From Vulcanimicrobiota bacterium (lineage in GTDB: Bacteria; Vulcanimicrobiota; Vulcanimicrobiia; Vulcanimicrobiales; Vulcanimicrobiaceae): DNA of 64,000 bases. Positions 1 through 64,000 of this stretch are shown here, in pieces. How positions within the stretch are numbered: position 1 is the first letter of the stretch; each line of letters opens with the position of its first letter. The notes below the pieces were generated by a model. That model saw nothing but the letters and a program-made list of their open reading frames with translations. It was not told where the DNA came from and did no database searches. The stretch is taken from contig DAHUZB010000005.1 in assembly GCA_027306785.1 (NCBI GenBank), forward strand, positions 1 through 64,000. Reading direction: 5' to 3'. A program made the translations under genes and the position numbers.

Positions 1-2
1 AA

Positions 3-167
3 CGCCCGCTGTTCGTCTCGCTGCTTGCGAATACCGACCCGCATCAGTACGATAAGTTCCGCGTAAACGAGACCCTATCCAACATGCCGCAATTCGCGGC
101 GGCGTGGGGATGCAAGATTCCCGAACCGATGGTTCGTCCGGCGAAGGATCGCTGCCAGATCTGGTAG
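3..167 (+). CDS. M13 family metallopeptidase, C-terminal end (partial)
   Basis: The window opens inside a gene; 54 codons and a TAG stop are visible. The tail contains RVNETLSNMPQFAAAWGC and ends in a Cys-Gln-Ile-Trp C terminus. This is the hallmark end of neprilysin-type (M13) zinc endopeptidases, where the R-V-N...NMPxF...F/WGC and terminal C-x-I/V-W residues are strongly conserved. The catalytic HExxH lies upstream, outside the window. Family members are secreted or membrane-anchored oligopeptidases. A strong hairpin follows the stop. Family call is good; substrate unknown. Confidence 0.8.
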   Translation, partial: RPLFVSLLANTDPHQYDKFRVNETLSNMPQFAAAWGCKIPEPMVRPAKDRCQIW

Positions 168-195
168 CCCCCTCCGATCGGAATGCCGAGAATGA

Positions 196-230
196 GATGT
201 GCCGCACGCGGAATCCGCGTGCGGCACATC
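196..230. terminator. Hairpin terminator between converging genes
   Basis: Perfect 16-bp inverted repeat (196-211 with 215-230, loop AAT) followed on the + strand by TTCTTT. It lies between the M13 peptidase stop at 167 and the stop of the minus-strand copper protein at 258. It can end the + transcript and, less well because the T run is poor on that side, the minus transcript. Confidence 0.75.
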
Positions 231-257
231 TTCTTTGCTGCAGGACGCTCGGACGCG

Positions 258-1226
258 TTACTTCGCGTCGAAGATCCCGAGTGCTCCGGCGTCGGCATCA
301 CCGAACGCATGCGTGACGAACGGGTATTTCCCGGCCTGCAGCACGGTGAATTCCGCGACCGCACCGCCGCCCGGCGGGATCGCGAGCGTCTGCAATCCGA
401 CCAGCAGGTTCTTCGGATTCCCGTCCACATAGGCGCGTTGGAAGAGCGTGCCCACCACGTGGAACGCCGAGAAGTGCGACGGCCCCGCGTCGATGACGAA
501 GACGCGAACGGGTCGCCCCACGGCGATGTGCAGCGGCTTCGTCATGTAGCGGAACGCGTCGCCGTTGAAGGTCACCACCTGCGCCGTACCCGAGATCATC
601 TTCGCGAGATCGCCCTCGTATTCGTCGCTGTCGGCCGCGCGCTTGGGATAGAACTCGCTCTGCACGAAGACGAACGACTGCGCGTGGCGCCCCCAACCCG
701 CCCGCGGATCGATGACGATCGCACCGTACATACCGTTGCTGATGTGCGCGAGCACCGGCGGCGTTCCGCAGTGGTAGAGAAACGCGCCGGGCGAGGTCGC
801 CACCCAGCGAAAGTGCAGGGTCGTTCCCGGCTCGATCGTTTGATAGGCGATGTTCGGCGGGGCGAGCGCGGCATGAAAATCGATCGAATGCCCCATCGAA
901 GCGGTGTTGGTGAGCGTGACGTCGATCGTATCGCCGACGCGCGCGTGGATCACGGGTCCGGGAACGGCCCCGTTGAAGGTCCAGGCACGGTAGCGAATAC
1001 CCGGCGCGATCTCGACGACCTTATCGACGAGCGCCAGTCGCACGTAGACGATATGCCCGCGCGGCAGCGGCGGCAGCCGATCGAGTGTCGCCGGATCGGT
1101 CGGCGGCACCGCCACGGTGCCCTTGCTCACCTGAGCCGTCACCGGCGCGAGCGTCTGCGCCGACGTCGCGACGACCGCGAACGACGCGAGTGCGACGAGC
1201 GCGGCGAGGGTGGGAAGCGTACGCAT
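258..1226 (-). CDS. NirK-like two-domain copper oxidase (nitrite reductase family)
   Basis: 322 aa with an N-terminal signal peptide (residues 1-23) and two cupredoxin domains. The copper ligands of NirK are recognisable. His113, Asp116 and His118 sit in GHSIDFHAA. His152, Cys153, His161 and Met166 sit in the stretch YHCGTPPVLAHISNGM. A further His lies in AFHVVG and another in VTHAFGDADAGALG. Spacing corresponds to NirK type 1 (His95, Cys136, His145, Met150) and type 2 (His100, His135, His306) sites with catalytic Asp98/His255. Reduction of nitrite to NO in the periplasm is therefore the leading function; a related multicopper oxidase role is possible. An earlier in-frame ATG at 1271 exists, but the signal peptide fits the start at 1226. 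It is divergent from a Cys-containing Rrf2 regulator, which fits NO or redox control. Confidence 0.75.
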   Translation of the reverse strand: MRTLPTLAALVALASFAVVATSAQTLAPVTAQVSKGTVAVPPTDPATLDRLPPLPRGHIVYVRLALVDKVVEIAPGIRYRAWTFNGAVPGPVIHARVGDTIDVTLTNTASMGHSIDFHAALAPPNIAYQTIEPGTTLHFRWVATSPGAFLYHCGTPPVLAHISNGMYGAIVIDPRAGWGRHAQSFVFVQSEFYPKRAADSDEYEGDLAKMISGTAQVVTFNGDAFRYMTKPLHIAVGRPVRVFVIDAGPSHFSAFHVVGTLFQRAYVDGNPKNLLVGLQTLAIPPGGGAVAEFTVLQAGKYPFVTHAFGDADAGALGIFDAK

Positions 1227-1248
1227 GAGATTTCGCGATCCTTTCGAA

Positions 1249-1278
1249 TTGACAGGAGTCAACGGACACATTTAGTCT
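1249..1278. promoter_or_regulatory. Candidate promoter/operator of the nirK-like/Rrf2 divergon
   Basis: The divergent spacer holds TTGAC-AGGA-GTCAA at 1249-1262, a 5-bp inverted repeat. Its left half reads TTGACA, and 17-18 bp downstream is the weak -10 candidate TAGTCT (1273-1278), directed toward the Rrf2 gene. The overlap of repeat and -35 would suit autorepression. This is pattern reading only. Confidence 0.35.
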
Positions 1279-1311
1279 ATTGATATCCCCCGTCGTTTCG
1301 GAGAAGAACGC

Positions 1312-1761
1312 GTGAAGCTCTCGAAGGAATGTCGCTACGGCCTCGACGCCCTCACCCTGCTCGCGCGGGCGCCGAAGGGGAGCGTGATCGGCTCGGCCGA
1401 GATCGCAAAGGGCCTCGCGATCTCGCCCGTCTTTCTCTCCAAGATTCTCCAACGTTTGGCGCGCGCCGGGATCGTGAGCGGACACCGCGGCGCGATACGC
1501 GGCTATGCGCTCGCGCGCGACGCGCGCGCGATCAGCGTTCGCGACGTCGCGGAGGCACTCGACGGCGACGATCTCTTCACGCGCTGCATCTTCTGGTCGG
1601 AGCGCTGTTCGGAGATCCGTCCGTGTCCGCTCCACCCCGAATGGGGGCACGTGCGGCCGCGCATCGAGCGTGAACTCGCGCAGCTGAGCCTTCGCGACCT
1701 CGCCGGTCGCGCGGCTACTCCGCCGGCGGCAGCTCGGCGTTCAGCGCGGTCTCGAGCGTAA
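1312..1761 (+). CDS. Rrf2 family transcriptional regulator, probable Fe-S sensor
   Basis: 149 aa. The N-terminal winged helix begins MKLSKECRYGLDALTLLA, typical of Rrf2 proteins, with the recognition region SPVFLSKILQRLARAGIV. Three cysteines, Cys92, Cys99 and Cys105 (C-x6-C-x5-C), stand where IscR and NsrR bind their iron-sulfur cluster. The neighbouring NirK-like gene makes an NsrR-like NO sensor the most attractive reading, but IscR/RirA-type sensing cannot be excluded. The C-terminal ~16 residues are Ala/Arg-rich and overlap the convergent MFS gene by 47 bp, an unusually long convergent overlap, so the tail may be poorly conserved. Confidence 0.8.
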   Translation: MKLSKECRYGLDALTLLARAPKGSVIGSAEIAKGLAISPVFLSKILQRLARAGIVSGHRGAIRGYALARDARAISVRDVAEALDGDDLFTRCIFWSERCSEIRPCPLHPEWGHVRPRIERELAQLSLRDLAGRAATPPAAARRSARSRA

Positions 1762-2992
1762 GCACCGAATCGACCGGTTCGCGCACGTCGTCCGCGGGCT
1801 TCGTTACGCGCGCCGCGATCGCCATCGAAGCCAAGAGCAGCACGCCGCCGACCGCCCAGGCGGCGCTCGGAGCTTTCCACGTATGCGCGGGTGCGATCGT
1901 GTAGGCGAAGACGCCCGTGAAGAGCAGAGGTCCGATCAACATGCCGACGCTGCGCAGCATCGTGATCGCTCCCTGGAGTTCACCTTGTTCGTGCGCGCCG
2001 ACGCGGCGCGTCATGATCGCCTGCGAAGCCGAAGATGCGATCATCCAAAGCATATTCACCGCGATCGCGATCCAGAAGAAGACCTGATTCAGCCCGTAGA
2101 GCATGAAGCCGAGTGCGCCGAAGAAGAGTCCGATCAGGAGCGCCTTGCGTTCGCCGAAGCGATCGACGACGCGCTGAATGACGAAGGCCGAGACGACGAT
2201 CGTGAGCACGCCGACGAGCGCGAGCGAGAGGCCGATCGTCTTCATCGTCCACCCGAACGCGAACATCGTGTAGAGCACGAAGAGCTGCGGCAGCGCCTCG
2301 TGCGCCACATAGCCGATCAGGTTCACGCCCGCGAGACCGGCGAGTTCGGGATGTCGGCGCAGCATGCGAATCGACCCGAGCGGATTCGCGCGCGACCATG
2401 CGAACGCGTTGCGTTTCTGCGTCGGCAGCGATTCCGGCAGCACGACTAGACCGTAGAGAAAGTTCACCAGACTCAAGGCGCCCGCCACCCAAAACGGAAG
2501 GCGCGGATCGTGCGCTCCGAGGAGCCCGCCGATCGCCGGTCCGATCACGAAGCCGATGCCGAAGGCCGCGCTGATCATCCCGTAGGCACCGGCGCGCTTC
2601 TCCGGCGGCGTGACGTCGGCGACGTAGGCGCTCGCGACGGTAATGCTCGCGGTGGTCGCTCCGGAGAGCACCCGCCCGATGAAGAGCCAGCCGACGTTCG
2701 GCGCGAGCGCGAGAATCGCGTAGTCGAGGCTCGTGCCGAGATTCGAGAGCAGCACGATCGGGCGACGCCCGACGCGATCGGAGAGCGTGCCGAGCACCGG
2801 CGATGCGAAGAACTGCACGATCGCAAAGATCGTCGCAAAGGCGCCGCTCAAGAGCGATGCGTCGGCGTAGTTGCCGCCCTCGAAATGCAGCAGCAGCGGC
2901 TGAAAGACCGGGATGATGATTCCGAGCGCGAGCATATCGAGCAGCACGGTGACGAAGATGAACGTCATCGCGGCATCGCGGCGATTCAACAT
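1715..2992 (-). CDS. MFS drug-efflux transporter, TetA/TCR-like
   Basis: 425 aa with about 12 hydrophobic segments. The motif-A loop GTLSDRVGRRPIVLL follows TM2. Motif B/C features (GRVLSGATTASI, then ADVTPPEKRAGAYG and GIGFVIGPAIGGLLG) lie in TM4-TM5, as in TetA-type drug:H+ antiporters of the DHA1 group. It sits in the inner membrane and exports an unknown compound. The start codon lies inside the end of the preceding tetR-type gene (7-bp overlap), so both share one transcript from the palindromic operator upstream. Its 3' end overlaps the Rrf2 gene. Tetracycline itself as substrate is not implied. Confidence 0.85.
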   Translation of the reverse strand: MLNRRDAAMTFIFVTVLLDMLALGIIIPVFQPLLLHFEGGNYADASLLSGAFATIFAIVQFFASPVLGTLSDRVGRRPIVLLSNLGTSLDYAILALAPNVGWLFIGRVLSGATTASITVASAYVADVTPPEKRAGAYGMISAAFGIGFVIGPAIGGLLGAHDPRLPFWVAGALSLVNFLYGLVVLPESLPTQKRNAFAWSRANPLGSIRMLRRHPELAGLAGVNLIGYVAHEALPQLFVLYTMFAFGWTMKTIGLSLALVGVLTIVVSAFVIQRVVDRFGERKALLIGLFFGALGFMLYGLNQVFFWIAIAVNMLWMIASSASQAIMTRRVGAHEQGELQGAITMLRSVGMLIGPLLFTGVFAYTIAPAHTWKAPSAAWAVGGVLLLASMAIAARVTKPADDVREPVDSVLTLETALNAELPPAE

Positions 2993-3588
2993 GATTCCGA
3001 TTCTCCGTTCTCAAGCTCGCAGCGGTGCAGGGCGTCGGCCCAGCGATCGATGGCGCGCTCGATCCTCGCGCGATCGCCGGTCGCCGCGAAATCGAGCATG
3101 AAGCCGCGATAGCCCGCGAGGACGGCGGTCGCGTGCGCGCGGGCCGCGTCGCGCTGCATGCCGCGTGCCAGGAGCGGGGCTGTCAGAAACGCGAGCCAAT
3201 CCTCGATCGTATCGTGAAGAAACGAGGCATAACGCACCGGGTCGCCCAGCGCGAGCGCGAAGGTCTCGAAGAACAGCCGCACGATCGCGGCGCCGTCGGA
3301 CGACGATGACATGGCGCGCCAGGCGGCGCGACAGAGCCCGACCGACGAGGATGCCGCCTCGGAGCGCAGCGCCGCGAATGCCGCGCGCTGCCCCTCCCGA
3401 ATGCGCCCGAGGACGGCGACGATGAGATCGTCGCGCGAGCCGAAGTGGTAGAGCAACGTGCGTGGACTCAACCCGACCGCCGCCGCCAGCGGACGAAGCG
3501 CAAGGTCGGCGAGCCCGTGCTCCATGACAAAGGCGACGATGCGATCCAACACCTCGGCGCGATGGGCGAGATCGACGGTGCGCGTCAT
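2986..3588 (-). CDS. TetR family repressor of the adjacent efflux pump
   Basis: 200 aa. The N-terminal helix-turn-helix spans about residues 8-58 (RAEVLDRIVAFVMEHGLADLALRPLAAAVGLS..LYHFGSRDDLI), with the YHFGS signature of TetR proteins. The C-terminal ligand domain is divergent and unassigned. It is the first gene of a two-gene operon with the MFS pump, and a perfect 13-bp inverted repeat lies just upstream of its start. Autorepression relieved by the pump substrate is the expected logic. Confidence 0.88.
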   Translation of the reverse strand: MTRTVDLAHRAEVLDRIVAFVMEHGLADLALRPLAAAVGLSPRTLLYHFGSRDDLIVAVLGRIREGQRAAFAALRSEAASSSVGLCRAAWRAMSSSSDGAAIVRLFFETFALALGDPVRYASFLHDTIEDWLAFLTAPLLARGMQRDAARAHATAVLAGYRGFMLDFAATGDRARIERAIDRWADALHRCELENGESESC

Positions 3589-3601
3589 GCCTCGCAGCCT
3601 A

Positions 3602-3631
3602 CCATACTTGAAACGCTTGTTTCAAGTATGG
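3602..3631. promoter_or_regulatory. Palindromic TetR-type operator
   Basis: Perfect inverted repeat: arm CCATACTTGAAAC (3602-3614), spacer GCTT, matching arm GTTTCAAGTATGG (3619-3631). It is 14-43 bp upstream of the tetR-family start codon, where a repressor would block the promoter of the tetR-MFS operon. Arm length and position are typical of TetR-family sites. Confidence 0.8.
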
Positions 3632-3644
3632 CAGCAAGGCGCTC

Positions 3645-4157
3645 CTAGCCGGTCGCCTCGGGAAGCGCGTGATCGAGCGCCTCGTATTTGCGATAGACCG
3701 TGAGATAGGTGACGGCGATGATCGCGATCGCGAAGGCGAGCAGCCCGTCGCCGATCACGGCGCCGAGCGGGCTCGTCGCGGGCATCAACATGCGGACAAC
3801 GCCGCGCAACACGAAGGCGCCGAGGTAGATACCAGCGGTCGCCCAGGATGCGCCGAGCTCCATCACGCCGTGACGATCGGTCGCCGAGACTCGGGTGTGG
3901 TGCCCGCGCAACATGCCGATCGGAATTCCCGCTCCCGCACCGACCGCGAGCGCGAGCGCGATCTCCCACGCCGGTGCTGAAAAGCGCATCTCGCCCGCGA
4001 CGATCGCGAAGACCGCGAGCAGCATCAAGATCCCGGCGCTGATCCACATTCGCGTCACGCTCGTTCGCTGCGGGCGCGAAGCGCGAAAGAGCACGATCGC
4101 CGCGATGATGATCCACGAAACAATGCCGGCACCGAATTGGGTTGACTGGTCGCCCAC
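3645..4157 (-). CDS. Small membrane protein, CcdC/DUF1453-like
   Basis: 170 aa with four to five hydrophobic helices and a conserved-looking cytoplasmic loop around GIPIGMLRGHHTRVS, followed by a second pair of helices. The layout and the G-x-x-x-G-x-x-RG loop resemble the DUF1453/CcdC group of integral membrane proteins of unknown role. The gene stands alone between the tetR promoter region and the terminator behind rplL, so it is a separate unit. Family assignment is from memory and moderate. Confidence 0.55.
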   Translation of the reverse strand: MGDQSTQFGAGIVSWIIIAAIVLFRASRPQRTSVTRMWISAGILMLLAVFAIVAGEMRFSAPAWEIALALAVGAGAGIPIGMLRGHHTRVSATDRHGVMELGASWATAGIYLGAFVLRGVVRMLMPATSPLGAVIGDGLLAFAIAIIAVTYLTVYRKYEALDHALPEATG

Positions 4158-4181
4158 GAGTCCTCCGATCTTTCCGACGGC

Positions 4182-4220
4182 AAAAAGAAAACGAGCGGTG
4201 CCGCAATGCGGCCCCGCTCG
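4182..4220 (-). terminator. Rho-independent terminator after rplL
   Basis: On the minus strand a hairpin pairs CGAGCGG (4214-4220 complement) with CCGCTCG (4192-4198 complement) around an inner CCGC-ATT-GCGG stem. It is followed by a T-rich run (GTTTTCTTTTTG, down to 4182). It ends the rplJL transcript 34 bp after the rplL stop. Confidence 0.85.
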
Positions 4221-4253
4221 TCTCTTCGGTTCGATCCGGTACCGAAACCTCGG

Positions 4254-4622
4254 TTACTTGATCTCGACCTTGGCGCCGGCTTCTTCGAGCTTCTTCTTGA
4301 TGCTCTCGGCTTCGTCTTTGTTGATGCCTTCTTTGACGGCCTTGGGCGCGCTCTCGACGAACGCCTTCGCCTCGGTGAGGCCCAGGCTCGTGATCTCGCG
4401 AACGGCCTTGATGACCTTGATCTTCTCGGCGCCCGCATCGGCGAGGACGACGTCGAATTCGGTCTTCTCGGCGGCGGGGGCGGCGCCGGCGGCGGGCGCA
4501 GCCATCATCATCGCGGGCGCGGCCGCGCTGACGCCGTACTTCTCTTCGAGCTGCTTGACGAGGTCCGCGAGCTCGAGCACGGTGAGCTTATCGATCTGTT
4601 CGATGAGTTCGGCAACTGCCAT
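4254..4622 (-). CDS. rplL: 50S ribosomal protein L7/L12
   Basis: 122 aa, the normal length. An N-terminal dimerisation helix begins at [20 protein letters not shown]. An Ala/Gly-rich hinge (about 35-50) is followed by the C-terminal factor-binding domain with EKTEFDVVL and [20 protein letters not shown]. It forms the ribosomal stalk with L10 and recruits translation GTPases. It lies 18 bp after rplJ in a two-gene unit that ends in a strong terminator; rpoB, its usual neighbour, is not here. Confidence 0.97.
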
Positions 4623-4640
4623 GATACTACTGATTCTCCT

Positions 4641-5174
4641 TTAAGCGTTCGAACCCGCGGCTTCTTTTTGCTCGCGGATGGCGGTGAGCACACGGACGAG
4701 TCCGCTCTGATTGCCCGAGAGCACGGTGACGAGACCGCGCAGCGGGCCGGCGAGCGTACCGACGAGTTTGGCGATGAGTTCCGGCTTCGGCGGAAGCGCT
4801 GCGAGCGCTTCGACCTGCTTGGCATCGACGAGTTGGCCGTCGATGTAGGCAGCCTTGATGCCCAGCTTTTTGCTGTCATCCGCGAACTGTTTGATCGCCT
4901 TCGCGGGTGCAACGGGATCGTTGCCCGCGAACACGATGCCGGTGGGACCGTGAAGGAACGATTCGAGCTTGCCGGCGATATCATCGCCTGCGGCAATCTT
5001 GAAGAGCGTGTTCTTCACGACGGCGTACGTGTTGCCGTCTTTGCGCAGCTCGCCGCGGAATTTCGTGATCTCTTCCACGGTGAGGCCGGCGAAGTCGGTC
5101 AAAAACACGTTCGGCGTTTCGGCCAGCCGATCGCGTATCTCTTGAACCGCGGCTTCTTTACGTGCGGTTGGCAT
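4641..5174 (-). CDS. rplJ: 50S ribosomal protein L10
   Basis: 177 aa. The N-terminal rRNA-binding domain contains FLTDFAGLTVEEITKFRGEL and AVVKNTLFKIA, diagnostic of L10. The C-terminal helices bind L7/L12 dimers. It anchors the stalk at the L11 region of 23S rRNA. In most bacteria rplJ follows rplA directly; here rplA lies more than 4 kb away. The gene is preceded by a structured leader with a terminator-like hairpin, consistent with L10-mediated autoregulation. Confidence 0.96.
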   Translation of the reverse strand: MPTARKEAAVQEIRDRLAETPNVFLTDFAGLTVEEITKFRGELRKDGNTYAVVKNTLFKIAAGDDIAGKLESFLHGPTGIVFAGNDPVAPAKAIKQFADDSKKLGIKAAYIDGQLVDAKQVEALAALPPKPELIAKLVGTLAGPLRGLVTVLSGNQSGLVRVLTAIREQKEAAGSNA

Positions 5175-5177
5175 TGA

Positions 5178-5244
5178 CGTTGTGTCGCTTTCTTAGCATG
5201 AAAAAAGCGCTCCATCCGTCCGGAGGGCGCTTCACAACGACACC
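5178..5244 (-). promoter_or_regulatory. Candidate L10 leader with attenuator hairpin
   Basis: Immediately upstream of rplJ the minus strand carries a GC-rich hairpin (stem AGCGC..CC with GG..GCGCT) followed by six T (5201-5232), that is, a terminator located before the gene. Flanking segments CGTTGTG (5' side, about 5235-5241) and CACAACG (3' side, about 5178-5184) can pair around it. A leader terminator enclosed by an alternative stem is what L10-leader autoregulation uses in other bacteria. The exact L10 binding site was not modelled. Confidence 0.55.
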
Positions 5245-5258
5245 GTCAAGCAACACAT

Positions 5259-5296
5259 CGTGTCTTCCGACACGCGTCGTGTCTTCCGACACGCGT
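5259..5296. repeat. Tandem duplicate 19-bp hairpin repeat
   Basis: Two exact head-to-tail copies (5259-5277 and 5278-5296) of CGTGTCTTCCGACACGCGT. Each copy folds into a 6-bp stem (CGTGTC/GACACG) with a TTCC loop. They lie between the rplJ leader and a dispersed repeat, upstream of the carbonic anhydrase gene, in non-coding DNA. Confidence 0.85.
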
Positions 5297-5298
5297 TA

Positions 5299-5321
5299 TG
5301 TCATCCTGAGCTTGTCGAAGG
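5299..5321 (-). repeat. Dispersed intergenic repeat, CTTCGACAAGCTCAGG type
   Basis: On the minus strand this reads CCTTCGACAAGCTCAGGATG followed by ACA. Three further copies of the same unit stand at 12429-12567. Short repeats of this type are common in spacers of many bacterial genomes. The rest of the spacer to 5463 holds two more small GC-rich palindromes (around 5342 and 5357) and no gene. Confidence 0.75.
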
Positions 5322-5463
5322 ACGAACGCACCTCGGTAGTCCCCTTGCGGGATTAAGGCCTTGCGGCCGGCTACGGTCTTCGGAGCCGTTGGTCAGAGTA
5401 CCACACGCGGCGCGCGAGCGCAAGCCGAAAGGCCGCCCCTTCACCCGAGCAGAACAGGCAGCC

Positions 5464-6138
5464 ATGCAGTACGGTCGCCGTCGCTTCATCGCCTCCGCGG
5501 GCGCCGGGCTCGCGGGTCTGCTCACCGCATCCGCGGGCGCAGCCGAGATGCCCGCCCCCGCCGCCCACTCGCTCAGAGCCCTCCTCGAGGGCAATGCGCG
5601 CTTCGTTGCCGACGCGGCGACGTGCCCGCCGATGACGGCGCGCCGCCTCGAGCTCGCCGAGGGGCAGCAGCCGTTCGCGATCGTCGTGAGCTGCTCCGAC
5701 TCGCGCGTGCCGGTCGAGACGATCTTCGATCAGCCGCCGGGCACTATCTTCGGTATCCGCGTCGCCGGGAATTTCGTCGACGAACACGGCCTCGGCTCGA
5801 TCGAATACGCCGTGAAGGCGCTACATTCGGGTCTGATCCTGGTGCTCGGCCATACGGGATGCGGCGCGATCAAAGCCGCCGTCGAGTACGTGCAAGAGGG
5901 CACGACGCAGCCCGGCCGCATTCAGAGTCTCGTCACGACGCTCGCCCCGGCCGCACGCGAGAGCCGCACGGGCGACGGCGATTGGATAACGCGCGCGACG
6001 CACCGCAACGTGCACGACACGATTGCGTCGCTACGCACCCGATCGGCGATCGTCGCGAGCGCGATGCGCGGCGGCGAGCTCGCCGTAGCGGGCGGCATTT
6101 ACGATCTCCACACCGGACGCGTCACGATCGTCACCTAA
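5464..6138 (+). CDS. Beta-class carbonic anhydrase with Tat signal
   Basis: 224 aa. The N terminus MQYGRRRFIASAGAGLAGLL is a twin-arginine signal, so export to the periplasm is likely. Zinc ligands of beta-carbonic anhydrase are present: Cys77 and Asp79 in SCSDSR, His130 and Cys133 in LGHTGCGAI. The Asp79-Arg81 dyad is intact. It interconverts CO2 and bicarbonate. The gene is inserted between the rplJ and rplA units in the opposite orientation, so it is independent of ribosomal transcription. The ATG at 5464 was chosen for the Tat motif; a longer reading frame upstream runs through repeats. Confidence 0.9.
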   Translation: MQYGRRRFIASAGAGLAGLLTASAGAAEMPAPAAHSLRALLEGNARFVADAATCPPMTARRLELAEGQQPFAIVVSCSDSRVPVETIFDQPPGTIFGIRVAGNFVDEHGLGSIEYAVKALHSGLILVLGHTGCGAIKAAVEYVQEGTTQPGRIQSLVTTLAPAARESRTGDGDWITRATHRNVHDTIASLRTRSAIVASAMRGGELAVAGGIYDLHTGRVTIVT

Positions 6139-6159
6139 ACGGCGCGCGCGCGTTCGGGT

Positions 6160-7071
6160 CTAGCGCGGAGCATGCTGATGCTGCTCCCATGCCGCCCGAC
6201 TGAAGAGATACGCGGGCTCGTCACGAGCCCACATGACATCGGTGAACTTCACGACGCCGAGGATGTCGAGCGGTCCGTCGATCGTGAGAACGTGCGTGTG
6301 CGTGACCGCGTCGGTAATGAGTCCGCGGGAGTCGAGTACGACTTCCACGCGCATCGGATAGGGTGAGGGCGGCTGCGAGGCTTCGCGAAAGAAGCGCGAC
6401 TCGAAGACGGCTTTGCAGATGCGAAAATCGCTCGCGCGCACCCAGAGCTCGCGCACGTTGTACCGGTCGGGTTCGCGCAGCGCATCGAGCACGAGATGCA
6501 CCGCATCGCCGCATCCCGGAATGCGATCGACGCCCTCTTCTCGTACGCGATAGCTGATCGCCGAGCGAATCGTTGCAATCGTACGCAGCGGCGACGGCGC
6601 CGCGCTCGCGGCGGGCACCGGGCGTTCCAGCAGCGGTAACGCGCCGTCTGGAAGCGCGACGTTCTCGTAGGGAATGAACGCGTCGGGTACGAGATAGTGC
6701 CGACCGATCAGAATGCCGCCCGACGGCGCATCGCCGCCCACAAAGCGATTCCACGACACGCGGTCGGCGCGCCGCTCGATCACCGCTTGCGCGATGGTAA
6801 AGTTGATCGCACCGTGCGTCGACGAGGTCTGCGTCATCACGTAAGCGAGATAGGGCTGCTGCGGGAGTGCGAGCAGATGTGCGATCGCTCCGCGGTAAAG
6901 CGCATCGGGCGAGGGGGTCGCGGGCGACTCGGCAATCACGGGCCCGGATGATGCCGCCAACGCGAGGAGCAGCGAGCAGAGCGCGGCTACATACGTCATC
7001 ATCACGCTCGAACGCACGCTCGACGTAGATCGTGATCTGCTTGGCACACCCACCGTTCGCTGCTTCTCCAT
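6160..7071 (-). CDS. Secreted protein of unknown function
   Basis: 303 aa from the first ATG; the true start may be the ATG pair at 7002/6999, which places a signal peptide (MMTYVAALCSLLLALAASS) at the N terminus. The mature part is a mixed alpha/beta domain with no motif I recognise. Phrases such as YNVRELWVRASDFRICKAVF and VEVVLDSRGLIT suggest a beta-rich, outer-membrane-lipoprotein-like or LolA-type fold, but this is a weak impression. It is divergent from the first of two secreted lipoproteins and convergent with the carbonic anhydrase. Confidence 0.6.
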   Translation of the reverse strand: MEKQRTVGVPSRSRSTSSVRSSVMMTYVAALCSLLLALAASSGPVIAESPATPSPDALYRGAIAHLLALPQQPYLAYVMTQTSSTHGAINFTIAQAVIERRADRVSWNRFVGGDAPSGGILIGRHYLVPDAFIPYENVALPDGALPLLERPVPAASAAPSPLRTIATIRSAISYRVREEGVDRIPGCGDAVHLVLDALREPDRYNVRELWVRASDFRICKAVFESRFFREASQPPSPYPMRVEVVLDSRGLITDAVTHTHVLTIDGPLDILGVVKFTDVMWARDEPAYLFSRAAWEQHQHAPR

Positions 7072-7173
7072 AAGTGCTTTTCGCCTCTTCCGGTAGTGCC
7101 ACCACCCGGAGTAGACTTTCGTCTAAGCTCTCATGTGAGGCTTCGTTCGCAGAACTTGATGTGGAGGTCTTTC

Positions 7174-8130
7174 TTGCGATCACTTACCACGCGTCTTCTT
7201 CCCACGATGGTCGCGGCATCGCTGCTCGCGGCATGTAGCGGCGGCAATTCCTCGATCCCGAGCGTCGCTCAACCCCAGGCGCATCCGCTGAGCCAGGGCG
7301 GCTTCCGCGCGACGAGCCAATTCGTCGCAGTCGATGACGCTCCGCAGGCAATCCATTTTATGCCGATCTCCGGTGCCGGCGGCCGCGCGACCGCGATGGC
7401 TCACGGCAGCGGTACGAGCGCCGGCAACCTGCTCTACGGCAACGGCCCCATTCAAACCGCACCGAAGCTCTACGTCGTCTACTGGGGTTCGGCATGGAAC
7501 GGCAGCGGCGACCCTGACGGCGTAAAGGCGCAGCTGAACAACTTCCTGAGCCACGTCGGAGGCACGACGTGGAACAGCACGGTCACCCAGTATTATCAGA
7601 CGAATCCGTCGGCGAACGCCGGCAATCCGGCGAACAACTTCGCAGGCTATTACGTCGATACGTCGAGCTCGCCGCCCAAGTCGCCGTCGCAGAGCCAGAT
7701 GGCCGCTGAAGCCGCGAAGGCCGCCGCGCACTTCGGCGATTACAGCGTGAACGCACAGTATGTGGTCGCGATGCCGCACGGCGTCTCGCCGTCGGGCTTC
7801 AAACGCAGCTACTGCGCCTATCACTCGACGACGACGGCCGGCGGATCGACGATCTCCTGGACGAATCTTCCGTATCTCCCCGACGCGGGCTCCGGTTGCG
7901 GTGCGGGCTCCGTGACGGGCAGCGTCCTCGACGGCGTCTCGATCGTCGAAGGGCACGAGATGGCCGAAGCCGAGACCGATCCGCAACCGAGCACCGGCTG
8001 GACGGATTCGTCGGGCGCCGAGATCGGCGATAAGTGCGCGTGGGTGAATCTGCAGAACACCGATCTCAACGGCACCTACTTCCCCACCCAACCGCTGTGG
8101 AGCAACGCCGTCTCCGGCTGCGTCCAGTAA
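7174..8130 (+). CDS. Lipoprotein with putative metalloprotease-like motif, copy 1
   Basis: 318 aa from a TTG start at 7174 with a good ribosome site (GGAGG at 7163-7167, 6 nt spacing). The lipobox LLAAC places the lipidated Cys at residue 21. The start was fixed by comparison with the paralogue, whose Cys is also residue 21. The conserved body contains PKLYVVYWGSAWNGSGDPDG, YYQTNP, PYLPDAGSGCG and VEGHEMAEAETDP (His261, Glu262, Glu265, Asp269), then GAEIGDKCAWVN. The H-E-x-x-E...D cluster resembles a zinc site; similar HE-x-AE-x-x-TDP motifs occur in EXORDIUM/PHI-1-like secreted proteins. Catalysis is unproven. A terminator hairpin follows. Confidence 0.75.
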   Translation: MRSLTTRLLPTMVAASLLAACSGGNSSIPSVAQPQAHPLSQGGFRATSQFVAVDDAPQAIHFMPISGAGGRATAMAHGSGTSAGNLLYGNGPIQTAPKLYVVYWGSAWNGSGDPDGVKAQLNNFLSHVGGTTWNSTVTQYYQTNPSANAGNPANNFAGYYVDTSSSPPKSPSQSQMAAEAAKAAAHFGDYSVNAQYVVAMPHGVSPSGFKRSYCAYHSTTTAGGSTISWTNLPYLPDAGSGCGAGSVTGSVLDGVSIVEGHEMAEAETDPQPSTGWTDSSGAEIGDKCAWVNLQNTDLNGTYFPTQPLWSNAVSGCVQ

Positions 8131-8157
8131 GACTCCCGCCTTCGTCATCGATGGCAA

Positions 8158-8187
8158 CGAGCCGCCGGCCTTACGACCGGCGGCTCG
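8158..8187 (+). terminator. Terminator hairpin after lipoprotein copy 1
   Basis: 11-bp stem CGAGCCGCCGG (8158-8168) with CCGGCGGCTCG (8177-8187), followed by CTTATC. Nearly the same hairpin ends the paralogue at 9336-9369, so gene and terminator were duplicated together. Confidence 0.75.
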
Positions 8188-8348
8188 CTTATCGAATCAC
8201 ACGATTCGCAGAGACGCTTGACGCACTACCCGAGCGCTGCATCGCCCTATGTGCTTTCCGCATCTTCCTGTGTTCCGATTCCCCGCGCTACGCTCGTCCC
8301 AGGGGTGGGCTGCACCCCGTACTTCCCAATGAAGTGGAGGTCTCTCAG

Positions 8349-9308
8349 GTGCGTTATTCATTTCTCCGATTGATCCCGGCCGTCATTGCGGCGTCGCTGC
8401 TTGCGGCCTGCGCGGGCGGCGGTACGACGCCCACGGTGCCGAGCGTCGTCCAGCCGCCGGTACAGCAATCCGGCGACTTCCGAGCGACCGGGCAGTTCAC
8501 CGCAATCGGCGACGCGCAAGAAGCGATTCGCTTCATGCCCACGGTCGATGTCTTCCAAGCCTACGGCGAGCGCGTGACGCCGCTTGCGCGCGGCGCGGCC
8601 GGATCGAACAACCTGCTCTACAACGGCGGCGTGATTCAGACGTCGCCGAAGCTGTACGTCGTCTATTGGGGCTCCGCCTGGAACGGCAGCGGCGACCCCG
8701 ACCACATGAAGGCCTATCTGAACAACTTCCTCTCGCACGTCGGCGGCACGTCGTGGAATTCCACGGTCACGCAGTATTACCAAACGAATCCGTCGGCACA
8801 CGCCGGAAATCCGGCAAACAACTTCGGCGGTTCGTACGTCGACACGTCGAGTTCACCGCCGAAGCGTCCGACGCAATCGCAGATGGCCAACGAGGCAAAG
8901 AAAGCCGAGGCGCATTTCGGCAATCATTCCGCGAGCGCGGAATATATCGTCGCCATGCCGCACGGCATCGTGCCGTCCGGTTTCAAGACGCAGTACTGTG
9001 CCTACCACAGCACGACGTCGGCCGGCGGCGGCACGATCTCGTGGACGAACTTACCCTACCTTCCGGATGCGGGCTCGGGCTGCGGCGCGAACTCGGTCTC
9101 GGGCGTGCTCGACGGCGTCTCGATCGTCGAAGGTCACGAGATGGCCGAATCCGAGACGGATCCGCAACTGGATGCCTGGTACGATGCGAGCGGTTCGGAG
9201 ATCGGCGATAAGTGCGCGTGGGTGAACCTTCGCAATACCGATCTCAACGGCACCTACTTCCCCACCCAACCGCTGTGGAGCAACTCCGCGGGCGGCTGCG
9301 TGCAGTAA
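8349..9308 (+). CDS. Lipoprotein with putative metalloprotease-like motif, copy 2
   Basis: 319 aa from a GTG start at 8349 (GGAGG at 8336-8340, 8 nt spacing). The lipobox LLAAC puts the lipidated Cys at residue 21, exactly as in copy 1. The two proteins are clearly paralogous over their whole length and share NFLSHVGGT, TVTQYYQTNP, YVDTSSSPP and NTDLNGTYFPTQPLWSN. The metal-site candidate is VEGHEMAESETDP with His263. Copy 2 lacks a few residues of copy 1 near GCGANSVSG. The pair sits between the rplKA and rplJL units. Each copy appears to have its own ribosome site and terminator, so separate expression is likely. Confidence 0.75.
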   Translation: MRYSFLRLIPAVIAASLLAACAGGGTTPTVPSVVQPPVQQSGDFRATGQFTAIGDAQEAIRFMPTVDVFQAYGERVTPLARGAAGSNNLLYNGGVIQTSPKLYVVYWGSAWNGSGDPDHMKAYLNNFLSHVGGTSWNSTVTQYYQTNPSAHAGNPANNFGGSYVDTSSSPPKRPTQSQMANEAKKAEAHFGNHSASAEYIVAMPHGIVPSGFKTQYCAYHSTTSAGGGTISWTNLPYLPDAGSGCGANSVSGVLDGVSIVEGHEMAESETDPQLDAWYDASGSEIGDKCAWVNLRNTDLNGTYFPTQPLWSNSAGGCVQ

Positions 9309-9335
9309 AGCCTCCGACGCCGCCTTCGAACGGCA

Positions 9336-9369
9336 AACGAGCCGCCGGTCATACGACCGGCGGCTCGTT
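9336..9369. terminator. Bidirectional terminator, lipoprotein copy 2 / rplA
   Basis: A 15-bp perfect stem (9336-9350 with 9355-9369, loop ATAC) of sequence AACGAGCCGCCGGTC and its complement. It lies between the + strand lipoprotein (stop 9308) and the minus-strand rplA (stop 9395), so it can end both transcripts. Confidence 0.8.
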
Positions 9370-9394
9370 CATTCGATCTATGCGAGTCGAGGAG

Positions 9395-10096
9395 CTACGC
9401 GTTGACGCGCGCGCGGCTCGGATCGACCTTCACGCCCGGGCCCATCGTGCTCGTGAGCGTGATGCTCTTGATGTACGTGCCCTTGGCGGCCGCCGGCTTC
9501 GCGCGGACGATCGCATCGAGCAGCGTGTTGACGTTCTCGAGCAGCTGGTTCGCTTCGAACTTCGCTTTGCCGACGATCGTGTGAATAATCGCGGTCTTGT
9601 CGAGACGGAACTCCACCTTACCGGCCTTGATGTCGCGGATCGCGCCCGCGATGTTCGCCGAAACGGTGCCGGCCTTCGGGTTCGGCATCTTCTGCGCGAG
9701 AATACGGCCGAGCTCCTTACCGACGAGCGCCATCATATCCGGCGTCGCGACGGCGACGTCGAACTCGGTGAAGCCCGCTTTGAGCTTGTCGATCAGATCT
9801 TGATCGCCGACGAGGTCGGCGCCCGCTTCCTGCGCGGCCTTGGCATTGTCGCCCTTGGCGAACGCGATCACGCGCACCGAACGGCCCGTGCCGTGCGGCA
9901 GCAGCACCGTGCCGCGCACGTTCTGATCGCTCTTCTTCGGATCGACGCCGAGGCGGATGTGAATCTCGACCGTCTCGTTGAACTTCGCACTCGCGTTCTT
10001 CTGCACGAGCTCGATCGCTTCGGCCGGCGCGAAGAGCGCCTTCTTGTCGTAATTCGCTGCGAGCGCCTTGTAACGCTTACCGTGATGCTGCGGCAT
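9395..10096 (-). CDS. rplA: 50S ribosomal protein L1
   Basis: 233 aa, standard length. It starts [20 protein letters not shown] and contains [27 protein letters not shown] and the C-terminal signature [19 protein letters not shown]. It binds the L1 stalk of 23S rRNA and, in other bacteria, represses its own rplK-rplA mRNA. Its ATG overlaps the rplK stop by one base, so the two are translationally coupled. Transcription then ends at the hairpin at 9336-9369 rather than continuing into rplJ. Confidence 0.97.
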
Positions 10097-10518
10097 TATT
10101 CGACCTCCACGCCCATCGAGCGCGCCGTACCGGCGATGATCTTCTTCGCGGCGTCGATATCGTTCGCGTTGATGTCGGGCATCTTCACTTTCGCAATATC
10201 TTCGAGCTGCGCGTTCGTCAGCTTACCGACCTTGTTGCGGTTCGGCTCTTTGGATCCCGAGTCGATCTTCAGCGCCTGTTTGATCAGGAACGACGCCGGC
10301 GGCGTCTTCGTGATGAACGTGAACGTACGGTCTTCGAAGACCGTGATCTCGACCGGGATGATCATGCCTGCCTGCGAAGCGGTACGTTCGTTGTACTGCT
10401 TGCAGAAGTCCATGATGTTGAGAGAATACGGTCCGAGTGCGGGACCGATCGGCGGCGCGGGGGTCGCTTTGCCTGCCGGGATCTGTAGGCCGATCTTGCC
10501 TACGACCTTCTTTGCCAT
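10096..10518 (-). CDS. rplK: 50S ribosomal protein L11
   Basis: 140 aa from ATG at 10518, chosen because [20 protein letters not shown] is the canonical start and GGAGA lies 9 nt upstream; an ATG seven codons earlier is less likely. The proline-rich N-terminal domain contains [22 protein letters not shown], the thiostrepton/GTPase-centre region. The C-terminal domain binds 23S rRNA near position 1067. It is coupled to rplA. The 5' untranslated region contains a large palindromic element beginning 22 bp before the start codon. Confidence 0.96.
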
Positions 10519-10540
10519 GGGTTGTTGTCTCCGTTGCACC

Positions 10541-10687
10541 GAATCGGTTTGATCCGATTCGAATTTTGGAGACGCCCGCGTTTTCGCATCGTGCGAAAAC
10601 GCTACTGCCGGACTTTTCGCTCCCGCGCATCCTGCGCTCCGCGAAAAGCTCCGAGCCTCCCAAATTCGAATCGGATCAAACCGATTC
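10541..10687 (+). repeat. Palindromic structured element 1 (+ orientation)
   Basis: Outer arms of 26 bp are perfect inverted copies (10541-10566 and 10662-10687). Inside are a perfect 11-bp hairpin GCGTTTTCGCA/TGCGAAAACGC (10578-10588, 10592-10602) and a second stem CTTTTCGC/GCGAAAAG (around 10612 and 10641). The core GACGCCCGCGTTTT...AAAACGCTACTGCC recurs in element 2 on the other strand with compensatory stem changes. No reading frame is evident. It may be a mobile palindromic repeat or a structured leader of rplK. Confidence 0.8.
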
Positions 10688-10831
10688 TCCCCCCGTATAC
10701 AGGCTGTTCAGGTGTGGGGGTGTCCACCTGGCCAAACTCTGGTAGTCTACGGCAAGCCGAGCCCGCTTGTAAAGTGCATGGCTCGCATCCTGGGAACCGG
10801 GGTCGCATCCCGGGCTATCCACCCATCACGC
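10688..10831. other. Spacer between the two palindromic elements
   Basis: No gene seen. It holds a short stem CAGGTG/CACCTG around 10710-10730 and GC-rich sequence. A promoter for rplK on the minus strand would have to lie here or within the flanking elements, but I could not identify a convincing -10/-35 pair. Confidence 0.5.
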
Positions 10832-10997
10832 AAGCCGGGCTTTGGAGGTGTGGGATTCCTTCGGTGGACGGGGCTCTGAGAAATTCGCGAAGCCGGGACG
10901 GCGAGAGCGGATTTTCAGGCAGCAGCGTTTTTCCAAGGATGGAAAAACGCGGGCGTCCCGTCCGACGAAGGGAGCCCGCGCCTCCAAAGCCCGGCTT
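10832..10997 (-). repeat. Palindromic structured element 2 (minus orientation)
   Basis: Outer arms AAGCCGGGCTTTGGAGG (10832-10848) and its perfect complement (10981-10997). An inner perfect 11-bp hairpin GCGTTTTTCCA/TGGAAAAACGC spans 10925-10935 and 10940-10950, with further imperfect pairing (CTTCG..GGACGG around 10860 with CCGTCCGACGAAG around 10960). Read on the minus strand, its core GACGCCCGCGTTTTT...AAAAACGCTGCTGCC aligns with element 1. It ends 6 bp before the nusG stop codon, so it is transcribed as the nusG 3' region. Confidence 0.8.
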
Positions 10998-11003
10998 ACG
11001 CCC

Positions 11004-11702
11004 CTAAACTTTTTCGACTTGGAAGAATTCGAGCTCGACCGGGGTTTCTCGGCCGAAGATCGAGATGAGGGCGCGCAGGCGCTCCTTCTCGGGCTGGATC
11101 TCGTCGACGACGCCGGTGAAGTCGAAGAACGGTCCGCTCGTAACCTTGACGCGATCGCCCTTGGCGAAATCGATCTTCAGCTTGGGCGCCTCGATGCCCA
11201 TCTGCTTGAGGATCGTTTTGACTTCTTTCTCTTGCAGCGGTACCGGCTTTTCGCCGGGGCCGGGGCTGCCGACGAATCCGGTAACACCCTGCGTGTTACG
11301 CACGACGTACCACGACTGGTCGTCCATGATCATCTCGACGAGCACGTACCCCGGAAAGACTTTCTTCGGGGTAATCTTGCGCTTGCCGTCCTTGAACTCG
11401 ACTTCGTCCTCCATCGGGACGAGCACGCGGAAGATCTTATCCTGCATGCCCATCGAATGGATGCGGCGCTCGAGGTTGGCCTTGACTTTGTTCTCGTACC
11501 CGGAGTACGTGTGAATCACGAACCAGGTGCGGTCGTCTTTTTTCGCGGCGGCGGGGCGCTCGCGCGTCTCGCTCGGAGCGGACGCCGCTGCGTCATCCTC
11601 GACATCGTAGGCCGCGGCAAAGGGTCCGTCGTGGGTCGCCTGAGCGCTCTCGGTCGCGTCGGTCGCGTCGTTCCCGTCGTACTCGCGTTCGAATTCGGTC
11701 AT
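11004..11702 (-). CDS. nusG: Transcription termination/antitermination factor NusG
   Basis: 232 aa. An acidic, low-complexity N-terminal extension of about 57 residues precedes the NGN domain (RTWFVIHTYSGYENKVKANL, GYVLVEMIMDD, GVTGFVG). The C-terminal KOW domain follows (DFAKGDRVKVTSGPFFDFTG). NusG binds RNA polymerase and couples it to ribosomes or Rho. Typical NusG is about 180 aa; acidic extensions are known in some high-GC phyla. The start at 11702 (MTEFEREYDG) follows secE by 17 bp; the reading frame continues upstream through secE without function. secE-nusG order is standard. Confidence 0.95.
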   Translation of the reverse strand: MTEFEREYDGNDATDATESAQATHDGPFAAAYDVEDDAAASAPSETRERPAAAKKDDRTWFVIHTYSGYENKVKANLERRIHSMGMQDKIFRVLVPMEDEVEFKDGKRKITPKKVFPGYVLVEMIMDDQSWYVVRNTQGVTGFVGSPGPGEKPVPLQEKEVKTILKQMGIEAPKLKIDFAKGDRVKVTSGPFFDFTGVVDEIQPEKERLRALISIFGRETPVELEFFQVEKV

Positions 11703-11719
11703 CGTGTTGACGTACGGCC

Positions 11720-11941
11720 CTAGAAACCGGCCGGATGGAGCAGGTTGAAGAGGAACCCGAAGAGCTGATCGAGCGCAAAGGTGAAGAGACCGATACCGAC
11801 CACGAGCGCGATCGTAAGGACGGTCGCGGAGACCCACTCGTCGCGCGTCGGCCACGTCACGCGGCGCAGTTCGGCGATCACACCGGCAACGAAATCGTTG
11901 CGGGCTGCCGTCTGTGCACTCTTCTTCTGCTCGTTCACCAC
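11720..11941 (-). CDS. secE: Preprotein translocase subunit SecE
   Basis: 73 aa. A basic amphipathic N-terminal part with ELRRVTWPTRDEW, the conserved SecE cytoplasmic helix motif, is followed by one transmembrane helix (TVLTIALVVGIGLFTFALDQ). This is the short single-helix form found outside Enterobacteria. It clamps SecY in the translocon. It sits between tRNA-Trp and nusG, the usual arrangement. Confidence 0.95.
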   Translation of the reverse strand: MVNEQKKSAQTAARNDFVAGVIAELRRVTWPTRDEWVSATVLTIALVVGIGLFTFALDQLFGFLFNLLHPAGF

Positions 11942-11963
11942 TCGTTAACTCCCGGAGATACTT

Positions 11964-12039
11964 TGGCAGGGCGGACAGGACTCGAACCTGCAACCGGCGA
12001 TTTTGGAGACCGCTACTCTACCAATTGAGCTACCGCCCT
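11964..12039 (-). tRNA. tRNA-Trp (anticodon CCA)
   Basis: Complete cloverleaf on the minus strand. Acceptor AGGGCGG/CCGCCCT, D arm GCTC..GAGT, anticodon stem GCGGT/ATCGC with loop CTCCAAA (anticodon CCA), T arm with GGTTCGAACC. Discriminator G and an encoded 3' CCA (11964-11966). It lies directly upstream of secE, as in many bacteria. Confidence 0.96.
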
Positions 12040-12084
12040 CTGTGTGCCGCGCTTTTCCGACCCTGAATTTCGATGCGAACGACC

Positions 12085-12122
12085 CCGCCAGGACCGGAAA
12101 TCACGGCAAACCTTCCTGGCGG
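12085..12122. repeat. Inverted repeat downstream of rpmG
   Basis: CCGCCAGGA (12085-12093) and TCCTGGCGG (12114-12122) with a 20-nt loop, between rpmG and tRNA-Trp. There is no T run on the minus strand, so a terminator role is doubtful; it could be a processing hairpin. Confidence 0.4.
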
Positions 12123-12154
12123 TGAAGCGCTACGCCCGTCGCCGGGCGATTGCG

Positions 12155-12319
12155 TTACTTGGTCTCGCGATGGGAACGGTGGCAGCGGCAGAACCGGCAA
12201 TACTTGCTCAGTTCGAGCCGATCCGTCGTCTTCTGCTTGTTTTTCTGCGTATTGTAATTCCGGCGCTTGCACTCCGTGCACGCCATCACGACCATCACGC
12301 GATTCTCTTTTTTCGCCAT
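12155..12319 (-). CDS. rpmG: 50S ribosomal protein L33
   Basis: 54 aa, too short for many gene finders. It starts [20 protein letters not shown] and ends [10 protein letters not shown]. Cys14, Cys17, Cys41 and Cys44 form the zinc-binding (C+) type of L33. It lies upstream of tRNA-Trp-secE-nusG on the same strand, the position expected from Firmicutes, Thermus and others. Confidence 0.93.
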
Positions 12320-12428
12320 CTCTCAGCCTACCACGAACATAAAGAAAACGGACTCCCGGTCCGTTCAGCCGAGAAAGAGTATCACACCCCAACGCCCCAA
12401 GCAAGGCCCTCTCCCACAATCATCCGCC

Positions 12429-12567
12429 CCCTTCGACACGCTCAGAGTGACACGGGCCCTTCGAGGAGCTGAGGGTGACACGCATCCCATCACTGCAGGC
12501 ATCCCTTGACGGCAGGGTTCGGGCGACCCGAAGCGAGGCCCGCCCTTCGAGGAGCTCAGGGTGACAC
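12429..12567 (+). repeat. Three copies of a 25-bp dispersed repeat
   Basis: Copies at 12429-12453, 12457-12481 and 12543-12567 follow the pattern CCCTTCGA-(CAC/GGA)-GCT-(C/G)AG(A/G)GTGACAC. A fourth, inverted copy is at 5299-5321. They fill the spacer between rpmG and tRNA-Arg (12320-12592), where I see no gene. Confidence 0.75.
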
Positions 12568-12592
12568 CGGGGAGCCTTGCGGGTAGACAATT

Positions 12593-12666
12593 TGCGCTCG
12601 GGCGGAATCGAACCGCCAACCTCGGCCTTAGGAGTGCCTTGCTCTATCCTATTGAGCTACGAGCGC
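12593..12666 (-). tRNA. tRNA-Arg (anticodon CCT)
   Basis: Minus-strand cloverleaf. Acceptor GCGCTCG/CGAGCGC is perfect, D arm GCTC..GAGC, T arm GGCGG-TTCGATT-CCGCC. The anticodon loop CTCCTAA gives CCT, decoding AGG. The anticodon stem AGGCA/GGCCG has only three Watson-Crick pairs, with A-G oppositions at 27-43 and 31-39. No 3' CCA is encoded and the discriminator is A. Probably functional, but the stem is odd. Confidence 0.85.
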
Positions 12667-12731
12667 CTACGAGCGTCCCGTTACGCGCTGCGACGGAGGT
12701 CTGCCTCCCGCGGCTGCGAAGGAGCCCGACC

Positions 12732-13433
12732 ATGCGTCTTCTTGCCCTTGCCTCCTGCCTCGCGATCGTAACCGTGGTTATCGCCTCACCCGTGCTCGCC
12801 CAGCGTTCGGCGCCGGTCACGCTGAACTCGTGCACGCTCGAATACGACAACAGCGGGAGTCTCGCCGCGCAGGTCTCGGGCCTGCGCGCGCAGTTCACGA
12901 ACGATGCGCCGAAGACCGCGCACGTCGTGAACATCGCGGCCGACATCAACGGAACGAAGCAGATCATCCGCGACGAGGGCACGTTCTCGACGGGCATCGA
13001 GATCAACCATCGCTATCGCGTCGGCGGCGGCCAATTCGCCCTACCGGTCGTGCTCGCTTCGATCTTCGGCAGCAAGCCGACGGTCGCGTGTTCGATCGCA
13101 TCGGTCGAGTTCACCGACGGAAGCGTTTGGAGCGCCGATGCGAGCCGAGCCGCCGCTTCGGCCGGGCAGAGTTCGGCCGCCATCACGGTCGCCCCGAGCG
13201 CGTTGATGCTCGGCGGGATCGGAGCGGCGCACGCGCGCATCGCCTATGCGAGCGGCGGCGGACCGCTTGCGCTCTCGAGCGACTGCGGCCGTATCGCCGA
13301 TGTCCAACTCCTCGGATCGACGCACACCGATCTCGCGCTGCGCGTCACGCCGAAGGCGGCCGGGAGTTGCACGATCTCGCTGCACGATCTCAACGAGAAT
13401 CTCGCGACGATCCCCGTAACCGTCTCGCCCTAG
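12732..13433 (+). CDS. Secreted protein of unknown function
   Basis: 233 aa from ATG 12732 with AAGGAG just upstream. A signal peptide (MRLLALASCLAIVTVVIASPVLAQ) is followed by a beta-rich domain (TLNSCTLEYDN..., with Cys residues that could form disulfides) and an Ig-like or immune-protection-like C-terminal part ending in SCTISLHDLNENLATIPVTV. I do not recognise a family. It is convergent with the HD-GYP gene, and the two stop codons overlap in the 4-bp CTAG. Confidence 0.65.
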   Translation: MRLLALASCLAIVTVVIASPVLAQRSAPVTLNSCTLEYDNSGSLAAQVSGLRAQFTNDAPKTAHVVNIAADINGTKQIIRDEGTFSTGIEINHRYRVGGGQFALPVVLASIFGSKPTVACSIASVEFTDGSVWSADASRAAASAGQSSAAITVAPSALMLGGIGAAHARIAYASGGGPLALSSDCGRIADVQLLGSTHTDLALRVTPKAAGSCTISLHDLNENLATIPVTVSP

Positions 13434-15067
13434 GCAAGCGGAGGCGGCGCACCCTCGACGCGCCACGTTACGAATCGCTCGACGAGGTCGGGATCGAACT
13501 GCGAACCGGCGCAGCGCTGCAATTCGGCGAGCGCGGCGTCCTCGCTGATGCCGCGATGATACGGACGATCCTGCACCATCGCCGAGAACGCGTCGAGGAT
13601 CGCGACCGCCCGCGCCAAGACGTGAATCTCGTCGCCCGCGAGGCCGTGCGGATAGCCGGCGCCGTCGAAACGTTCGTGATGCTCGCCGACGATGCGCGCG
13701 ACGTCTTCGTACCCGGCGTGCGCGCTCAGGAGATTGCGACCGTAGCGTGCGTGCTGCTGCGCGGCGGCGTATTCGGCATTCGATAGACGTCCCGGTTTTA
13801 CGAGGATGCGGTCGGAGACGAGCAGCTTTCCCACGTCGTGCAGCAAGCTCGCCTGCAGCAGCCGCCCGAGCGCGAGATGATCGAGTTCCAGATTATACTC
13901 GCACCACAACTTGGCCATCGTATTGACCTGAAGCAGATGCACGCGCGTGAACGGATCGCGATCGAGCAGCGCTTCGACGATCGTCTCGATACCCGCGAAC
14001 GATCCGTGGATCGTATACGAATCGACATCGTCTTCGCCGACCGGCCGACATCCCTGCTTGCGCGAGAGACGCGTTCGATGCACGCAGAGCGCGACGAGTT
14101 CGGCGCGCGTTCCCGCGTCGAACGGCGCCAGCACATAGCCGCATGCGAGCGAGACCGGGAGCGTTTGATCGCGCGTCACGTACGCGAGCTCGCCGAGGCG
14201 CGCGCTCAAACGCTCGACCGCATGCGCCACCAGGTCCGGCGAGCGATCGCGCAAGATCGCGAGGAAGACGTCGCCGCCGAATCGTCCCACCGAGATCGAC
14301 TCGTCGGCTTCCTCGAAATCGCGAAGTGCGCCCGCGATGCTGCGCAAGACGCCGTCGCCCTCCTCGTGTCCGTACGTCTCGTTGAACATGCCGAAGTTGA
14401 CGATGTTGAGCATGACCGCCGCCACGGGTTTGGTGGAGGTGGCCGACGCGAGCGCGGCATCGAGCTCGCGCGACATGCGCGAGTGATTGGCAAGCGCGGT
14501 GAGCGGATCGTATTCGGCCGCGCGCTGCAACGCCTGATACATGCGTTGATTCTGCACCGCGACGCCGAGGTAGTGACCGATCGCCGCAACGATCTCGACA
14601 TCGTCCTCGGTGTAGGCGCCCCCGCGCGTGGTTTGAACGGAGAGCGCGCCGATCGTATCGCCGCTCGCGCGCATCGGCACGAAGATCGCCGACACCGTGT
14701 CGTTGGTCCACGGGCGATCGATGTTGAGCGGCGCGCTGCCCATCGGCGCCCAAATCTCGGGCGAGTTGCCCCAAATCGTCTCACCGCTCGCGATCACGGC
14801 GCGCGCCCGCGACGCCGCGGGCAGCGGAATATGCGGGTAGCGCCGGATCTCGCCGTGGTCGTAACAGTACTCGATCGAGTGGTGCCCGTCGGGGCGCGCG
14901 AGCGCGATGAAGACCACCGAGGAGTCGATGTACTCCGCAAGCATCCGCGTCAGGCGCTCGAAGAGTTCGCCGAGCGAGAGATCGGTCGCCAACAGCGAAG
15001 CGACCTGGCGCATAAGCGGCCGGTCATCGGTGCGCGGCGGTCGGGAACCGACCAGGTAATCCGTCAC
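13430..15067 (-). CDS. GAF - degenerate GGDEF - HD-GYP signalling protein
   Basis: 545 aa, no membrane segment. A GAF sensor domain (about 30-175) is followed by a GGDEF fold (about 185-345) in which the active loop reads GGDVF (264-268), so diguanylate cyclase activity is doubtful. The C-terminal HD-GYP domain (about 360-535) has His410-Asp411, His439, His463-His464 and GYP (471-473), all the metal-binding residues of c-di-GMP phosphodiesterases. It probably degrades c-di-GMP (or cGAMP-type dinucleotides) in response to a GAF ligand, with GGDEF acting as a GTP sensor. It is a single gene, divergent from the methionine sulfoxide reductase gene. Confidence 0.9.
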   Translation of the reverse strand: MTDYLVGSRPPRTDDRPLMRQVASLLATDLSLGELFERLTRMLAEYIDSSVVFIALARPDGHHSIEYCYDHGEIRRYPHIPLPAASRARAVIASGETIWGNSPEIWAPMGSAPLNIDRPWTNDTVSAIFVPMRASGDTIGALSVQTTRGGAYTEDDVEIVAAIGHYLGVAVQNQRMYQALQRAAEYDPLTALANHSRMSRELDAALASATSTKPVAAVMLNIVNFGMFNETYGHEEGDGVLRSIAGALRDFEEADESISVGRFGGDVFLAILRDRSPDLVAHAVERLSARLGELAYVTRDQTLPVSLACGYVLAPFDAGTRAELVALCVHRTRLSRKQGCRPVGEDDVDSYTIHGSFAGIETIVEALLDRDPFTRVHLLQVNTMAKLWCEYNLELDHLALGRLLQASLLHDVGKLLVSDRILVKPGRLSNAEYAAAQQHARYGRNLLSAHAGYEDVARIVGEHHERFDGAGYPHGLAGDEIHVLARAVAILDAFSAMVQDRPYHRGISEDAALAELQRCAGSQFDPDLVERFVTWRVEGAPPPLA

Positions 15068-15174
15068 GAAGGCTCCCCGCAGTGAGGTGAGACTTTAGTC
15101 CCACACTTCCGCGGCGATGTCGGCGCCCCCCGCTCGCCGGAACGGACATTCGCTTCGCCGAACTCCGCCGGCAG

Positions 15175-15648
15175 ATGGATTACGATACGCTCGTCGCCGC
15201 GCTCGAGGGCTTGCTCTCCGGCGAACCCGATTTTCTCGCCAATGCCGCCAACTTCGCGGCCTTTCTGTATCAGGAACTGCCCGAGGTGAATTGGGCGGGC
15301 TTCTACTTCGCAAACGCCGCGGGCGACCTCGTTCTCGGTCCGTTCAACGGGCGTCCCGCCTGTACGCGGCTTCCGCACGGGCGCGGGGTCTGCGGCGCGG
15401 CCGCCGCCGAGCGGCGGACCGTGGTGGTGGACGACGTGCACGCCTTCGCCGACCACATCGTCTGCGACAGCGCCTCCGCTTCGGAGATCGTAGTGCCGCT
15501 GATCGCGGACGGCCGCGCGTACGGCGTCGTCGATATCGACAGTCCGCGCGCCGCGCGGTTCACCGCGGCGGATCGCGACGGCATCGAGCGCCTCGTCGGG
15601 GCGTTCGAACGTGCCGTCGATGCTCGCCGCGCTCCCGTGCCGATCTAG
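15175..15648 (+). CDS. msrC: Free methionine-(R)-sulfoxide reductase, GAF type
   Basis: 157 aa, one GAF domain. Three conserved cysteines are present, Cys63, Cys73 (in GRGVCGAA) and Cys97 (in HIVCDSASASEIVVPL), matching the fRMsr signature in which the last is catalytic. The enzyme reduces free Met-R-sulfoxide with thioredoxin. It is 23 bp upstream of the lipocalin gene on the same strand, and an msrB gene converges from the other side, forming an oxidative-damage repair neighbourhood. Confidence 0.92.
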   Translation: MDYDTLVAALEGLLSGEPDFLANAANFAAFLYQELPEVNWAGFYFANAAGDLVLGPFNGRPACTRLPHGRGVCGAAAAERRTVVVDDVHAFADHIVCDSASASEIVVPLIADGRAYGVVDIDSPRAARFTAADRDGIERLVGAFERAVDARRAPVPI

Positions 15649-15671
15649 CGCGCCGCGGGTAGAATCGCGAT

Positions 15672-16223
15672 ATGCAGATACCACGCCGATGGATCACCGC
15701 CGGGGCAGGCCTCGGCGTCGGCCTCGCCGCCGCGCTCGCGTGGCGCGGCCGACGCCGCGCCCTCCGCGCACCGCTGCAGACGGTCGCGCAGGTCGACCTC
15801 GAACGATATGCCGGGCGGTGGTTCGAAATCGCGCGCTACCCGACGCCGTTTCAGCGCCGCTGCGCGAAGAACGTCACCGCCGAATACGCCACGACTCGCG
15901 ACGGACGCGTTCGTGCGGAGAACCGTTGCACCGACGCGAACGGCAACTCGATCGCGGCGCGAGCACGCGCGCGCGTCGTCGATCCCACGACCAATGCGAA
16001 ACTCAAGGTACGCTTCGCACCGATCGTGCCGGAGGGCGACTACTGGATCATCGCGCTCGACGATGCCTATCGCTACGCGATCGTCGGCGAACCGAGCCGC
16101 CGCTTCGTCTGGATGCTCGCGCGCACGCCGCACCTCGACGAGCAGACGTTCGCCGATCTCTGCGCGCAGCTGCGCGCGCAAGGCTACGATCCCGCGCGCC
16201 TCATCCGCACCCCGCAGGACTAG
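15672..16223 (+). CDS. Bacterial lipocalin, Blc-like
   Basis: 183 aa. One N-terminal hydrophobic helix (about 8-25), without a lipobox, so it is membrane-anchored or has an uncleaved signal. The lipocalin barrel shows VDLERYAGRWFEIARYP (G-x-W motif), an RRCAKNVTAEY strand, DYWIIALD and a C-terminal ARTPHLDEQTF region, all as in Blc/VP apolipoprotein-D-like proteins. These bind fatty acids or lysophospholipids and are linked to envelope stress. It follows msrC closely and is probably cotranscribed. Confidence 0.88.
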   Translation: MQIPRRWITAGAGLGVGLAAALAWRGRRRALRAPLQTVAQVDLERYAGRWFEIARYPTPFQRRCAKNVTAEYATTRDGRVRAENRCTDANGNSIAARARARVVDPTTNAKLKVRFAPIVPEGDYWIIALDDAYRYAIVGEPSRRFVWMLARTPHLDEQTFADLCAQLRAQGYDPARLIRTPQD

Positions 16224-16226
16224 CGG

Positions 16227-16640
16227 CTAGGCGCGCTTCTCGAAATCGAGCGAGAGCGAGTTGATGCAGTAGCGCGTTCCGAGCGGCCCCGGACCGTCGT
16301 CGAACACGTGCCCGAGATGCGAATCGCAACGCGCGCAGCGCACCTCGGTGCGGTGCATGCCGTGACTGAAATCATCGAGCAAGCGCACATTCTTCTGCTG
16401 TTCGGGGCGGGTGAACGACGGCCAGCCGCAGTGTGAATCGAATTTGGCGTCGGCTTGGAAGAGTTCGTTGCCGCAGGCGCCGCAGCGGTAGATGCCGTCG
16501 TCTTTGACGTCGAGGAGGGAGCCCGTAAAGGGGCGCTCGGTTCCGGCTTGACGGAGGATCGCATAGCGCTCGGGACCGAGCTGCGCGCGCCACTCGTCGT
16601 CGGTCTTGCGGACGTCGGGTTCGATATCGTGCTTCATCAC
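16227..16640 (-). CDS. msrB: Peptide-methionine (R)-S-oxide reductase
   Basis: 137 aa, full length for MsrB. Two CxxC zinc pairs (CGAC and CARC), CGWPSF and the catalytic motif RYCINSLSL with the active-site Cys are present. It reduces protein-bound Met-R-sulfoxide. The start could be either of two adjacent ATG codons (16640 or 16637). The gene converges on the lipocalin with 3 bp between stops, and is downstream of the tRNA-Thr gene on the same strand. Confidence 0.96.
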   Translation of the reverse strand: MMKHDIEPDVRKTDDEWRAQLGPERYAILRQAGTERPFTGSLLDVKDDGIYRCGACGNELFQADAKFDSHCGWPSFTRPEQQKNVRLLDDFSHGMHRTEVRCARCDSHLGHVFDDGPGPLGTRYCINSLSLDFEKRA

Positions 16641-16686
16641 AACGATAGAACGCCGGAAGCCGGCGGGACGGATGCGTGGGGAGCAA

Positions 16687-16761
<75 letters not shown>

Positions 16762-16779
16762 GCGTCATCGCCGGGACGT

Positions 16780-16853
16780 TGGAGCGGGCGGCGGGAATCG
16801 AACCCGCGCTGTCTGCTTGGAAGGCAGAAGCACTACCACTATGCAACGCCCGC
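16780..16853 (-). tRNA. tRNA-Gly (anticodon TCC)
   Basis: Minus strand. Acceptor GCGGGCG/CGCCCGC, anticodon arm TCTGC-CTTCCAA-GCAGA, T arm GCGGG-TTCGATT-CCCGC. Discriminator U, encoded CCA. It lies 18 bp upstream of tRNA-Thr. Confidence 0.96.
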
Positions 16854-16895
16854 GAACCGGGTCCCGCGGCCTTGCGGCCGCGGGAGTTAGAAACC

Positions 16896-16980
16896 TGGGC
16901 AGGGCTGGATTCGAACCAGCGTAGCGCTTTCGCGCGCCGAATTTACAGTCCGGTGCCTTTAACCACTCGACCACCTACCC
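16896..16980 (-). tRNA. tRNA-Tyr (anticodon GTA)
   Basis: Minus strand, 85 nt with the long variable arm expected of tRNA-Tyr (GCGCGCGAAAGCGC region). Acceptor GGGTAGG/CCTGCCC, anticodon loop CTGTAAA. Discriminator A; CCA is not encoded (next bases GG). A 9-bp hairpin (16863-16871 with 16876-16884) separates it from tRNA-Gly. Confidence 0.95.
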
Positions 16981-17049
16981 ATGGACCCCGGCACGGCTAA
17001 CCACGGTACGATACCACGGGTCCCAAGTCCTCGCAACTCCCGAAATCCG

Positions 17050-17496
17050 TCACTCGGGTGCGTTGTACTTCACGAAGACCCGCTCGCGCTGCCAGCCCGC
17101 GCGCTCGTACACGCGCCGCGCGACAGCGTTATCGGCCGCCGTTTCGAGAAACATGCCGACCGCCCCGATCTCGCGCGCATAGGCGCACGCCGCGGCCAGC
17201 AACGCCGACGCGACGCCGCCTCCGCGCGCGCCGGGCTCGACGAAGAGATCTTCGAGGATCAGCGAGGTCCCCAGACGCACGGTCGAGTGCGCGTGAAAGA
17301 GCTGCGCGAAACCGATCGCCGCGCCCGCGCGGCGCGCGAGAAAGATCGCCCCCGTCGCATCGCGCAGCATGCGAGCGATGAAGGCGCGCTCCTCATCGGC
17401 GTCGTGAGCCTGCTCGTAGAAGGCGCGGTACCCGTGCACGAGCGGCAACAGCTCGTCGAGATCGGCGAGCACGGCACGGCGAATCTCGGTCTCCAT
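17050..17496 (-). CDS. GNAT family N-acetyltransferase
   Basis: 148 aa. The acetyl-CoA binding motif A appears as LEDLFVEPGARGGGVASALL (about 86-105), followed by the motif B helix and a C-terminal YERAGWQRERVFVKYN typical of small GNAT enzymes. The substrate is unknown. It lies upstream of the tRNA-Tyr gene on the same strand and divergent from the FAD oxidoreductase. Confidence 0.88.
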   Translation of the reverse strand: METEIRRAVLADLDELLPLVHGYRAFYEQAHDADEERAFIARMLRDATGAIFLARRAGAAIGFAQLFHAHSTVRLGTSLILEDLFVEPGARGGGVASALLAAACAYAREIGAVGMFLETAADNAVARRVYERAGWQRERVFVKYNAPE

Positions 17497-17535
17497 CTAC
17501 AGGTCCCTTCGTCTCACGAAGCGTAGCCGTCGCGC

Positions 17536-19122
17536 ATGGCGACGACGTACGATGCAATCATCATCGGCGGCGGGCACAACGGGCTCGTCACCGCGTGTTA
17601 TCTGGCGAAGGCGCGCCGGAAAGTCCTGGTGCTCGAACGGCGCTATATCGTCGGCGGCGCGTGCGTGAGCGAGGAGACGTTTCCGGGATTCAAGGTCTCG
17701 ACCGCCGCGTACGTCAACAGCCTCTTTCGTCCCGAGATCGTGCGCGACCTCAACCTACGCGCCTACGGATTCGAAGCGGTCGAGCGGAACCCGGCCTCGT
17801 TCTCGCCCTTTCTCGACGGACGTTACCTGATGCTCGGGCGCGATCGCGCGAGCGATCTCGCGGAGATCGCGAAGTTCAGCCGCAGCGATGCGCAAGCCTA
17901 TCCGCGCTACGAAGCGATGCTCGAACGCGTGGCGTCCGTGATCGAGCCGACGCTCACGCAGATTCCGCCCAATCTGATCAAGCCGGGCCTCGGCGATCTG
18001 CCGCCCGCGCTCGCGCTCGGGCGCGCGCTGCAAAAGATGGGTCCGAACATGAACGAGGCGATCGAGATGCTCACCGGCGCGGCGCGCCCGATTCTCGATC
18101 GCTGGTTCGAGAGCGAGCAGTTGAAGGCGACGCTCGCGACCGATGCGATCATCGGCGCGTTCATGGCGCCGTCGATGCCCGGAACCGCGTACGTGCTCTT
18201 CCATCACGTCATGGGCGAGACCAACGGCAACAAGGGCGTGTGGGCGTATATGCGCGGCGGCATGGGCGGGCTAACGCAAGCCCTCGCCGAGGCGGCGATC
18301 GATCTGGGCGTCGAGATTCGTACCGAGGCCGAGGTCGCGAAGATTCTCACGAAGGACGGCGCCGTGACCGGCGTCGCCCTGAGCAACGGCGACGAATTTC
18401 GCGCACGCGCGGTCGCAAGCGGCGTCGACATGCATCTGACGTTCGATCGTTTTCTCGCGGGCGAGCCGCTGCCCGACGACTTCCGCGCGGCGCTCACGCG
18501 TATCTCGTACGACAGCGCCTCGGTGAAGATCAACGTCGCGCTCGATCGTCTGCCGAGTTTCTCCGCGCTACCGGGTCACGACGCGGGCCCGCAGCATCAC
18601 GGTACCGTGCATCTCTGCGAGACGCAGGATTTCATCGAACGCGCCTACGACGATGCGAAATACGGCGAACCGTCGCGCGAACCGGTGGTCGAATGTTGCC
18701 TGCCCTCATCGGTCGATCCGACGGTCGCGCCCGAAGGCAAACACCTGATGTCGATGTTCGTGCAATATGCGCCCTATCAACTCAAGCACGGTCCTTGGAC
18801 GCAGGCGATCAAAGACGATTTCGCCGACCGCTGCTTCGCGATCGTCGAACGCTACGCGCCGGGCTTCACGGGTTCGGTAATCGATCGACAGATCTTGAGT
18901 CCGGTCGATATCGAGGAGACCTTCGGCTTGACCGGCGGGAACATTTTTCAAGGAGCGATGCCGCTGCACTCCCTCTACGCATTCCGCCCCGTGCCCGGCT
19001 ACGCGAACTATCGCACGCCGATCAAGAACCTGTTCATGTGCGGCTCGGCCGCGCATCCGGGCGGCGGTGTGATGGGCGCGCCGGGCTGGAACGCCGCACG
19101 GGAGATGCTCCGCACGCGATGA
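17536..19122 (+). CDS. FAD-dependent phytoene dehydrogenase-like oxidoreductase (PYROXD2 type)
   Basis: 528 aa. The N-terminal Rossmann FAD motif IIIGGGHNGLVTACYLAKA (about 8-26) and GGACVSEETFPGFKVS match the CrtI-like amine oxidase group, subgroup PYROXD2. The C-terminal FAD contact GSAAHPGGGVMGAPGWNAA is complete. The family is named after carotenoid desaturases, but PYROXD2-type members are not in carotenoid clusters, and this gene is far from the crt genes here. Its stop overlaps the start of the hydrolase gene (ATGA), so the two form an operon. The reaction is unknown. Confidence 0.85.
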   Translation: MATTYDAIIIGGGHNGLVTACYLAKARRKVLVLERRYIVGGACVSEETFPGFKVSTAAYVNSLFRPEIVRDLNLRAYGFEAVERNPASFSPFLDGRYLMLGRDRASDLAEIAKFSRSDAQAYPRYEAMLERVASVIEPTLTQIPPNLIKPGLGDLPPALALGRALQKMGPNMNEAIEMLTGAARPILDRWFESEQLKATLATDAIIGAFMAPSMPGTAYVLFHHVMGETNGNKGVWAYMRGGMGGLTQALAEAAIDLGVEIRTEAEVAKILTKDGAVTGVALSNGDEFRARAVASGVDMHLTFDRFLAGEPLPDDFRAALTRISYDSASVKINVALDRLPSFSALPGHDAGPQHHGTVHLCETQDFIERAYDDAKYGEPSREPVVECCLPSSVDPTVAPEGKHLMSMFVQYAPYQLKHGPWTQAIKDDFADRCFAIVERYAPGFTGSVIDRQILSPVDIEETFGLTGGNIFQGAMPLHSLYAFRPVPGYANYRTPIKNLFMCGSAAHPGGGVMGAPGWNAAREMLRTR

Positions 19123-19910
19123 CCGACTCGACCACGATCACCGTCACCCTCGACGACGGCACGTCGACCGCCGTCGAACGCTGGGGCGAACGCGGCCCCG
19201 TCCTGCTCTGCGTGCACGGCATGGGCGGCTCGCGCCGCTCGTGGCTGCGGCTCGCGCATCGGTACGGCGATCGCTTCCGCATCGTCGCATACGATCAGCG
19301 CGGCCACGGAGAGAGCGCGCACGTGAACGGCCCGATGTCGCTCGAACGCGGCGTACGCGATCTCGAAAACGTGTTCGCGGCGATCGGCGGCGCCGATGTG
19401 CTGCTCGGTCATTCGTGGGGCGGCGCGGTCGTCGTGCGCGGCGGCCTGCGCGTCCCGGCGACGCGCGTCGCCGCCATCGACCCGATGATCGTGCAGGTCG
19501 ACGACGCATGGTATGACGAGTACGTCGCGGAGCTCGACGATGCGTTCCGCCTTACGGGCGATGCACGCGACGCGGCAACGCGCGCGGAGTACGCCGCCTG
19601 GCATCCCGACGATCGAGCGGGCAAAGTCCATGCCGTGCACGCGATGACGAGTGCGCCGATCCGCGGCCTGCGCGACGAAAACCGCGACGGCGCCTGGGAT
19701 CTCTGCGCGGAGATCGCGCGTTACGACAAACCGCTGCTCCTGATGATGGCCGGGCGCGCGGAGAGCATCGTTCCGGGCGAGGTGCTCGATCGCATCGAAC
19801 GCGAGCACGCGCCGACGGTACGGATCGTCACCTTCGCCGATCAGGGGCACAGCCTGCATCGCAGCGACTTCGACGGCTTCGCGGCGGTGCTCGATCGCTT
19901 TCTCGCGTAA
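19119..19910 (+). CDS. Alpha/beta hydrolase
   Basis: 263 aa. Features in order: oxyanion HGMGGSRRSW, YDQRGHGES, nucleophile elbow GHSWGG (Ser), an acidic residue after strand 7 (near MAGRAESIVPGE) and the catalytic His in ADQGHSLHRSDF. It is a soluble hydrolase of unknown substrate. The start ATG overlaps the TGA of the upstream oxidoreductase, so the two are translationally coupled and may act on the same compound. Confidence 0.88.
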   Translation: MTDSTTITVTLDDGTSTAVERWGERGPVLLCVHGMGGSRRSWLRLAHRYGDRFRIVAYDQRGHGESAHVNGPMSLERGVRDLENVFAAIGGADVLLGHSWGGAVVVRGGLRVPATRVAAIDPMIVQVDDAWYDEYVAELDDAFRLTGDARDAATRAEYAAWHPDDRAGKVHAVHAMTSAPIRGLRDENRDGAWDLCAEIARYDKPLLLMMAGRAESIVPGEVLDRIEREHAPTVRIVTFADQGHSLHRSDFDGFAAVLDRFLA

Positions 19911-19953
19911 CGAGGATGCGCGGCGGCCCCGTGGAAGCCCGGCTAGCCGCCGT

Positions 19954-20035
19954 GCCGACGTGGCTGAGTGGTTGAAGGCACCGCACTTGTAATGCGGTCC
20001 GAAAGGCATCGCCGGTTCGAATCCGGCCGTCGGCT
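19954..20035 (+). tRNA. tRNA-Thr (anticodon TGT) with class II variable arm
   Basis: 82 nt. Acceptor GCCGACG/CGTCGGC, a Ser/Leu-like D arm (GCT..GGC with AGTGGTTGAA loop), anticodon arm CCGCA-CTTGTAA-TGCGG, a 13-nt variable arm CC-GAAA-GG, T arm GCCGG-TTCGAAT-CCGGC. The anticodon TGT is Thr. G1-C72, C2-G71 and discriminator U are shared with tRNA-Thr(GGT) at 16687, supporting Thr identity despite the class II shape. CCA is not encoded. Confidence 0.85.
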
Positions 20036-20056
20036 CACTTCCTGTTCGAGGTCATC

Positions 20057-20386
20057 GTGCAACCCGTCACCCCCAAATGGCTCAAGAGCGGACTCGTGCT
20101 CGTCTGCGAGCGTTGCTTCAAAGAGCGCATTCCCGAAGAGACGCCCGAGATTGCCGAGCGCATCGGTGATTTCAACCTGCGCGATTGGCTGAAGGCCGAG
20201 CTCAAGGAGCACGGCGAGTGGGGGCCGATCCGCGCCATCTCCACGAGCTGCATGGACGTCTGCGCCAAGGGCCGCGTGACGGTCTGCATCGATCCGCAAA
20301 CCGGCGATCCCGCCGAGGTCATGGTGGTCGACCCGCTCGAGGAACGCCGGGCCGTCTACGACCGTATCGTCGAGCGCCTCGGGTAA
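20057..20386 (+). CDS. Thioredoxin-like [2Fe-2S] ferredoxin-type protein
   Basis: 109 aa. Cys17 and Cys20 (VCERC), then Cys65 and Cys69 (STSCMDVCAKGRVTVC, with Cys77). The two pairs about 45 residues apart resemble thioredoxin-like [2Fe-2S] ferredoxins (DUF1636-type (2Fe-2S) proteins), where the second pair sits after a C-x3-C turn. Electron transfer is inferred; redox partners are unknown. It follows tRNA-Thr(TGT) by 21 bp. Confidence 0.6.
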   Translation: MQPVTPKWLKSGLVLVCERCFKERIPEETPEIAERIGDFNLRDWLKAELKEHGEWGPIRAISTSCMDVCAKGRVTVCIDPQTGDPAEVMVVDPLEERRAVYDRIVERLG

Positions 20387-20415
20387 CGCCCGCCGCGACG
20401 CGGGCTTGCCAATCC

Positions 20416-20454
20416 GTAACCAATCAGTTACGATATCTGTAACCCATCGGTTAC
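20416..20454. promoter_or_regulatory. Tandem palindromic operator of the ArsR gene
   Basis: Two copies of a 16-bp palindrome-like site, GTAACCAATCAGTTAC (20416-20431) and GTAACCCATCGGTTAC (20439-20454), with starts 23 bp apart, directly before the ribosome site (GGAAGG) of the ArsR gene at 20467. Arms GTAAC/GTTAC are perfect in both. This is a clear autoregulatory operator. Confidence 0.82.
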
Positions 20455-20466
20455 GGAAGGACGGCC

Positions 20467-20796
20467 ATGCCCGCGACCCTGCAGCCATCGACAGACGATA
20501 TCTTCAAGGCCCTGGCCGATCCGACGCGGCGCGAGATCCTCGCGCTGCTGCGCGGAGGCCGTCGCTCGGTGGGCGATCTCGCGACCAATTTTCACGTTAG
20601 CCGCCCCGCGATCTCGAAGCATCTGCGCGTTCTGCGCGAGGCCAACCTCGTCACCGATCGGCCGGAAGGGACCTCGCGGATGTGCGAGCTCAATCCCGAG
20701 CCGCTTCGGCGAATCGACGATTGGCTCGAGGAGTACAAGGCCTTCTGGGATCGCAGTCTGATGCGCCTGAAAGCGCACGTGGAGAGTCAAGCATGA
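20467..20796 (+). CDS. ArsR family transcriptional repressor
   Basis: 109 aa winged helix: ADPTRREILALLRGGRRSVGDLA followed by the recognition helix SRPAISKHLRVLREANLV. There are no metal-binding cysteine pairs, so it belongs to the ArsR-type regulators that pair with AHSA1/SRPBCC proteins rather than to metal sensors. It is the first gene of a tightly overlapping three-gene operon (ATGA and TGATG junctions) controlled by the tandem operator upstream. Confidence 0.9.
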   Translation: MPATLQPSTDDIFKALADPTRREILALLRGGRRSVGDLATNFHVSRPAISKHLRVLREANLVTDRPEGTSRMCELNPEPLRRIDDWLEEYKAFWDRSLMRLKAHVESQA

Positions 20797-21248
20797 GCAC
20801 GACCGCCGATACGAGCACCATCGTCAAAGAGATCACGATCCACGCCCCCGCCGCAAAGGTCTTCGCCGCGCTCACCGATCCCGCGCAGCTCCCGCAATGG
20901 TGGGGCGCGGAGGGCGCCTATCACGTCGATCGGATGATCTCCGATCTACGCGTGGGCGGACGTTGGCGTAGCGAAGGCATCTCCGCCGACGGCGGCACGT
21001 TTTCCGTCGAAGGCATCTACCGCGTCGTCGAGCCGCCGCACGCGCTCGAGATGACGTGGACGCATGATTGGGAAGAGCACGCGGACGAAACCGTCGTGCG
21101 TTACGATCTCGCCGAGCGCGACGGCAGCACGCATCTGCGCGTCACGCACTCCGGTTTCACGAACGCCGCTTCGCGCGAGGCGCACAGCAGCGGCTGGGAT
21201 CAGGTCCTCCCGTGGATGGTCGCGTACGTCACGAACGCGCAACGCTGA
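20793..21248 (+). CDS. AHSA1/SRPBCC domain protein, first of pair
   Basis: 151 aa. One SRPBCC (START-like) ligand-binding fold: EITIHAPAAKVFAALTDPAQLPQWWG at the N terminus, GGRWRSEG, LEMTWTHDW in the middle and SGWDQVLPWMVAYV at the C terminus. Such proteins bind hydrophobic ligands and are frequently encoded after an ArsR gene. The start overlaps the ArsR stop (ATGA). The ligand is unknown. Confidence 0.88.
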   Translation: MSTTADTSTIVKEITIHAPAAKVFAALTDPAQLPQWWGAEGAYHVDRMISDLRVGGRWRSEGISADGGTFSVEGIYRVVEPPHALEMTWTHDWEEHADETVVRYDLAERDGSTHLRVTHSGFTNAASREAHSSGWDQVLPWMVAYVTNAQR

Positions 21249-21760
21249 TGCACGCGATCAAACATCGCCTCTTCATCCGCACGTCGTGCGAGCGCCTCTA
21301 CGACGCAATCGCGTGTGCCGACGGCATTCGCAACTGGTGGACGACCGAGGTCGCGATGGACGAGCGCATCGGGGGCAGCGCGACGTTTTCGTTCTATGAC
21401 GGCACGCAGCACAACGGTGTCCGCATCGACGAACGTACGCCGCACCGACGCGTCGCCTGGACGATGACCTCGTCATCGATTCCGGATCTCGTCGGAAGTG
21501 CGATCGGGTTCGAGATCGCGCCCGCCGGCGACGATGCGATGCTCGATTTCACCCAATCGGGTCTCCCGCGCGCAGACGAGGTCTTCGCGATCTTCAACTC
21601 CGGCTGGTATCTCTATCTCTCGAGCCTGCGCCAGTACCTCGAGACCGGGCACGGCCATCCCCACCCCTATCTCGATTTCGCGCACCCGCGTCTGTGGTTC
21701 GAAGCGAGCGATACGCGCAGCGCAAAACCCGGTATCGCGTACGGCGTCGCGCAATCCTGA
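21248..21760 (+). CDS. AHSA1/SRPBCC domain protein, second of pair
   Basis: 170 aa. SRPBCC fold: HRLFIRTSCERLYDAIACADGIRNWWT, then ATFSFYDG and VAWTMTS, and the C-terminal FNSGWYLYLSSLRQYLETG. It is divergent from its neighbour, so it may bind a different ligand. Its ATG overlaps the preceding stop by one base, so it belongs to the same operon. The C-terminal ~35 residues (HPHPYLDFAHPRLWFEASD) extend the usual domain. Confidence 0.85.
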   Translation: MHAIKHRLFIRTSCERLYDAIACADGIRNWWTTEVAMDERIGGSATFSFYDGTQHNGVRIDERTPHRRVAWTMTSSSIPDLVGSAIGFEIAPAGDDAMLDFTQSGLPRADEVFAIFNSGWYLYLSSLRQYLETGHGHPHPYLDFAHPRLWFEASDTRSAKPGIAYGVAQS

Positions 21761-21796
21761 CAGCAGTTGTCAGGTAGGTTCGGGTAGGATCGCCGT

Positions 21797-22168
21797 ATGA
21801 GCACGGATACGTCCATTCCCTTGCCGACGAGCGGCATTGACTTCGTCATGTTCCAGGTCTCCGATATGGCGCGCGCCCGCGCGTTCTGGGAGCAGTTGCT
21901 GGCGCTGACGCCCGGAACGTTCGACTCCGAATACTACGTGGAGTACGATCTGCCCGACGGCAAGGCGTTCGCCCTCGGCAAACACCCGAGCGAGCCGCCG
22001 GTCGCGATGGGCGGCGTGATGTTCGGTGTCTCGGATGCGAAGGCGGGGGCCGAGCGGGTCGAAGCACTCGGCGGTCGCTTTCACGCGAACTTCGGCGGCA
22101 AGATCTGCAGCACGGCCTGGTGCACCGACCCGGACGGCAACTACTTCGGCCTGCACCAGCGCTTCTGA
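21797..22168 (+). CDS. VOC/glyoxalase family protein
   Basis: 123 aa, two beta-alpha-beta-beta-beta half-modules: MFQVSDMARARAFWEQLLAL and GVMFGVSDAKAGAERVEALGG, ending in CTDPDGNYFGLHQRF. The metal and ligand class cannot be fixed; members include glyoxalases, dioxygenases and resistance proteins. It is 36 bp after the ArsR operon and may belong to it. A strong hairpin terminator follows. Confidence 0.85.
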   Translation: MSTDTSIPLPTSGIDFVMFQVSDMARARAFWEQLLALTPGTFDSEYYVEYDLPDGKAFALGKHPSEPPVAMGGVMFGVSDAKAGAERVEALGGRFHANFGGKICSTAWCTDPDGNYFGLHQRF

Positions 22169-22181
22169 GGATTCCGAAAAG

Positions 22182-22222
22182 CAACGAGGACGGGATCGCA
22201 CTCCGCGCTCCCGTCCTCGTTG
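22182..22222. terminator. Bidirectional terminator, VOC gene / sigH
   Basis: 14-bp perfect stem CAACGAGGACGGGA (22182-22195) with its complement (22209-22222), 13-nt loop. It lies between the + strand VOC gene and the minus-strand sigH stop at 22241. Confidence 0.8.
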
Positions 22223-22240
22223 TTCAGCCTCGCGAGGCGC

Positions 22241-22888
22241 TTATTGGAATTCGAATTCCGCGAGGTTCTTTTCGATCTTCCGCTTCACGCGCTGCAGTGC
22301 GTTGTCGATCGACTTCACGTGGCGGCCGAGATCGCGCGCCATCTCCTGGTAGCTCTTGCCCTCGAGATACGATTCGAGGACCTGCGACTCGAGCTCCGAG
22401 AGATTCTGGCGAATGCGCTGGCGGATGTCGTCGGAGACTTCTTGCGTGACCACGAGCTCTTCGGGGTCCGAGGTCTTCTGCGACGCCATCACGTCGAGCA
22501 GCGTGCGTTCGCTGTCTTCGTCGTAGATCGGCTTGTTCAGCGAGATGTACTGATTGAGCGGGATGTGCTTCTGACGCGTCGCGGTCTTGATCGCGGTGAT
22601 GATTTGACGCGTGATGCACAATTCGGCGAATGCACGGAAGCTCGAGAGCTTGTCGGCCTTGAAGTCGCGCACGGCCTTGTAGAGGCCGATCATACCCTCT
22701 TGGATGATGTCCTCGCGATCCGCGCCGATCAAGAAGTAGCTCTTCGCTTTGATGCGGACGAAGTTCTTATACTTGTTGAGCAGATACTCCATCGCCAGGT
22801 TGTCGCCCGACTTTGCGATGGCCACGAGATCCTCGTCCACTCTCTCGTGGTATTCCAAACCATCCGACACGGGATGGGTCATAGCCAT
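22241..22888 (-). CDS. sigH: RNA polymerase sigma factor, SigH type
   Basis: 215 aa from ATG 22888. Sigma region 2 (AMEYLLNKYKNFVRIKAKSYFL, DREDIIQEGMIGLYKAVRDF, FRAFAELCITRQIITAIKTAT) is followed by region 4 (LSELESQVLESYLEGKSYQEMARDLG, VKSIDNALQRVKRKIEKN). The sequence is very close to Bacillus SigH/Spo0H, including ISLNKP, although nothing here suggests sporulation. It is located between rlmB and rpmG, the Firmicutes position. A near-consensus promoter lies 77-105 bp upstream, so it is transcribed on its own. Confidence 0.93.
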   Translation of the reverse strand: MAMTHPVSDGLEYHERVDEDLVAIAKSGDNLAMEYLLNKYKNFVRIKAKSYFLIGADREDIIQEGMIGLYKAVRDFKADKLSSFRAFAELCITRQIITAIKTATRQKHIPLNQYISLNKPIYDEDSERTLLDVMASQKTSDPEELVVTQEVSDDIRQRIRQNLSELESQVLESYLEGKSYQEMARDLGRHVKSIDNALQRVKRKIEKNLAEFEFQ

Positions 22889-22964
22889 AGTCACTTGTCG
22901 CCTCGTGGGGTCGATGTGCCGCAAAACGCGGCCGGGGCCGATCGAGCGCGGACACATCCGCCTG

Positions 22965-22993
22965 ATTATAGGAGGGGGTCCTCCTCCCGTCAA
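22965..22993 (-). promoter_or_regulatory. Near-consensus sigma-70 promoter of sigH
   Basis: Minus strand: -35 TTGACG (22988-22993), 17-bp spacer, perfect -10 TATAAT (22965-22970). The spacer GGAGGAGGACCCCCTCC is itself palindromic (GGAGG..CCTCC), which could be an operator. One of the clearest promoters in the window. Confidence 0.85.
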
Positions 22994-23070
22994 GGACGAT
23001 ACAAGCGGGAGCACTTCTTCCTCGCTCCTGGAGGTCCGCGCGTAACGCTCCGAGGGGAGGTACGGTAACC

Positions 23071-23496
23071 ATGAAACGACTTTTCCTCGCGCTCGCGGCG
23101 GCCGGCGCCCTGCTGAGCGCTCCCTCGCAAGCGGCGGGTACCACGGTGACGGGCACGATCGTGAGTGTGGCCGCCTATCTGACCGGAGATACCGCGGCCG
23201 TCACCTACGGGATGGGCGCCATGATGGGCTCGGGCGGCCCGCGCGGCTCGATGATGGGCGGCGCGAACGGCGGCTACGGCATGGGCGCGGGCACGGGGTG
23301 GATGCACTCCTGCGCCGGCAGCCTCGGGCTGCTCACCGCGGACGGGACGCTCTACCTGCTGGTCGTCACGCCGGGCTCGACCGGTGGCTACGGCGGCTAC
23401 GGGCTCTGCTCGCGCATCGGATCGGCGGCAACGATAGAGGGTCGGGAGTTCTCGCGCGGCGGTATGCACGCGATCGAGGTGGAGAGCGTTCGCTAA
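23071..23496 (+). CDS. Secreted Gly/Met-rich small protein
   Basis: 141 aa with a signal peptide (MKRLFLALAAAGALLSAPSQA) and ribosome site GGGGAGG. The centre is low-complexity and Gly/Met-rich (YGMGAMMGSGGPRGSMMGG, then GGYGMGAGTGWM), flanked by beta-like stretches (TVTGTIVSVAAYLTG, GTLYLLVVTPGS). Two Cys are present. Met-rich exported proteins sometimes bind copper, but that is speculation here. It is divergent from sigH and ends immediately next to the rlmB stop. Confidence 0.65.
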   Translation: MKRLFLALAAAGALLSAPSQAAGTTVTGTIVSVAAYLTGDTAAVTYGMGAMMGSGGPRGSMMGGANGGYGMGAGTGWMHSCAGSLGLLTADGTLYLLVVTPGSTGGYGGYGLCSRIGSAATIEGREFSRGGMHAIEVESVR

Positions 23497-24216
23497 TCAG
23501 CCTCGCCGCTGACGCAGCACTTCGTACATCAGCACGCCGGCGGCGACCGAGGCGTTGAGCGACTCGGTGACGCCGGGCATCGGGACGCGCACGCGATAGT
23601 CGCACTCCTTGGCGACCAACTGCGCGAGCCCGGCTCCCTCGGCGCCGATGACGAGTGCGAGATCGCGGTCGAAATCCGCCTCGTACATCGTCACCGAGCC
23701 GTCGCCCGCGTCGGCGCCGGCGACCCAGATGCCCGCCTTCTTCAGCGTTCGAATCGTCTCGTTGACGTTGCCGACGCGCACGATCGGCAGATGCTCCGCG
23801 GCCCCCGCGGCGGCCTTGCGCACGGTGGCGTTCACGCCCGCCGAACGGCGCTCCGGCAGGATGACCGCGTCGGCCCCGGCACATTCGGCGGTCCGGATGA
23901 TCGCGCCGACGTTGTGCGGATCGGTGAGGTGATCCAAGATGACGAGAAAGGCATGCGTGCCGCGGCGCGACGCGAGCGCGTCGTGCAGCGACGCATACGC
24001 AAACGGCGGCGCGACCGCGATGATGCCTTGGTGCACCTTGAAGGGCAGGCGCGCGAAGAACGCGCGGTCCTCGAAGCGCACCGGGATCTCGCGCTCCTTG
24101 GCGGTCGCGATCACCGCACGCAGGTGCGGATCGCGCTTGCGATCGTCGGCGACGTGAATCGAGCGCAGCGCCTCGCCCGCGACGAGCGCTTCCTCGACCA
24201 CGTGGATGCCGTACAT
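23497..24216 (-). CDS. rlmB: 23S rRNA (guanosine-2'-O-)-methyltransferase RlmB (SpoU family)
   Basis: 239 aa. The N-terminal substrate-binding domain begins MYGIHVVEEALVAGE. The SpoU methylase core shows motif 1 LDHLTDPHNVGAIIRTAE, motif 2 DLALVIGAEGAGL and motif 3 RVPMPGVTESLNASVAAGVL, as in trefoil-knot methyltransferases. It methylates G2251 in the P loop. The reading frame is open far upstream into cysS, but the homology begins at the ATG at 24216 (a GTG one codon earlier is possible). It follows cysS directly; mrnC, usually between them, is absent. Confidence 0.93.
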   Translation of the reverse strand: MYGIHVVEEALVAGEALRSIHVADDRKRDPHLRAVIATAKEREIPVRFEDRAFFARLPFKVHQGIIAVAPPFAYASLHDALASRRGTHAFLVILDHLTDPHNVGAIIRTAECAGADAVILPERRSAGVNATVRKAAAGAAEHLPIVRVGNVNETIRTLKKAGIWVAGADAGDGSVTMYEADFDRDLALVIGAEGAGLAQLVAKECDYRVRVPMPGVTESLNASVAAGVLMYEVLRQRRG

Positions 24217-24278
24217 CACATCGTCGAAATCGAGTTTGCGCTCCGGTGCATCGCGACGCGGCGCGGGTTTGCCGCGGC

Positions 24279-25724
24279 CTACCCGGCGACGGTCCACTGC
24301 GTGCCGTCCTTCGAGTCCTTGATCGTGATCCCGCAACGCGCGAGCGCGTCGCGGAGGCGATCGGAGGCCGCCCAATCCTTGCGCGCGCGCGCCTCCGCGC
24401 GATGCGCGATCACGCGCTGCAGCGCTTCTTCCGCGGATTCGCCGTCGAACGCGATCTCGCCGGAGAACTCGGCCCGCAGCCGTTCCGCAAGATCGGCCGG
24501 GAGCATCACCTGCGGCGCTTCGAGCCACGCGGCACCCGGTTCGATGCCGAGCAGCCACAACGCGCGTTCGAATTCGGAGCGGGCTTCGGGCGTGGCCTCC
24601 GGCGACCACTGCAGCAGCTCGGCGAGCGCGACCGAGGTGTTCATATCCTCGCAGAGCGCGGCCTCGATCTTCGGCAGGAGCATGCATGCCTCGCGTTGCG
24701 GTTCCCGCGCGTCGACCGCGGCGAGTCGTCGATAGGTACGCTTCAAACGTTCGAGCGTCGCGTTCGCCGATGCGATCGACTCGTCGGTGAAGTTCATGAC
24801 CTTGCTGTAGCCGGTCGTGAGAAAGGTCAGGCGAATCGCCTGCGGATCGTGTCGTTCGAGCAGATCGGCGAGCGGTTCGAAGTTGCCGAGCGACTTCGAC
24901 ATCTTGCGTCCGTCGAAATTCAGCAGACCGCCGTGCAGCCACACGTTCGCCATCGGCGGATGCGCCATGAGCGGCTCGCTCTGGGCGATCTCGTTCTCGT
25001 GATGCGGGAAGATCAGATCGGCCCCGCCGCCGTGAATGTCGAAGCCGCGGCCCTCCGGATCGAGGAGCGCGTGCGACATCGCCGAGCACTCGATGTGCCA
25101 CCCCGGGCGGCCGTCGCCGTAGGGGTCGAACGCCCATTTCGGCTCGCCCGGCTTCGCGAATTTCCAGAGCGCGAAATCGAGCGGGTCCTGCTTGTGCTCG
25201 TCGACCTCGATGCGCGCGCCCGCCTGCAGCTCGTCGATGTTGCGATTGGAGAGCTTGCCGTAGCGCGGAAAGCTGCTCACGCGGTAGTAGATGCCGTCAT
25301 CCACCGCGTAGGCGAACCCGCGCTCGACGAGCGCCCGGATCATCGCTTGAATCTCGGGAATGTACTTGGTGGCGTAGGGCTCGGCGTCGGGCTCCATAAC
25401 CCCGAGGCGGCGCATCGACGCTTTGAAATCCGCGTAATAGCCCGAGACGATCGCATACCAATCCTCGCCGGTCTCGCGCGCTCGATTGATGCTGCGATCG
25501 TCGATGTCGGTGACGTTCTGCACGTACGTGACGCGATATCCCAGATGCGAGAGCAGCCGCCGCAGCAAATCGAAGAAGAGAAACGAGCGCGCGTGGCCGA
25601 GATGCGCCTGCGCCGAGGGCGTGAGGCCGCACACGTAGATGCGCACCTCGTCATCGCGAAGCGGGACGAAGCGTTCGAGCGCACGCGTGCGCGTATTGTA
25701 GAGTTTCAGATCACCCACGACCAC
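24279..25724 (-). CDS. cysS: Cysteine-tRNA ligase
   Basis: 481 aa. Zinc ligand Cys32, HIGH-like HLGH (41-44), then WHIECSAM (second zinc Cys), [14 protein letters not shown] and KMSKSLGN. The C-terminal anticodon region ends in [14 protein letters not shown] class I synthetase of normal length. Its start lies within the 3' end of cysE (19-bp overlap), so cysE-cysS are coupled, as in Firmicutes. Confidence 0.97.
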
Positions 25725-26389
25725 GTCTCTTCGCGGTCTTGCTCTTCGATACTCTCGAGCCGTTCTTCGAGCCGCGCGATCCGACGCTGCAACTGTTTGA
25801 TCGCATCGGCGTTCGGATCGGGCATCTCCACCTGCTGGCGATCGGGCACCGCACGCACGGGCTTTCCGTCCTGCGCCACGATGTGCGCGGGAATACCGAC
25901 CACCGTCGCGTTCGCCGGGACGTCGCGCACCACGACCGAACCGCTGCCGATGCGCGCGCCATCGCCGATCCGAATCGCGCCGAGCACGCTCGCATTCGCG
26001 CCCACGGTCACGTTCGCGCCGAGGGTCGGGTGGCGCTTCTTGCGCGCGAGCGAGGTGCCGCCCAGCGTCACGCCCTGATAGATCGTACAGCCGTCACCGA
26101 CCTCGGCGGTCTCTCCGATCACGACGCCCATGCCGTGATCGATGAAGACGCGCGCGCCGAGCGTCGCTCCCGGATGGATCTCGATGCCCGTGAAAAAGCG
26201 CGTCACGTGCGAGAGCCAACGCGGCACGAGCGGTACGCCGCGTCGATGCAGCCAGTGAAAGAACCGATACGACGCGATCGCATGGAACCCCGGATACGAG
26301 AGCACGACATCGAGCGGCCCGCGCGCGGCGGGATCGCGTTCGAGCGGGGCTCGGAGATCGTCGAGAAATGTCTGAAGGGGGTTCGGCAT
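25706..26389 (-). CDS. cysE: Serine O-acetyltransferase
   Basis: 227 aa, the shorter (Bacillus-type) CysE. The catalytic segment [22 protein letters not shown] and the left-handed beta-helix with [12 protein letters not shown] and [18 protein letters not shown] are clear. It makes O-acetylserine for cysteine synthesis. The C-terminal tail (about 190-227) is charged and may form a coiled coil ([20 protein letters not shown]). It overlaps cysS. Confidence 0.95.
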
Positions 26390-26445
26390 GTTCGTCTAGT
26401 GTAACGCTCGCGGTCAAGGCGAGGTTACGACGCGGGCGAGCGCGC

Positions 26446-27000
26446 CTACTCCGCCTCGTCGGGGCGCTGCGAACGAATCGGCTCGAACGGCTTGCCGTCC
26501 GGACCGTAGGCGATCGGCTCGAGACCGCGTCCGTGCAGGAGACGCGAATTGACCGCACCGATGCGGATCAGCATCCGATCGTGGCCGAGCAAGGGGAAGA
26601 GCAGTTCCAGCGGCGGGCCGACGCGTTCGCCCGTGAGCGCCATCCGTACCGCGGCCAGCGCGTCGTCGGGCGCGATGCCGAACTCCGCGGCGATCGCGGG
26701 AAGATCGTGCGCGAGCGGCAGACCGCGCAACTCCGCTTGATGGTCGATGTACTGCCCCACCGAATCGAGGAAGAACAACACGTTGCGGGTGCGAAGCCGC
26801 TCGAGTTCGAGCGCCGGAATCACGCACGCCTCGGCACGCAGCCCGGCGATCCGCGAGAACGCGTCGTCGGCGCTCGCGAGCTCGCCGCCGTACGCATCGA
26901 GAAAGGTATCGATCCAGCGCAGCGCCGCATCGGGCGCCGGAGATTCGAGGAATCCCCACCGCTGCATCGCCGTCATCAGCTGCGCCGCGCTCACGCTCAT
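26446..27000 (-). CDS. Free-standing GltX-type anticodon-binding domain
   Basis: 184 aa that look like the C-terminal, anticodon-binding part of glutamyl-tRNA synthetase. It has helical repeats ending in LRTRNVLFFLDSVGQYI, then ALAAVRMALTGERVGPPLEL and LLGHDRMLIRIG, close to the V-R-x-ALTG...PP...LG-x-x-R-x-L pattern of GltX. There is no catalytic domain: no HIGH, no KMSKS. It sits exactly where gltX stands in the ispD-ispF-gltX-cysE-cysS order and overlaps ispF (ATGA). It may be a decayed gltX or a tRNA-binding accessory protein. The family call is by eye. Confidence 0.7.
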   Translation of the reverse strand: MSVSAAQLMTAMQRWGFLESPAPDAALRWIDTFLDAYGGELASADDAFSRIAGLRAEACVIPALELERLRTRNVLFFLDSVGQYIDHQAELRGLPLAHDLPAIAAEFGIAPDDALAAVRMALTGERVGPPLELLFPLLGHDRMLIRIGAVNSRLLHGRGLEPIAYGPDGKPFEPIRSQRPDEAE

Positions 27001-27488
27001 CGCTCCCGCTTCTCCTCTCGTTCGATCGCGCAGACGGCATGGGCCGCGATCCCGCTGCCGTCTCCGGTATATCCCATACCCTCGCTCGTCTTCGCCTTCA
27101 CGCTCACGAACTCCGAGTCGAGCTCCAGCACCTCGGCGATGCGCGCGCGCATCTGCGGGATGAAGCGCGCGAGTTTCGGGCGGTCGACGACGATCGTGCC
27201 GTCCACGTTGTTGATCGCGTACCCGCGTTCGCGCACGAGCTGCGCGCAGGCCGCGAGCAGCCGCATCGAATCGGCGTCCTTCCAGCGTGGATCGCTATCC
27301 GGGAAATGCCCGCCCAGATCGCCGAGCGCGGCCGCGCCGAGGAGCGCATCGCAGAGCGCGTGCGCGAGTACGTCGGCATCGGAGTGCCCGAGCGCGCCGC
27401 GTTCGAACGGAATCTCCACGCCGCCGAGCACGAGCCGGCGTCCCTCGACGAGTCGATGCGCATCGAAGCCGTGACCGACCCGCGTCAT
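26997..27488 (-). CDS. ispF: 2-C-methyl-D-erythritol 2,4-cyclodiphosphate synthase
   Basis: 163 aa. Zinc ligands Asp9 and His11 appear in GHGFDAHRL and His43 in ALGHSDADVLAHALCDALLG; FPDSDPRWKDADS and the C-terminal VKAKTSEGMGYTG complete the family pattern. Fifth step of the MEP isoprenoid pathway. It overlaps ispD upstream and the GltX-like domain downstream by ATGA junctions. Confidence 0.97.
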   Translation of the reverse strand: MTRVGHGFDAHRLVEGRRLVLGGVEIPFERGALGHSDADVLAHALCDALLGAAALGDLGGHFPDSDPRWKDADSMRLLAACAQLVRERGYAINNVDGTIVVDRPKLARFIPQMRARIAEVLELDSEFVSVKAKTSEGMGYTGDGSGIAAHAVCAIEREEKRER

Positions 27489-28441
27489 GCGCGCGCTCCC
27501 GTTTCGCCGCGGCCCGCATGATGCGAGAAGCGCGCGGTCAGCACCGCGCTTCCGTCGGCGAAGGCTTCGAAGCGCTCGCTGAACCCGCGCAGCGCTTCGG
27601 CGCGCACGTAGGCCCGCACGACGATACCGCGCGGGAGATCGCGTTCGACCGCGTCGATGCGCGCACCGCGGGCTTCGAGTTCGCGCCCGATCGCATCCGA
27701 GAGCGCATCGTCGGCGAAGACTTCCACGAGTAAGATCTCCTCATCGTTCGGAGCGTGATCGGCGCGCTCGCGCAGTAGCAGCTCCGCGTGCGCGAGATCG
27801 TGCGGATGCGTCACTTTGAAATTCTCGCCGCTCGCGGGCACGATCGCGACCTCGACGCCGATCGCTTCCAATAAGGCGACATCGTCGGTCGCCTCGATAC
27901 CCGCGCGGACCGCTTCCGCGTGCGCGCGTTCGAGATCGCGACGCAGGGCGAATTGCGGCGTCTGCGCCGCCCACAACGTCTCGCGCTCCAACGTGCGGCG
28001 CACGGTCATCGTCGCCGGATCGACGAGCTTGACCGTGTCGACGAGCGGCGCGGCGAGCACCGCACCGCGACCCGGACGTACCTCACGCATCCCCGCGCGT
28101 ACGTCCTCGGCGCGAACGAGCGGCCGGGCACCGTCGTGCACGAAGACGGCGCCGCAGGATGCACCGAGTGCGCGCAGGCCGCACGATACGCTCGCCTGCC
28201 GCGTCGCGCCGCCCGCGACCACGCGTACGCGCTGCTGCGGCACGCACTGCGCGACGAGTTCGCGCATCGCCTCGAGCCAGGCTTCCTCGGTTACCACCGC
28301 GAGCTCGACGATCTCGGGCATGCGCGCGAAGGTGCGCAGCGACCAACCGACCATCGGGCAGCCCGCGATCTCGACGAACTGTTTGGGGCGTCCGAAGCGC
28401 GTTCCGCGTCCGGCGGCAACCACGACCGCTCCCCACCTCAT
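27485..28441 (-). CDS. ispD: MEP cytidylyltransferase IspD with EF-G domain V-like C-terminal extension
   Basis: 318 aa; normal IspD is about 225-240. The nucleotidyltransferase core is complete: AAGRGTRFGRPKQFVEIAG (Lys20), VVAGGATRQASVSCGL, VFVHDGARPLV and the C-terminal ENFKVTHPHDL. Residues about 232-309 form an extra domain (EEILLVEVFADDALSDAIG..., ending GFSERFEAFADGSAVLTARF) that matches the pattern of elongation factor G domain V (alternating strands and helices, final L-R-S-x-T-x-G-x-A-x-x-T-x-x-F). It catalyses CTP-dependent activation of MEP. What the extension does is unknown. It overlaps the PIN/TRAM gene and ispF (ATGA). Confidence 0.92.
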   Translation of the reverse strand: MRWGAVVVAAGRGTRFGRPKQFVEIAGCPMVGWSLRTFARMPEIVELAVVTEEAWLEAMRELVAQCVPQQRVRVVAGGATRQASVSCGLRALGASCGAVFVHDGARPLVRAEDVRAGMREVRPGRGAVLAAPLVDTVKLVDPATMTVRRTLERETLWAAQTPQFALRRDLERAHAEAVRAGIEATDDVALLEAIGVEVAIVPASGENFKVTHPHDLAHAELLLRERADHAPNDEEILLVEVFADDALSDAIGRELEARGARIDAVERDLPRGIVVRAYVRAEALRGFSERFEAFADGSAVLTARFSHHAGRGETGARA

Positions 28442-29529
28442 CGCGCCGCGTAGCTCCCCTTGGGACGCGCGAAGATCATGCGACCGGCGGCGGTTTGCAG
28501 CACGCTCGTGACGACCACGTCCGTCCGCTCGCCGATCAAACGGCGACCATGCTCGATCACGATCATCGTGCCGTCGTCGAGATAGGCGACCCCTTGATGC
28601 GCCTCTTTGCCTTCGCGCAGCACCTGCACGTGCAGCTCCTCGCCGGGCAGCACGACCGGCTTGAGCGCATTGGAGAGTTCGTTGATGTTGAGTACGTCCA
28701 CGCCTTCGACGTGCGCGACGCGATTGAGATTGTAATCGTTGGTGAGCAGTTTGCCGCCGCGCTCCTGCGCGAGGCGCACCAGTTTCGCATCCACGCTTCC
28801 CGGCGGAAGATCGTCGTAATCGCGTTCGTCGATGTCGAGCAGGCGCAACTCCTGGAGGCGACTCAACACCTCGAGCCCGCGCCGCCCGCGCGTGCGTTTG
28901 ATCGGATCGATGGAGTCCGCGATCGTGTGGAGTTCGCGCAGCACGAAGCGGGGCACGACGAGCGTGCCTTCGAGAAAACCGCTCTCGACGATCTCGATGA
29001 TGCGTCCGTCCACGATCACCGACGTGTCGACGATCTTCGTCACGCTCGAACGCTCCTCGGCGCGCGCGTCGCCGATCGGCAGAAAGCGGGTCTTCGCGCC
29101 GACGCGTGCGCCCAAATACGCACAGAAGATCGCGACGATCAGGTAGACGACGATCGCGACGTAGCTGCCCGCGCGCCCGGTAAGCGAGACGAACTCGAAC
29201 AGGATACTCTTGATCAGCAGCGCGACGCCGAGTCCGACGGTCAGCCCGATCGCGCCGCCCGCGATCTCGCCCGGAGCGAGGCGTTCGAGGGCTCCCTCGG
29301 CGAGCTGCACTTCGTCTTCGAAAATCGTCTGCGCGAGCGGAGCGAGTAGCACGCCGATCAGCGCGCCGAGCACCGGCGACGCGATCAGAAAGACCCACTG
29401 CAGGGCCTCGCTTGCAAAGTGCAGCGAGAACACGTTGAGGTACGCTTCGCGGCCGAGCAGGAAGCCCGTGACCGCAAAGACGATCGCGAAGAGCGCGCGC
29501 AGCACCGCACCGGGAAAGTTCGTATTCAC
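28438..29529 (-). CDS. PIN and TRAM domain membrane protein (YacL family)
   Basis: 363 aa from a GTG start at 29529 that overlaps the hemW stop (GTGA). Four N-terminal transmembrane helices (about 8-150), a PIN-type nuclease domain (KIVDTSVIVDGRIIEI, acidic residues, LLTNDYNLNRVA) and a C-terminal TRAM domain (GEELHVQVLREGKEAHQGVAYLDDGTMIV). Same architecture as Bacillus YacL/PilT-domain proteins next to ispD. RNA binding or cleavage at the membrane is assumed. Confidence 0.92.
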   Translation of the reverse strand: MNTNFPGAVLRALFAIVFAVTGFLLGREAYLNVFSLHFASEALQWVFLIASPVLGALIGVLLAPLAQTIFEDEVQLAEGALERLAPGEIAGGAIGLTVGLGVALLIKSILFEFVSLTGRAGSYVAIVVYLIVAIFCAYLGARVGAKTRFLPIGDARAEERSSVTKIVDTSVIVDGRIIEIVESGFLEGTLVVPRFVLRELHTIADSIDPIKRTRGRRGLEVLSRLQELRLLDIDERDYDDLPPGSVDAKLVRLAQERGGKLLTNDYNLNRVAHVEGVDVLNINELSNALKPVVLPGEELHVQVLREGKEAHQGVAYLDDGTMIVIEHGRRLIGERTDVVVTSVLQTAAGRMIFARPKGSYAAR

Positions 29530-30659
29530 GAGAAGACCACGAAAGCTCCACAGACGTCGTTCGCGACGAAACGTCCTCGCCGCGTCAAGCGTACGTACCC
29601 GTCCGTCGCCTCCAACACGCCCGCCTCGCGATAGGTCGCAATCACGGGCGCGTAGCGTTCGAGCACATCGACGCCGTAGCGCTCTTTGAACCCCGCGAGC
29701 TCGACACCTTGCGCGGTGCGCAGCGCGAGCATGATCGCCTCGCCGACGGCGGCGATTCCTTCGAGCCGCTCGCGTTCGCTCGGAATCGGCCGGCCGCCGC
29801 GTGCCGCGTCGAGATAGGTCGCAAGCTCGCGCGTGTGGACGCTGCGCTCGCCGCCGCGATACGACGCCGCCCCCACGCCGAGCCCGACGTACTCGCCGTT
29901 GGCCCAATAGTTGGCATTGTGACGGCTCCGGTGCCCCGGTCGCGCGAAGTTGCTGATCTCGTAATGCTCGAAGCCCGCGTCTTCGAGCATCTCGATCGCG
30001 ATCGCATAGAGCTCCGCTTCGCGTTCTTCGTCGAGAAACGCGCGCGGCTCGCGCTCGCGCCAGCGCTCGTACGGCGTGCCTTCCTCGACGGTCAGGCCGT
30101 AGGTCGAACAGTGATCGACATCGAGCGCGAGCGCCGTCTCGAGCGAGCGGCGCCAACTCGCCGCGTCCTGCCCCGGCACCGCGAAGATCAGATCGAGCGA
30201 GACGCTGCGGATACCGGCCTCGCGCGCGGCCGCCACGGCGCGTTCCACCTGCGCGGGGGTATGTTTTCGCCCGAGCGTCGCGATCTCGCTCGCAACGAAG
30301 CTCTGCACGCCGATCGAGATGCGGTCGATGCCGGCGCGGGCGTAGCGCTCGAAATCGCCCGCGCGTACCAATTCGGGATTCACCTCGATCGAGATCTCCT
30401 GCGCCTCGCCCGCGGGCGCGGGAAAGCGTTCGCGGAGTTCGCCGACGAGCTCACCGATCGTCGCGGCATCGTAGGCGTTCGGCGTCCCGCCTCCGAGGAA
30501 GATCGTCTGCGCCGGAAGGCTGCGCTCGTTCGCGAGTTCGGCGCGCAGCGCCGCGAGATAGGCCTCGGATGCGCTCCGTCGCATCGGCCACTTCGCGAAA
30601 TCGCAATAGGGACAAATGTACGGACAGAACGGGAGATGGACGTAGACGCCGAGGCCCAT
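29526..30659 (-). CDS. hemW: Radical SAM HemW (coproporphyrinogen dehydrogenase-like)
   Basis: 377 aa. CX3CX2C iron-sulfur motif Cys12, Cys16, Cys19 in PFCPYICPYCDF; GGGTPN SAM motif; ISIGVQSF; C-terminal HemW domain (HYEISNFARPGHRSRHN, NYWANGEYVGLGVGAASY). HemW binds haem and inserts it into respiratory enzymes. It is not the true HemN (no extra N-terminal region). First gene of the hemW-yacL-ispD-ispF run. Confidence 0.93.
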   Translation of the reverse strand: MGLGVYVHLPFCPYICPYCDFAKWPMRRSASEAYLAALRAELANERSLPAQTIFLGGGTPNAYDAATIGELVGELRERFPAPAGEAQEISIEVNPELVRAGDFERYARAGIDRISIGVQSFVASEIATLGRKHTPAQVERAVAAAREAGIRSVSLDLIFAVPGQDAASWRRSLETALALDVDHCSTYGLTVEEGTPYERWREREPRAFLDEEREAELYAIAIEMLEDAGFEHYEISNFARPGHRSRHNANYWANGEYVGLGVGAASYRGGERSVHTRELATYLDAARGGRPIPSERERLEGIAAVGEAIMLALRTAQGVELAGFKERYGVDVLERYAPVIATYREAGVLEATDGYVRLTRRGRFVANDVCGAFVVFS

Positions 30660-30672
30660 GATACGCGGTGCC

Positions 30673-31518
30673 TTACGGCACGATGGCGAAGATTCCGACC
30701 GCGCCCGGTCCCATGTTCGCCGCGATCGTCGGCGTGGTCTCGCTCACACGCTCCTGCACCGGCGGATGGCCGAGCTTCTCCGCGATGCGTTTCGAGAGGA
30801 GATCGGCGGTCTCTTGATTCTGCGCGTGGCTGATCGCAAGGCGCAGTTGCGGTGCGTGATCGACGGCGCGCAGCAGCGAATCGATCAGCAAATCGGTCGT
30901 CTTGTCGAACGAGCGACTCTGTCCCGCAAGTCCGATCTCACCGACGTCGTTGAACTTCAGCACGAGGCTGACGCCGAGCATCGATCCGAGCGCCACGAGC
31001 GCCTTGGGCAAGCGTCCCGTACGCCCGAGATGATTGACGTCCCATACCGCAAAGAACGATGCGCGTTTGAGCGTCGAGGGCGCGAGCTTGCGCGCGATCT
31101 CGGCCGCGCTCTCGCCCTGCTTCGCCAAGTCGGCGGCGTGGTAGGCGACGAGCGATTCGCCGCCGGAGGCGCCGAGCGAATCGACCACGTGGACGGCACC
31201 GCCGAACGTCGCCGCCGCCGCGACGGCATGTTCGTAGGATTTCGAGATCTTCGATGAGACCGTGATCGCGACCACGTCGCCGCCGCGCTTGAGCGCGCGC
31301 TCGAAGGCCGCGCGGTACTCGTCGATCGAGGCGGGCTCCGTCGTGGCGAGTTCGCCCGCGGCGCTGCGCCTCGCGAAGGCGGCTCGATCGATGTCGATGC
31401 CGTCGCGCAGACGCTCGTTCCCGAAGATGATGGTGATCGGAACGATCTCGATACCGGCGCGCGCCGCCTCTTCACGCGTGATGTCGCAGGCGCTGTCGAC
31501 CATGATCGTGACGCTCAA
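30673..31518 (-). CDS. DegV family fatty-acid-binding protein, copy 2
   Basis: 281 aa. The N-terminal DegV half shows VTIMVDSACDITREEA. The fatty-acid pocket region ITVSSKISKSYEHAV and the C-terminal FAIVP complete the fold. DegV proteins are FakB-type carriers that present fatty acid to the kinase FakA for phosphorylation. It is the last gene of the fakA-plsX-degV-degV unit. It is divergent from copy 1 (about a third identical by eye), so ligand preference may differ. Confidence 0.9.
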   Translation of the reverse strand: MSVTIMVDSACDITREEAARAGIEIVPITIIFGNERLRDGIDIDRAAFARRSAAGELATTEPASIDEYRAAFERALKRGGDVVAITVSSKISKSYEHAVAAAATFGGAVHVVDSLGASGGESLVAYHAADLAKQGESAAEIARKLAPSTLKRASFFAVWDVNHLGRTGRLPKALVALGSMLGVSLVLKFNDVGEIGLAGQSRSFDKTTDLLIDSLLRAVDHAPQLRLAISHAQNQETADLLSKRIAEKLGHPPVQERVSETTPTIAANMGPGAVGIFAIVP

Positions 31519-31556
31519 AACTCTCCCCTCTCCGCTCGGGCGCGAAGCGCCCGTGC

Positions 31557-32411
31557 TTACGGATCCTGCGCGACGAAGATGCCCACCGCTCCCGGACCGC
31601 CGTGCGTTGCGATCGCGGGCCCGGCCTCCAAGACGTCGAGCAGTCGCGGCACCACCCCGTTCAGACGCGTTCGCAATTTCTCGAGCGCAGCCTGCGCGAC
31701 GTCGGGCGCGTTGGTGTGCATGACGAGAAAACGCGCCTTCGCCGGATCGGTGACCGCCTTGAATGCGAGATCGAGCATGGTCTCCTGCGCGCGCGCGAAG
31801 GTACGCACCTGCGCCTCCGCGGCAACCTCGCCGTCCTTGAGCACGAGAACGGGCACGATCTTCATCAGCGTCCCGAGCACCGCTTGCGCCTTTCCGATGC
31901 GACCGGTGCGCTGCAGATGCGAAAGATCGGCGATGCAGGCGTAGAGGCGCTGCGTCTCGCGCTCGTGGTCGAGCGCGGCCAGGATCTCATCACGGCTCTT
32001 CCCCTGCCGCGCAAGCTCGTCGGCCCGAAGCACCATCATGCCGAGGCCGCCCGCCGCAGTCTGCGAGTCGTAGATGTCGATGCGCGCGTCGGGAAACTGC
32101 TGCGCCGCGGCGCGCGCCGCATTGATCGTACCGGACAGTTTCGACGAGATCGTAATGCAGAGAATCTCGTGACCGGCGGCGACGAGCGGTGCGAACGCCT
32201 CCTCGAACATCCGTGCGGTCGGCTGCGAGGTGATCGGCAGCGTCTTTTCCGTCGCGAGCTTTTCGAAAAACTCGGCGCGCGTGAGATCGACGTAATCCTT
32301 ATAGCTGCGCTCGCCGAAGACGACGAAGAGCGGAACGACGGTGATACCGAGCGCGCGCGCGCGCTCCGGCTCGATATCCGACGTGCTGTCGGTGACGATG
32401 ACGATAGACAA
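31557..32411 (-). CDS. DegV family fatty-acid-binding protein, copy 1
   Basis: 284 aa from TTG 32411 (GAGGA 6 nt upstream); the open frame continues upstream but inside plsX. N terminus LSIVIVTDSTSDIEPERA, then ITISSKLSGTINAARAAA (fatty-acid carboxylate contacts in FakB) and THGGPGAVGIF at the C terminus. FakB role: binds saturated or unsaturated fatty acid and hands acyl-phosphate to PlsX/PlsY. It lies 20 bp after plsX. Confidence 0.9.
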   Translation of the reverse strand: MSIVIVTDSTSDIEPERARALGITVVPLFVVFGERSYKDYVDLTRAEFFEKLATEKTLPITSQPTARMFEEAFAPLVAAGHEILCITISSKLSGTINAARAAAQQFPDARIDIYDSQTAAGGLGMMVLRADELARQGKSRDEILAALDHERETQRLYACIADLSHLQRTGRIGKAQAVLGTLMKIVPVLVLKDGEVAAEAQVRTFARAQETMLDLAFKAVTDPAKARFLVMHTNAPDVAQAALEKLRTRLNGVVPRLLDVLEAGPAIATHGGPGAVGIFVAQDP

Positions 32412-32431
32412 CGAACTTCCTCGCGAGTCGG

Positions 32432-33445
32432 TTAGGAACGTTCCGCGAAATGCGGTTTGACGAGCTCGGTGATCTTTCCGATGACGTCGTGTTCGACTTC
32501 GGCGATCGCGGCACCGACGGCGTAGCGAATCGCGTTGCGGCTCGCGCGCCCGTGCGTCACGATGCAGTTGCCGCGTAAACCGAGCAGCGGCGCGCCGCCG
32601 TACCGCTCCCAATCGAACCTGCGGCGCAATCCGCGCAGCGCCGGTGCGAGCATCGCCGCGCCGAGCTTGGTGAGGAGATTTCCGCCGAGCAGCGTCTCCT
32701 TCATCACCGCGCCGATCGCGGCACTCAAGCCTTCGGCGGTCTTGAGGACGACGTTGCCGACGAACCCGTCGGCCACCACGACGTCGGCGCCGCTCTGAAA
32801 GACGTCGCGCCCTTCGACGTTTCCGATGAAGTTGACCGGCGCGCGTTCGAGCAACGCGGCGGCCTCGAGCACCTGCGCGTTCCCTTTGGTGCGTTCTTCG
32901 CCGACCGAGAGCGTCGCCACGCGCGGACGTTCGACCCCGAGCACCGTCGTCGCATAGGCCGAGCCCATGATGCCGAATTGCTCGAGCCACTCCGGACGGC
33001 AATCGACGTTGGCCCCCGAGTCGAGCAGAATCGTCGGCCCTTTGAGGCCGGGGAGGATCGTCGCGATCGCGGGACGCGCGATCCCTTCGATGGTGCGTAG
33101 CTTGATGAGCGCGATTGCGAGAAATGCGCCGCTGTTGCCCGCCGAGACCACGGCATCTGCCGCGCCTTGCTTCACGAGGTTGACCGCGACGCCGAGCGAG
33201 GTGCGATCGGCCGCACGCAGCGCCTGCGAGGCATGTTGATCCATCGGCACCGCTTCGGCGGCGTGCACGAGCGCGATGCGCTCCGCGCCGGGACCGCGCA
33301 AGAGCGGACGCACCTTCGCCTCGTCGCCCACGAGCGTGAGTTCGACCTCGGGAAAGGCTTGCGCTGCGAGCAGCGCGCCCGCGACGATCTCTTCGGGTGC
33401 ATGATCGCCGCCCATGGCGTCGATTGCGATTCGAGGCTTACTCAT
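32432..33445 (-). CDS. plsX: Phosphate acyltransferase PlsX
   Basis: 337 aa. RIAIDAMGGDHAPEEIVAGAL at the N terminus is diagnostic; GPTILLDSGANVDCRPEWLEQF, NFIGNVEGRDV and VVADGFVGNVVLKTAEG follow. It converts acyl-ACP to acyl-phosphate (and the reverse) at the start of phospholipid synthesis. It overlaps the fakA stop by 8 bp, tying FakA acyl-phosphate to this pool. Confidence 0.97.
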   Translation of the reverse strand: MSKPRIAIDAMGGDHAPEEIVAGALLAAQAFPEVELTLVGDEAKVRPLLRGPGAERIALVHAAEAVPMDQHASQALRAADRTSLGVAVNLVKQGAADAVVSAGNSGAFLAIALIKLRTIEGIARPAIATILPGLKGPTILLDSGANVDCRPEWLEQFGIMGSAYATTVLGVERPRVATLSVGEERTKGNAQVLEAAALLERAPVNFIGNVEGRDVFQSGADVVVADGFVGNVVLKTAEGLSAAIGAVMKETLLGGNLLTKLGAAMLAPALRGLRRRFDWERYGGAPLLGLRGNCIVTHGRASRNAIRYAVGAAIAEVEHDVIGKITELVKPHFAERS

Positions 33446-35033
33446 CGAGAGAAATCCAATACTCCGCGTTCTTCATGCCGCCGTAGTAATACTCGACCTC
33501 GGCGGCGGGAAAGGCCGACGAAAGCTCTTCGCTCAGACGCTGCGCATCCTTCTCCTTTTGCGCACCGCCGTAGTACAGCGTCACCAGGCCGCCGCCTTCG
33601 ACGCCCATCTCTCGAAGGACCGCGGTCGCCGTTTCGAGCACGCTTGCGCCTCCGACGAGCGCCCCGTCGAAGGCCGCGGCGGGTTTGCCCTTGCTGACCG
33701 AGACGCCGCCGAGCGTCGCGTCTTTACCGGCGATGAAGAGTTGAGCGCTGCGCACCCGCGCCGCCGCCGCGAGCAGTTCATCACCGTTCGGCGTCGCAGA
33801 TTCACCCGCGGCTTGCAACGCGAAGAGGCCCGCGATTCCTCCGACGATATCGACGGTCGGAACGACATGCAGCGTCCGGTCGGTCAGCCGCGCGACCTCC
33901 TTGGCCGCAAGCGCCACGTTCTTATCGTTCACGAAGAGATAGATCTCGCGCCCGAGCGTCTTATTGACCGCGAGCAGCAGATCGCGCACGCTCGGATTCT
34001 TGTCGCCGGCGACGGTCACTTCGGCGCCGAGCTCGCGCACGATGCGTTCGAAGCCCGGTCCGGGCACGACCGCGATCGAGGAGCGCGCGACCTGCGGCGC
34101 ATCGACGACCAGCACGTTGTGCTGCTGCTCCATGTTATCGACCTTCACGCGCGTGAGGCGCCCGTGCCTGCCCGCGATCGCCTGCACCCGATCGGGATCG
34201 TCGGTGTGGATGTGCACCTTGATCGTCGGCGGCGCGCCGATCACGAGCAGCGATTCGCCGCGCGGCTCGAGCAGTTCGCGCAGATCGATCACGCCGGTCG
34301 ATGCATCTTCCAAGATGAACTCGGTGCAGAACTTGTTCTCGCCGACCACCTGCGAGGGCGTGAAGACCTTTTGACGCGCGGGACGACGCGGAAACGCGGT
34401 CGCACGCACCTTCACGTCGGGCAGAAAGCGCAGGATGCCTTCGAGAAAGTAGACGAAGCCCGCGCCGCCCGAGTCGACGACGCCCGCTTCTTTGAGCACC
34501 GGGAGCTGCTCCGGCGTGCGCTCGAGCGCTTCGTTGGCGGCGCGAAGCACGCCGTTGGCGAGGCGATAAAAATCACGCTCGTGGAGCGCCTGATGGTAGG
34601 CCGCGTCGGCGGCCGCCTGGGCGACCGAAATGATCGTGCCTTCGACCGGACGGAGCAGCGCCTGACGCGCCGCCGCAACCGATTCGCGCATCGCGGTCGC
34701 GAGCATGAAGGTGTCGATCTCGCGGCGGTGGCGCACGTGGTGCGCGAAACCGCGCAGCATCTGCGAGATGATGACGCCGGAGTTCCCGCGCGCGCCCATC
34801 AGGCTGCCCTGCGCCGCGGCCGCCGCGACCTCGGAGAGCGGCGCATCGCCGTGGAGCTTGCTCGCTTCCAGCATCGCCGAGCGCACCGTCAGGTACATAT
34901 TCGTTCCGGTGTCCCCGTCGGGGACCGGAAAGACGTTGAGATCGTTGAGGACCTGACGGTACTTCCTGAGAAAATAGCTGCCGGCGGTAAGAAACTTCGC
35001 GTACGCTCGGCCATCCAGTGCGATGACGTCCAC
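33438..35033 (-). CDS. fakA: Fatty acid kinase FakA (DAK2 domain)
   Basis: 531 aa, complete. The N-terminal DhaL-type ATP-binding domain carries [17 protein letters not shown] and [12 protein letters not shown]. The middle domain has [10 protein letters not shown] (a zinc-linked region in FakA), and the C-terminal DegV-like domain ends [17 protein letters not shown]. It phosphorylates FakB-bound fatty acids. It heads the operon fakA-plsX-degV-degV and is divergent from rpmB, as in Bacillus yloV. Confidence 0.94.
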
Positions 35034-35069
35034 GGGAGACCCGTTTGCCCCGAGGCTCGCGCGGAATCC

Positions 35070-35099
35070 TTGTCAGCGCCCCGGCCCTCGTGGTATTAT
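35070..35099 (+). promoter_or_regulatory. Sigma-70 promoter of rpmB
   Basis: -35 TTGTCA (35070-35075), 18-bp spacer, -10 TATTAT (35094-35099). The rpmB ATG is 77 bp downstream, leaving a leader of about 70 nt. Confidence 0.7.
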
Positions 35100-35176
35100 C
35101 TGCGGGTTGTGCGCACCGGCCCCACGGTCGATGCGATTTTTGTCTCAATACCGTTCGAGAAAAGGGAACTCATTCG

Positions 35177-35368
35177 ATGGCGAAGCGCTGTGAAGTTTGT
35201 GGCAAGGGCCCCAAGGCCGGCAACAATGTCAGCCACGCGATGAACAAGACGAAGCGCCGCTGGCTGCCGAACCTGCAGTCGGTCAAGGTCGACGTTCGCG
35301 GCACGCACCGCACCGCTCGCGTCTGCACCCAGTGCCTGCGCTCGAAGCGCGTCACCCGCGCCGTCTAG
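35177..35368 (+). CDS. rpmB: 50S ribosomal protein L28
   Basis: 63 aa from ATG 35177 (AAGGGA upstream). [20 protein letters not shown] and [10 protein letters not shown] give the four zinc cysteines of the C+ form; [16 protein letters not shown] is the family core. Isolated between its promoter and terminator, divergent from fakA, matching the rpmB-yloU-yloV region of Bacillus without yloU. Confidence 0.96.
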
Positions 35369-35390
35369 CTCAGGCCCCGCTCAAAAGCAC

Positions 35391-35424
35391 GAAGAACCGC
35401 CCGTTCGGGCGGTTCTTCGCTTTT
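35391..35424 (+). terminator. Rho-independent terminator of rpmB
   Basis: 13-bp perfect stem GAAGAACCGCCCG (35391-35403) with CGGGCGGTTCTTC (35406-35418), then GCTTTT. A textbook terminator 23 bp after the stop. Confidence 0.9.
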
Positions 35425-35450
35425 CTCGAACGCCGATGCCGCGACGGCGC

Positions 35451-35867
35451 TCAGCCGATCGCCTCGATCTCCCGTAGCGCCCGCGTGATCGTCTCGGGTT
35501 CGAGCGTGACGAGGTATTCGAGCCGCAGGTGCGTCGCGTCGATGCTCTTGATCTGCACCGCGCAGAGGATCGGACCGCGGCGGCTCGGCGCGAACGAGAG
35601 GGTGAAGAGCCCGCCCGCGAGCGCGAAGCTCCCCGAGGGCCCGTTGCCGGAATTGATCGAGGCGAGATAGTCACGGAGCTCTTCGAGCTCTTCGACGCGG
35701 ATCGCGATCGGAAAGACGGCCGCGACCGGCGGTGCCGCGGCGTGCACGCGGCAGGCGAGCAGATCCATGCCGTCCGGCTCGGCGACCTCGGGATGCGCGA
35801 AGCCTTGCACTTCGATGCGTACGTGCGCGCTCGGCTCGTCGCCGAGGCGAATCGAACCGGCGAGCAT
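35451..35867 (-). CDS. Protein of unknown function
   Basis: 138 aa from ATG 35867, which overlaps the pdxY stop by one base. It is beta-rich, without signal or membrane segment: MLAGSIRLGDEPSAHVRIEV, VFPIAIRVEELEELRDYL, FALAGGLFTLSFAPSRRGP, HLRLEYLVTLEPETITRALREIE. The shape suggests a small barrel, but I recognise no family. It is the last gene of the long minus-strand run. Confidence 0.6.
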   Translation of the reverse strand: MLAGSIRLGDEPSAHVRIEVQGFAHPEVAEPDGMDLLACRVHAAAPPVAAVFPIAIRVEELEELRDYLASINSGNGPSGSFALAGGLFTLSFAPSRRGPILCAVQIKSIDATHLRLEYLVTLEPETITRALREIEAIG

Positions 35868-36853
35868 CAGCCGTAGATGATCTTGTGCTTGGGCGGGGCG
35901 AACTTCAGACGCGCGCCGTCTTCCGAGGTGGGCTTGAGCTGCTGCGTCTCGACGCTCGTGCGTTCGCAGAAGCGCATCGTGCGATCGTCGTCGACCTGAT
36001 AGCCCAGAGGATTCCACTTCGAGAGCGCGGCGATCGGATCGGCGGTAGCGCCGCCGTAGGGCGTCGTGCTCGCGACCGCGCGCGACGCAAGCGCCGTCGC
36101 GAGCAAGGATGCCGCGAACGGCGAGCCGCCGAGGCCGATGAACGCGCTCATGCCGGCGGCAAAGACGTCGCCGACACCGTGTGCCGGATAGCGCGGAAAG
36201 TACGGACCCGTGATGCGATAGTAGCTGTAGCCGTTGGTGAAGAGCGAGGTCATGCGATGCTTCTCGGGATCGCGCGCGAACGAGGTGATCACCACCGCCT
36301 GCGGACCGAGATCGAAGACGCCGTTGAGATACTTGTACTCCGACATCGCATCGTCGCCGTGGCCGATCAGCACCTCGGCTTCGAAGCGATTCGGCGTGAT
36401 GATCTGCGCGAGCGGTACCAGCCGCTCGCGAATCGCCCGCGCCGTCTCCTCGCTCACGAACAGGCCTTTTTTGTAATCGCCGATCACCGGATCGAGCAGC
36501 ACGATGCCTTTATAGTCGACCAGCGCCTCGGCGACGACGTCCACGTGCATCGGCTTGGGAAGATAGCCGACGTGCAGGATGCCCGGACGCTGTGCGACGA
36601 CGAAATTGACGTCGCGACGGAACTGCGCGACATCGGCGATCACGCTCGTGCGTCCGGCGACGCCGCCGTGCGCATTCGCAAACTGCGACTGCGCGTGCAC
36701 GACGCGCGCTCCGAGGGCGTTCGCGATCGCCATCGTCGCCTGATTGCCGAGAAACCCCATGCCGACGCTGTTCTGAATGCTGCCGATCAGCGGAAACGCG
36801 GTTACGTCGTCGTCGAACACGCTCGTCGTTCGTCCTTCGAAAGCATCATGCAA
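35867..36853 (-). CDS. pdxY: Pyridoxal/pyridoxine kinase, PfkB-like superfamily
   Basis: 328 aa, a little longer than the usual 285. It shows GSIQNSVGMGFLGNQATMAIANALGARV..., HVGYLPKP, LLDPVIGDYKKGLFVSEE and ITPNRFEAEVLIG, with the anion hole PAHGVGDVFAAGMSA (GVGD instead of GTGD). This is the ribokinase-fold vitamin B6 kinase pattern, giving pyridoxal 5'-phosphate. The C-terminal 40 residues are extra. The start overlaps the end of thiL by 8 bp. Assigned pdxY rather than pdxK by overall similarity; the substrate is not certain. Confidence 0.8.
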   Translation of the reverse strand: MHDAFEGRTTSVFDDDVTAFPLIGSIQNSVGMGFLGNQATMAIANALGARVVHAQSQFANAHGGVAGRTSVIADVAQFRRDVNFVVAQRPGILHVGYLPKPMHVDVVAEALVDYKGIVLLDPVIGDYKKGLFVSEETARAIRERLVPLAQIITPNRFEAEVLIGHGDDAMSEYKYLNGVFDLGPQAVVITSFARDPEKHRMTSLFTNGYSYYRITGPYFPRYPAHGVGDVFAAGMSAFIGLGGSPFAASLLATALASRAVASTTPYGGATADPIAALSKWNPLGYQVDDDRTMRFCERTSVETQQLKPTSEDGARLKFAPPKHKIIYG

Positions 36854-37823
36854 AGTGGTCCCATCCGCTGCTGCGCAGCGGCTGTGTCTCCCCCTGGTTC
36901 ACCACGACGAGAGCCGCGTCCGCCTGCACGACGCCGACCCGGTGAAGCAGGCGCCCGATATGCGCGTGAAAGCGCGCGGCAAGGTGGGAGAACGCCCGTG
37001 GATCGATTGCGGCGAGGAGTTCGAAATCCTCGCCGCCCGCGAGCGCGAACGCGCGTGCATCCTCGCCCAGCGCTCGCGCCGCGGCCGCCGCCGATGCCGC
37101 GACCGGCACCTCGTCGATCGCCGCGCCGACGCCGCTCTTCGCGCAAAGACGCGCGAGGTCGGTCGAGAGCCCGTCGGAGCAATCCATCATCGCATGCACG
37201 TGGCGACTCGCGCCGAGGAATCGCCCTTCGCGCACCCGCGCGCGCGGACGCGCGTGCGCCTCGAGGGCTTCGGCCGCGAGCGCGGGTTCGAGCTCGCACG
37301 CGCCGCGCAGGATCGCGAGGCCCGCACGGCTCGCGCCCAAGGCGCCGGTCACCGCGAGAATATCCCCCGGGCGCGCGCCGCTGCGCAGCTTCAGGTTGCT
37401 CGGACGCACCTCTCCGACGAGCGTGATCGCGATCGTCATGACGGGCGCGCGCGAAAGGTCGCCGCCCGCGATCGCAAGACCGAACGGCTGCGCGCACGCC
37501 TGCATCCCGGCATAGAGTTCGAGCACGTCGGTCGGCGTCGTGCCCTCGGCGATTCCGAGTGCGACGGTGGCGAGCACCGGGCGCGCCGCCATCGCGGCGG
37601 CGTCGCTTGCGTTCGCCGCCATCGCGCGAAAGCCGATGTCGCGCAGCGACATCCACCCGCGCGAAAAATGCACGTTTTCGATCAAGACATCGGTCGTGAT
37701 GATGCTGCGATGCGAACGCGACGGCTGCCAGACCGCGGCGTCGTCACCGATGCCGACCAGAACGCGCGTGCTCGTGCCGCGCACGAGCGCGTCGATCCCG
37801 GCGATGAGATCTTCTTCGCGCAT
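36846..37823 (-). CDS. thiL: Thiamine-monophosphate kinase
   Basis: 325 aa. VLVGIGDDAAVW at the N terminus, TTDVLIENVHF, AGGDLSRAPV, MMDCSDGLSTDLARL and AGGEDFELLAA are the ThiL signatures. It makes thiamine diphosphate. It follows rpe by 3 bp. In Bacillus the partner gene of rpe is thiN; here the unrelated ThiL stands near the same position. Confidence 0.95.
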   Translation of the reverse strand: MREEDLIAGIDALVRGTSTRVLVGIGDDAAVWQPSRSHRSIITTDVLIENVHFSRGWMSLRDIGFRAMAANASDAAAMAARPVLATVALGIAEGTTPTDVLELYAGMQACAQPFGLAIAGGDLSRAPVMTIAITLVGEVRPSNLKLRSGARPGDILAVTGALGASRAGLAILRGACELEPALAAEALEAHARPRARVREGRFLGASRHVHAMMDCSDGLSTDLARLCAKSGVGAAIDEVPVAASAAAAARALGEDARAFALAGGEDFELLAAIDPRAFSHLAARFHAHIGRLLHRVGVVQADAALVVVNQGETQPLRSSGWDHFA

Positions 37824-37826
37824 CGC

Positions 37827-38483
37827 CTACGCGAGCAGCGCGCGCATCTCGCGCAGCGTCGCCGACGGGTCGGGTGTGCCGAACACGCTCGATCCCATGA
37901 CGATCGCGCGCGCACCGGCATCGACCACCGCGCGCAGGTTCTCCTTGCCGACGCCGCCGTCGACCTCGAGGATGCACGAGGGATTGCGCTCGTCGATCAG
38001 CGCGCGCGCCTCGCGCAGTTTCTCGAACGCACGCGGGATGAAGCGCTGGCCTCCGAAGCCCGGATTCACGCTCATCACGAGCACCAGATCGCAGTCCTCG
38101 ATCACGTCCTGCAGCATCGAGACCGGCGTCTGCGGGCAGATCGAGATGCCCGCCTTCGCGCCGAGCGATCGGATGTGGGTGAGGAGGCGCTGCGCGTGCG
38201 GCGTCGCTTCGTAGTGAAAGGTGATGATATCGGCGCCCGCCTTGCGGAACTCATCCACGTAGCGCTCCGGTTCGACGATCATCAGGTGGCAGTCGAAGGT
38301 GCGCGCGGAGAGACGACGCAGATCGCCGATGATCTTCGGTCCCCAGGTGAGATTGGGGACGAAGCGCCCGTCCATCACGTCGAGATGCAGGTAATCGGCA
38401 CCGCCCGCTTCGACCTGCGCGATCTGCTCGGCGATGCGCGCAAAGTCCGCCGAGAGCAGCGACGGGGCGAGTGCGACGGTCAT
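37827..38483 (-). CDS. rpe: Ribulose-phosphate 3-epimerase
   Basis: 218 aa. APSLLSADF, HLDVMDGRFVPNLTWGP, FDCHLMIVEPERYV, VMSVNPGFGGQRF and LEVDGGV cover the TIM-barrel active site with its metal ligands (His, Asp, His, Asp). Pentose-phosphate pathway. Coupled to the upstream PASTA gene through ATGA. Confidence 0.96.
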   Translation of the reverse strand: MTVALAPSLLSADFARIAEQIAQVEAGGADYLHLDVMDGRFVPNLTWGPKIIGDLRRLSARTFDCHLMIVEPERYVDEFRKAGADIITFHYEATPHAQRLLTHIRSLGAKAGISICPQTPVSMLQDVIEDCDLVLVMSVNPGFGGQRFIPRAFEKLREARALIDERNPSCILEVDGGVGKENLRAVVDAGARAIVMGSSVFGTPDPSATLREMRALLA

Positions 38484-39550
38484 GGCGTGGCTCCCGGAGC
38501 GGGCGATGTGCGGGCGCGTTCGTCGTAGACGCGCGCGGGCTCGTTACCCAGACGCGTCTCGCCGACGAGGACGTCGTTGACGAAGAAATCCACGACCGAC
38601 GTTCCGAGCGCCGCGACGGTGAAATCGAGCTTCTGCCCCGGCTGCGCGTAGGCGCGGTACAGATCGTAGGATCCCGTCGCGTCGCGCATGCGCAAGACGA
38701 CCTTCACCGATTGACCGGGTGCGATGCCCTGCGGGACCGGAACCGAGGCGAGCAGGTGCACCTGACGCAGCAGATAGCCCGATTCGTTCGGACCCGCGCT
38801 CACCTGAAGCGAGACCGGTTCGTACGAAGCCACCTTCGTGCCGGGCCGTAGCGACTGACGGGCGACGACGCCGTGCGCGGGGCCCTTGGGTCCGAGCGGC
38901 GTCCATACCAGTTGACCGAGCTGCACGCCCAGCCGTTTAGCAAGCGCACGCGCGTCGTCGATCTTCATCCCCGTGAAGTTCGGCAGCACGATCTCCGCCG
39001 CTCCGCCTTTGCTCACGGTGAGATTCACCTTCTCACCCTCGATGACGTTGGCAAGCGGCTGCGGATCTTGGGCGATCACGTGACCGTCGGGCACGACGTC
39101 GCTCTTCTCGTAGCTCACTTTGCCGAGCATGAGGCGCGTGCGCGTGAGGTCGAGGCCCACCTCGCGCATCGACTGATAACGCAGATCGGGCATGAGCTGC
39201 GAGATCATGCCGTCACTCACGACGAAGCTCACCTGCCGGCCCTCGCGCACCTTCGTGCCCGACTCCGGCCGCTGCGCGATCACCACGCCCTTCGGGTACC
39301 GATCGCTGGTCGTGTGATCGATCTCGACGGCGGTCAGATGCATGTGCTTGGAGAGATTCGCGGCATCGGCGAAGCTCTGCCCGACGAACGACGGGATCGT
39401 TACCGTATCGCTCGGCGGCGAGAGAAAATCGCGGATCTGATGGCCGAACCACACGACCGTGCCGACGAAACAGGCCAACACGATCGGGAAGACCCAATCG
39501 CGCGGCAGATACTCGTGGACGATCTCACGCCAATCCCGCGACGAGTTCAG
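38480..39550 (-). CDS. Membrane-anchored PASTA protein without kinase domain
   Basis: 356 aa if translation begins at CTG 39550, which overlaps the yebC stop (CTGA) and has GGAGG seven bases upstream; no ATG or better start lies before the membrane helix. A short cytoplasmic N terminus, one TM helix (WVFPIVLACFVGTVVWFG) and three PASTA repeats follow (about 46-110, 112-177, 180-247), each with the P-x-x-x-G/x...A pattern and V-x-V-S-x-G ends. The C-terminal ~100 residues are beta-rich. PASTA modules bind peptidoglycan. In Firmicutes a PASTA Ser/Thr kinase precedes rpe; here only the sensor half exists. Confidence 0.85.
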   Translation of the reverse strand: MNSSRDWREIVHEYLPRDWVFPIVLACFVGTVVWFGHQIRDFLSPPSDTVTIPSFVGQSFADAANLSKHMHLTAVEIDHTTSDRYPKGVVIAQRPESGTKVREGRQVSFVVSDGMISQLMPDLRYQSMREVGLDLTRTRLMLGKVSYEKSDVVPDGHVIAQDPQPLANVIEGEKVNLTVSKGGAAEIVLPNFTGMKIDDARALAKRLGVQLGQLVWTPLGPKGPAHGVVARQSLRPGTKVASYEPVSLQVSAGPNESGYLLRQVHLLASVPVPQGIAPGQSVKVVLRMRDATGSYDLYRAYAQPGQKLDFTVAALGTSVVDFFVNDVLVGETRLGNEPARVYDERARTSPAPGATP

Positions 39551-40287
39551 GCGAGCGCCTCCATCGCGGCGTCGCTGACATCGAGGTTGCTGAAGACGCG
39601 CGCCGCGTCTTCGTGATCCTCGAGCGCTTCGAGGAACGCGAGCACCTCGCGCAACGCTTCGCCCTCGGGCGCGGACTTCTGCTTGGCGCGCACGCCCAGG
39701 TACGCATCCTTGACCGTGAGCCCGGCGGCCCGTAGCGCGTCGCGCGCCGCGGCGAGTTGCGCGGGCTCGGTGTAGACGAATGAGATCGGCTCTTCGTACT
39801 CGAGATCGATCACGCCGTCGACGAGCGCGGCCTCGGTCAGCGCGTCTTCGTCGCGACCGGCCGAGTCGATCTCGACGATGCCGACGGGATCGAACATCCA
39901 TCCGACCGACCCGGTCTCGCCGAGCGTGCCGCCGTGCTTCGAGAAGAGAAAGCGGAACTCGCCCGCGGTGCGATTGCGGTTGTCGGTTGCCGAGTCGACG
40001 ATCACCGCGACGCCGTGCGGACCGTAGCCCTCGTAGCGCAGTTCCTCGATCTCGCGCTCGCCCGCGCCGCCCGCGGCACGGCCGATCGCGCGCTTGATGT
40101 TGTCCTGGGGCATGTTGTGCTCGCGGGCCTTCTCGATCGCCGTTTTCAGGCGATGATTGGACTCGGGATCGGGCGAGCCGCCCTTCGCCGCGAGCGTGAT
40201 CTCTTTACTCAGTCGGGTAAAGAGCGCGCCGCGCTGCGCGTCGGACTTGCCTTTGTCGAGCTTGATGTTCTGCCACTTACGACCCAT
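39547..40287 (-). CDS. yebC: YebC/PmpR family DNA-binding regulator
   Basis: 246 aa. MGRKWQNIKLDKGKSDAQRG, DNIKRAIGRAAGG, EELRYEGYGPHGVAVIVDSATDNRNRT and GSVGWMFDPVG are diagnostic of TACO1/YebC proteins, now implicated in relieving ribosome stalling. Complete. Usually found near ruvC; here it lies between the GT-C fusion and the PASTA gene. Confidence 0.95.
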   Translation of the reverse strand: MGRKWQNIKLDKGKSDAQRGALFTRLSKEITLAAKGGSPDPESNHRLKTAIEKAREHNMPQDNIKRAIGRAAGGAGEREIEELRYEGYGPHGVAVIVDSATDNRNRTAGEFRFLFSKHGGTLGETGSVGWMFDPVGIVEIDSAGRDEDALTEAALVDGVIDLEYEEPISFVYTEPAQLAAARDALRAAGLTVKDAYLGVRAKQKSAPEGEALREVLAFLEALEDHEDAARVFSNLDVSDAAMEALA

Positions 40288-40319
40288 AGTCTGATCCTAT
40301 TCCTCGAAACGAGCCTTCG

Positions 40320-43300
40320 CTATCCGGGCCCGACGATCCACTTCTCGATCCACATGCGGTTGTGCCACGCATTCCACGTAATCGGCTGCGCCGAGAGGAT
40401 CGGATAGAAGTACACGAAGCAGAGCCCGATCGCAAGCACGATCCCCCCGACCGTCGCAAGCCCCGCCCAACGCCCGTTCGGGCCGCGTGCGGCCGCCCAC
40501 TTCCATATTCGCTGCAGCAGGACGGCATTGCACAGACAGATGAGCGGGATATCGACGTAAAAGTGATAGGCGAAGGTGATGCGCGGCGACCACATCCACG
40601 GAATCCACTGCAAGAGGTACGTCAAAACGATGAGCGCGTAGCCTTTATTGCGCTCCTTCCACGCGAGCAGACCGACGAACGGCACCGCGAGTAGGCCCAG
40701 CCACATATTGAACGGGTTGGGCATCGAGGTGATCTCTTCCACGCAACAGCCGTTCGCGTCGTTCTTATTCGCCCGTTGATCCTGGTAGTAGTATGCGATC
40801 GGCACGTAGTCGAGCGGCCACTCCCACCATTTCGAGGAGTACGGATGCGTCGCATTGAGCTGGTCGTGATATTCGAACATCGACGCCTGGCGATAGACGA
40901 CGTCGTTGAAGTTGTGAATCTCGCCGGGGTCGGGCGATTGGCGCAGGAGATCCGGCACCCACACGAGCGCGTAGACCGTGGCGCTGATGAAGAGAATCGT
41001 CGCGAGCGCGCCGTCCAAACGGAAGCCGCGCGGATTCCCCCAAAACGTGAAGCGCCCGCGCTTGAACACGTGCACGAGCGCGTAGGTGACGAGCGCGAGC
41101 ACCGCGACGACGAGCAATCCCTTCGGAATGAAGGATGTATCGAAGCCCTTCGCGCTGTCGCCGTGCTTGCTCACGAACAGCCCGACCGCGACGGCGAGCA
41201 AGCCGACGAGCGCGGGCGCCACGGTGAGGAGGATGCGACGCAGCGACGCCTGCTGGAGCGAGATGAATCCGAGCGCGGCGAAGCTCACGCCGAATCCCAT
41301 GACCCCGTACCACTTCGTGCTCACGAGGAGCCCGAGTGCGACCGTGAAGAGCACGAGCCAGAGCGTCGCCGAAGCGCCGCGTTCGCACTCGTTCGCGGTG
41401 CGGATCTCGTCGTTCGCGTAGGTTGCGCTTCCGGCGGGCGTTTCGTAGGTGACCGTCGCGTCGGGAGCATAGGTCAGGGTAACATCGTCCGCGGCGTAGA
41501 CGAGCGCGCCGCCGCGACTCTGCGAGATCTCGCCCGCCGTGATCTTGGCCTTGCCGCCGTTCGACGTTTCGAGCACGCCGCCGTCCGCGGCGTAGAGGGC
41601 GAGCGCGTTCGGCGAGACGAGCGCGTAGGATCCGTCCGGGAACGTCATCTCGCGCGAGCCGTCGGCGAAAAGACGCGGGAAGACCGCGTAGCGCGCGACC
41701 AGATACGCTCCCACGGCAACGTAGCAGCCGACGATCACCGCGGCCGCCGGATGCAGCGGCGGCCAGATCAGCTTGTAGAGTCCGCCCGCGAACGCTCCCG
41801 CGACGAGCGAGCCCGCAACGGCGGCGACGAACGCCCGCGGCGGCACGGTAACGTGCAGGCGCGTCTGCACCTGCGAGGCGATGAGAAAGCGGTAGAACGC
41901 ATAGACGGCCGCGAGCGAGAAGAGCACCACGAAGCCCTCGGGCGTCGCGATGCGCGACTGCACGAAGTGCATCCCGTCGAGCACCAGCAGTCCCGATGCG
42001 ATCGCGGCGAATGCCGTCGAGCCGGTGATGCGCTTGGCGAACGCATAGAGCAGCATCACGACGAGCGCGCCGAAGAGCACGTCGAGGAAGCGCCATCCGT
42101 AGGCGTTGTCGCCGTGCTGCAGACCGCCGAAGAGGATCACCGAGAGCGTCACCAGCAGCTTCGAGAGCGGGGGGTGCGTGTTCTCGTAGATGCGCATGTT
42201 GCGCAGATACTCTTCCGCCGCGCGCGCGAAGTAAATCTCGTCGAAGATCTTCGTGCCCGGATACCAATACCTCACGTACGAGAGCACGAAGCTCGCAAGC
42301 CCGAGCGCGCCCATGACGAGGTAATCGATCGGCGCACGCAGGCGAGCGAGACCTTCACCGGGATCGAACCACGAGCGCGCGCGAGCGGTGAGTTCCGCAA
42401 AGATCGGCGCGGCGTCGATCGCGCGCGGCGCGGGCGGGGCGACGACCGTCGCTTCGTCCGCTTCGGCTCCGAGAAAGAGATAGCCGAGCACGAAGAACGT
42501 CGCGACCGCGAGCAACGCGAAGAACGTGGTGCCGAGTCCCCACAAATTCTGCGGATTCGCGCCGGGCATACCGCCGGAGACCGCGTTCAAATACTGCAGC
42601 GAGTAGATCAGATTCGCATAGAGCACGATCGAGAGCACGATCGCGCCCCACAGGTAGCGCCGGGCGAGCGGGACGCAGGCGATCGCGAACATCACCGCAT
42701 CGAAGGAGTAGCGTTCGTGCATGCGCGTCGCGAGCACGAAGAAGGCCAGCAGCCCGAGCGTGCAGCCTTCCAGCAGCGAGGCCGCGGTGCGCGTCTGGAG
42801 ATAGCGCCACACGATGAGCGCGAGCGCCGCGAGCACGAGCCCCACGCCCCACACCGATTGCGGCGCGTGAAGGAAGCCGAGCCCGATCGACACGCTGTCC
42901 TTCTGCCACATCGGGCCCTTGATCGCCCACAGGTTGAAGGCATTGACCGAGTTGAACGGATAGACGCTCGATCCGAATTCATAGCGTCCGAGCAGCCATT
43001 TGAGCGCCGCGATCGGCCCGCTCGGATGGAACGGCTCGGTGAGCAGCACGGTGAACGCGAACGCGCCGACGATGCCGAGCGCGGTCGCGATCAGCCGCGC
43101 GCGACGGCGACGTGCGTCGACGAACGCGAAGGCGAGAAAGAGCGGAATCACCGCGGCGGCTTGCGGCTTGATGAGCAGCGAGTAAGCGAGCGAGATCCAG
43201 GCGACCGGAATCTGCCAGGAGATCGCATCCTCGGGCAGATCCTCGGAGCGCAGCAGCAGATAGGCGGAGAGCAGCACGAAGACGCCCGCGAACGCATCGA

Positions 43301-43760
43301 CCTGGCCCCAATTCGCGGAGATGTAGATCGTCGCCGGATTGAGCACGTAGAGCGCCGCCGCGCCGAGGGCCACGACCGGCCGCGCGAACCGACGGCCGAT
43401 CGCATAGATCAGCGCGCCGATGGCGAGATCGGCGAAGATCGCGGGCAGCTTCGTGAGCCACATCAGAATCGCCAGGCCGCCGTCGTGCGCGCGCAGCGGC
43501 GCCCACAGATGCCCGATCAGCGCGAGCACGTAAAAGTAGCCCGGCGGATAGTCGGCAAAGCCCGTCTGTCCGTAAAAATTCGCGAACCCGTGGTCGAGTA
43601 GGGAGATCGACCAGGCCTCGAAGGTCTGCACGTCGTTGCGAAACCCTTGATCGCCGATGAAGACCAGGCGAACCAGGAAGCCGATGACGAGCAAAGCGGG
43701 CATGCCCCATGGAAGCATGCGCTCCCAGACGGACGTGCGGACGTTCGTCCTCGCGTTCAC
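40320..43760 (-). CDS. Giant double GT-C glycosyltransferase (GT87-like plus PMT family)
   Basis: 1146 aa with about 22-25 hydrophobic segments. Residues 1 to about 440 form one GT-C unit: GDQGFRNDVQTFEAWS (acidic residue after TM1), FADYPPGYFYVL, LNPATIYISANWGQVDAF. From about 470 a second, PMT/GT39-type unit starts: GTKIFDEIYFARAAEEYL, ENTHPPLSKLL, DGMHFVQSRIATPEGFV. A periplasmic beta-rich insert of ~100 residues lies around 680-790, and the PMT four-TM C-terminal part ends with NPFNMWLG, RITFAYHFYVDIP. Two polyprenyl-phosphate-sugar transferases on one chain could glycosylate exported protein or lipid. Spacing to the polyprenyl synthase gene is 19 bp. Confidence 0.85.
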   Translation of the reverse strand: MNARTNVRTSVWERMLPWGMPALLVIGFLVRLVFIGDQGFRNDVQTFEAWSISLLDHGFANFYGQTGFADYPPGYFYVLALIGHLWAPLRAHDGGLAILMWLTKLPAIFADLAIGALIYAIGRRFARPVVALGAAALYVLNPATIYISANWGQVDAFAGVFVLLSAYLLLRSEDLPEDAISWQIPVAWISLAYSLLIKPQAAAVIPLFLAFAFVDARRRRARLIATALGIVGAFAFTVLLTEPFHPSGPIAALKWLLGRYEFGSSVYPFNSVNAFNLWAIKGPMWQKDSVSIGLGFLHAPQSVWGVGLVLAALALIVWRYLQTRTAASLLEGCTLGLLAFFVLATRMHERYSFDAVMFAIACVPLARRYLWGAIVLSIVLYANLIYSLQYLNAVSGGMPGANPQNLWGLGTTFFALLAVATFFVLGYLFLGAEADEATVVAPPAPRAIDAAPIFAELTARARSWFDPGEGLARLRAPIDYLVMGALGLASFVLSYVRYWYPGTKIFDEIYFARAAEEYLRNMRIYENTHPPLSKLLVTLSVILFGGLQHGDNAYGWRFLDVLFGALVVMLLYAFAKRITGSTAFAAIASGLLVLDGMHFVQSRIATPEGFVVLFSLAAVYAFYRFLIASQVQTRLHVTVPPRAFVAAVAGSLVAGAFAGGLYKLIWPPLHPAAAVIVGCYVAVGAYLVARYAVFPRLFADGSREMTFPDGSYALVSPNALALYAADGGVLETSNGGKAKITAGEISQSRGGALVYAADDVTLTYAPDATVTYETPAGSATYANDEIRTANECERGASATLWLVLFTVALGLLVSTKWYGVMGFGVSFAALGFISLQQASLRRILLTVAPALVGLLAVAVGLFVSKHGDSAKGFDTSFIPKGLLVVAVLALVTYALVHVFKRGRFTFWGNPRGFRLDGALATILFISATVYALVWVPDLLRQSPDPGEIHNFNDVVYRQASMFEYHDQLNATHPYSSKWWEWPLDYVPIAYYYQDQRANKNDANGCCVEEITSMPNPFNMWLGLLAVPFVGLLAWKERNKGYALIVLTYLLQWIPWMWSPRITFAYHFYVDIPLICLCNAVLLQRIWKWAAARGPNGRWAGLATVGGIVLAIGLCFVYFYPILSAQPITWNAWHNRMWIEKWIVGPG

Positions 43761-43779
43761 GAAGCGGTGATCCTCCTCT

Positions 43780-44715
43780 TTAGCCGAGGGTGCCGAGCAG
43801 ATAGGTGCGAAGCGCCGCGTCGGGGTGACGCCTCACGACCGCCATAGGTTCTGCGATGGCACGCTCCGCGGCCTGTTGCGCGCCGAGCGAGATCAGCGCA
43901 TCGACGACGCGGGTCACCGTCGGCGCATCGAGCGCCTCGCCCGCCGCGTACGCATCGGCGACCGTGCTCCGCGCCGCCGAAGGCTGCTGCGCGAGCGCCC
44001 AGACCACCGGAAACGTCCACTTGCGCCGCGCGAGATCGTTCCCCGTCACCTTCCCCGTCGCATCGGTCGAGGCCCAGATGCCGAGCACGTCGTCGCGAAT
44101 CTGGAAGGCGCGCCCGTAGGCACGGCCGAGCTCGGCGTACCGTGCGACGTCGTCGGGCGACGTGCTCGCCGCGAGCGCGCCGAGCACGAACGCGGCTTCG
44201 AAGAGCTTTCCGGTCTTGCATGCGATCATGTGATGGTAGGCGGCGAGATCGACCTGTGTCGCGCGCTCGAACTGCAGGTCGAGCGCCTGCCCCTCGCACA
44301 TCACGCGATGCGCTTCGTGCAGCACGCGGACCATCTCGAGCACGCGCGCACCCTCGAGCCGTTCGCTCGCGCGCATGAGGGTCAGAAAGCTGATCGCGCA
44401 CATCGCGTCGCCCGCGTTGATCGCTTGCGCGACGCCGTAGATATTCCAGAGCGTGCGGCGCCCGTGGCGAAGCTCGTCGCGATCTTCGATATCGTCGTGC
44501 ACGAGCGAATAGTTATGCAGCATCTCGACCGCCGCCGCGGCGTCGAGCACGCGCTCGAGCGGCGCTCCTTCGGCGAGTGCGGTGCGCATCGCGATCTGCG
44601 GGCGCAGACGCTTGCCGCGCCGGATCGTCGCGCGATCCTCGCCGTACCCGAAGTGGTAGGTGAGCATCTCGGCGATCGGCGAGGATCCCCGGTATTCGGC
44701 TACGCGTTCTTCCAA
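43780..44715 (-). CDS. Trans-polyprenyl diphosphate synthase (FPP/GGPP class)
   Basis: 311 aa. GKRLRP (Lys35), the first Asp-rich motif DDIED (Asp74, Asp75, Asp78) in HNYSLVHDDIEDRDELRHG, GDAMCAISF, a GQALDLQFE region, CKTGKLFEAAF and the second motif FQIRDDVLGIWAS. It condenses isoprenyl units; chain length cannot be read with certainty, but short-chain (C15-C20) is likely. Located in the same run as carotenoid genes, it is the obvious supplier of FPP or GGPP. Confidence 0.9.
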   Translation of the reverse strand: MEERVAEYRGSSPIAEMLTYHFGYGEDRATIRRGKRLRPQIAMRTALAEGAPLERVLDAAAAVEMLHNYSLVHDDIEDRDELRHGRRTLWNIYGVAQAINAGDAMCAISFLTLMRASERLEGARVLEMVRVLHEAHRVMCEGQALDLQFERATQVDLAAYHHMIACKTGKLFEAAFVLGALAASTSPDDVARYAELGRAYGRAFQIRDDVLGIWASTDATGKVTGNDLARRKWTFPVVWALAQQPSAARSTVADAYAAGEALDAPTVTRVVDALISLGAQQAAERAIAEPMAVVRRHPDAALRTYLLGTLG

Positions 44716-44731
44716 ATGCGCCTCGAAGCGC

Positions 44732-45340
44732 TCAATCGGCTCGACGATCGTTCTCCTCGTTCAGTGCATCGACGGCGGCCATGATGGCCTCCGTATAGGC
44801 GACCAGCGCCGCCTTGCCGGCTTTTCCGCCCGGCGGCGGCGGGATCGGTTTCCCGTACGCCACCTTGATTTGCGTGCGAAAGAGCTTCGCACCCCGACTT
44901 CCGTAAATCGCAGCGGGGACGACGGGCACCTGCGCGAGTTGAGCGACCCACGCCATACCGAGCCGCGCATCGCGCTCGCCATCCGGATTTCGCGTTCCCT
45001 GCGGAAAGATCCCGACGCAACGCCCGGCGCGTAAGAGCGCGAGCGAATCCATCAGCGGAGCTCGCGCGCTCCCTTCTCGATTGACCGGAAAGGCATTGAT
45101 TCTCGGCAAGAGCCAACGCAGGATCGGCTTCGTGAAGAGGTCGTCTTTGGCCATGAAGTGGATTTCCCGCGGATGCGCAAACGAACCGAGAATCGGCGGG
45201 TCGAGGTTCGAGACGTGATTGCCGGCCAGGATGAACGGACCGGTCTTCGGGATGTTCTCTCGTCCGCGCACGCGCACGCGATACAAGACGATCGCCCCGA
45301 CGCGTACCCAAAAGGTGATGAACGGATAGACGAGGTTCAC
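44732..45340 (-). CDS. 1-acyl-sn-glycerol-3-phosphate acyltransferase-like, copy 2
   Basis: 202 aa from GTG 45340 (overlap GTGA with copy 1). Acyltransferase block I NHVSNLDPPILG (HX4D), block III FPQGTRNPDGE (PQGTR, a variant of PEGTR), and VPVVPAAIYGSRG. One N-terminal hydrophobic helix. Likely PlsC activity on lysophosphatidate, or a related acyl acceptor. Confidence 0.9.
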   Translation of the reverse strand: MNLVYPFITFWVRVGAIVLYRVRVRGRENIPKTGPFILAGNHVSNLDPPILGSFAHPREIHFMAKDDLFTKPILRWLLPRINAFPVNREGSARAPLMDSLALLRAGRCVGIFPQGTRNPDGERDARLGMAWVAQLAQVPVVPAAIYGSRGAKLFRTQIKVAYGKPIPPPPGGKAGKAALVAYTEAIMAAVDALNEENDRRAD

Positions 45341-45960
45341 GGCGTTTCGCGCAACGCCGCGATGGCCGCCATGACCTCGTCGGTGAATCGCACGAGATCT
45401 TCGCGTGTCGCCTTGCGATCGGTCGGAAGCGAGAGCGGTGTCCCGTAGATGACCCGGACGGGCGGGCGCGGGCGCTCCTTGGCGCGCTCGCTGTTGATGA
45501 TCGCGGCCGGAACCACCGGCGCACCGCTCATCGCGGCGAGCATCGCAACCCCGATCTGCGCCTGCTTGTCGCCTTCGACGTTGCGTCCGCCCTCGGGAAA
45601 GATCCCGACGCAGCCGCCGCCCTTCAAAATCTCGACCGCGTGCTTGATCGCCGCGCGCGCGCTGCCCTCGCGGTCGACCGGGAAGGCCCCCATCGTCGCG
45701 ATCAGCGGGCCGAGGACCCGAATCTCGAAGAGCTCCTTCTTCGCCATGTACGCGATGCGTCGCGGAAAATAGGCGCCGACGAGCGGCGGATCGAGCCACG
45801 ACAGATGGTTGGCGGCGAGGATCACCGGCCCGCTGCGCGGCACGTTCTCGATGCCGTAGGTATGGAGGCCGTAGTCTTTCCACGCGACGAAACGCGTGAC
45901 GAGACGCCAAAAATAGAACGACGGGACGACGACGAAGTCGGGGAGCTTGGCGATCTTCAC
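45337..45960 (-). CDS. plsC: 1-acyl-sn-glycerol-3-phosphate acyltransferase, copy 1
   Basis: 207 aa. HX4D motif in AANHLSWLDPPLVG, FPEGGRNVEGD (PEG), APVVPAAIINS. It follows cmk with an ATGA overlap, the classic cmk-plsC pair of Firmicutes and others. Copies 1 and 2 are paralogous and adjacent, so they may prefer different acyl donors. Confidence 0.92.
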   Translation of the reverse strand: MKIAKLPDFVVVPSFYFWRLVTRFVAWKDYGLHTYGIENVPRSGPVILAANHLSWLDPPLVGAYFPRRIAYMAKKELFEIRVLGPLIATMGAFPVDREGSARAAIKHAVEILKGGGCVGIFPEGGRNVEGDKQAQIGVAMLAAMSGAPVVPAAIINSERAKERPRPPVRVIYGTPLSLPTDRKATREDLVRFTDEVMAAIAALRETP

Positions 45961-46649
45961 GCGAGCGCGAGCCTCGCGATCGCCTCGATCTCGTCGACGA
46001 CGGCGCGGGCGTCGATCGCACTCGAATCGATGATATGCGCATCGGGCGCGGCGACGAGCGGCGAGACCGCACGTTCGCGATCCAGCCGATCGCGTTCTTC
46101 GATCTCGCGCGCGAGTTGGTGGAGGCTTACGTCGATGCCCGCCGTCTGCAATTGCGCGGCGCGCCGCTCGACCCGCGCGTTCACCGAGGCCGTGAGAAAG
46201 ATCTTCACCGGCGCGAACGGCAGAACGACGGTGCCGATATCCCGTCCCGCCATCACCACGGGCCCGTTCTCCGCGATGCGACGCTGGCTCGTCACCATCG
46301 CCTCGCGCACGCGCGGGTGCGCCGCGATCGTGGACACGACCGCGGTCACGTGTTTGGACTGCAGGGTTGCTTCGTCGAGTTCGCCCCCGTCCGCGACGAT
46401 GCGAAAACCGAGCGGAGCGGACTCGTCGAGCGCGATCGAAACCTGCGCGTGCTCCCAGAGGCGCACGAGCGCATCTTCGTTATCCGCATCCGTCCCCGAC
46501 TGCAGCGCGAGATGCGCGAGCGTGCGATACATCGCTCCCGTGTCGAGGTAGAGAATCTTCAATCGCTGCGCGAGCAGGTGCGCGACCGTGGTCTTTCCCG
46601 ACGCGGCGGGACCGTCGATTGCGATCTGCAGATGGGATGGAACGCTCAT
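45957..46649 (-). CDS. cmk: Cytidylate kinase
   Basis: 230 aa. P-loop GPAASGKTTVA, LDTGAMYRTLAHLAL, AGRDIGTVVLPFAPVKIFLTAS and RDRLDRERAVSPLVAAPDAHIIDSS. Makes CDP/dCDP for DNA and phospholipid head groups. Its ATG overlaps the stop of the glycosyltransferase gene, so an essential gene is translationally linked to the carotenoid genes. Confidence 0.97.
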   Translation of the reverse strand: MSVPSHLQIAIDGPAASGKTTVAHLLAQRLKILYLDTGAMYRTLAHLALQSGTDADNEDALVRLWEHAQVSIALDESAPLGFRIVADGGELDEATLQSKHVTAVVSTIAAHPRVREAMVTSQRRIAENGPVVMAGRDIGTVVLPFAPVKIFLTASVNARVERRAAQLQTAGIDVSLHQLAREIEERDRLDRERAVSPLVAAPDAHIIDSSAIDARAVVDEIEAIARLALA

Positions 46650-47689
46650 GACCGCCCGCTCGATTCGCCGACCGAAACCGTTCTACCCCGCCAGCGGACC
46701 GCGCCGCGCATCCCCTCCCATGCGGCGAGGATCGCGGCCGCCGATGCGGCGAGCGCACCGACCGGCGCGAGCACGACCGAGAGCGACTTTTCGCGCAGAC
46801 GTCGCGCGGTCAACGCGCGTGCAGCCCAGAGCGGGAGCGGCGCGAGCGCGAGGAGCAACTGCCAGAGCGCGAAGAGCACGCAGCCGACCGCGCCCGCGCC
46901 GTAATAGAGCGAGCGTCCGAGCCCGCGTGCGTTGTCGAGAAACGACGCATAGCCGCGCACGCTCGCAAGATCCGCACCCGACGCGAGCGCGACGCGGTAT
47001 CCGGCGCGCTTGAGCGCGCGCGCGAGCGCGACGTCTTCGACGACGGATGCGAGCCCGGCGTGCCCGCCGCAGGCCGCGTACGCATCCGCGCGCACGAGAA
47101 AGCACTGTCCGTTGCCCGCCGCGTAACGCGGATCCGTGCCCCGCGCGGCGCGCATCGGCAACACCTGCAACAGAAAGAGCGTGACGATCGGCGCGAGCAA
47201 GAGCGATGCGAACGAGGGCGTCTCGACGCGCAGCCACGCCGTCGCCGCCGCGGCGGCCTCGCTGCGCGCGTACGCGACGAGCGTGGCGGCGGCATCCGCG
47301 CTCAAGCGAACGTCCGCATCCGTAAAGAGCATCCAACGCGATCGCGGCGGAACCGCCGCGACGGCCGCCGCGAGGGCGGCGCGCTTTCCGTGCGCCGCGG
47401 CCGCCACGATGCGGAGCCGCGCGTCGCGCGCGGCGTAGCGCGCGAGGATCGCCGCCGTCCCATCGGTCGACGCATCGTCGGCGACGACGATCCGGGCGAC
47501 GCCGCGCATCGCGAGCGCCGCGTCGAGAAACGCGGACGCATTGTCGGCTTCGTCCCGCATCGCGACGTAGAGATCGACCGCTTCTTCTTCCGCGGCGATC
47601 GGCCGCAGACGCGGAAAGACGCCGAGGTTCGCGATCTCGACGATCAAGCCCGCGCACGCGACCGCGTTAGCGAGGAGCCACGGCCACAC
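46646..47689 (-). CDS. Family 2 glycosyltransferase, CrtQ-like
   Basis: About 347 aa from GTG 47689 (GGGA nine bases upstream; GTG 47707 is an alternative). N-terminal TM helix, GT-A fold with RIVVADDASTDGT, MLFTDADVRLS (DxD-like), GNGQCFLVRADAY and ASVVEDVALARALKRAGYR, then two to three C-terminal TM helices. This topology matches 4,4'-diaponeurosporenoate glycosyltransferase (CrtQ) and hopanoid or carotenoid GT2 enzymes. Its neighbours, an acyltransferase and CrtI, support carotenoid glycosylation. The start overlaps the acyltransferase gene. Confidence 0.8.
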   Translation of the reverse strand: MWPWLLANAVACAGLIVEIANLGVFPRLRPIAAEEEAVDLYVAMRDEADNASAFLDAALAMRGVARIVVADDASTDGTAAILARYAARDARLRIVAAAAHGKRAALAAAVAAVPPRSRWMLFTDADVRLSADAAATLVAYARSEAAAAATAWLRVETPSFASLLLAPIVTLFLLQVLPMRAARGTDPRYAAGNGQCFLVRADAYAACGGHAGLASVVEDVALARALKRAGYRVALASGADLASVRGYASFLDNARGLGRSLYYGAGAVGCVLFALWQLLLALAPLPLWAARALTARRLREKSLSVVLAPVGALAASAAAILAAWEGMRGAVRWRGRTVSVGESSGRS

Positions 47690-48365
47690 GATCGTCGATC
47701 CCAGCACGCCCGGACAGTGCGAGTTCGAATGCCTCCTGCGGGCGCCCCGATTCGACGGCACGATCGATCTCGACGAGCATCCGCGTCACGGCATCCTGCG
47801 CGCGCACTCGTGCGCCGCGCGTCGGCTCGAGCGGGTCGCCGAAACGGAGAAACGCCTCGGGCCGCTGGCGGTCGCGAAAGACGAAGCGCATCGCAGCCGG
47901 CACGATCGGAACCTCGGCCTCGCGCGCGGCGTGCTCGAATCCGCTCGTAAAGGCAAGCGGGGCGCTCGGCGCGCGGAGTTCGCCTTCGGGAAAGATCCAT
48001 ACCGCCGCGCCCGCGCGCGCTTCGCCCGCCGCGTAGAGCACCGCCTCGCGCGCGGCACGTACCGAACGCGCGTCGACCGAAAAGACGCCGAGATATCGAA
48101 AGTACGGAAAGCGGCGCAACTCCGCATCGCTCATCATGAGCGCGAAGGGACGCTGCGCCTCGCGCTCGCGGTGCACGACGTACGGAATCAGTCCGTCCCA
48201 CCAGGAGTGGTGATTGGCAACCGCGACATAGCCGCCGCGCGGCGGATGCTGCGGCGAACGGGCGAGCCAGAGGCGCGCGAAATCCGCGCGTACCAGGCGG
48301 CGCGCATACCACGCGAAGACGTGATCGAATCCCTCGAAGCGCCGGGCGGGCTGCCAGCCGCTCAC
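47667..48365 (-). CDS. PlsC-like acyltransferase, CrtO-like
   Basis: 232 aa. HX4D block NHHSWWDGLIPY, FPEGELRAP and VPIVPAAMRFVF; N-terminal FARLWLARSP. It is a distinct subgroup from the two plsC copies. Placed between a carotenoid glycosyltransferase and CrtI, it is the best candidate for the terminal acylation of a carotenoid glycoside (the role of CrtO in staphyloxanthin). Overlaps crtI by ATGA and the GT2 gene by about 23 bp. Confidence 0.8.
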   Translation of the reverse strand: MSGWQPARRFEGFDHVFAWYARRLVRADFARLWLARSPQHPPRGGYVAVANHHSWWDGLIPYVVHREREAQRPFALMMSDAELRRFPYFRYLGVFSVDARSVRAAREAVLYAAGEARAGAAVWIFPEGELRAPSAPLAFTSGFEHAAREAEVPIVPAAMRFVFRDRQRPEAFLRFGDPLEPTRGARVRAQDAVTRMLVEIDRAVESGRPQEAFELALSGRAGIDDRVAVAPR

Positions 48366-49789
48366 GAGAGCAGTGCGTCGACCGCGAGGCGGCCGGAGAT
48401 CACGACCATCGGCACGCCCGAGCCCGGGCGCGTGCCGCTCCCGGCGAAGACCACGTTACGCAGGTGCGGATGGCGGATCGCGGGGCGGAACGGCCCCATC
48501 TGATCGAGCGTGTGATCGGGACCGAACGCGGCGCCGTGCATGAGGCCCAATTCGCGCTCGAACTCCTGCGGTCCGCGTCGCCGCTCCACCACGATATGCT
48601 CGCGGATCGGACCGACGCGGGCTTCGATCGCCGCGATCGCCCGTTCGCGCAGCGCGTCGAGGTCGAGCTGCGGTGCGAGCGCGCGATTGGGGACCGGCGC
48701 GAGCACCAGCAGCGCGCTTCCGCCCGGCGGCGCGACGCTCGGATCGGTCGCGCTCGGATTGCAGAGGTAGAGCATCGATTCGTCGGGCAGACGCCCCGCG
48801 TCGAGGTGCGCGTACGCGCCCCACGGATCGTTCGGAAGCAGGACGGTGTGGTGATCGAGCGCGACCGGACGATCGAGTCCGAGGTACCACACGCACGCCG
48901 AATGGCCGTACCGCGGCGACCGTCCCCGGCGCGTACCGCCGTCGAAGAGCGCAAGCGACGGCTCGCGATCGGCGGCGACGACGAGCGCGTCGGCCTCGAA
49001 TCTGCCGGACCCCGCGAGCACGCGGACGCCGCCGTCCGCGCGCGTCTCGACGCGCTCCGCGCGCGTCTCGAGGTGAACGTCCACGCCGCGCCGCTGCGCT
49101 TCGCGCACGAACGCATCGACGATCGCTCCGGTGCCGCCGCGCGCATACCACACGCCGCCGACCATCTCTTCAACCGGCAGCAGCGCGTACATCGCGGGCG
49201 CGCGCAGCGGCGACGTGCCGAGGTAGAGCGGCTGAAAGGTGAGTGCCTGCACGACGCGCGGATCCGCGAAGTAGCGCTCGGTGAACGCACGCAGCGAGCC
49301 CGCGATCCACGGCCGGATGCGCCCGGGTGAGAGAATCGTCCGCGCGAACGACGCAAGCGTATGATCGCGTTCGAGGATGCGCGCGCGTGCATCGACGTGG
49401 GCCCCGTGCACGTCGGCGAGATAGCGCAGCGCTCGACTCGCGCGGCCGGGCTCGAACCGCGCGAACTCCGCGAGCGCAAGCGCGATATCGGAGTGCATCG
49501 CGAACGACGCGCCGTCGGGAAAACAGACGCGGTAGCCGGGCTCCAGGCGTTCGAGCGCGAGCGCATCGAACGCGGCGTCGCCGAGCGCCGTGCGGAGCAG
49601 GTCGGTCATCACGAGCAGGGTCGGCCCGAGATCGAAGCGATAGCCTCGCTCGTTCCACTGCTGCGCGCGTCCGCCCGGGCGATCGGCCGCTTCGAGAACG
49701 CGCACCGCGACGCCGCGACGGCTCAATTCGAGCGCGGCGGAGAGACCCGCGAAACCGGCCCCGATGACGACGGCGGAACGCACGCTCAT
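48362..49789 (-). CDS. CrtI/CrtN/CrtP-type carotenoid oxidoreductase 1
   Basis: 475 aa. FAD-binding N terminus SAVVIGAGFAGLSAAL and LEAADRPGGRAQQW, FDLGPTLLVMTDLL, and the CrtI C-terminal signature NVVFAGSGTRPGSGVPMV. It is one of two members in the cluster, clearly paralogous to the 51063-52535 gene. One should desaturate (CrtN/CrtI) and the other oxidise the end group (CrtP); which is which cannot be read from sequence alone. Starts at ATG 49789, 18 bp from the divergent DUF2269 gene. Confidence 0.9.
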   Translation of the reverse strand: MSVRSAVVIGAGFAGLSAALELSRRGVAVRVLEAADRPGGRAQQWNERGYRFDLGPTLLVMTDLLRTALGDAAFDALALERLEPGYRVCFPDGASFAMHSDIALALAEFARFEPGRASRALRYLADVHGAHVDARARILERDHTLASFARTILSPGRIRPWIAGSLRAFTERYFADPRVVQALTFQPLYLGTSPLRAPAMYALLPVEEMVGGVWYARGGTGAIVDAFVREAQRRGVDVHLETRAERVETRADGGVRVLAGSGRFEADALVVAADREPSLALFDGGTRRGRSPRYGHSACVWYLGLDRPVALDHHTVLLPNDPWGAYAHLDAGRLPDESMLYLCNPSATDPSVAPPGGSALLVLAPVPNRALAPQLDLDALRERAIAAIEARVGPIREHIVVERRRGPQEFERELGLMHGAAFGPDHTLDQMGPFRPAIRHPHLRNVVFAGSGTRPGSGVPMVVISGRLAVDALLS

Positions 49790-49807
49790 CGCTGCGAAGC
49801 CCCCCGC

Positions 49808-50254
49808 ATGCTCATCGTGAAGACGCTGCACATCATCTGCGCGGTGCTCTGGCTCGGGAACTTCGTCGTCACCGGCGTCTGGAGTCTGCGCGCCTTCGCG
49901 ACGCGCGACGCGCTGCTCGCCCGATTCGCGACGCGCGAGATTCTCTTCACCGATCTGCTCTTTACCTTCGTCGGCGGCTCCGCCGTCATCATGAGCGGTC
50001 TCGGGCTCGCGGCGCTGCAAGGACTCTCGCCGCTCGCGCTCGCCTGGACGCGCGACGCACTGATCGTCGCCGTCGCAAGCGGCGTGCTCTGGCTCGCGCT
50101 CCTACTCCCGATCGAGGTGCGCATGCGGCGGCTCGCGCGGTCGAGCGACGGCGCGGCGCTGCGGCGCACCTTCGTCTGGTGGAACGTGGTCGGTTGGTCG
50201 ATCACCGTCGCGCTCTTCTCCGTCATCTATCTGATGGTTGCGAAGCCCGTATAG
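49808..50254 (+). CDS. Four-helix membrane protein, DUF2269-like
   Basis: 148 aa with four TM helices: LHIICAVLWLGNFVVTGVWS (conserved H..W-L-G-N at the N terminus), DLLFTFVGGSAVIMSGLGLA, a third around LIVAVASGVLWLALLLPIEV, and the C-terminal WWNVVGWSITVALFSVIYLMV. DUF2269 resembles small haem-binding or CopD-like membrane proteins. It is transcribed against the carotenoid run, between crtB and crtI, and its 3' end overlaps the crtB-like gene by 28 bp. Confidence 0.8.
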   Translation: MLIVKTLHIICAVLWLGNFVVTGVWSLRAFATRDALLARFATREILFTDLLFTFVGGSAVIMSGLGLAALQGLSPLALAWTRDALIVAVASGVLWLALLLPIEVRMRRLARSSDGAALRRTFVWWNVVGWSITVALFSVIYLMVAKPV

Positions 50255-51066
50255 GCTTCGACGACGCAGCGCAGCGCGCGCCGCAGCTTCTCGCCGGTCG
50301 AAACGTACGCACGCCCGCGCGAGGCATCGAAGTCGCGCGCTTCCAACCGATCCACGATGCCGCCGTAGATCTCACTCGTCATCAGTAGCGCCGCACGCGA
50401 GCCGTCGTTCGGCACCCGTGCCGCAAGCACGCGTCCCTCACGGTAGTAGGTGCGCGCGGCCGCGGCGATCTCGCGCATCACCGCGCGCTCGTCGGCGCGG
50501 GCGAGCATCTCGCTCGGAAGATAGCTGCGTCCGAGCGCGCGATCCTCGTCGACGTCGCGCAGCACGTTCGTGTACTGCATCGCGATCCCCAGGCGCTCGC
50601 CGCGCTCGAGCGAATCGGCATCGCTCGCGCCGAGGATCGGCATCGAGCAGCGTCCGACGGTCCCGGCCACCGCCGCCGAGTACGCGTACAGATCCGCGAG
50701 CGTGCGGATCGGCGCGGGATCGAGATCGCTGCGACAGCCCTCGATCAGTCGGCGCGCGTCGGCCGGGTCGATCGGAAAGCGTTCGAAAGCCCGACGTACC
50801 GCCGGATACCACGGTTCGCTCCCGTGCGCCCCCGACACGCGCACCGTCGCAAGCTCATCGAGGATGCGCGCCAAGCCGCGCTCGCGCTCCTCGCGCGTGA
50901 AGCCCGGCTCGTCGGCCAGATCGTCGGCGCTGCGAAAGAGCCCGTAGAGCGCCTCCACGGCCTCGCGCTTGCGGCGCGGCAGAATGCGCGTCGAAAAGTA
51001 GAAGCTCTTCGCGTGGGCGCGCATCACGCGCGCGCACCAAAGCTGCGAGGACTCGAGGTCGATCAC
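50227..51066 (-). CDS. Phytoene/squalene (diapophytoene) synthase, CrtB/CrtM-like
   Basis: 279 aa. Head-to-head prenyl synthase. The first Asp-rich motif appears as FRSADDLADE (Asp48, Asp49, Asp52); the second is TNVLRDVDEDRALGRSYLP. Condenses two FPP or two GGPP. The context (GT2 plus acyltransferase) favours the C30 diapophytoene route, but C40 phytoene is possible. Start overlaps the crtI-2 stop (ATGA). Confidence 0.92.
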   Translation of the reverse strand: MIDLESSQLWCARVMRAHAKSFYFSTRILPRRKREAVEALYGLFRSADDLADEPGFTREERERGLARILDELATVRVSGAHGSEPWYPAVRRAFERFPIDPADARRLIEGCRSDLDPAPIRTLADLYAYSAAVAGTVGRCSMPILGASDADSLERGERLGIAMQYTNVLRDVDEDRALGRSYLPSEMLARADERAVMREIAAAARTYYREGRVLAARVPNDGSRAALLMTSEIYGGIVDRLEARDFDASRGRAYVSTGEKLRRALRCVVEAYTGFATIR

Positions 51067-52535
51067 GCGGGCATCTCCTCGCAGATGCGCTCGACCGTCT
51101 GCATCGCGCTCATCGTCACGAGCGGGACGCCGGTCGCCGGGCGCGTCGACGCACCCGCGAAGTAGCAGTTCGCGATCCGCGCGTGGCGGTTATCGGGACG
51201 CATCGGACCGATCTGCAGCACGTCGTGCGAAAGCCCGAACGCCGCGCCGATATTCAAGTTGAGGTCGTCGTGAAAATCGAGCGGCGTGCGCGTCTTGTAG
51301 AAACGAATGCGCCCGCGCAGGCCGGGCAGGCGACGCGCTTCGATCGTCTCCAAGATGCGCTCGGCGAGGGCGGTCGTCTGTGCGGCCCAATCGGTGATCC
51401 CGCTCAGATTCGGCGCGGGAACGAGCACGTAGAGCGACTCGCCGCCGGGCGGTGCGATCGACGGATCGGTACCGCTCGGCGCGCAGAGATAGATCGCGGG
51501 ATCGTCGGGAATCGCGCCGCGATCGAAGATATCCGCGCAGGTCGCGCGGAGATCCGCGGGCATCAGAAACTCGTGATGCAGCAGATCCTCGTAGCGGCGA
51601 TCGAGCGCCGCATAGATGAGCAGCGCCGACGGCGTATGGCGCATGCGCAGCGAGCGGTGCGACGGCTCGCCCAAGAGTTTGTCGTAGACGTACGGCAGAT
51701 CCGCGTTCATCACCACGAGGTCGGCGGGGTAGCGGCGCTGCTCGCTGTGCACGGCGACGATGCGATCCCCCTCGCGTTCCACGCTCGTCACCGACTCGTT
51801 ATACCGAATCTCCCCGCCCTGCGCGCGCACGGCACGGTCGAGCGCGCGACCGAGCGCACCGATGCCGCCGATCGGATAATGAATGCCCTCGCCGATCTCG
51901 GTGAAGAGCAGTAGACGGTAGAGCAGCGGGCTCGAGAACGGCGACATGCCGAGGTACATCGATTGGAACGAGAAGGCGCCCGCGATACGCGGTGAGCGAA
52001 ACGCCTGCTGCGCGCGGCGCGCGAGCGTCTTGAAGGCGCCCGTCTCGAAGAGTCCCTTGATGCGGCCGGGCGTGAGGAAGTGCCCGAACGAGCGGATGCG
52101 TTCGCCGACGAACTCGCGCCGCGAGACCTCATACGCCTCGGCCGCCTCGGCGAAGTAGGCGAGGAAGCCGCGGCTCGATCCCGGACTCATGCGTTCGAGC
52201 GAGGCGAGCGTCTCGGAGAGCACCGGCGAGACCAGCAGCGAGGAGCCGTCGGGATAGTGCAGCCGATAGTTCGGGCGCAGACGCACGGTGGGCACCTCGG
52301 CGTCGAAATCGCCGCCCCACGATGCGAAGGCCGTGCGATAGACATCGAGCATGAAGAGCAGCGTCGGGCCGAGATCGAAACTGAAGCCGTCCCACGTCGC
52401 CTGCGCCGCGCGCCCGCCGGGCATCGCCTGACGTTCGAGTACCGTCACGCCGTACCCGCGATGCGCGAGTTGCGCGGCGGTCACGAGACCCGCCACGCCC
52501 GCACCGACGACAACCGCCTCACGCCGCGCCTTCAT
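51063..52535 (-). CDS. CrtI/CrtN-type carotenoid desaturase 2
   Basis: 490 aa from ATG 52535 (MKARREAVVVGAGVAGLVTA); an ATG five codons earlier is possible. LERQAMPGGRAAQATWDGF, FDLGPTLLFMLDVYR, FQSMYLGMSPFSSP and the C-terminal NCYFAGASTRPATGVPLVTMS are typical of bacterial phytoene/diapophytoene desaturases. First gene of the crt run, divergent from radA across 71 bp. Its position directly before crtB/M suggests it is the desaturase. Confidence 0.92.
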   Translation of the reverse strand: MKARREAVVVGAGVAGLVTAAQLAHRGYGVTVLERQAMPGGRAAQATWDGFSFDLGPTLLFMLDVYRTAFASWGGDFDAEVPTVRLRPNYRLHYPDGSSLLVSPVLSETLASLERMSPGSSRGFLAYFAEAAEAYEVSRREFVGERIRSFGHFLTPGRIKGLFETGAFKTLARRAQQAFRSPRIAGAFSFQSMYLGMSPFSSPLLYRLLLFTEIGEGIHYPIGGIGALGRALDRAVRAQGGEIRYNESVTSVEREGDRIVAVHSEQRRYPADLVVMNADLPYVYDKLLGEPSHRSLRMRHTPSALLIYAALDRRYEDLLHHEFLMPADLRATCADIFDRGAIPDDPAIYLCAPSGTDPSIAPPGGESLYVLVPAPNLSGITDWAAQTTALAERILETIEARRLPGLRGRIRFYKTRTPLDFHDDLNLNIGAAFGLSHDVLQIGPMRPDNRHARIANCYFAGASTRPATGVPLVTMSAMQTVERICEEMPA

Positions 52536-52606
52536 CGCGGCTACCAACACGCGGTCGAGGCGAAGGGTTGAGGGGATAGGCGCGAACCGACGATGCGGCT
52601 AATCCC

Positions 52607-53935
52607 GTGCCCGTGGCCAAAGCGCGCTCCGTCTACTCCTGTAATGCCTGCGGATTCGAGTCGCCGCGCTGGCTCGGCCGCTGCCCGCAATGCGAGGCGT
52701 GGAACTCCTTCGACGAGCGTCCGTTCGCGGTCAATCCCAAGAGCGCGAAGGCCGCGACCGCACGCGCGACGCCGCTCGGCGGCGGTCCCGTCGCGCTGCG
52801 CGAGATCGACGGCGGGCGCATCGCCCGCGTGCGTACCGCGATGCCCGAGTTCGACGCGCTGCTCGGCGGCGGCATCGTGCCCGGCAGCCTGACGCTCGTC
52901 GGCGGACCGCCCGGCGCGGGCAAATCGACGCTGCTGCTGCAGATTGCGGCGCGTCTGGCCGAGATCGGACCGACGCTCTACGTCTGCGGAGAAGAGTCCG
53001 CCGCACAGGTGAAGCTGCGCGCGCAACGTCTGCGCGTCGACGCGCCGCTACTCGTGCATGCCGAGACGAATCTGCGCGCGGTGCTCGACGAACTCGAGCG
53101 ATCGCGGCCGATCGCCCTGATCGTCGATTCGATCCAAACCGTGTGGCTGCCGGAATCGGAGTCCTACGCGGGCTCGGTCACGCAGATTCGCGATTGCACG
53201 CAGGCGTTGATGGAGTTCGCCAAGCGCACCGGTTGCGCGACCTTCATCGTCGGCCACGTCACCAAAGACGGCGCGATCGCGGGCCCGCGCCTGCTGGAAC
53301 ATCTGGTCGATACCGTCCTCTATTTCGAAGGCGAATCGAACGGCGAGTATCGCATCCTGCGCGCGTACAAGAACCGCTTCGGATCGATCGACGAGATCTG
53401 CGTCTTTGCGATGCACGACACCGGCCTCGAAGAGGTGGAGAACCCCTCCGAACTCTTTCTCGCCGGACGCGACGAACGCCCGAGCGGCAGTTGCGTGGTC
53501 GCCTCGATCGTGGGCTCGCGGCCGGTGCTCATCGAGGTGCAGGCACTCGTCGGCGAGACCAGTTACGGCACGCCGCGGCGCCTGGCGAACAATCTCGATC
53601 AAGCGCGCCTAGCCATGATCCTCGCCGTGCTCGAACGCCGCGTCGGTCTGCACCTCGGCACCCACGACGTCTATGCTTCCGTTGCGGGCGGCTTGCGCGT
53701 GAACGAACCCGCCGCCGATCTCGGCGTCGCGCTCGCGATCGCGTCGTCGTTCCGCAACGTGCCGCTGCCGCACGACGCGGTCGCATTCGGCGAACTCGGA
53801 CTCTCCGGCGAATTGCGCGCGGTCGGCGCGGCACAGCGCCGCGAATCCGAGGCGCGCCGGCTCGGCTACCGCGACGTCTTTTCGCCCGATCGTTTCCGCG
53901 ACGTGGCGGCCGCGATCCGCGCGGCACTCGGCTAA
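52607..53935 (+). CDS. radA: DNA repair protein RadA/Sms
   Basis: 442 aa from GTG 52607. Zinc finger Cys12, Cys15, Cys26, Cys29; Walker A GGPPGAGKSTLL (Lys106); RadA motif KNRFG near residue 255; C-terminal LonC-like domain (LGTHDVYASVAGGLRVNEPAADLG). Hexameric helicase extending D-loops in recombination. It is followed by the ftcD-like gene after 5 bp. In Firmicutes radA is near disA and the ispD region; here it is displaced. Confidence 0.96.
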   Translation: MPVAKARSVYSCNACGFESPRWLGRCPQCEAWNSFDERPFAVNPKSAKAATARATPLGGGPVALREIDGGRIARVRTAMPEFDALLGGGIVPGSLTLVGGPPGAGKSTLLLQIAARLAEIGPTLYVCGEESAAQVKLRAQRLRVDAPLLVHAETNLRAVLDELERSRPIALIVDSIQTVWLPESESYAGSVTQIRDCTQALMEFAKRTGCATFIVGHVTKDGAIAGPRLLEHLVDTVLYFEGESNGEYRILRAYKNRFGSIDEICVFAMHDTGLEEVENPSELFLAGRDERPSGSCVVASIVGSRPVLIEVQALVGETSYGTPRRLANNLDQARLAMILAVLERRVGLHLGTHDVYASVAGGLRVNEPAADLGVALAIASSFRNVPLPHDAVAFGELGLSGELRAVGAAQRRESEARRLGYRDVFSPDRFRDVAAAIRAALG

Positions 53936-53940
53936 ACGCG

Positions 53941-54795
53941 ATGGCGCTCTTCGAGATCGTTCCGAACCTCTCCGAGGGCCGCTCGGCCGAGACGATCGCC
54001 GCGGCGGAACGCGCCGTCTCCGCGACGGGCGCCGCGGTGCTGCATCGCACCAGCGATGCCGTACATCATCGCAGCGTGCTCACGATCGCGGGCGATGCGC
54101 GGGCGGTCGTCGATGCGGCGGTTGCGCTCGCGGGGATCGCCGCCGCGCGCATCGATCTGCGCGCGCATCGCGGCGTCCATCCCCGTATCGGTGCGCTCGA
54201 CGTGCTGCCGTTCGTGCCGCTGCGCGATGCCGGGCTCGATGACGCCGCCGAGCTCGCGCGGCGCGCGGCGGCGCAGATCTGGGAGCGCTACCGCATCCCG
54301 AGCTTCTTCTACGGCGCCGCGGCGACGCGGCCCGAGCGCCGGCTGCTCGCCGACGTGCGCAGCGGCGAATTCGAGGGACTCGAGGCGCGATTCGCCGACC
54401 CGGCTTGGCGACCCGACGTGGGCGACGTGGCGCGCCATCCGAGCGCGGGCGCGATCGCGATCGGCGCGCGCGCGATTCTCGTTGCCTTCAACGTGGAACT
54501 CGCGACCGGCGATCTTCGCATCGCGCGCGCGATCGCGAGGATGCTGCGCGAGAAGCACGGCGGCCTCACCGGCCTGCGCGCGCTCGGGCTGCGCCTGAGC
54601 GACGAGGTGGTGCAGGTCTCGCTCAACGTCACGGACGTCGACGCGACGCCGCTCTACCGCATCGTGGAACTCATTCGCCTCCTCGCCGCCCGACACGGCG
54701 TGGGCGTGCTGCGCAGCGAGCTCATCGGCTGCCTCCCGCGCGCCGCGGTCGAGGCGAGCGCGCGCTACTATCTCGGACTCTCAGCGAACTCCTAA
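53941..54795 (+). CDS. Formiminotransferase FtcD-like protein
   Basis: 284 aa. FEIVPNLSEGRSAETI at the start, RTSDAVHHRSVLTIAGD, RIDLRAHRGVHPRIGALDVLPF and VAFNVELATGDLRIARAIA. These are the N- and C-subdomains of glutamate formimidoyltransferase (about 290 aa, without cyclodeaminase). It transfers a formimino group to tetrahydrofolate in histidine degradation; no other hut gene is nearby, so a general folate role is possible. Confidence 0.9.
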   Translation: MALFEIVPNLSEGRSAETIAAAERAVSATGAAVLHRTSDAVHHRSVLTIAGDARAVVDAAVALAGIAAARIDLRAHRGVHPRIGALDVLPFVPLRDAGLDDAAELARRAAAQIWERYRIPSFFYGAAATRPERRLLADVRSGEFEGLEARFADPAWRPDVGDVARHPSAGAIAIGARAILVAFNVELATGDLRIARAIARMLREKHGGLTGLRALGLRLSDEVVQVSLNVTDVDATPLYRIVELIRLLAARHGVGVLRSELIGCLPRAAVEASARYYLGLSANS

Positions 54796-54807
54796 CCGCC
54801 CAAGGAT

Positions 54808-57516
54808 ATGCTCAGCATCGTGAAACGATTCGTCTACCTCGTACTCTGCGCCGCCTTCGTCTTCGGCGCCGCGGGAAGCGCTCGCGCCGTGGAGATCGGC
54901 GGACCCGGTGACCAAGGGATCTACGCGACGCACCTGAGCAACGGGCTGCAGGTCGTCGTCGTCGAGGATCACGCCGCACCGGTCGTCGAGACCGCGATGT
55001 GGTATCACTTCGGCTCGCTCGACGAGACGCCGGGGAAGACCGGTCTCGCGCACGCGCTCGAACACATGGCCTTCCGCGGCACCTCGAACATCAGCGCGGG
55101 CGGGCTGGACGACATCGTGGCACGGTTGGGCGCGCAGATGAACGGGCAGACCTCCTACGATTACACGCAGTTCTATTTCGTGATGCCCGCCGATAAAGTG
55201 GACGTCGGGCTCTATATCGCGGCCGACCGCATGCAGCATTTGCTGATCCGCCAAGCCGACTGGAATATCGAGCGCGGCGCGGTGCTCAACGAGCTCGACG
55301 GCGACGAGAGCTCGCCCTTCTTCTCGCTGCTCTCGCGCGTGCGCGCGGCGGCCTATCCCGATCAGCCCGAAGGACGCTCGCCGATCGGCAAGCGCGCCGA
55401 CGTGGCGCGCGCGACCGCGGCCGACATCGCGCACTACTACCACGAGTGGTACGCGCCGAACAACGCGACCCTCGTCGTCGCGGGCGACGTCGATCATCGT
55501 ACGATCTTCGCCAAGGCCGAACACTACTTCGGCGCGATCAAACCCAAGAAGCTTCCGCCGGGACCGCCGACGCATCCGGTACCCGTCTCGCACACGGTGA
55601 CCGTCACCTCGAATCTGCCCTTTCCCTTCGAGATTCTCGACCTCGCCTATGCGGTACCGGGTGACACCGAGAAGGGTGAGCCCGAGATCAACACGCTCGC
55701 GACGCTGATTCAAAACCAGCTCTCGCCCTTCTATCAGGCGCTCGTGCAGACCAACGTCGCGCTCGCGATCCAAGCGCAGGAAGACACGCAGTTGCACGGC
55801 GGCCTGCTCAACGTCTTCATCGTGCTCAATCCCGGACACACCGCCGACGAGGCGCGGACGATCTTCCAGAATACGATGGATCAGATTCTGAAGAACGGCT
55901 ACGCGCCCGATCTCGTCACCGCGGCCAAACGCCTCACGATCGCCGATCGCCTCTACAGCGCGGATTCGGTTCAAGGCTTCGGCGATCTCGCGGGCTACAC
56001 GTACGGGATCGTCGGCGAGCGCATCTCCGACGAAGACGCGCGCCTCGCGGCGATCACGCCCGCCTCGATGCTGGCGGTGACCAAGCAGTACCTCGCCCAA
56101 CCCACCGTCGTCGGACACCTCCGCACGAGCACCGGCGGTGCGCCGAGCGGCTCGACCAAGAGCAGCGCCGCGATCACCGACGATTTTTCGAAACGCGTGC
56201 CGAGCGGTCCGATCGTCGAACCGCCCGCGATTCGCGAGCTCGTGCGCACGCCGACGACGGAGCACAGCAAACTCGAACCGACCGCCTTCACGCTCCCGAA
56301 CGGCATCAAGGTGCTCGTCGAGCAGAAGAGCGATCGTTCGACCTTCGTGCTCACCGGCGAGATCGCGTCGTCGCCCGCGTTCGTACCGCCGGGCGAAGAG
56401 GGCATCGCCGGCCTCGCCTCGTCGGTCGCGGATTACGGCAGTAAGAACTATCCCTTTGCCGCCCGCCGCCGCGCGATCGACATGCTCGGCGCATCGGTGC
56501 AAAACGGCGAGAACTTCGGCGCGCGCGGTCTCGCCCGCGACTTTCCGACGATCGTCCGCATTCTCGCCGACGGCGAGGAGCATCCGACCTTCGCCGAACC
56601 GTGGTTCTCGCTCGAACGCGGACAACTCGCCAACAGCCTGCAGTCCGAAGGTTCGATCTCGGGCGTGATGATGGACCGCGCCTATGCAAACCTGCTCTCG
56701 CAGCCGAACGATCCGTCGCTGCGTCGTCCGACGCCGGAGACGGTGAACGCGCTCACCCGCGACGAGGTCCTGCGCTACGTGCAGACCTATTGGCGACCCG
56801 ATCTCACGACGATCGCGGTCGTCGGCGATCTCTCGCCCGAGCGAGTGAAGACCGAGCTCGAAGCGGCGTTCGCCGACTGGCACGCAAGCGGGCCGACGCC
56901 CGACGCGCACGTGATGCCCTACGCGCCGCCGCACCCCGGACACGACTACGTCGAGACGCAGGCCCAACAGGTCTTCGTTCGGCTCGGAGAGCCGGCCGTG
57001 GCGCGCAACAGCAGCGACTACGATACGTTCCTCGTGCTCAATCAGATCCTCGGCGCGGGCGGTGCGTTCGAATCGCGCCTGTGGCAAGAGCTCCGTCAGA
57101 AGCGCGGATTGGTCTACAGCGTCGATAGTTCGCTGCACGCGGGACCCGATCGCGGCGACTTCCGCATCGAACTCGCCGCGCGGCCCGACCGCGTCGAAGA
57201 GGCGGTGCGCTTCGTTCGCAGCGAGCTGCGCCGCTTGCAGACGCAGCCGGTGAGCGCGACCGAACTCGCCGAGGCGAAGCTGCGCCTGGTGAGCGACGCG
57301 CTGCTCGACGAAGGGTCGGCCGACGGTCAAGCGGATCAACTGCTCGATATCGGCACGAGTTCGCTCCCGCTCGACTACTATCGCACGCTCAACGAGCACT
57401 TCGCGAACATCACCGCCGCCGACGTCGAACGCGTCGCGAAGGAGTATCTCGCGCCGAATCGTCTCGTGCAGATCTATGCCGGTCCCGTCGGCCCGTGGTC
57501 GTACCACTCGCTGTGA
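54808..57516 (+). CDS. M16 family zinc peptidase, two-domain, secreted
   Basis: 902 aa with a signal peptide (about 1-26). The first M16 domain is active: HALEH (His82, Glu85, His86) with the third ligand Glu162 in ERGAVLNELDG. The second half (from about 490) is the inactive M16C-like domain lacking HxxEH. It forms a clam-shell protease for peptides in the periplasm or outside. It ends convergently with the DUF5916 gene. Confidence 0.93.
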   Translation: MLSIVKRFVYLVLCAAFVFGAAGSARAVEIGGPGDQGIYATHLSNGLQVVVVEDHAAPVVETAMWYHFGSLDETPGKTGLAHALEHMAFRGTSNISAGGLDDIVARLGAQMNGQTSYDYTQFYFVMPADKVDVGLYIAADRMQHLLIRQADWNIERGAVLNELDGDESSPFFSLLSRVRAAAYPDQPEGRSPIGKRADVARATAADIAHYYHEWYAPNNATLVVAGDVDHRTIFAKAEHYFGAIKPKKLPPGPPTHPVPVSHTVTVTSNLPFPFEILDLAYAVPGDTEKGEPEINTLATLIQNQLSPFYQALVQTNVALAIQAQEDTQLHGGLLNVFIVLNPGHTADEARTIFQNTMDQILKNGYAPDLVTAAKRLTIADRLYSADSVQGFGDLAGYTYGIVGERISDEDARLAAITPASMLAVTKQYLAQPTVVGHLRTSTGGAPSGSTKSSAAITDDFSKRVPSGPIVEPPAIRELVRTPTTEHSKLEPTAFTLPNGIKVLVEQKSDRSTFVLTGEIASSPAFVPPGEEGIAGLASSVADYGSKNYPFAARRRAIDMLGASVQNGENFGARGLARDFPTIVRILADGEEHPTFAEPWFSLERGQLANSLQSEGSISGVMMDRAYANLLSQPNDPSLRRPTPETVNALTRDEVLRYVQTYWRPDLTTIAVVGDLSPERVKTELEAAFADWHASGPTPDAHVMPYAPPHPGHDYVETQAQQVFVRLGEPAVARNSSDYDTFLVLNQILGAGGAFESRLWQELRQKRGLVYSVDSSLHAGPDRGDFRIELAARPDRVEEAVRFVRSELRRLQTQPVSATELAEAKLRLVSDALLDEGSADGQADQLLDIGTSSLPLDYYRTLNEHFANITAADVERVAKEYLAPNRLVQIYAGPVGPWSYHSL

Positions 57517-57543
57517 CCGCGAACGCGGGCAGCGGCCGCGGCG

Positions 57544-59646
57544 TTAGGCGCCCGAGCCGCCGCCCGCGTGAAAGACGTATTTGACGATCAGTCGATGCAG
57601 CGTCTGCGCCGCGGCCGGCGTACCGAACTCGACGTAGAGTAGATCGCTGTTGGCGAACCGCTGCTGATAGAGCATCGAGAGATCGGTGCCGGGCTGCGCG
57701 AAGCCGCCGCGACCGCTGATCGCGCGCACGGCGAGGCCGATCGACGCATCCTTGCCGAAGGCGCGCGAGAGCGCGGCGCGGCGCAGCCACTGCGAATCGA
57801 AGATCGGGGCTCCGGGCGTGCGGCGCTCGATATTGCCGTCGACCTCGAGGCTCACGCCGTAGCGCCCGAAGACGCGCGAGGCGACGGCCTGCGTCTGCTG
57901 CACGTAGTACCCCGCAAAGGGTCCCCAGGTGTACGAGACCTGAATCGGATTCGGCGTGCCGTCGGCGTAGCCGAGCTGAATCTGCCGCCGATTGAACCAC
58001 GCGATCGTCCCCGGCGCCGTTTGCAGTTCGCTCGGTCCGAAGAAGCCCTGCAGCGAGAAGAGATGCTTGAACTGCACGTGATAGAACGCGTTGATGTCGG
58101 CTTGGCGAACGCTGCCGTCGCGTGCGAGAAAACGATCCGACGTGAGATTGACGCTGTAGGCGAGGATCGCGCTGCGCGGCGATCCGGTGCCGCGATAGCC
58201 CGCGACGAGCGCCGAACCGCGCGCATCGTTGACCGCGGTATACCCGTCCAGCGGCGCGTAGCCCGCGCTCGTATCGCGATAGAAACCTTCGAGCGTGAAG
58301 TGCTCGTTCTGCAAGCCTTCGGTCAGATTGAAATCGTGCGCCGCGATCCCGCGCGCGCGATCCTCTTCGGCCGCGAACGCAATCTGCGTACCCTCGCCCG
58401 AACGCCGGTTCGAGCGCGTGAGACCGAGGCCCGCGGTCGCGTCGTGCACGCCCGCGTGGTCGGCGATCACACTCTGAGCGCTGAGCGAGAACGCGCCGCC
58501 GGGCGTCGTGTAGGCATAGCCGGCCGCGTCGTCGTTCACGCTCGGTCCGATCACGTTGAGTGCGCCGATCGCACTCCGACCCGCGGTCCCCTCGACCTTC
58601 AATCCGCGATCGAAGATACCGATCGCGGGCGTGTAGAACATCGAGTTGCCGCCGAAGTCGCCGATGCGCGGCATCGCGTCGATGTACTGCGCGCCCTCCG
58701 CGAAGAACGGACGGTACTCGTTGTACGCGCGCGCGAACTCCTGAGGCGCAATCGTCGTTTGATCTTCCTCGACGTTCGAGAAATCCGGCGCGAGCGTCCC
58801 GACGAAGGCGAGCGTATTGGTGAACGGCACCGTGAGATCCATGCCGACGCTACGCGGCGCGGTGCGCTCGAACTCGCCGATTCCGTTCTGAAAGAGATCT
58901 CGATCCGCGCCCATGCTCGTTAGCGCATAGAGATCCGCCTGTGGGCGCGGACGCGCCGCGCGCGAACGCAGTCGAAGATCGGCGAGGATCGGCCAGTACT
59001 GCACGCTGCCGATACTCTGCATGGCGGGTGCGTAGGCCCAGGTCGTGTCGGCGTCGCGTGCGGCGACGAAGCGCTCGAAATTGAACCGCCACGATTGGAG
59101 CGGCGCCGACTGCGCGCGGATGTCGTCGAGCGGAATGACCATCAGCACCTCGTAGCCCTCGCCCGGCACGATGCGCGCGAGCGACCGCCACGACGGCGCG
59201 TAGCGGGCGTTCTCGCTCGAGGACTCGTCGTGCACGCCGAGCGGGTTCACCCGAAAGCCGTAGGTTCTCGATCCGTTGCCGACCGTGTCGATGCCGAACG
59301 CGACGTAATCGTCGCTGCCGACCCCGGCATGGTCGACGTGCTGCGTCGCCGTGATCGGTGCGCCGCGCTGCTCGCAGCGAAACGCGACGTAGAGATTCCG
59401 ATCGTCGTAGAGCAGATAGACGGTCGTCGCATAGCGCGACGGCCGCCGCGCGGTGAAATCGACGAAATGACGCGCGATCACGGCGCCGCGCCATGCGGAC
59501 GGCACGATCGGCAACGCGAACGGCGGAGGCGACGCGGCTTTCGCCGCGACGATGCGCGTACCCGCGGAAACCGACGCGGCGACGGGCGACGACGCGCATG
59601 CGATCGCGAGCGCGAGCGCCGCGCACGCCGCGGCGAAGCGCCGCAT
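57544..59646 (-). CDS. DUF5916 outer-membrane barrel with CBM9-like N-terminal domain
   Basis: 700 aa. A signal peptide (about 1-24) is followed by a CBM9-like jelly-roll (YLLYDDRNLYVAFRCEQ, DDYVAFGIDTVGN, about 65-210) and the DUF5916 region (PDFSNVEEDQTT, RPFFAEGAQYID) leading to a beta-barrel with aromatic-ending strands up to KYVFHAGGGSGA. Typical of diderms; supports an outer membrane. Function unknown; CBM9-DUF5916 proteins are suspected porin-like receptors. Confidence 0.9.
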   Translation of the reverse strand: MRRFAAACAALALAIACASSPVAASVSAGTRIVAAKAASPPPFALPIVPSAWRGAVIARHFVDFTARRPSRYATTVYLLYDDRNLYVAFRCEQRGAPITATQHVDHAGVGSDDYVAFGIDTVGNGSRTYGFRVNPLGVHDESSSENARYAPSWRSLARIVPGEGYEVLMVIPLDDIRAQSAPLQSWRFNFERFVAARDADTTWAYAPAMQSIGSVQYWPILADLRLRSRAARPRPQADLYALTSMGADRDLFQNGIGEFERTAPRSVGMDLTVPFTNTLAFVGTLAPDFSNVEEDQTTIAPQEFARAYNEYRPFFAEGAQYIDAMPRIGDFGGNSMFYTPAIGIFDRGLKVEGTAGRSAIGALNVIGPSVNDDAAGYAYTTPGGAFSLSAQSVIADHAGVHDATAGLGLTRSNRRSGEGTQIAFAAEEDRARGIAAHDFNLTEGLQNEHFTLEGFYRDTSAGYAPLDGYTAVNDARGSALVAGYRGTGSPRSAILAYSVNLTSDRFLARDGSVRQADINAFYHVQFKHLFSLQGFFGPSELQTAPGTIAWFNRRQIQLGYADGTPNPIQVSYTWGPFAGYYVQQTQAVASRVFGRYGVSLEVDGNIERRTPGAPIFDSQWLRRAALSRAFGKDASIGLAVRAISGRGGFAQPGTDLSMLYQQRFANSDLLYVEFGTPAAAQTLHRLIVKYVFHAGGGSGA

Positions 59647-59649
59647 CCG

Positions 59650-60798
59650 CTAGCGCACCGGAGCGTGCGCGGTTCGACTCTCGATGTAGCGTGCGATGCG
59701 GTCGATGCCCTCGCGCACGCGCTCGATCGGCGCGACCCAACTCAAGCGCAGCCACGCGTCGAACGAGGCGCCGAACGCACCGCCGGGAATCGCGAGCACG
59801 TCGTGCCGTTCGATCAGTTCGAGCGCGGCGTCGAGCGATTTCACGCCGTCGGGCAGACGCATGCACGCATAAAAGCTGCCCTCGGGCCGAATGAAGCGCA
59901 CACCGCCGCGTTCGAGAGCGTCGACGACGCCCGCGCGCTGCTCGCGATACCACGAGACCTGTTCGCCCACTCCGCCGAGCGTGGTGAATACGTGCAGCGC
60001 GACCTGTTGCGCGAAGGTATCGGCGCACGAGGTGACCCAGGCGTGCGCCTTGATCGCTTCTCGGATAAACTCCGCGGGGCCGATGATCCAGCCGAGGCGC
60101 AGGCCGGTGAGCGCATTGGATTTGCTCACGGAGTTGGTGACGATCGTGTGCGGGTAGAGCTCGGCGAGATAGGCCTCATCCTCGATGAAACTCTGCTCGC
60201 GGTAGATCTCGTCGTGAATGAGTCGAATCGGCTCGCCGCCGCGCGCTTCGAGCGCGCGCACGAGCTTCTCGGCCTCGCCGCGGCGGATCACGCGGCCGGT
60301 CGGATTGTTCGGCGAGCAGATGACGATCGCGCGCGTGCGCTCGCCGATCGCGGCGATGATGCGCTCCGCGTCGATCGCGAAGTCGTCGGCCTCGCTCATC
60401 GTGACGCCGCGCACCGCGACGCCTTCGAGCTTCGCCATCTTCACGTACGACGGAAAGGTGGGTTCGACCACGAGCAGTTCGTCGGTCGCCGGATCGAGCA
60501 GTGTTTTGAGCGTCACGTACATCGCTTCTTGCGAGCCGGTGGTCACGCAGACGTTCTCGGCGTCGTGCATGCCGGGATAGTCGTAATGGCGCGCGATCGC
60601 CTCGCGCAACGCCGGATCGCCCGCGTTCTGCGTATATTTGACACCGTGCTGCGCCACGTAGCGCATCGCGTGTTCGAAGTGCGCCGGGTTCGGCAAGAGC
60701 GAGGGTTCGCCCAGGCCGAGATCGATCGCGGTCGGCGTCTTCTTCGCCGCGACCTCGCGGATCAGCGAGCCCGGAATTGCGAGCACGTGCGGGTTCAT
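59650..60798 (-). CDS. Pyridoxal-phosphate aminotransferase, class I/II (DAP pathway candidate)
   Basis: 382 aa. GSQEAMYVTLKTLLDPATDE, SPNNPTGR (Asn165), HDEIYREQ (Asp196, Tyr199), PLP lysine in NSVSKSNALTGLRLGW (Lys226) and the C-terminal Arg in LRLSWVAP. It overlaps dapD (ATGA), so N-succinyl-LL-2,6-diaminopimelate aminotransferase (DapC role) is the natural reading; general aspartate-type specificity cannot be excluded. Confidence 0.85.
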   Translation of the reverse strand: MNPHVLAIPGSLIREVAAKKTPTAIDLGLGEPSLLPNPAHFEHAMRYVAQHGVKYTQNAGDPALREAIARHYDYPGMHDAENVCVTTGSQEAMYVTLKTLLDPATDELLVVEPTFPSYVKMAKLEGVAVRGVTMSEADDFAIDAERIIAAIGERTRAIVICSPNNPTGRVIRRGEAEKLVRALEARGGEPIRLIHDEIYREQSFIEDEAYLAELYPHTIVTNSVSKSNALTGLRLGWIIGPAEFIREAIKAHAWVTSCADTFAQQVALHVFTTLGGVGEQVSWYREQRAGVVDALERGGVRFIRPEGSFYACMRLPDGVKSLDAALELIERHDVLAIPGGAFGASFDAWLRLSWVAPIERVREGIDRIARYIESRTAHAPVR

Positions 60799-61625
60799 AC
60801 GGCCACCTCGTAGTCGCGCAGCGCCGCGTTGAGCGAGGTTTTGCGATCGGTCGCCTCGGTGCGCGTACCGATGACGAGCGCGCAGGGAACGCCGAATTCG
60901 CCGGCGGGAAAGGCTTTGGGCAGCGTGCCGGGGATCACGACGGCGCGCGCGGGAACGCGGCCTTTGCTCACGACCGGTTGCGCGCCGCGCACGTCGACGA
61001 TCGGCGTGCTCGCGGTGAGCACGACGCCCGCGCCGAGCACCGCTTCGCGTTCGACCACCACGCCTTCGACGACGATGCAGCGCGACCCGACGAAGGCCCC
61101 GTCTTCGACGATGACGGGCGTCGCCTGCGGCGGTTCGAGCACGCCGCCGATCCCGACGCCGCCCGAAAGATGCACGCCTTTGCCGATCTGCGCGCACGAT
61201 CCGACCGTCGCCCACGTATCGATCATCGAGCCTTCGTCGACGTAGGCGCCGATGTTCACGTAGCCCGGCATCAGGATCGTGCCGCGTCCGAGAAAACTGC
61301 CGAAGCGCGCGACGCCGGGCGGCACGCAACGCACGCCCAATTCGTCGTAGTTGCGCTTGATCGGCAGTTTGTCGTAGAACGCGAGCTCGGCCCCCTGCGG
61401 GTCGCCCATCCATTCCACGTCGCGGCGCGCGAAGTAGAGCAGAATCGCGCGCTTGATCCACGCGTTCACGCGCCAGCCGCCCTCACCGTCCGGCTCGGCG
61501 ACGCGCAGTCGCCCGTCGTCGAGCGCCGCGATCACCTCGTCGACCGCGCGGCCCGCGCGGCCGCGTACATCGCCATCTCCTGCCGCGAGCGCCTCGACGG
61601 CCTCGCGCAACCCTTCGTACTCCAT
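60795..61625 (-). CDS. dapD: Tetrahydrodipicolinate N-succinyltransferase
   Basis: 276 aa from ATG 61625, close to E. coli DapD (274). N-terminal helical part, then hexapeptide repeats of a left-handed beta-helix (GRGTILMPGYVNIGAYVDEG, SMIDTWATVGSCAQIGKGVH, GGVGIGGVLEP) and the C-terminal ALVIGTRTEATDRKTSLN. Succinylates THDP for diaminopimelate and lysine synthesis. Divergent from the alcohol dehydrogenase gene over 37 bp. Confidence 0.94.
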   Translation of the reverse strand: MEYEGLREAVEALAAGDGDVRGRAGRAVDEVIAALDDGRLRVAEPDGEGGWRVNAWIKRAILLYFARRDVEWMGDPQGAELAFYDKLPIKRNYDELGVRCVPPGVARFGSFLGRGTILMPGYVNIGAYVDEGSMIDTWATVGSCAQIGKGVHLSGGVGIGGVLEPPQATPVIVEDGAFVGSRCIVVEGVVVEREAVLGAGVVLTASTPIVDVRGAQPVVSKGRVPARAVVIPGTLPKAFPAGEFGVPCALVIGTRTEATDRKTSLNAALRDYEVAV

Positions 61626-61662
61626 GCCGGGCCTATCGTTACGCTGCGGCGAAGCAGCTTCC

Positions 61663-62697
61663 ATGCACGCCTACCGACTCTTCGCCGACGGTCCGCGCTT
61701 GGTCGCAGATCAGCCCGTCCCCGAGCCGCGCGAGGGCGAGATCCTCGTCAAGATCGCGGGCGCGGGCGCGTGCCACTCCGATCTGCACGTCATCGACGCG
61801 ACCGCCGCGGATACGTCGTTCTTCACGCCGCCCTTCACGCTCGGCCACGAGAACACGGGGTGGGTGGCAGCGGTCGGCCCCGGCGTGCGCAACGTGCCCA
61901 TCGGCGAAGCGGTCGCGATCTACTGCGCGTGGGGATGCGGACGCTGCCGCGCCTGCGCGGTCTCCGCCGAGAATTACTGCGAGGCACAGCAACTGCTGCT
62001 CGGCGGCGGTCTCGGGCGTGACGGCGGCATGGCGACCCACATGATCGTCCCGGCGGCGCGCTACCTGGTGCCGCTCGGCGAGCTCGAACCGCGCGACGCG
62101 GCGCCGCTCACCGATGCGGGTCTCACCCCGTACCACGCGATCAAACGCGCCGCGCCGCTGCTCGTTCCCGGCGCGACCGCGGTCGTGATCGGCGTCGGCG
62201 GCCTCGGGCACATGGCGCTGCAAATCCTGCGGGCGACGAGCGCGGTGCGCGTGATCGCGGTCGATCTCTCACCCGCGAAGCTCGACGCGGCGCGCGCACT
62301 CGGTGCCGATGCGACCGTGCTCGCCGACGGTGACGCGCTCGCCCGCGCCCGCGAAGCACTCCGCGGACGCGCCGCCGATGCGGTCTTCGACTTCGTCGGC
62401 GCGCAGAGCACGATCGATCTCGGACGCAAGCTCGTGCGCGCCGACGGCGAGTTCGCGATCGTCGGCCTCGCGGGCGGGGTGATGCCGTACGCGCAGGGCA
62501 AGATCGCGTGGGGCGCGCGTGTCTCGACGCCGTTTTACGGCTCCATCGCGGAACTGCGCGAGGTGATCGCGCTCGCGGCGCGCGGAGATCTTCGCGCGCA
62601 CGTCACCCGCTTTCCGCTCGAACGCATCGGCGAAGCCTACGCCGCGCTGCACGACGGCACGCTCGACGGACGCGCGGTCATTACCCCAAACGGCTAG
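61663..62697 (+). CDS. Zinc-dependent medium-chain alcohol dehydrogenase
   Basis: 344 aa. Catalytic zinc region GACHSDLHV (Cys37) and GHENTGWV (His62, Glu63); structural zinc Cys92, Cys95, Cys98, Cys106 in GCGRCRACAVSAENYC; NAD-binding VVIGVGGLGHMALQILRAT with an acidic residue (VDLSPAKLD) suggesting NAD. Close to the AdhP/AdhT type. Independent gene. Confidence 0.92.
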   Translation: MHAYRLFADGPRLVADQPVPEPREGEILVKIAGAGACHSDLHVIDATAADTSFFTPPFTLGHENTGWVAAVGPGVRNVPIGEAVAIYCAWGCGRCRACAVSAENYCEAQQLLLGGGLGRDGGMATHMIVPAARYLVPLGELEPRDAAPLTDAGLTPYHAIKRAAPLLVPGATAVVIGVGGLGHMALQILRATSAVRVIAVDLSPAKLDAARALGADATVLADGDALARAREALRGRAADAVFDFVGAQSTIDLGRKLVRADGEFAIVGLAGGVMPYAQGKIAWGARVSTPFYGSIAELREVIALAARGDLRAHVTRFPLERIGEAYAALHDGTLDGRAVITPNG

Positions 62698-62754
62698 CCG
62701 CCCGGGGACTCGGCGGCCCTGCCGCGCCGCGCCGCGCTTTGCGATGCTGCAAGC

Positions 62755-64000
62755 GTGGGAAAAGCACTCGCGGCGGGCCTCCTCGGAACGCTCGTCACCC
62801 TCGCATACTTCGGCTTCGCGCCGCAGATCGGGCGCGTACTGCATCATCCGGGCGTCGAAACGCGCTATCGCGCGCTCGATTTCACGATCTTCTACTGCGG
62901 CGGCAGCGCGGTGCTCGCGGGTGCGAATCCGTACACGATCGAGCCGCTCACCTCGTGCGAGCGACGCTATTGGCCCGCCGCCTACCTTCCCGGTTTCAGC
63001 GAACCGGTCGCCTTTCCGGGACCGACCCTCGCGCTCTTCGCCGCGCTCGCGATGCTGCCGTATCGAGCCGCCGCCATCGTGTGGCTCCTCGCGCTCTGCC
63101 TCTGTTTCGGCATCGCGGTCATCTTCGGCTCGCTGCTCTCACGCGCGCCGCCGTTCGGCGTGCTCGCCCTGCTCTTCGTTCCGATCGCGCTGATCAACAT
63201 CGGCGTCGGTCAGCTCGCGCCGATCTTCGCCGCAGCGGTCTTCGCGAGCGCCTACTTCGCGCGACGAGGCCGGGATCGTCTCGCGGCCTGCTGCGCGCTC
63301 GCCGCCGCGATCGAGCCGCATATCGGACTCCCCGTCATCGTCGCGCTCTTCGTCCTCGCGCCGCGGACGCGCCTGACGCTCGGGCTCGGTGCGCTCGCGC
63401 TTGCGGCGCTGCACGTCGCGCTGCTCGGGCCCGAGCTCGCGCGAAGCTACGTGACGAGCGTTCTGCCCGCACAAGCGCATGCCGAGTACGTCGCCGCGGA
63501 TCAATTCGGCAGCATCTGGTGGCTCAAGCAGCTCGGCCTCGCCGACCGGGCGATTCCGCTCGCGAGCACGTTCCTCTACGCGGTGGCGCTCGCGCTCGGC
63601 ATCGCGCTCGCCGCGCGGGCCCGCGCGCGCACCGGCGATCGCGCGTTCATCGTGGCGATTCCGCTCGCGCTCGCACTGCTTGCGACGCCCTATCTGCACG
63701 ACGTCGAACTCGGCGTCGCCCTGGCGGCTCCGCTCGCGGCGCTCGCCCGCACTGCGCGCGATCCGCGCATCCTCGCGGGCGCGGTGGTACTCGCCGTCCC
63801 GTGGTTCGCCGCGGCCCGTTCGCCCGCGCTCGCGGGGACGAGCCTCGCCTGCGCGATCCTCTTCGTCGCCGCGTGCACGCTGCGGCGGGATATCCGCACG
63901 AGCGAACCCGCGCTCGCGACCGCGCTGCTCGTCGCGATCCTGCTCGAGGCCGCCGCGCGCCTTCCGATCGTCCCCGGCGATCTCACGCCCGCGAGCGCGC
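62755..64000 (+). CDS. GT87-like (DUF2029) membrane glycosyltransferase, 3'-truncated by window
   Basis: 415 codons are visible from GTG 62755, without a stop. TM1 MGKALAAGLLGTLVTLAYFG, then a periplasmic loop with the acidic residue LDFTIFYCGGSAVLAGANPY (D-F...G-x-xPY typical of GT87), PGPTLALFAALAMLPYRAAA and many further helices (INIGVGQLAPIFAAA, EPHIGLPVIVALFV). Uses a polyprenyl-phosphate sugar as donor in this family. The C terminus lies beyond 64000. An ATG at 62744 is in another frame and is not used. Confidence 0.82.
   Translation, partial: MGKALAAGLLGTLVTLAYFGFAPQIGRVLHHPGVETRYRALDFTIFYCGGSAVLAGANPYTIEPLTSCERRYWPAAYLPGFSEPVAFPGPTLALFAALAMLPYRAAAIVWLLALCLCFGIAVIFGSLLSRAPPFGVLALLFVPIALINIGVGQLAPIFAAAVFASAYFARRGRDRLAACCALAAAIEPHIGLPVIVALFVLAPRTRLTLGLGALALAALHVALLGPELARSYVTSVLPAQAHAEYVAADQFGSIWWLKQLGLADRAIPLASTFLYAVALALGIALAARARARTGDRAFIVAIPLALALLATPYLHDVELGVALAAPLAALARTARDPRILAGAVVLAVPWFAAARSPALAGTSLACAILFVAACTLRRDIRTSEPALATALLVAILLEAAARLPIVPGDLTPASA

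Follow-up and report, generated by a model that had tools for sequence, protein, structure and literature searches.

A dispersed family of ~147-bp palindromes with a shared three-way-junction core and variable, complementary arms in Candidatus Eremiobacterota

Several kinds of small palindrome are dispersed in bacterial genomes. CGTC-tagged REPs and RPEs are non-coding, consist of a single 8–9-bp stem within 20–40 bp, and lie mostly downstream of genes, though some copies are read in frame within genes, among them ones for replication and repair; the CGTC REPs have no known dedicated transposase (PMC3733652). Bacterial MITEs (ERIC, NEMIS, RUP, Nezha) are 70–300 bp long, end in terminal inverted repeats of 15–30 bp, and lie near genes (PMC3733652). 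Outside bacteria, palindromes in mitochondrial coding sequences of Nematomorpha have concerted, still-paired arms, for which the authors propose template switching (PMC6649704).

The family described here shares features with each of these systems. Like RPEs and CGTC REPs, it consists of small dispersed palindromes without their own coding capacity, with a possible CGTC tag, placement downstream of coding sequence, and in-frame insertion in a protein-coding gene (one locus, DnaE2-type), a likeness to RPEs drawn from their description. It differs in having three helices over ~147 bp instead of the single 20–40-bp stem-loop of REPs, hypervariable paired arms of fixed length, and a host in a different phylum. 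Size, terminal inverted repeats, and proximity to genes recall MITEs. MITE ends, however, are constant because a transposase reads them, whereas this family keeps only the complementarity of its ends, whose sequence varies from copy to copy: arms average 59% identity even where cores are ≥95% identical. The mitochondrial palindromes form no dispersed family with a conserved core; in the present family, a common core is joined to variable arms.

We analyzed a 64,000-nucleotide stretch of contig DAHUZB010000005.1 (the window), in which two elements lie between nusG and rplK; these genes and rplA were confirmed on the minus strand by NCBIfam. Element 1 (10541–10687, plus strand) has a 28-nt left outer arm (10541–10568) paired with the right outer arm (10660–10687), and a conserved core (10569–10659; GAGACGCCCGCG...GAGCCTC) that matches the family covariance model with 98.9 bits and is antisense to nusG–rplK. 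Within this core, hairpin 1 (10578–10602) is a perfect 11-bp stem with a 3-nt loop, and hairpin 2 (10607–10656) contains an internal loop. Element 2 (10832–10997) has the same parts on the minus strand, i.e., an arm adjoining the nusG stop codon (10960–10997), a core sense to nusG (10870–10959, 99.3 bits) with hairpin 1 (10925–10950; perfect 11-bp stem, 4-nt loop) and hairpin 2 (10873–10920), and an arm distal to nusG (10832–10869), the two arms pairing perfectly over their outermost 17 bp. The core common to both elements is 89–91 bp long and is enclosed by copy-specific paired arms. An earlier note on this DNA had described two homologous palindromes with perfect outer arms of 26 bp (element 1) and 17 bp (element 2), a perfect 11-bp hairpin in each, and cores in opposite orientation. 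All of this was confirmed: the cores align over 10571–10609 (plus) and 10957–10918 (minus), and one covariance model matches both. Both elements fold far more stably than dinucleotide shuffles (z = −14.9 for element 1 and −10.6 for element 2).

The architecture is fixed across the family. In 18 aligned cores, each copy forms a three-way junction of an outer stem of ~28–30 bp, the perfect 11-bp hairpin 1, and hairpin 2 with its internal loop; 98.7% of cells are paired, and 19 of 31 pairs show two-sided change, extending to the family the compensatory change that the earlier note had seen between two copies. Two-sided changes occur in all helices. Controls with the partner slid by 1–3 columns gave 3–8 pairs with two-sided change and 33–46% pairing; as the structure was drawn from the same 18 sequences, this comparison favors it somewhat, and the two-sided changes are the stronger point. 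Only 4 G.T were counted among ~910 pairs of hairpin 1. Beside this hairpin, within the larger fold, the core has a GACG without variation (CGTC on the opposite strand) and a CTRC with hardly any (opposite strand, GYAG). The mismatch counts used are those of hairpin 1 and the arms; a core-wide tally of A.C and G.T mixed alignment registers, and the tally for hairpin 2 was out of register too. As a separate observation, the complementary strand of the elements presents GGA loops, a candidate for a CsrA-like reading.

The arms flanking the core have a median length of 30 bp (96 copies), and their pairing exceeded the 99th percentile of a control, in which the left arm of one copy was paired with the right arm of another, in 86 of 95 copies. 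For copies selected on positions 6–17 only, pairing stayed at ~0.9 to position 28 and dropped to ~0.5 by position 31 and ~0.3 by position 39, indicating that arm length is nearly fixed. Between copies of one genome, mean ungapped arm identity was 0.34 when cores were <80% identical and 0.59 when cores were ≥95% identical, and one pair with identical cores (L125 and L126) had arms only 59% identical. Since arm identity rises with core identity, the arms are inherited but change much more quickly than the core; a gapped comparison had first suggested that near-identical copies have unrelated arms, formed afresh from the target, a view dropped on the strength of this ungapped result. Arms evolve in concert: in ten orthologous comparisons, 47 positions had changed on both sides and were still paired (0–5 in slid controls), 42 had changed on one side, and 13 had changed on both sides and were unpaired in one copy. 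Arm mismatches on the core strand were A.C in 111 cases and G.T in 26 (47 copies vs 8, p = 8e-8, a value made optimistic by partial relatedness of the copies through descent). This roughly fourfold preponderance of A.C over G.T on the core strand, in the arms of 78 copies, held whatever the direction of the neighboring gene, for each gene context that offered more than a few mismatches.

Further copies were sought by blastn of the same genome, with a core pattern in relatives, and then with covariance models. The blastn search returned ~10 further copies, and the core pattern detected copies in relatives. With a first covariance model, the count was 15 copies for this genome and 14 and 5 for the two congeners, and 31 of 60 relatives gave matches; with a second, 74 of 149 genomes, mostly MAGs, of Candidatus Eremiobacterota did so, all in three families of one class, and the named records with matches include Candidatus Eremiobacterota. 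The earlier note had proposed such a model and named a lack of further copies or of stem conservation as the outcome that would count against its reading; both further copies and conserved stems were found. Pattern matches in MAGs labeled Phycisphaerae and Flavobacteriales (L229, L233) had no covariance model support and were discarded. No Rfam family matched at or above its gathering score, and low-threshold matches (MIR856 and others), being below those scores, were rejected; a literature search for Eremiobacterota together with palindromic or repetitive elements returned nothing relevant. This ~147-bp palindrome family is absent from the RNA library and literature searched. We read it as a new repeat family, REP/RPE/MITE-like in character, which adds to the repeats of a little-studied phylum and includes, within a polymerase gene, an insertion that is clearly translated.

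Sense orientation of the gene to the left of the core prevailed (68 copies, against 18 with an antisense gene), and most stop codons lay 20–80 nt before the core, with gene directions and stops taken from a simple codon-position score and not from curated genes. Some copies are flanked by what we take, from sequence, to be the nuoF–nuoG and infB–rbfA junctions. One copy lies in frame inside the gene for a DnaE2-type error-prone polymerase in three species (G000, G001, and G002; one locus, 3 of 96 copies), the only coding insertion site seen, and most relatives lack the insertion at that point of the gene, i.e., it is truly absent. Here G002 has the core in the opposite direction to G000 and G001, with the arms keeping their place, and this is the only inversion at a clearly orthologous site; in a second case (L076 vs L108) the arms are unrelated, and the element may have inserted independently. 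Further sites lack the element in G002 or G022, although intergenic flanks often fail to align in such comparisons. The multicopy family, with 15 copies here and members in 74 of the phylum's 149 genomes, and lineage-specific sites, occupied in some genomes and unoccupied at the orthologous position in others, give good support to the earlier suggestion of a palindromic mobile element. No target-site duplication was evident in the site alignments inspected. Two of the unoccupied sites in G002 (L103, L107) are short palindromes, and at L111 (G000:C33:258871-259782) long arms are still paired around a mostly missing core, of which only CGGGCGTCCCCGCG remains, as though it had been lost from within the hairpin. 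Deletion, and not true absence of an insertion, may thus lie behind these three sites, which are short palindromes or arms without most of the core.

From these sequence comparisons, we consider it likely that both elements of the nusG–rplK gap belong to a non-autonomous dispersed palindromic repeat of ~147 bp, with a three-way-junction core of 89–91 bp between terminal inverted repeats of ~28–30 bp, and with arms kept complementary mainly by DNA-level copying. One arm would be copied from the other, by template switching or hairpin-templated repair; and dispersal would depend on an enzyme acting in trans. Copies lie chiefly a short way past stop codons and in most cases in sense orientation, and an in-frame copy inside a gene can be tolerated. 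The concerted arms and the core inversion fit DNA template switching. In addition, arm base pairs are skewed (GC 756 vs CG 478; TA 336 vs AT 171), and this skew to G-C and T-A matches the signature of intrastrand template switching, to which such base-pair asymmetry has been attributed (PMC8794818). Arm homogenization and spacer inversion have been ascribed to one mechanism (PMC8604942), and concerted arms are documented in mitochondrial coding palindromes (PMC6649704). From the arm skew, the homogenized arms with an inverted spacer, and these published parallels, we infer template switching as the best-supported way in which the arms stay paired, in line with the mechanism acting on the fold that the earlier note had set beside selection. 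The A.C mismatches of the core strand are G.T pairs on the complementary strand, so that either the complementary strand folds (as single-stranded DNA or RNA) or a strand-specific mutation process is at work; plain template switching does not predict this strand-specific excess, which points to some additional constraint on how the complementary strand folds. More tentatively, and with rather low probability, the terminal stem could be largely rewritten around each transposition, one arm changing and the other being remade as its copy, leaving ends that are self-complementary, differ between copies, and tolerate G.T on one strand only. If so, recognition would be by shape and not by end sequence.

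Alternatively, the family could be a structured RNA of 3′ UTRs and operon gaps (a REP-like mRNA stabilizer, processing site, or attenuator), with pairing selected on the folded transcript. The sense placement just behind stop codons (68 vs 18), the strong covariation, and the several copies in gaps within operons, e.g., infB–rbfA and nuoF–nuoG, would fit such a role, but it appears unlikely overall. Selection on the transcript should leave G.U as a tolerated intermediate; with G.U nearly absent in hairpin 1 and sense-strand arm mismatches being A.C, not G.U (37 vs 7 in context ++), host transcript folding is not what keeps the arms paired. Moreover, one copy is translated as part of a polymerase gene, and orientation is not fixed. 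Covariation alone is no proof of a functional RNA. The family offers ~100 natural copies of one palindrome that divide cleanly into a conserved portion and a portion that is only complementary; how long stems stay paired over evolution, whether by RNA selection or by DNA template switching, thereby becomes a testable question.

We also compared the family with REPs and REPINs mobilized by a RAYT (Y1) transposase and marked by GTAG or CGTC tags. Both are intergenic hairpins with a GTAG-like motif beside the hairpin, the invariant GACG (CGTC) and nearly invariant CTRC (GYAG) being placed next to hairpin 1, and the location downstream of genes with occasional in-gene copies resembles that of REPs and RPEs (PMC3733652). 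Membership in this class nevertheless seems quite improbable: four-base tags can arise by chance, the ~147-bp three-way junction is a larger and more complex fold than a single hairpin of 20–40 bp, and none of the copy-rich genomes G000, G001, G002, G036, and G008 has a Y1 transposase gene (PF01797). No mobilizing enzyme and no parent IS were found for the family.

Insertion of the core into palindromes already present, the arms then being old target stems, would account for the two unoccupied G002 sites that are short palindromes (L103, L107), yet we judge it very unlikely, considering the nearly fixed arm length of 28–30 bp, the inheritance of arms apparent from the rise of their identity with core identity (0.34 to 0.59), an arm-end motif in G036 that occurs beside cores and nowhere else in that genome, and the rarity of other long perfect palindromes in the window.

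Within the nusG–rplK gap itself, element 2 lies a few bp past the stop codon of nusG, and 22 bp separate the end of element 1 from the rplK ATG, as the earlier note had placed them. Its premise that this gap is normally short proved a weak baseline: a promoter-like site for rplKA (TTTACA-18-TAGACT, 10773–10744, minus strand) sits between the elements and is largely kept in two congeners, giving the gap a normal reason to exist. No intrinsic terminator, recognizable as a G+C stem with a T run behind it, was seen at 10500–11100. The two other roles that had been suggested, an RNA structure regulating L11/L1 and a terminator/antiterminator pair, found no support as a family function, given copies behind many unrelated genes and inside an open reading frame, arm mismatches that are A.C and not G.U in the sense transcript, and, for the latter role, no terminator-like site with a T run. 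That the pair evolved as a specific L11-operon regulator (L1 or NusG feedback, or an antiterminator pair) is hardly credible, for although element 1 lies between the promoter-like site and rplK and is the best conserved copy, arms included, among three congeners compared, homologous copies follow many unrelated genes, and G001 has no element 2, while G002 has it in tandem duplicate. Element 2 is an ordinary post-stop copy, and element 1, in the rplK leader, may have been co-opted there. In G002 (L091 2501-3016), the gap holds three elements, two of them being the tandem duplication, with a common arm.

The place of element 2 in the G001 gap (L083) holds copies of another short repeat, of the HPELVEG/LSLSKG type. 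This widespread repeat, of the form TGTCACCCTGAGCTTGTCGAAGGGTGACA, occurs in the window at 5260–5330 (in an open reading frame with CHPELVEGR) and at 12365–12619, and reads HPELVEG or LSLSKG in open reading frames. Repeats of this type resemble CGTC-type REPs and are also found in the DnaE2-type gene of G000 and G001. Elsewhere in the window, adjacent open reading frames at 7096–8130 and 8034–9308 encode similar proteins, an apparent tandem duplication.

Follow-up and report, generated by a model that had tools for sequence, protein, structure and literature searches.

A divergent EF-G domain V fused to the C terminus of IspD in one bacterial family

IspD, an essential enzyme of isoprenoid synthesis, is a drug and herbicide target. 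To our knowledge, domain V of elongation factor EF-G is hardly known outside the GTPases of translation and of the spliceosome and their relatives linked to the ribosome. The only fusions of IspD mentioned in the accessible part of one source are the bifunctional IspDF proteins (PMC10663253). A sequence-only reading of the locus analyzed here had claimed that no fusion of a MEP-pathway cytidylyltransferase with a translation-factor module is described; none was found in the literature that we searched, nor was any description of IspD joined to EFG_C, the Pfam family of EF-G domain V. For IspD, this combination represents a novel domain architecture.

The fusion lies in a window of 64,000 nucleotides, the whole stretch of Vulcanimicrobiota DNA that was analyzed, and its parts are as follows.

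27485-28441, minus strand: ispD open reading frame, 318 amino acids, uninterrupted by a stop
27764-28441, minus strand: IspD catalytic core, residues 1-226, assigned from Pfam, NCBIfam, conserved sites and fold
27938-27940, minus strand: core residue R168, a candidate contact with the domain, from presence/absence co-variation
27746-27763, minus strand: short linker, residues 227-232, extending the last core helix (predicted at 213-229; DSSP on the AlphaFold model)
27512-27745, minus strand: EF-G domain V-like module, residues 233-310, from the EFG_C match and the model, with the order beta-alpha-beta-beta-alpha-beta
27488-27511, minus strand: C-terminal tail, residues 311-318, variable in the alignment and modeled with low confidence
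26997-27488, minus strand: ispF, in its own reading frame (Pfam YgbB, E 1.9e-66), sharing 4 bases with the end of ispD

Pfam places IspD (PF01128) at residues 5-224 (E 3.5e-56, 190.9 bits against a cut-off of 27), and NCBIfam assigns the core to ispD through TIGR00453 (204.3 bits, above the cut-off of 181.3). The earlier claim that the core is complete by about residue 226, with the protein running on to 318, therefore stands. Residues R15, K20, D103, R106, T136, R153 and K209, which we take to be the counterparts of the E. coli IspD active-site residues, are invariant in an alignment of 61 orthologues, drawn from 96 IspDs. In the AlphaFold model, the core superimposes on B. subtilis IspD (5hs2) with Z 30.0 over 223 residues (rmsd 1.8), and the top structural matches of the full model are IspD structures and IspD-like relatives, with the alignment confined to the core. 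The core is a complete, putative cytidylyltransferase.

Beyond the linker, Pfam matches EFG_C (PF00679) at residues 236-309 when the whole protein is searched (E 5e-4, 20.4 bits), and the C-terminal 91 amino acids alone match it at E 3.4e-5 (24.2 bits). Since both scores fall below the gathering score of 27.9, the window copy is best regarded as a divergent EFG_C homologue and not as a curated member. Orthologous copies do pass the cut-off: three of five IspD-borne copies matched reach 41.4, 32.0 and 29.7 bits, and two of five domain-bearing proteins checked reach 38.8 and 28.6 bits. EFG_C was matched at E <=0.1 by 29 of the 31 orthologous domains in our domain alignment (best E 3.3e-12), which covers all of the 32 distinct domains except L032, nearly a duplicate of L031. 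When a profile of these 31 domains was run against all PDB chains, 30 of the 31 matches at E <=1 were EF-G or its relatives (best E 5e-5), and the sole exception was squalene synthase (E 0.81). Against local proteins, the same profile matched 17/17 EF-G loci (E 4e-9 to 1.1e-5), and none of the 13 other EFG_C loci fetched reached E <0.01.

Profile-profile comparison with EF-G domain V gave a probability of 96.4% over 78 columns. When the EF-G alignment was cut into 18 tiles, only the three that overlap domain V exceeded 1% (11.9, 82.6 and 96.1%); none of 60 column-shuffled controls exceeded 3.2%, and reversing the alignment gave 0.1%. With 15 of the 18 tiles below 1% and the shuffles this low, a generic ferredoxin-like match was ruled out. 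The YigZ/IMPACT domain DUF1949 (PF09186) was found in 0 of 21 genomes, with controls at 9/14.

The predicted fold points the same way. AlphaFold, supplied with the 61 orthologues, modeled the two-domain chain with a pLDDT of 92.8 and a pTM of 0.90, and residues 233-310 in that model follow the order listed above. Modeled alone, the domain has a pLDDT of 83.5, and its best 50 Foldseek matches are all translation-type GTPases or complexes containing them: EF-G, BipA, eEF2, mitochondrial EF-G and a spliceosomal GTPase subunit, some matches being named by complex only. A second fold comparison of the isolated domain gave Z scores up to 13.7, with EF-G, BipA and LepA tied. The sequence-only reading had placed an extra domain resembling EF-G domain V at 27515-27748, that is, residues 232-309, in agreement with our coordinates, and had named an HMM comparison with EFG_C and a structure prediction as its checks. 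Both uphold the resemblance: Pfam, the reverse profile search of the PDB, the controlled profile-profile comparison and the fold comparison agree. The IspD tail domain is of EF-G domain V ancestry.

As for the immediate source of the domain, four further EFG_C matches in the genome all lie within frames of 627-705 codons, which gives no sign that a local translational GTPase was broken. The domain had no match in the phages searched. One locus on a viral contig (L063) carries a 21-residue match to it.

Eight domain residues (E240, D263, R267, L269, P270, R276, A277 and T302) are invariant in 32/32 domain-bearing full-length IspDs. EF-G shares E240 and A277 in 17/17 sequences and T302 in 15/17, whereas D263, R267, L269, P270 and R276 form a new invariant set that is atypical of EF-G. 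The EF-G signature GYAT-LRS-T-GRA is mostly replaced, with few positions kept (e.g., G286, A299 and T302), and the second R of the EF-G RRG motif is also largely lost. The IspD-borne domain is also more acidic, with a mean net charge of -6.6 against -3.0 for EF-G domain V. Because the signature is largely lost, we consider it very unlikely that the domain has kept its binding to the ribosomal factor-binding site and links IspD to translation or to the state of the ribosome; the change in charge likewise speaks against this reading. In its favor are the true EF-G domain V ancestry, nearest to canonical EF-G (17/17 EF-G loci against 0/13 others), and the contacts of EF-G domain V with the sarcin-ricin loop, H43/H44 and uL6 that are given in the accessible part of PMC12008383.

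From strand alternation, we infer that the invariant polar residues are mostly on the side of the sheet that the helices do not cover. Such an open face might bind a small molecule, for instance a nucleotide or an isoprenoid diphosphate, and tune IspD, in the manner of the ferredoxin-like ACT domains of amino-acid enzymes. The charged invariant residues D263, R267 and R276, absent or atypical in EF-G, sit on consecutive strands, in keeping with a ligand site. Yet they could equally form a protein interface, and no ligand-binding relative was found. Moreover, as far as we know, EF-G domain V binds RNA and protein and not metabolites, so that ligand sensing appears rather unlikely.

The domain is present in 35 of 149 genomes of the phylum and 15 of 70 genera, all in the family of the window genome. 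Within the order, IspD was found in 102 of 103 genomes; 34 of the 102 IspD-bearing loci examined have an in-frame extension of 82-100 amino acids, and a 35th (G064) is split by a contig end. The remaining loci end between -2 and +25 amino acids past the core, barring truncated, interrupted or contig-run-off loci. In one of these, G008 (L094), the ispD frame stops about 64 residues short of the usual core end, through either an assembly error or a real change. A survey of IspD lengths in the phylum had been proposed beforehand, with a frameshift artifact named as a concern, and the recurrence of the extension in 35 of 149 genomes disposes of that concern; with the extension in frame at 34 loci and under purifying selection, a sequencing frameshift or wrong gene end was ruled out. 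A degenerate-pattern scan of genome contigs, which reaches close relatives only, returned 22 loci, all from uncultured organisms; the phyla named are Eremiobacterota, Vulcanimicrobiota and WPS-2, and the rest are labeled just "bacterium." Among the genomes searched, the architecture is so far restricted to one bacterial family.

The gene neighborhood is stable. In most of 20 genomes compared, the order is hemW, PIN/TRAM, ispD, ispF, (gltX piece), cysE and cysS, whether the domain is present or absent. In the window, the gltX piece is a free-standing protein of 184 amino acids with a GluRS anticodon-binding domain (26446-27000, minus strand; Anticodon_2, E 8e-6), two genes downstream of ispD. 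With the C-terminal part of the full-length operon GluRS in a relative (G065) it shares 66% identity, and it is barely alignable to the full GluRS that the window genome itself encodes elsewhere (G000:C29). Matches occur in 72 of 103 genomes of the order, most at 63-87% identity, some of them in long frames that may be full-length. In much of the family, the catalytic half of the operon gltX seems to be gone, its tRNA-binding half being strongly conserved. In G049 (L193, 7533-8810), the match of the operon gltX to tRNA-synt_1c is split into two pieces that abut, an internal stretch of the profile being absent; this gene might represent a halfway stage in the decay. In G090 (L202, 7547-11033), about 3.5 kb separates ispF from the GluRS-domain gene; the two are adjacent in other relatives.

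On a tree of 95 IspD cores, from which the interrupted L094, the X-containing L124 and all partial or run-off loci were excluded, the pattern of domain presence needs nine changes, at least three of them forced by well-supported branches. One same-genus genome (G069) shows a clean absence. The domain has been gained or lost several times, and several of the changes are probably losses. On average, two cores are 61% identical and two domains 50%; since the pairwise identities of core and domain correlate at 0.89, the data fit inheritance of core and domain as one unit with repeated loss. In ten pairs, dN/dS was 0-0.26 for the domain and 0.08-0.26 for the core. Ratios this low indicate that the domain is under purifying selection, which implies a function. 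A chance fusion that left the domain as a neutral passenger might account for the several changes on the tree, yet we regard this as extremely improbable, given a dN/dS as low as that of the core and eight invariant residues across 15 genera.

What this function may be is suggested in part by the core itself. Eight IspD core positions differ in frequency by at least 0.5 between domain-bearing and domain-less proteins; a single position does so in IspF (90 sequences). At position 168, 24 of 32 domain-bearing IspDs have a basic residue (R, K or H), against 0 of 63 IspDs that lack the domain; the domain-bearing exceptions are six genomes of one clade and two others. The position was first picked from the frequency comparison and later ranked in a scan of all 226 columns, in which it alone had a charge shift of constant direction across the four presence/absence contrasts; position 60 shows an equally consistent shift in hydropathy. 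An independent-pair test of core/domain co-variation was not significant, with only three pairs on well-supported branches and hence little power. The co-variation points weakly to docking on IspD itself rather than on IspF. The pTM of 0.90 suggests, for its part, that the two domains have a defined relative placement. Because position 168 co-varies with the domain and the pTM is high, docking on the protein's own core is suggested.

We therefore tentatively favor, with somewhat less than even confidence, a scenario in which a copy of EF-G domain V fused to ispD became an accessory domain that packs on the core and stabilizes or modulates the enzyme. An ancestor within one Eremiobacterota/Vulcanimicrobiota family would have acquired the copy at the end of its ispD; the copy would then have retained its fold and lost most of the conserved EF-G signature. 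As an accessory domain, it would most likely pack on its own IspD core, or on the other subunit of the dimer, close to helix 167-180, and so stabilize or modulate IspD. The face for contact or ligand binding would comprise the strand residues E240, D263, R267, R276 and T302. The docking, the role of this face and the modulation of activity or stability are the parts of this scenario that we infer. Against it stand the losses of the domain; because several changes on the tree are probably losses, including that in G069, they suggest that basic IspD function does not require the domain.

The sequence-only reading had raised both regulation of isoprenoid flux and tethering of IspD. As a tether, the domain could hold IspD to another enzyme, such as IspF or IspE, in a loose metabolon that takes the place of the IspDF fusion of other bacteria. 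The domain sits between IspD and IspF, in the slot held by IspF in fused IspDF, and directly precedes ispF; across the examined loci with the domain, the distance from the ispD end to the ispF start ranges from -4 to +20 bases. We nevertheless think a tether unlikely, with only one IspF position associated with the domain; in addition, the accessible part of PMC5821942 reports that complexes of IspD, IspE and IspF went undetected in B. subtilis or E. coli.

Regulation of IspD by the accessory domain, if real, would give the MEP pathway a further control point. A more far-reaching version, in which EF-G domain V was recruited onto IspD as a metabolic regulator that senses a ligand, a partner or the state of translation and gates isoprenoid carbon flow, seems to us rather doubtful. 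In either case, a translation-factor domain is here conserved in a metabolic enzyme with a new invariant residue set, and close relatives with and without it (G070 and G069) provide a natural experiment.

Compared with known systems, the protein resembles IspD (PF01128, TIGR00453) in its complete core, its invariant active-site positions and its operon place beside ispF, and departs from it in carrying about 80 further residues as a C-terminal domain; among the solved bacterial and plant IspDs listed, chain lengths are 202-236 amino acids. It is like the bifunctional IspDF in bearing a fused C-terminal domain at the same IspD junction. Unlike in IspDF, however, that domain is not IspF, which has its own reading frame (26997-27488), and the protein does not belong to the IspDF group. 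Human ISPD/CRPPA (4cvh, 391 amino acids) likewise holds an IspD fold within a longer chain, its residues 45-335 aligning with model residues 1-232 at Z 27.1 (222 aligned, rmsd 2.0); its C-terminal part is presumably a different domain from the EFG_C-like module. To EF-G domain V (EFG_C, PF00679), the module is similar in sequence profile, fold and element order. Yet it differs from EF-G in its replaced signature, its new set of D263, R267, L269, P270 and R276, its more acidic character and the lack of an attached GTPase, Pfam giving only IspD, NTP_transf_3, EFG_C and one below-cut-off match in the chain.
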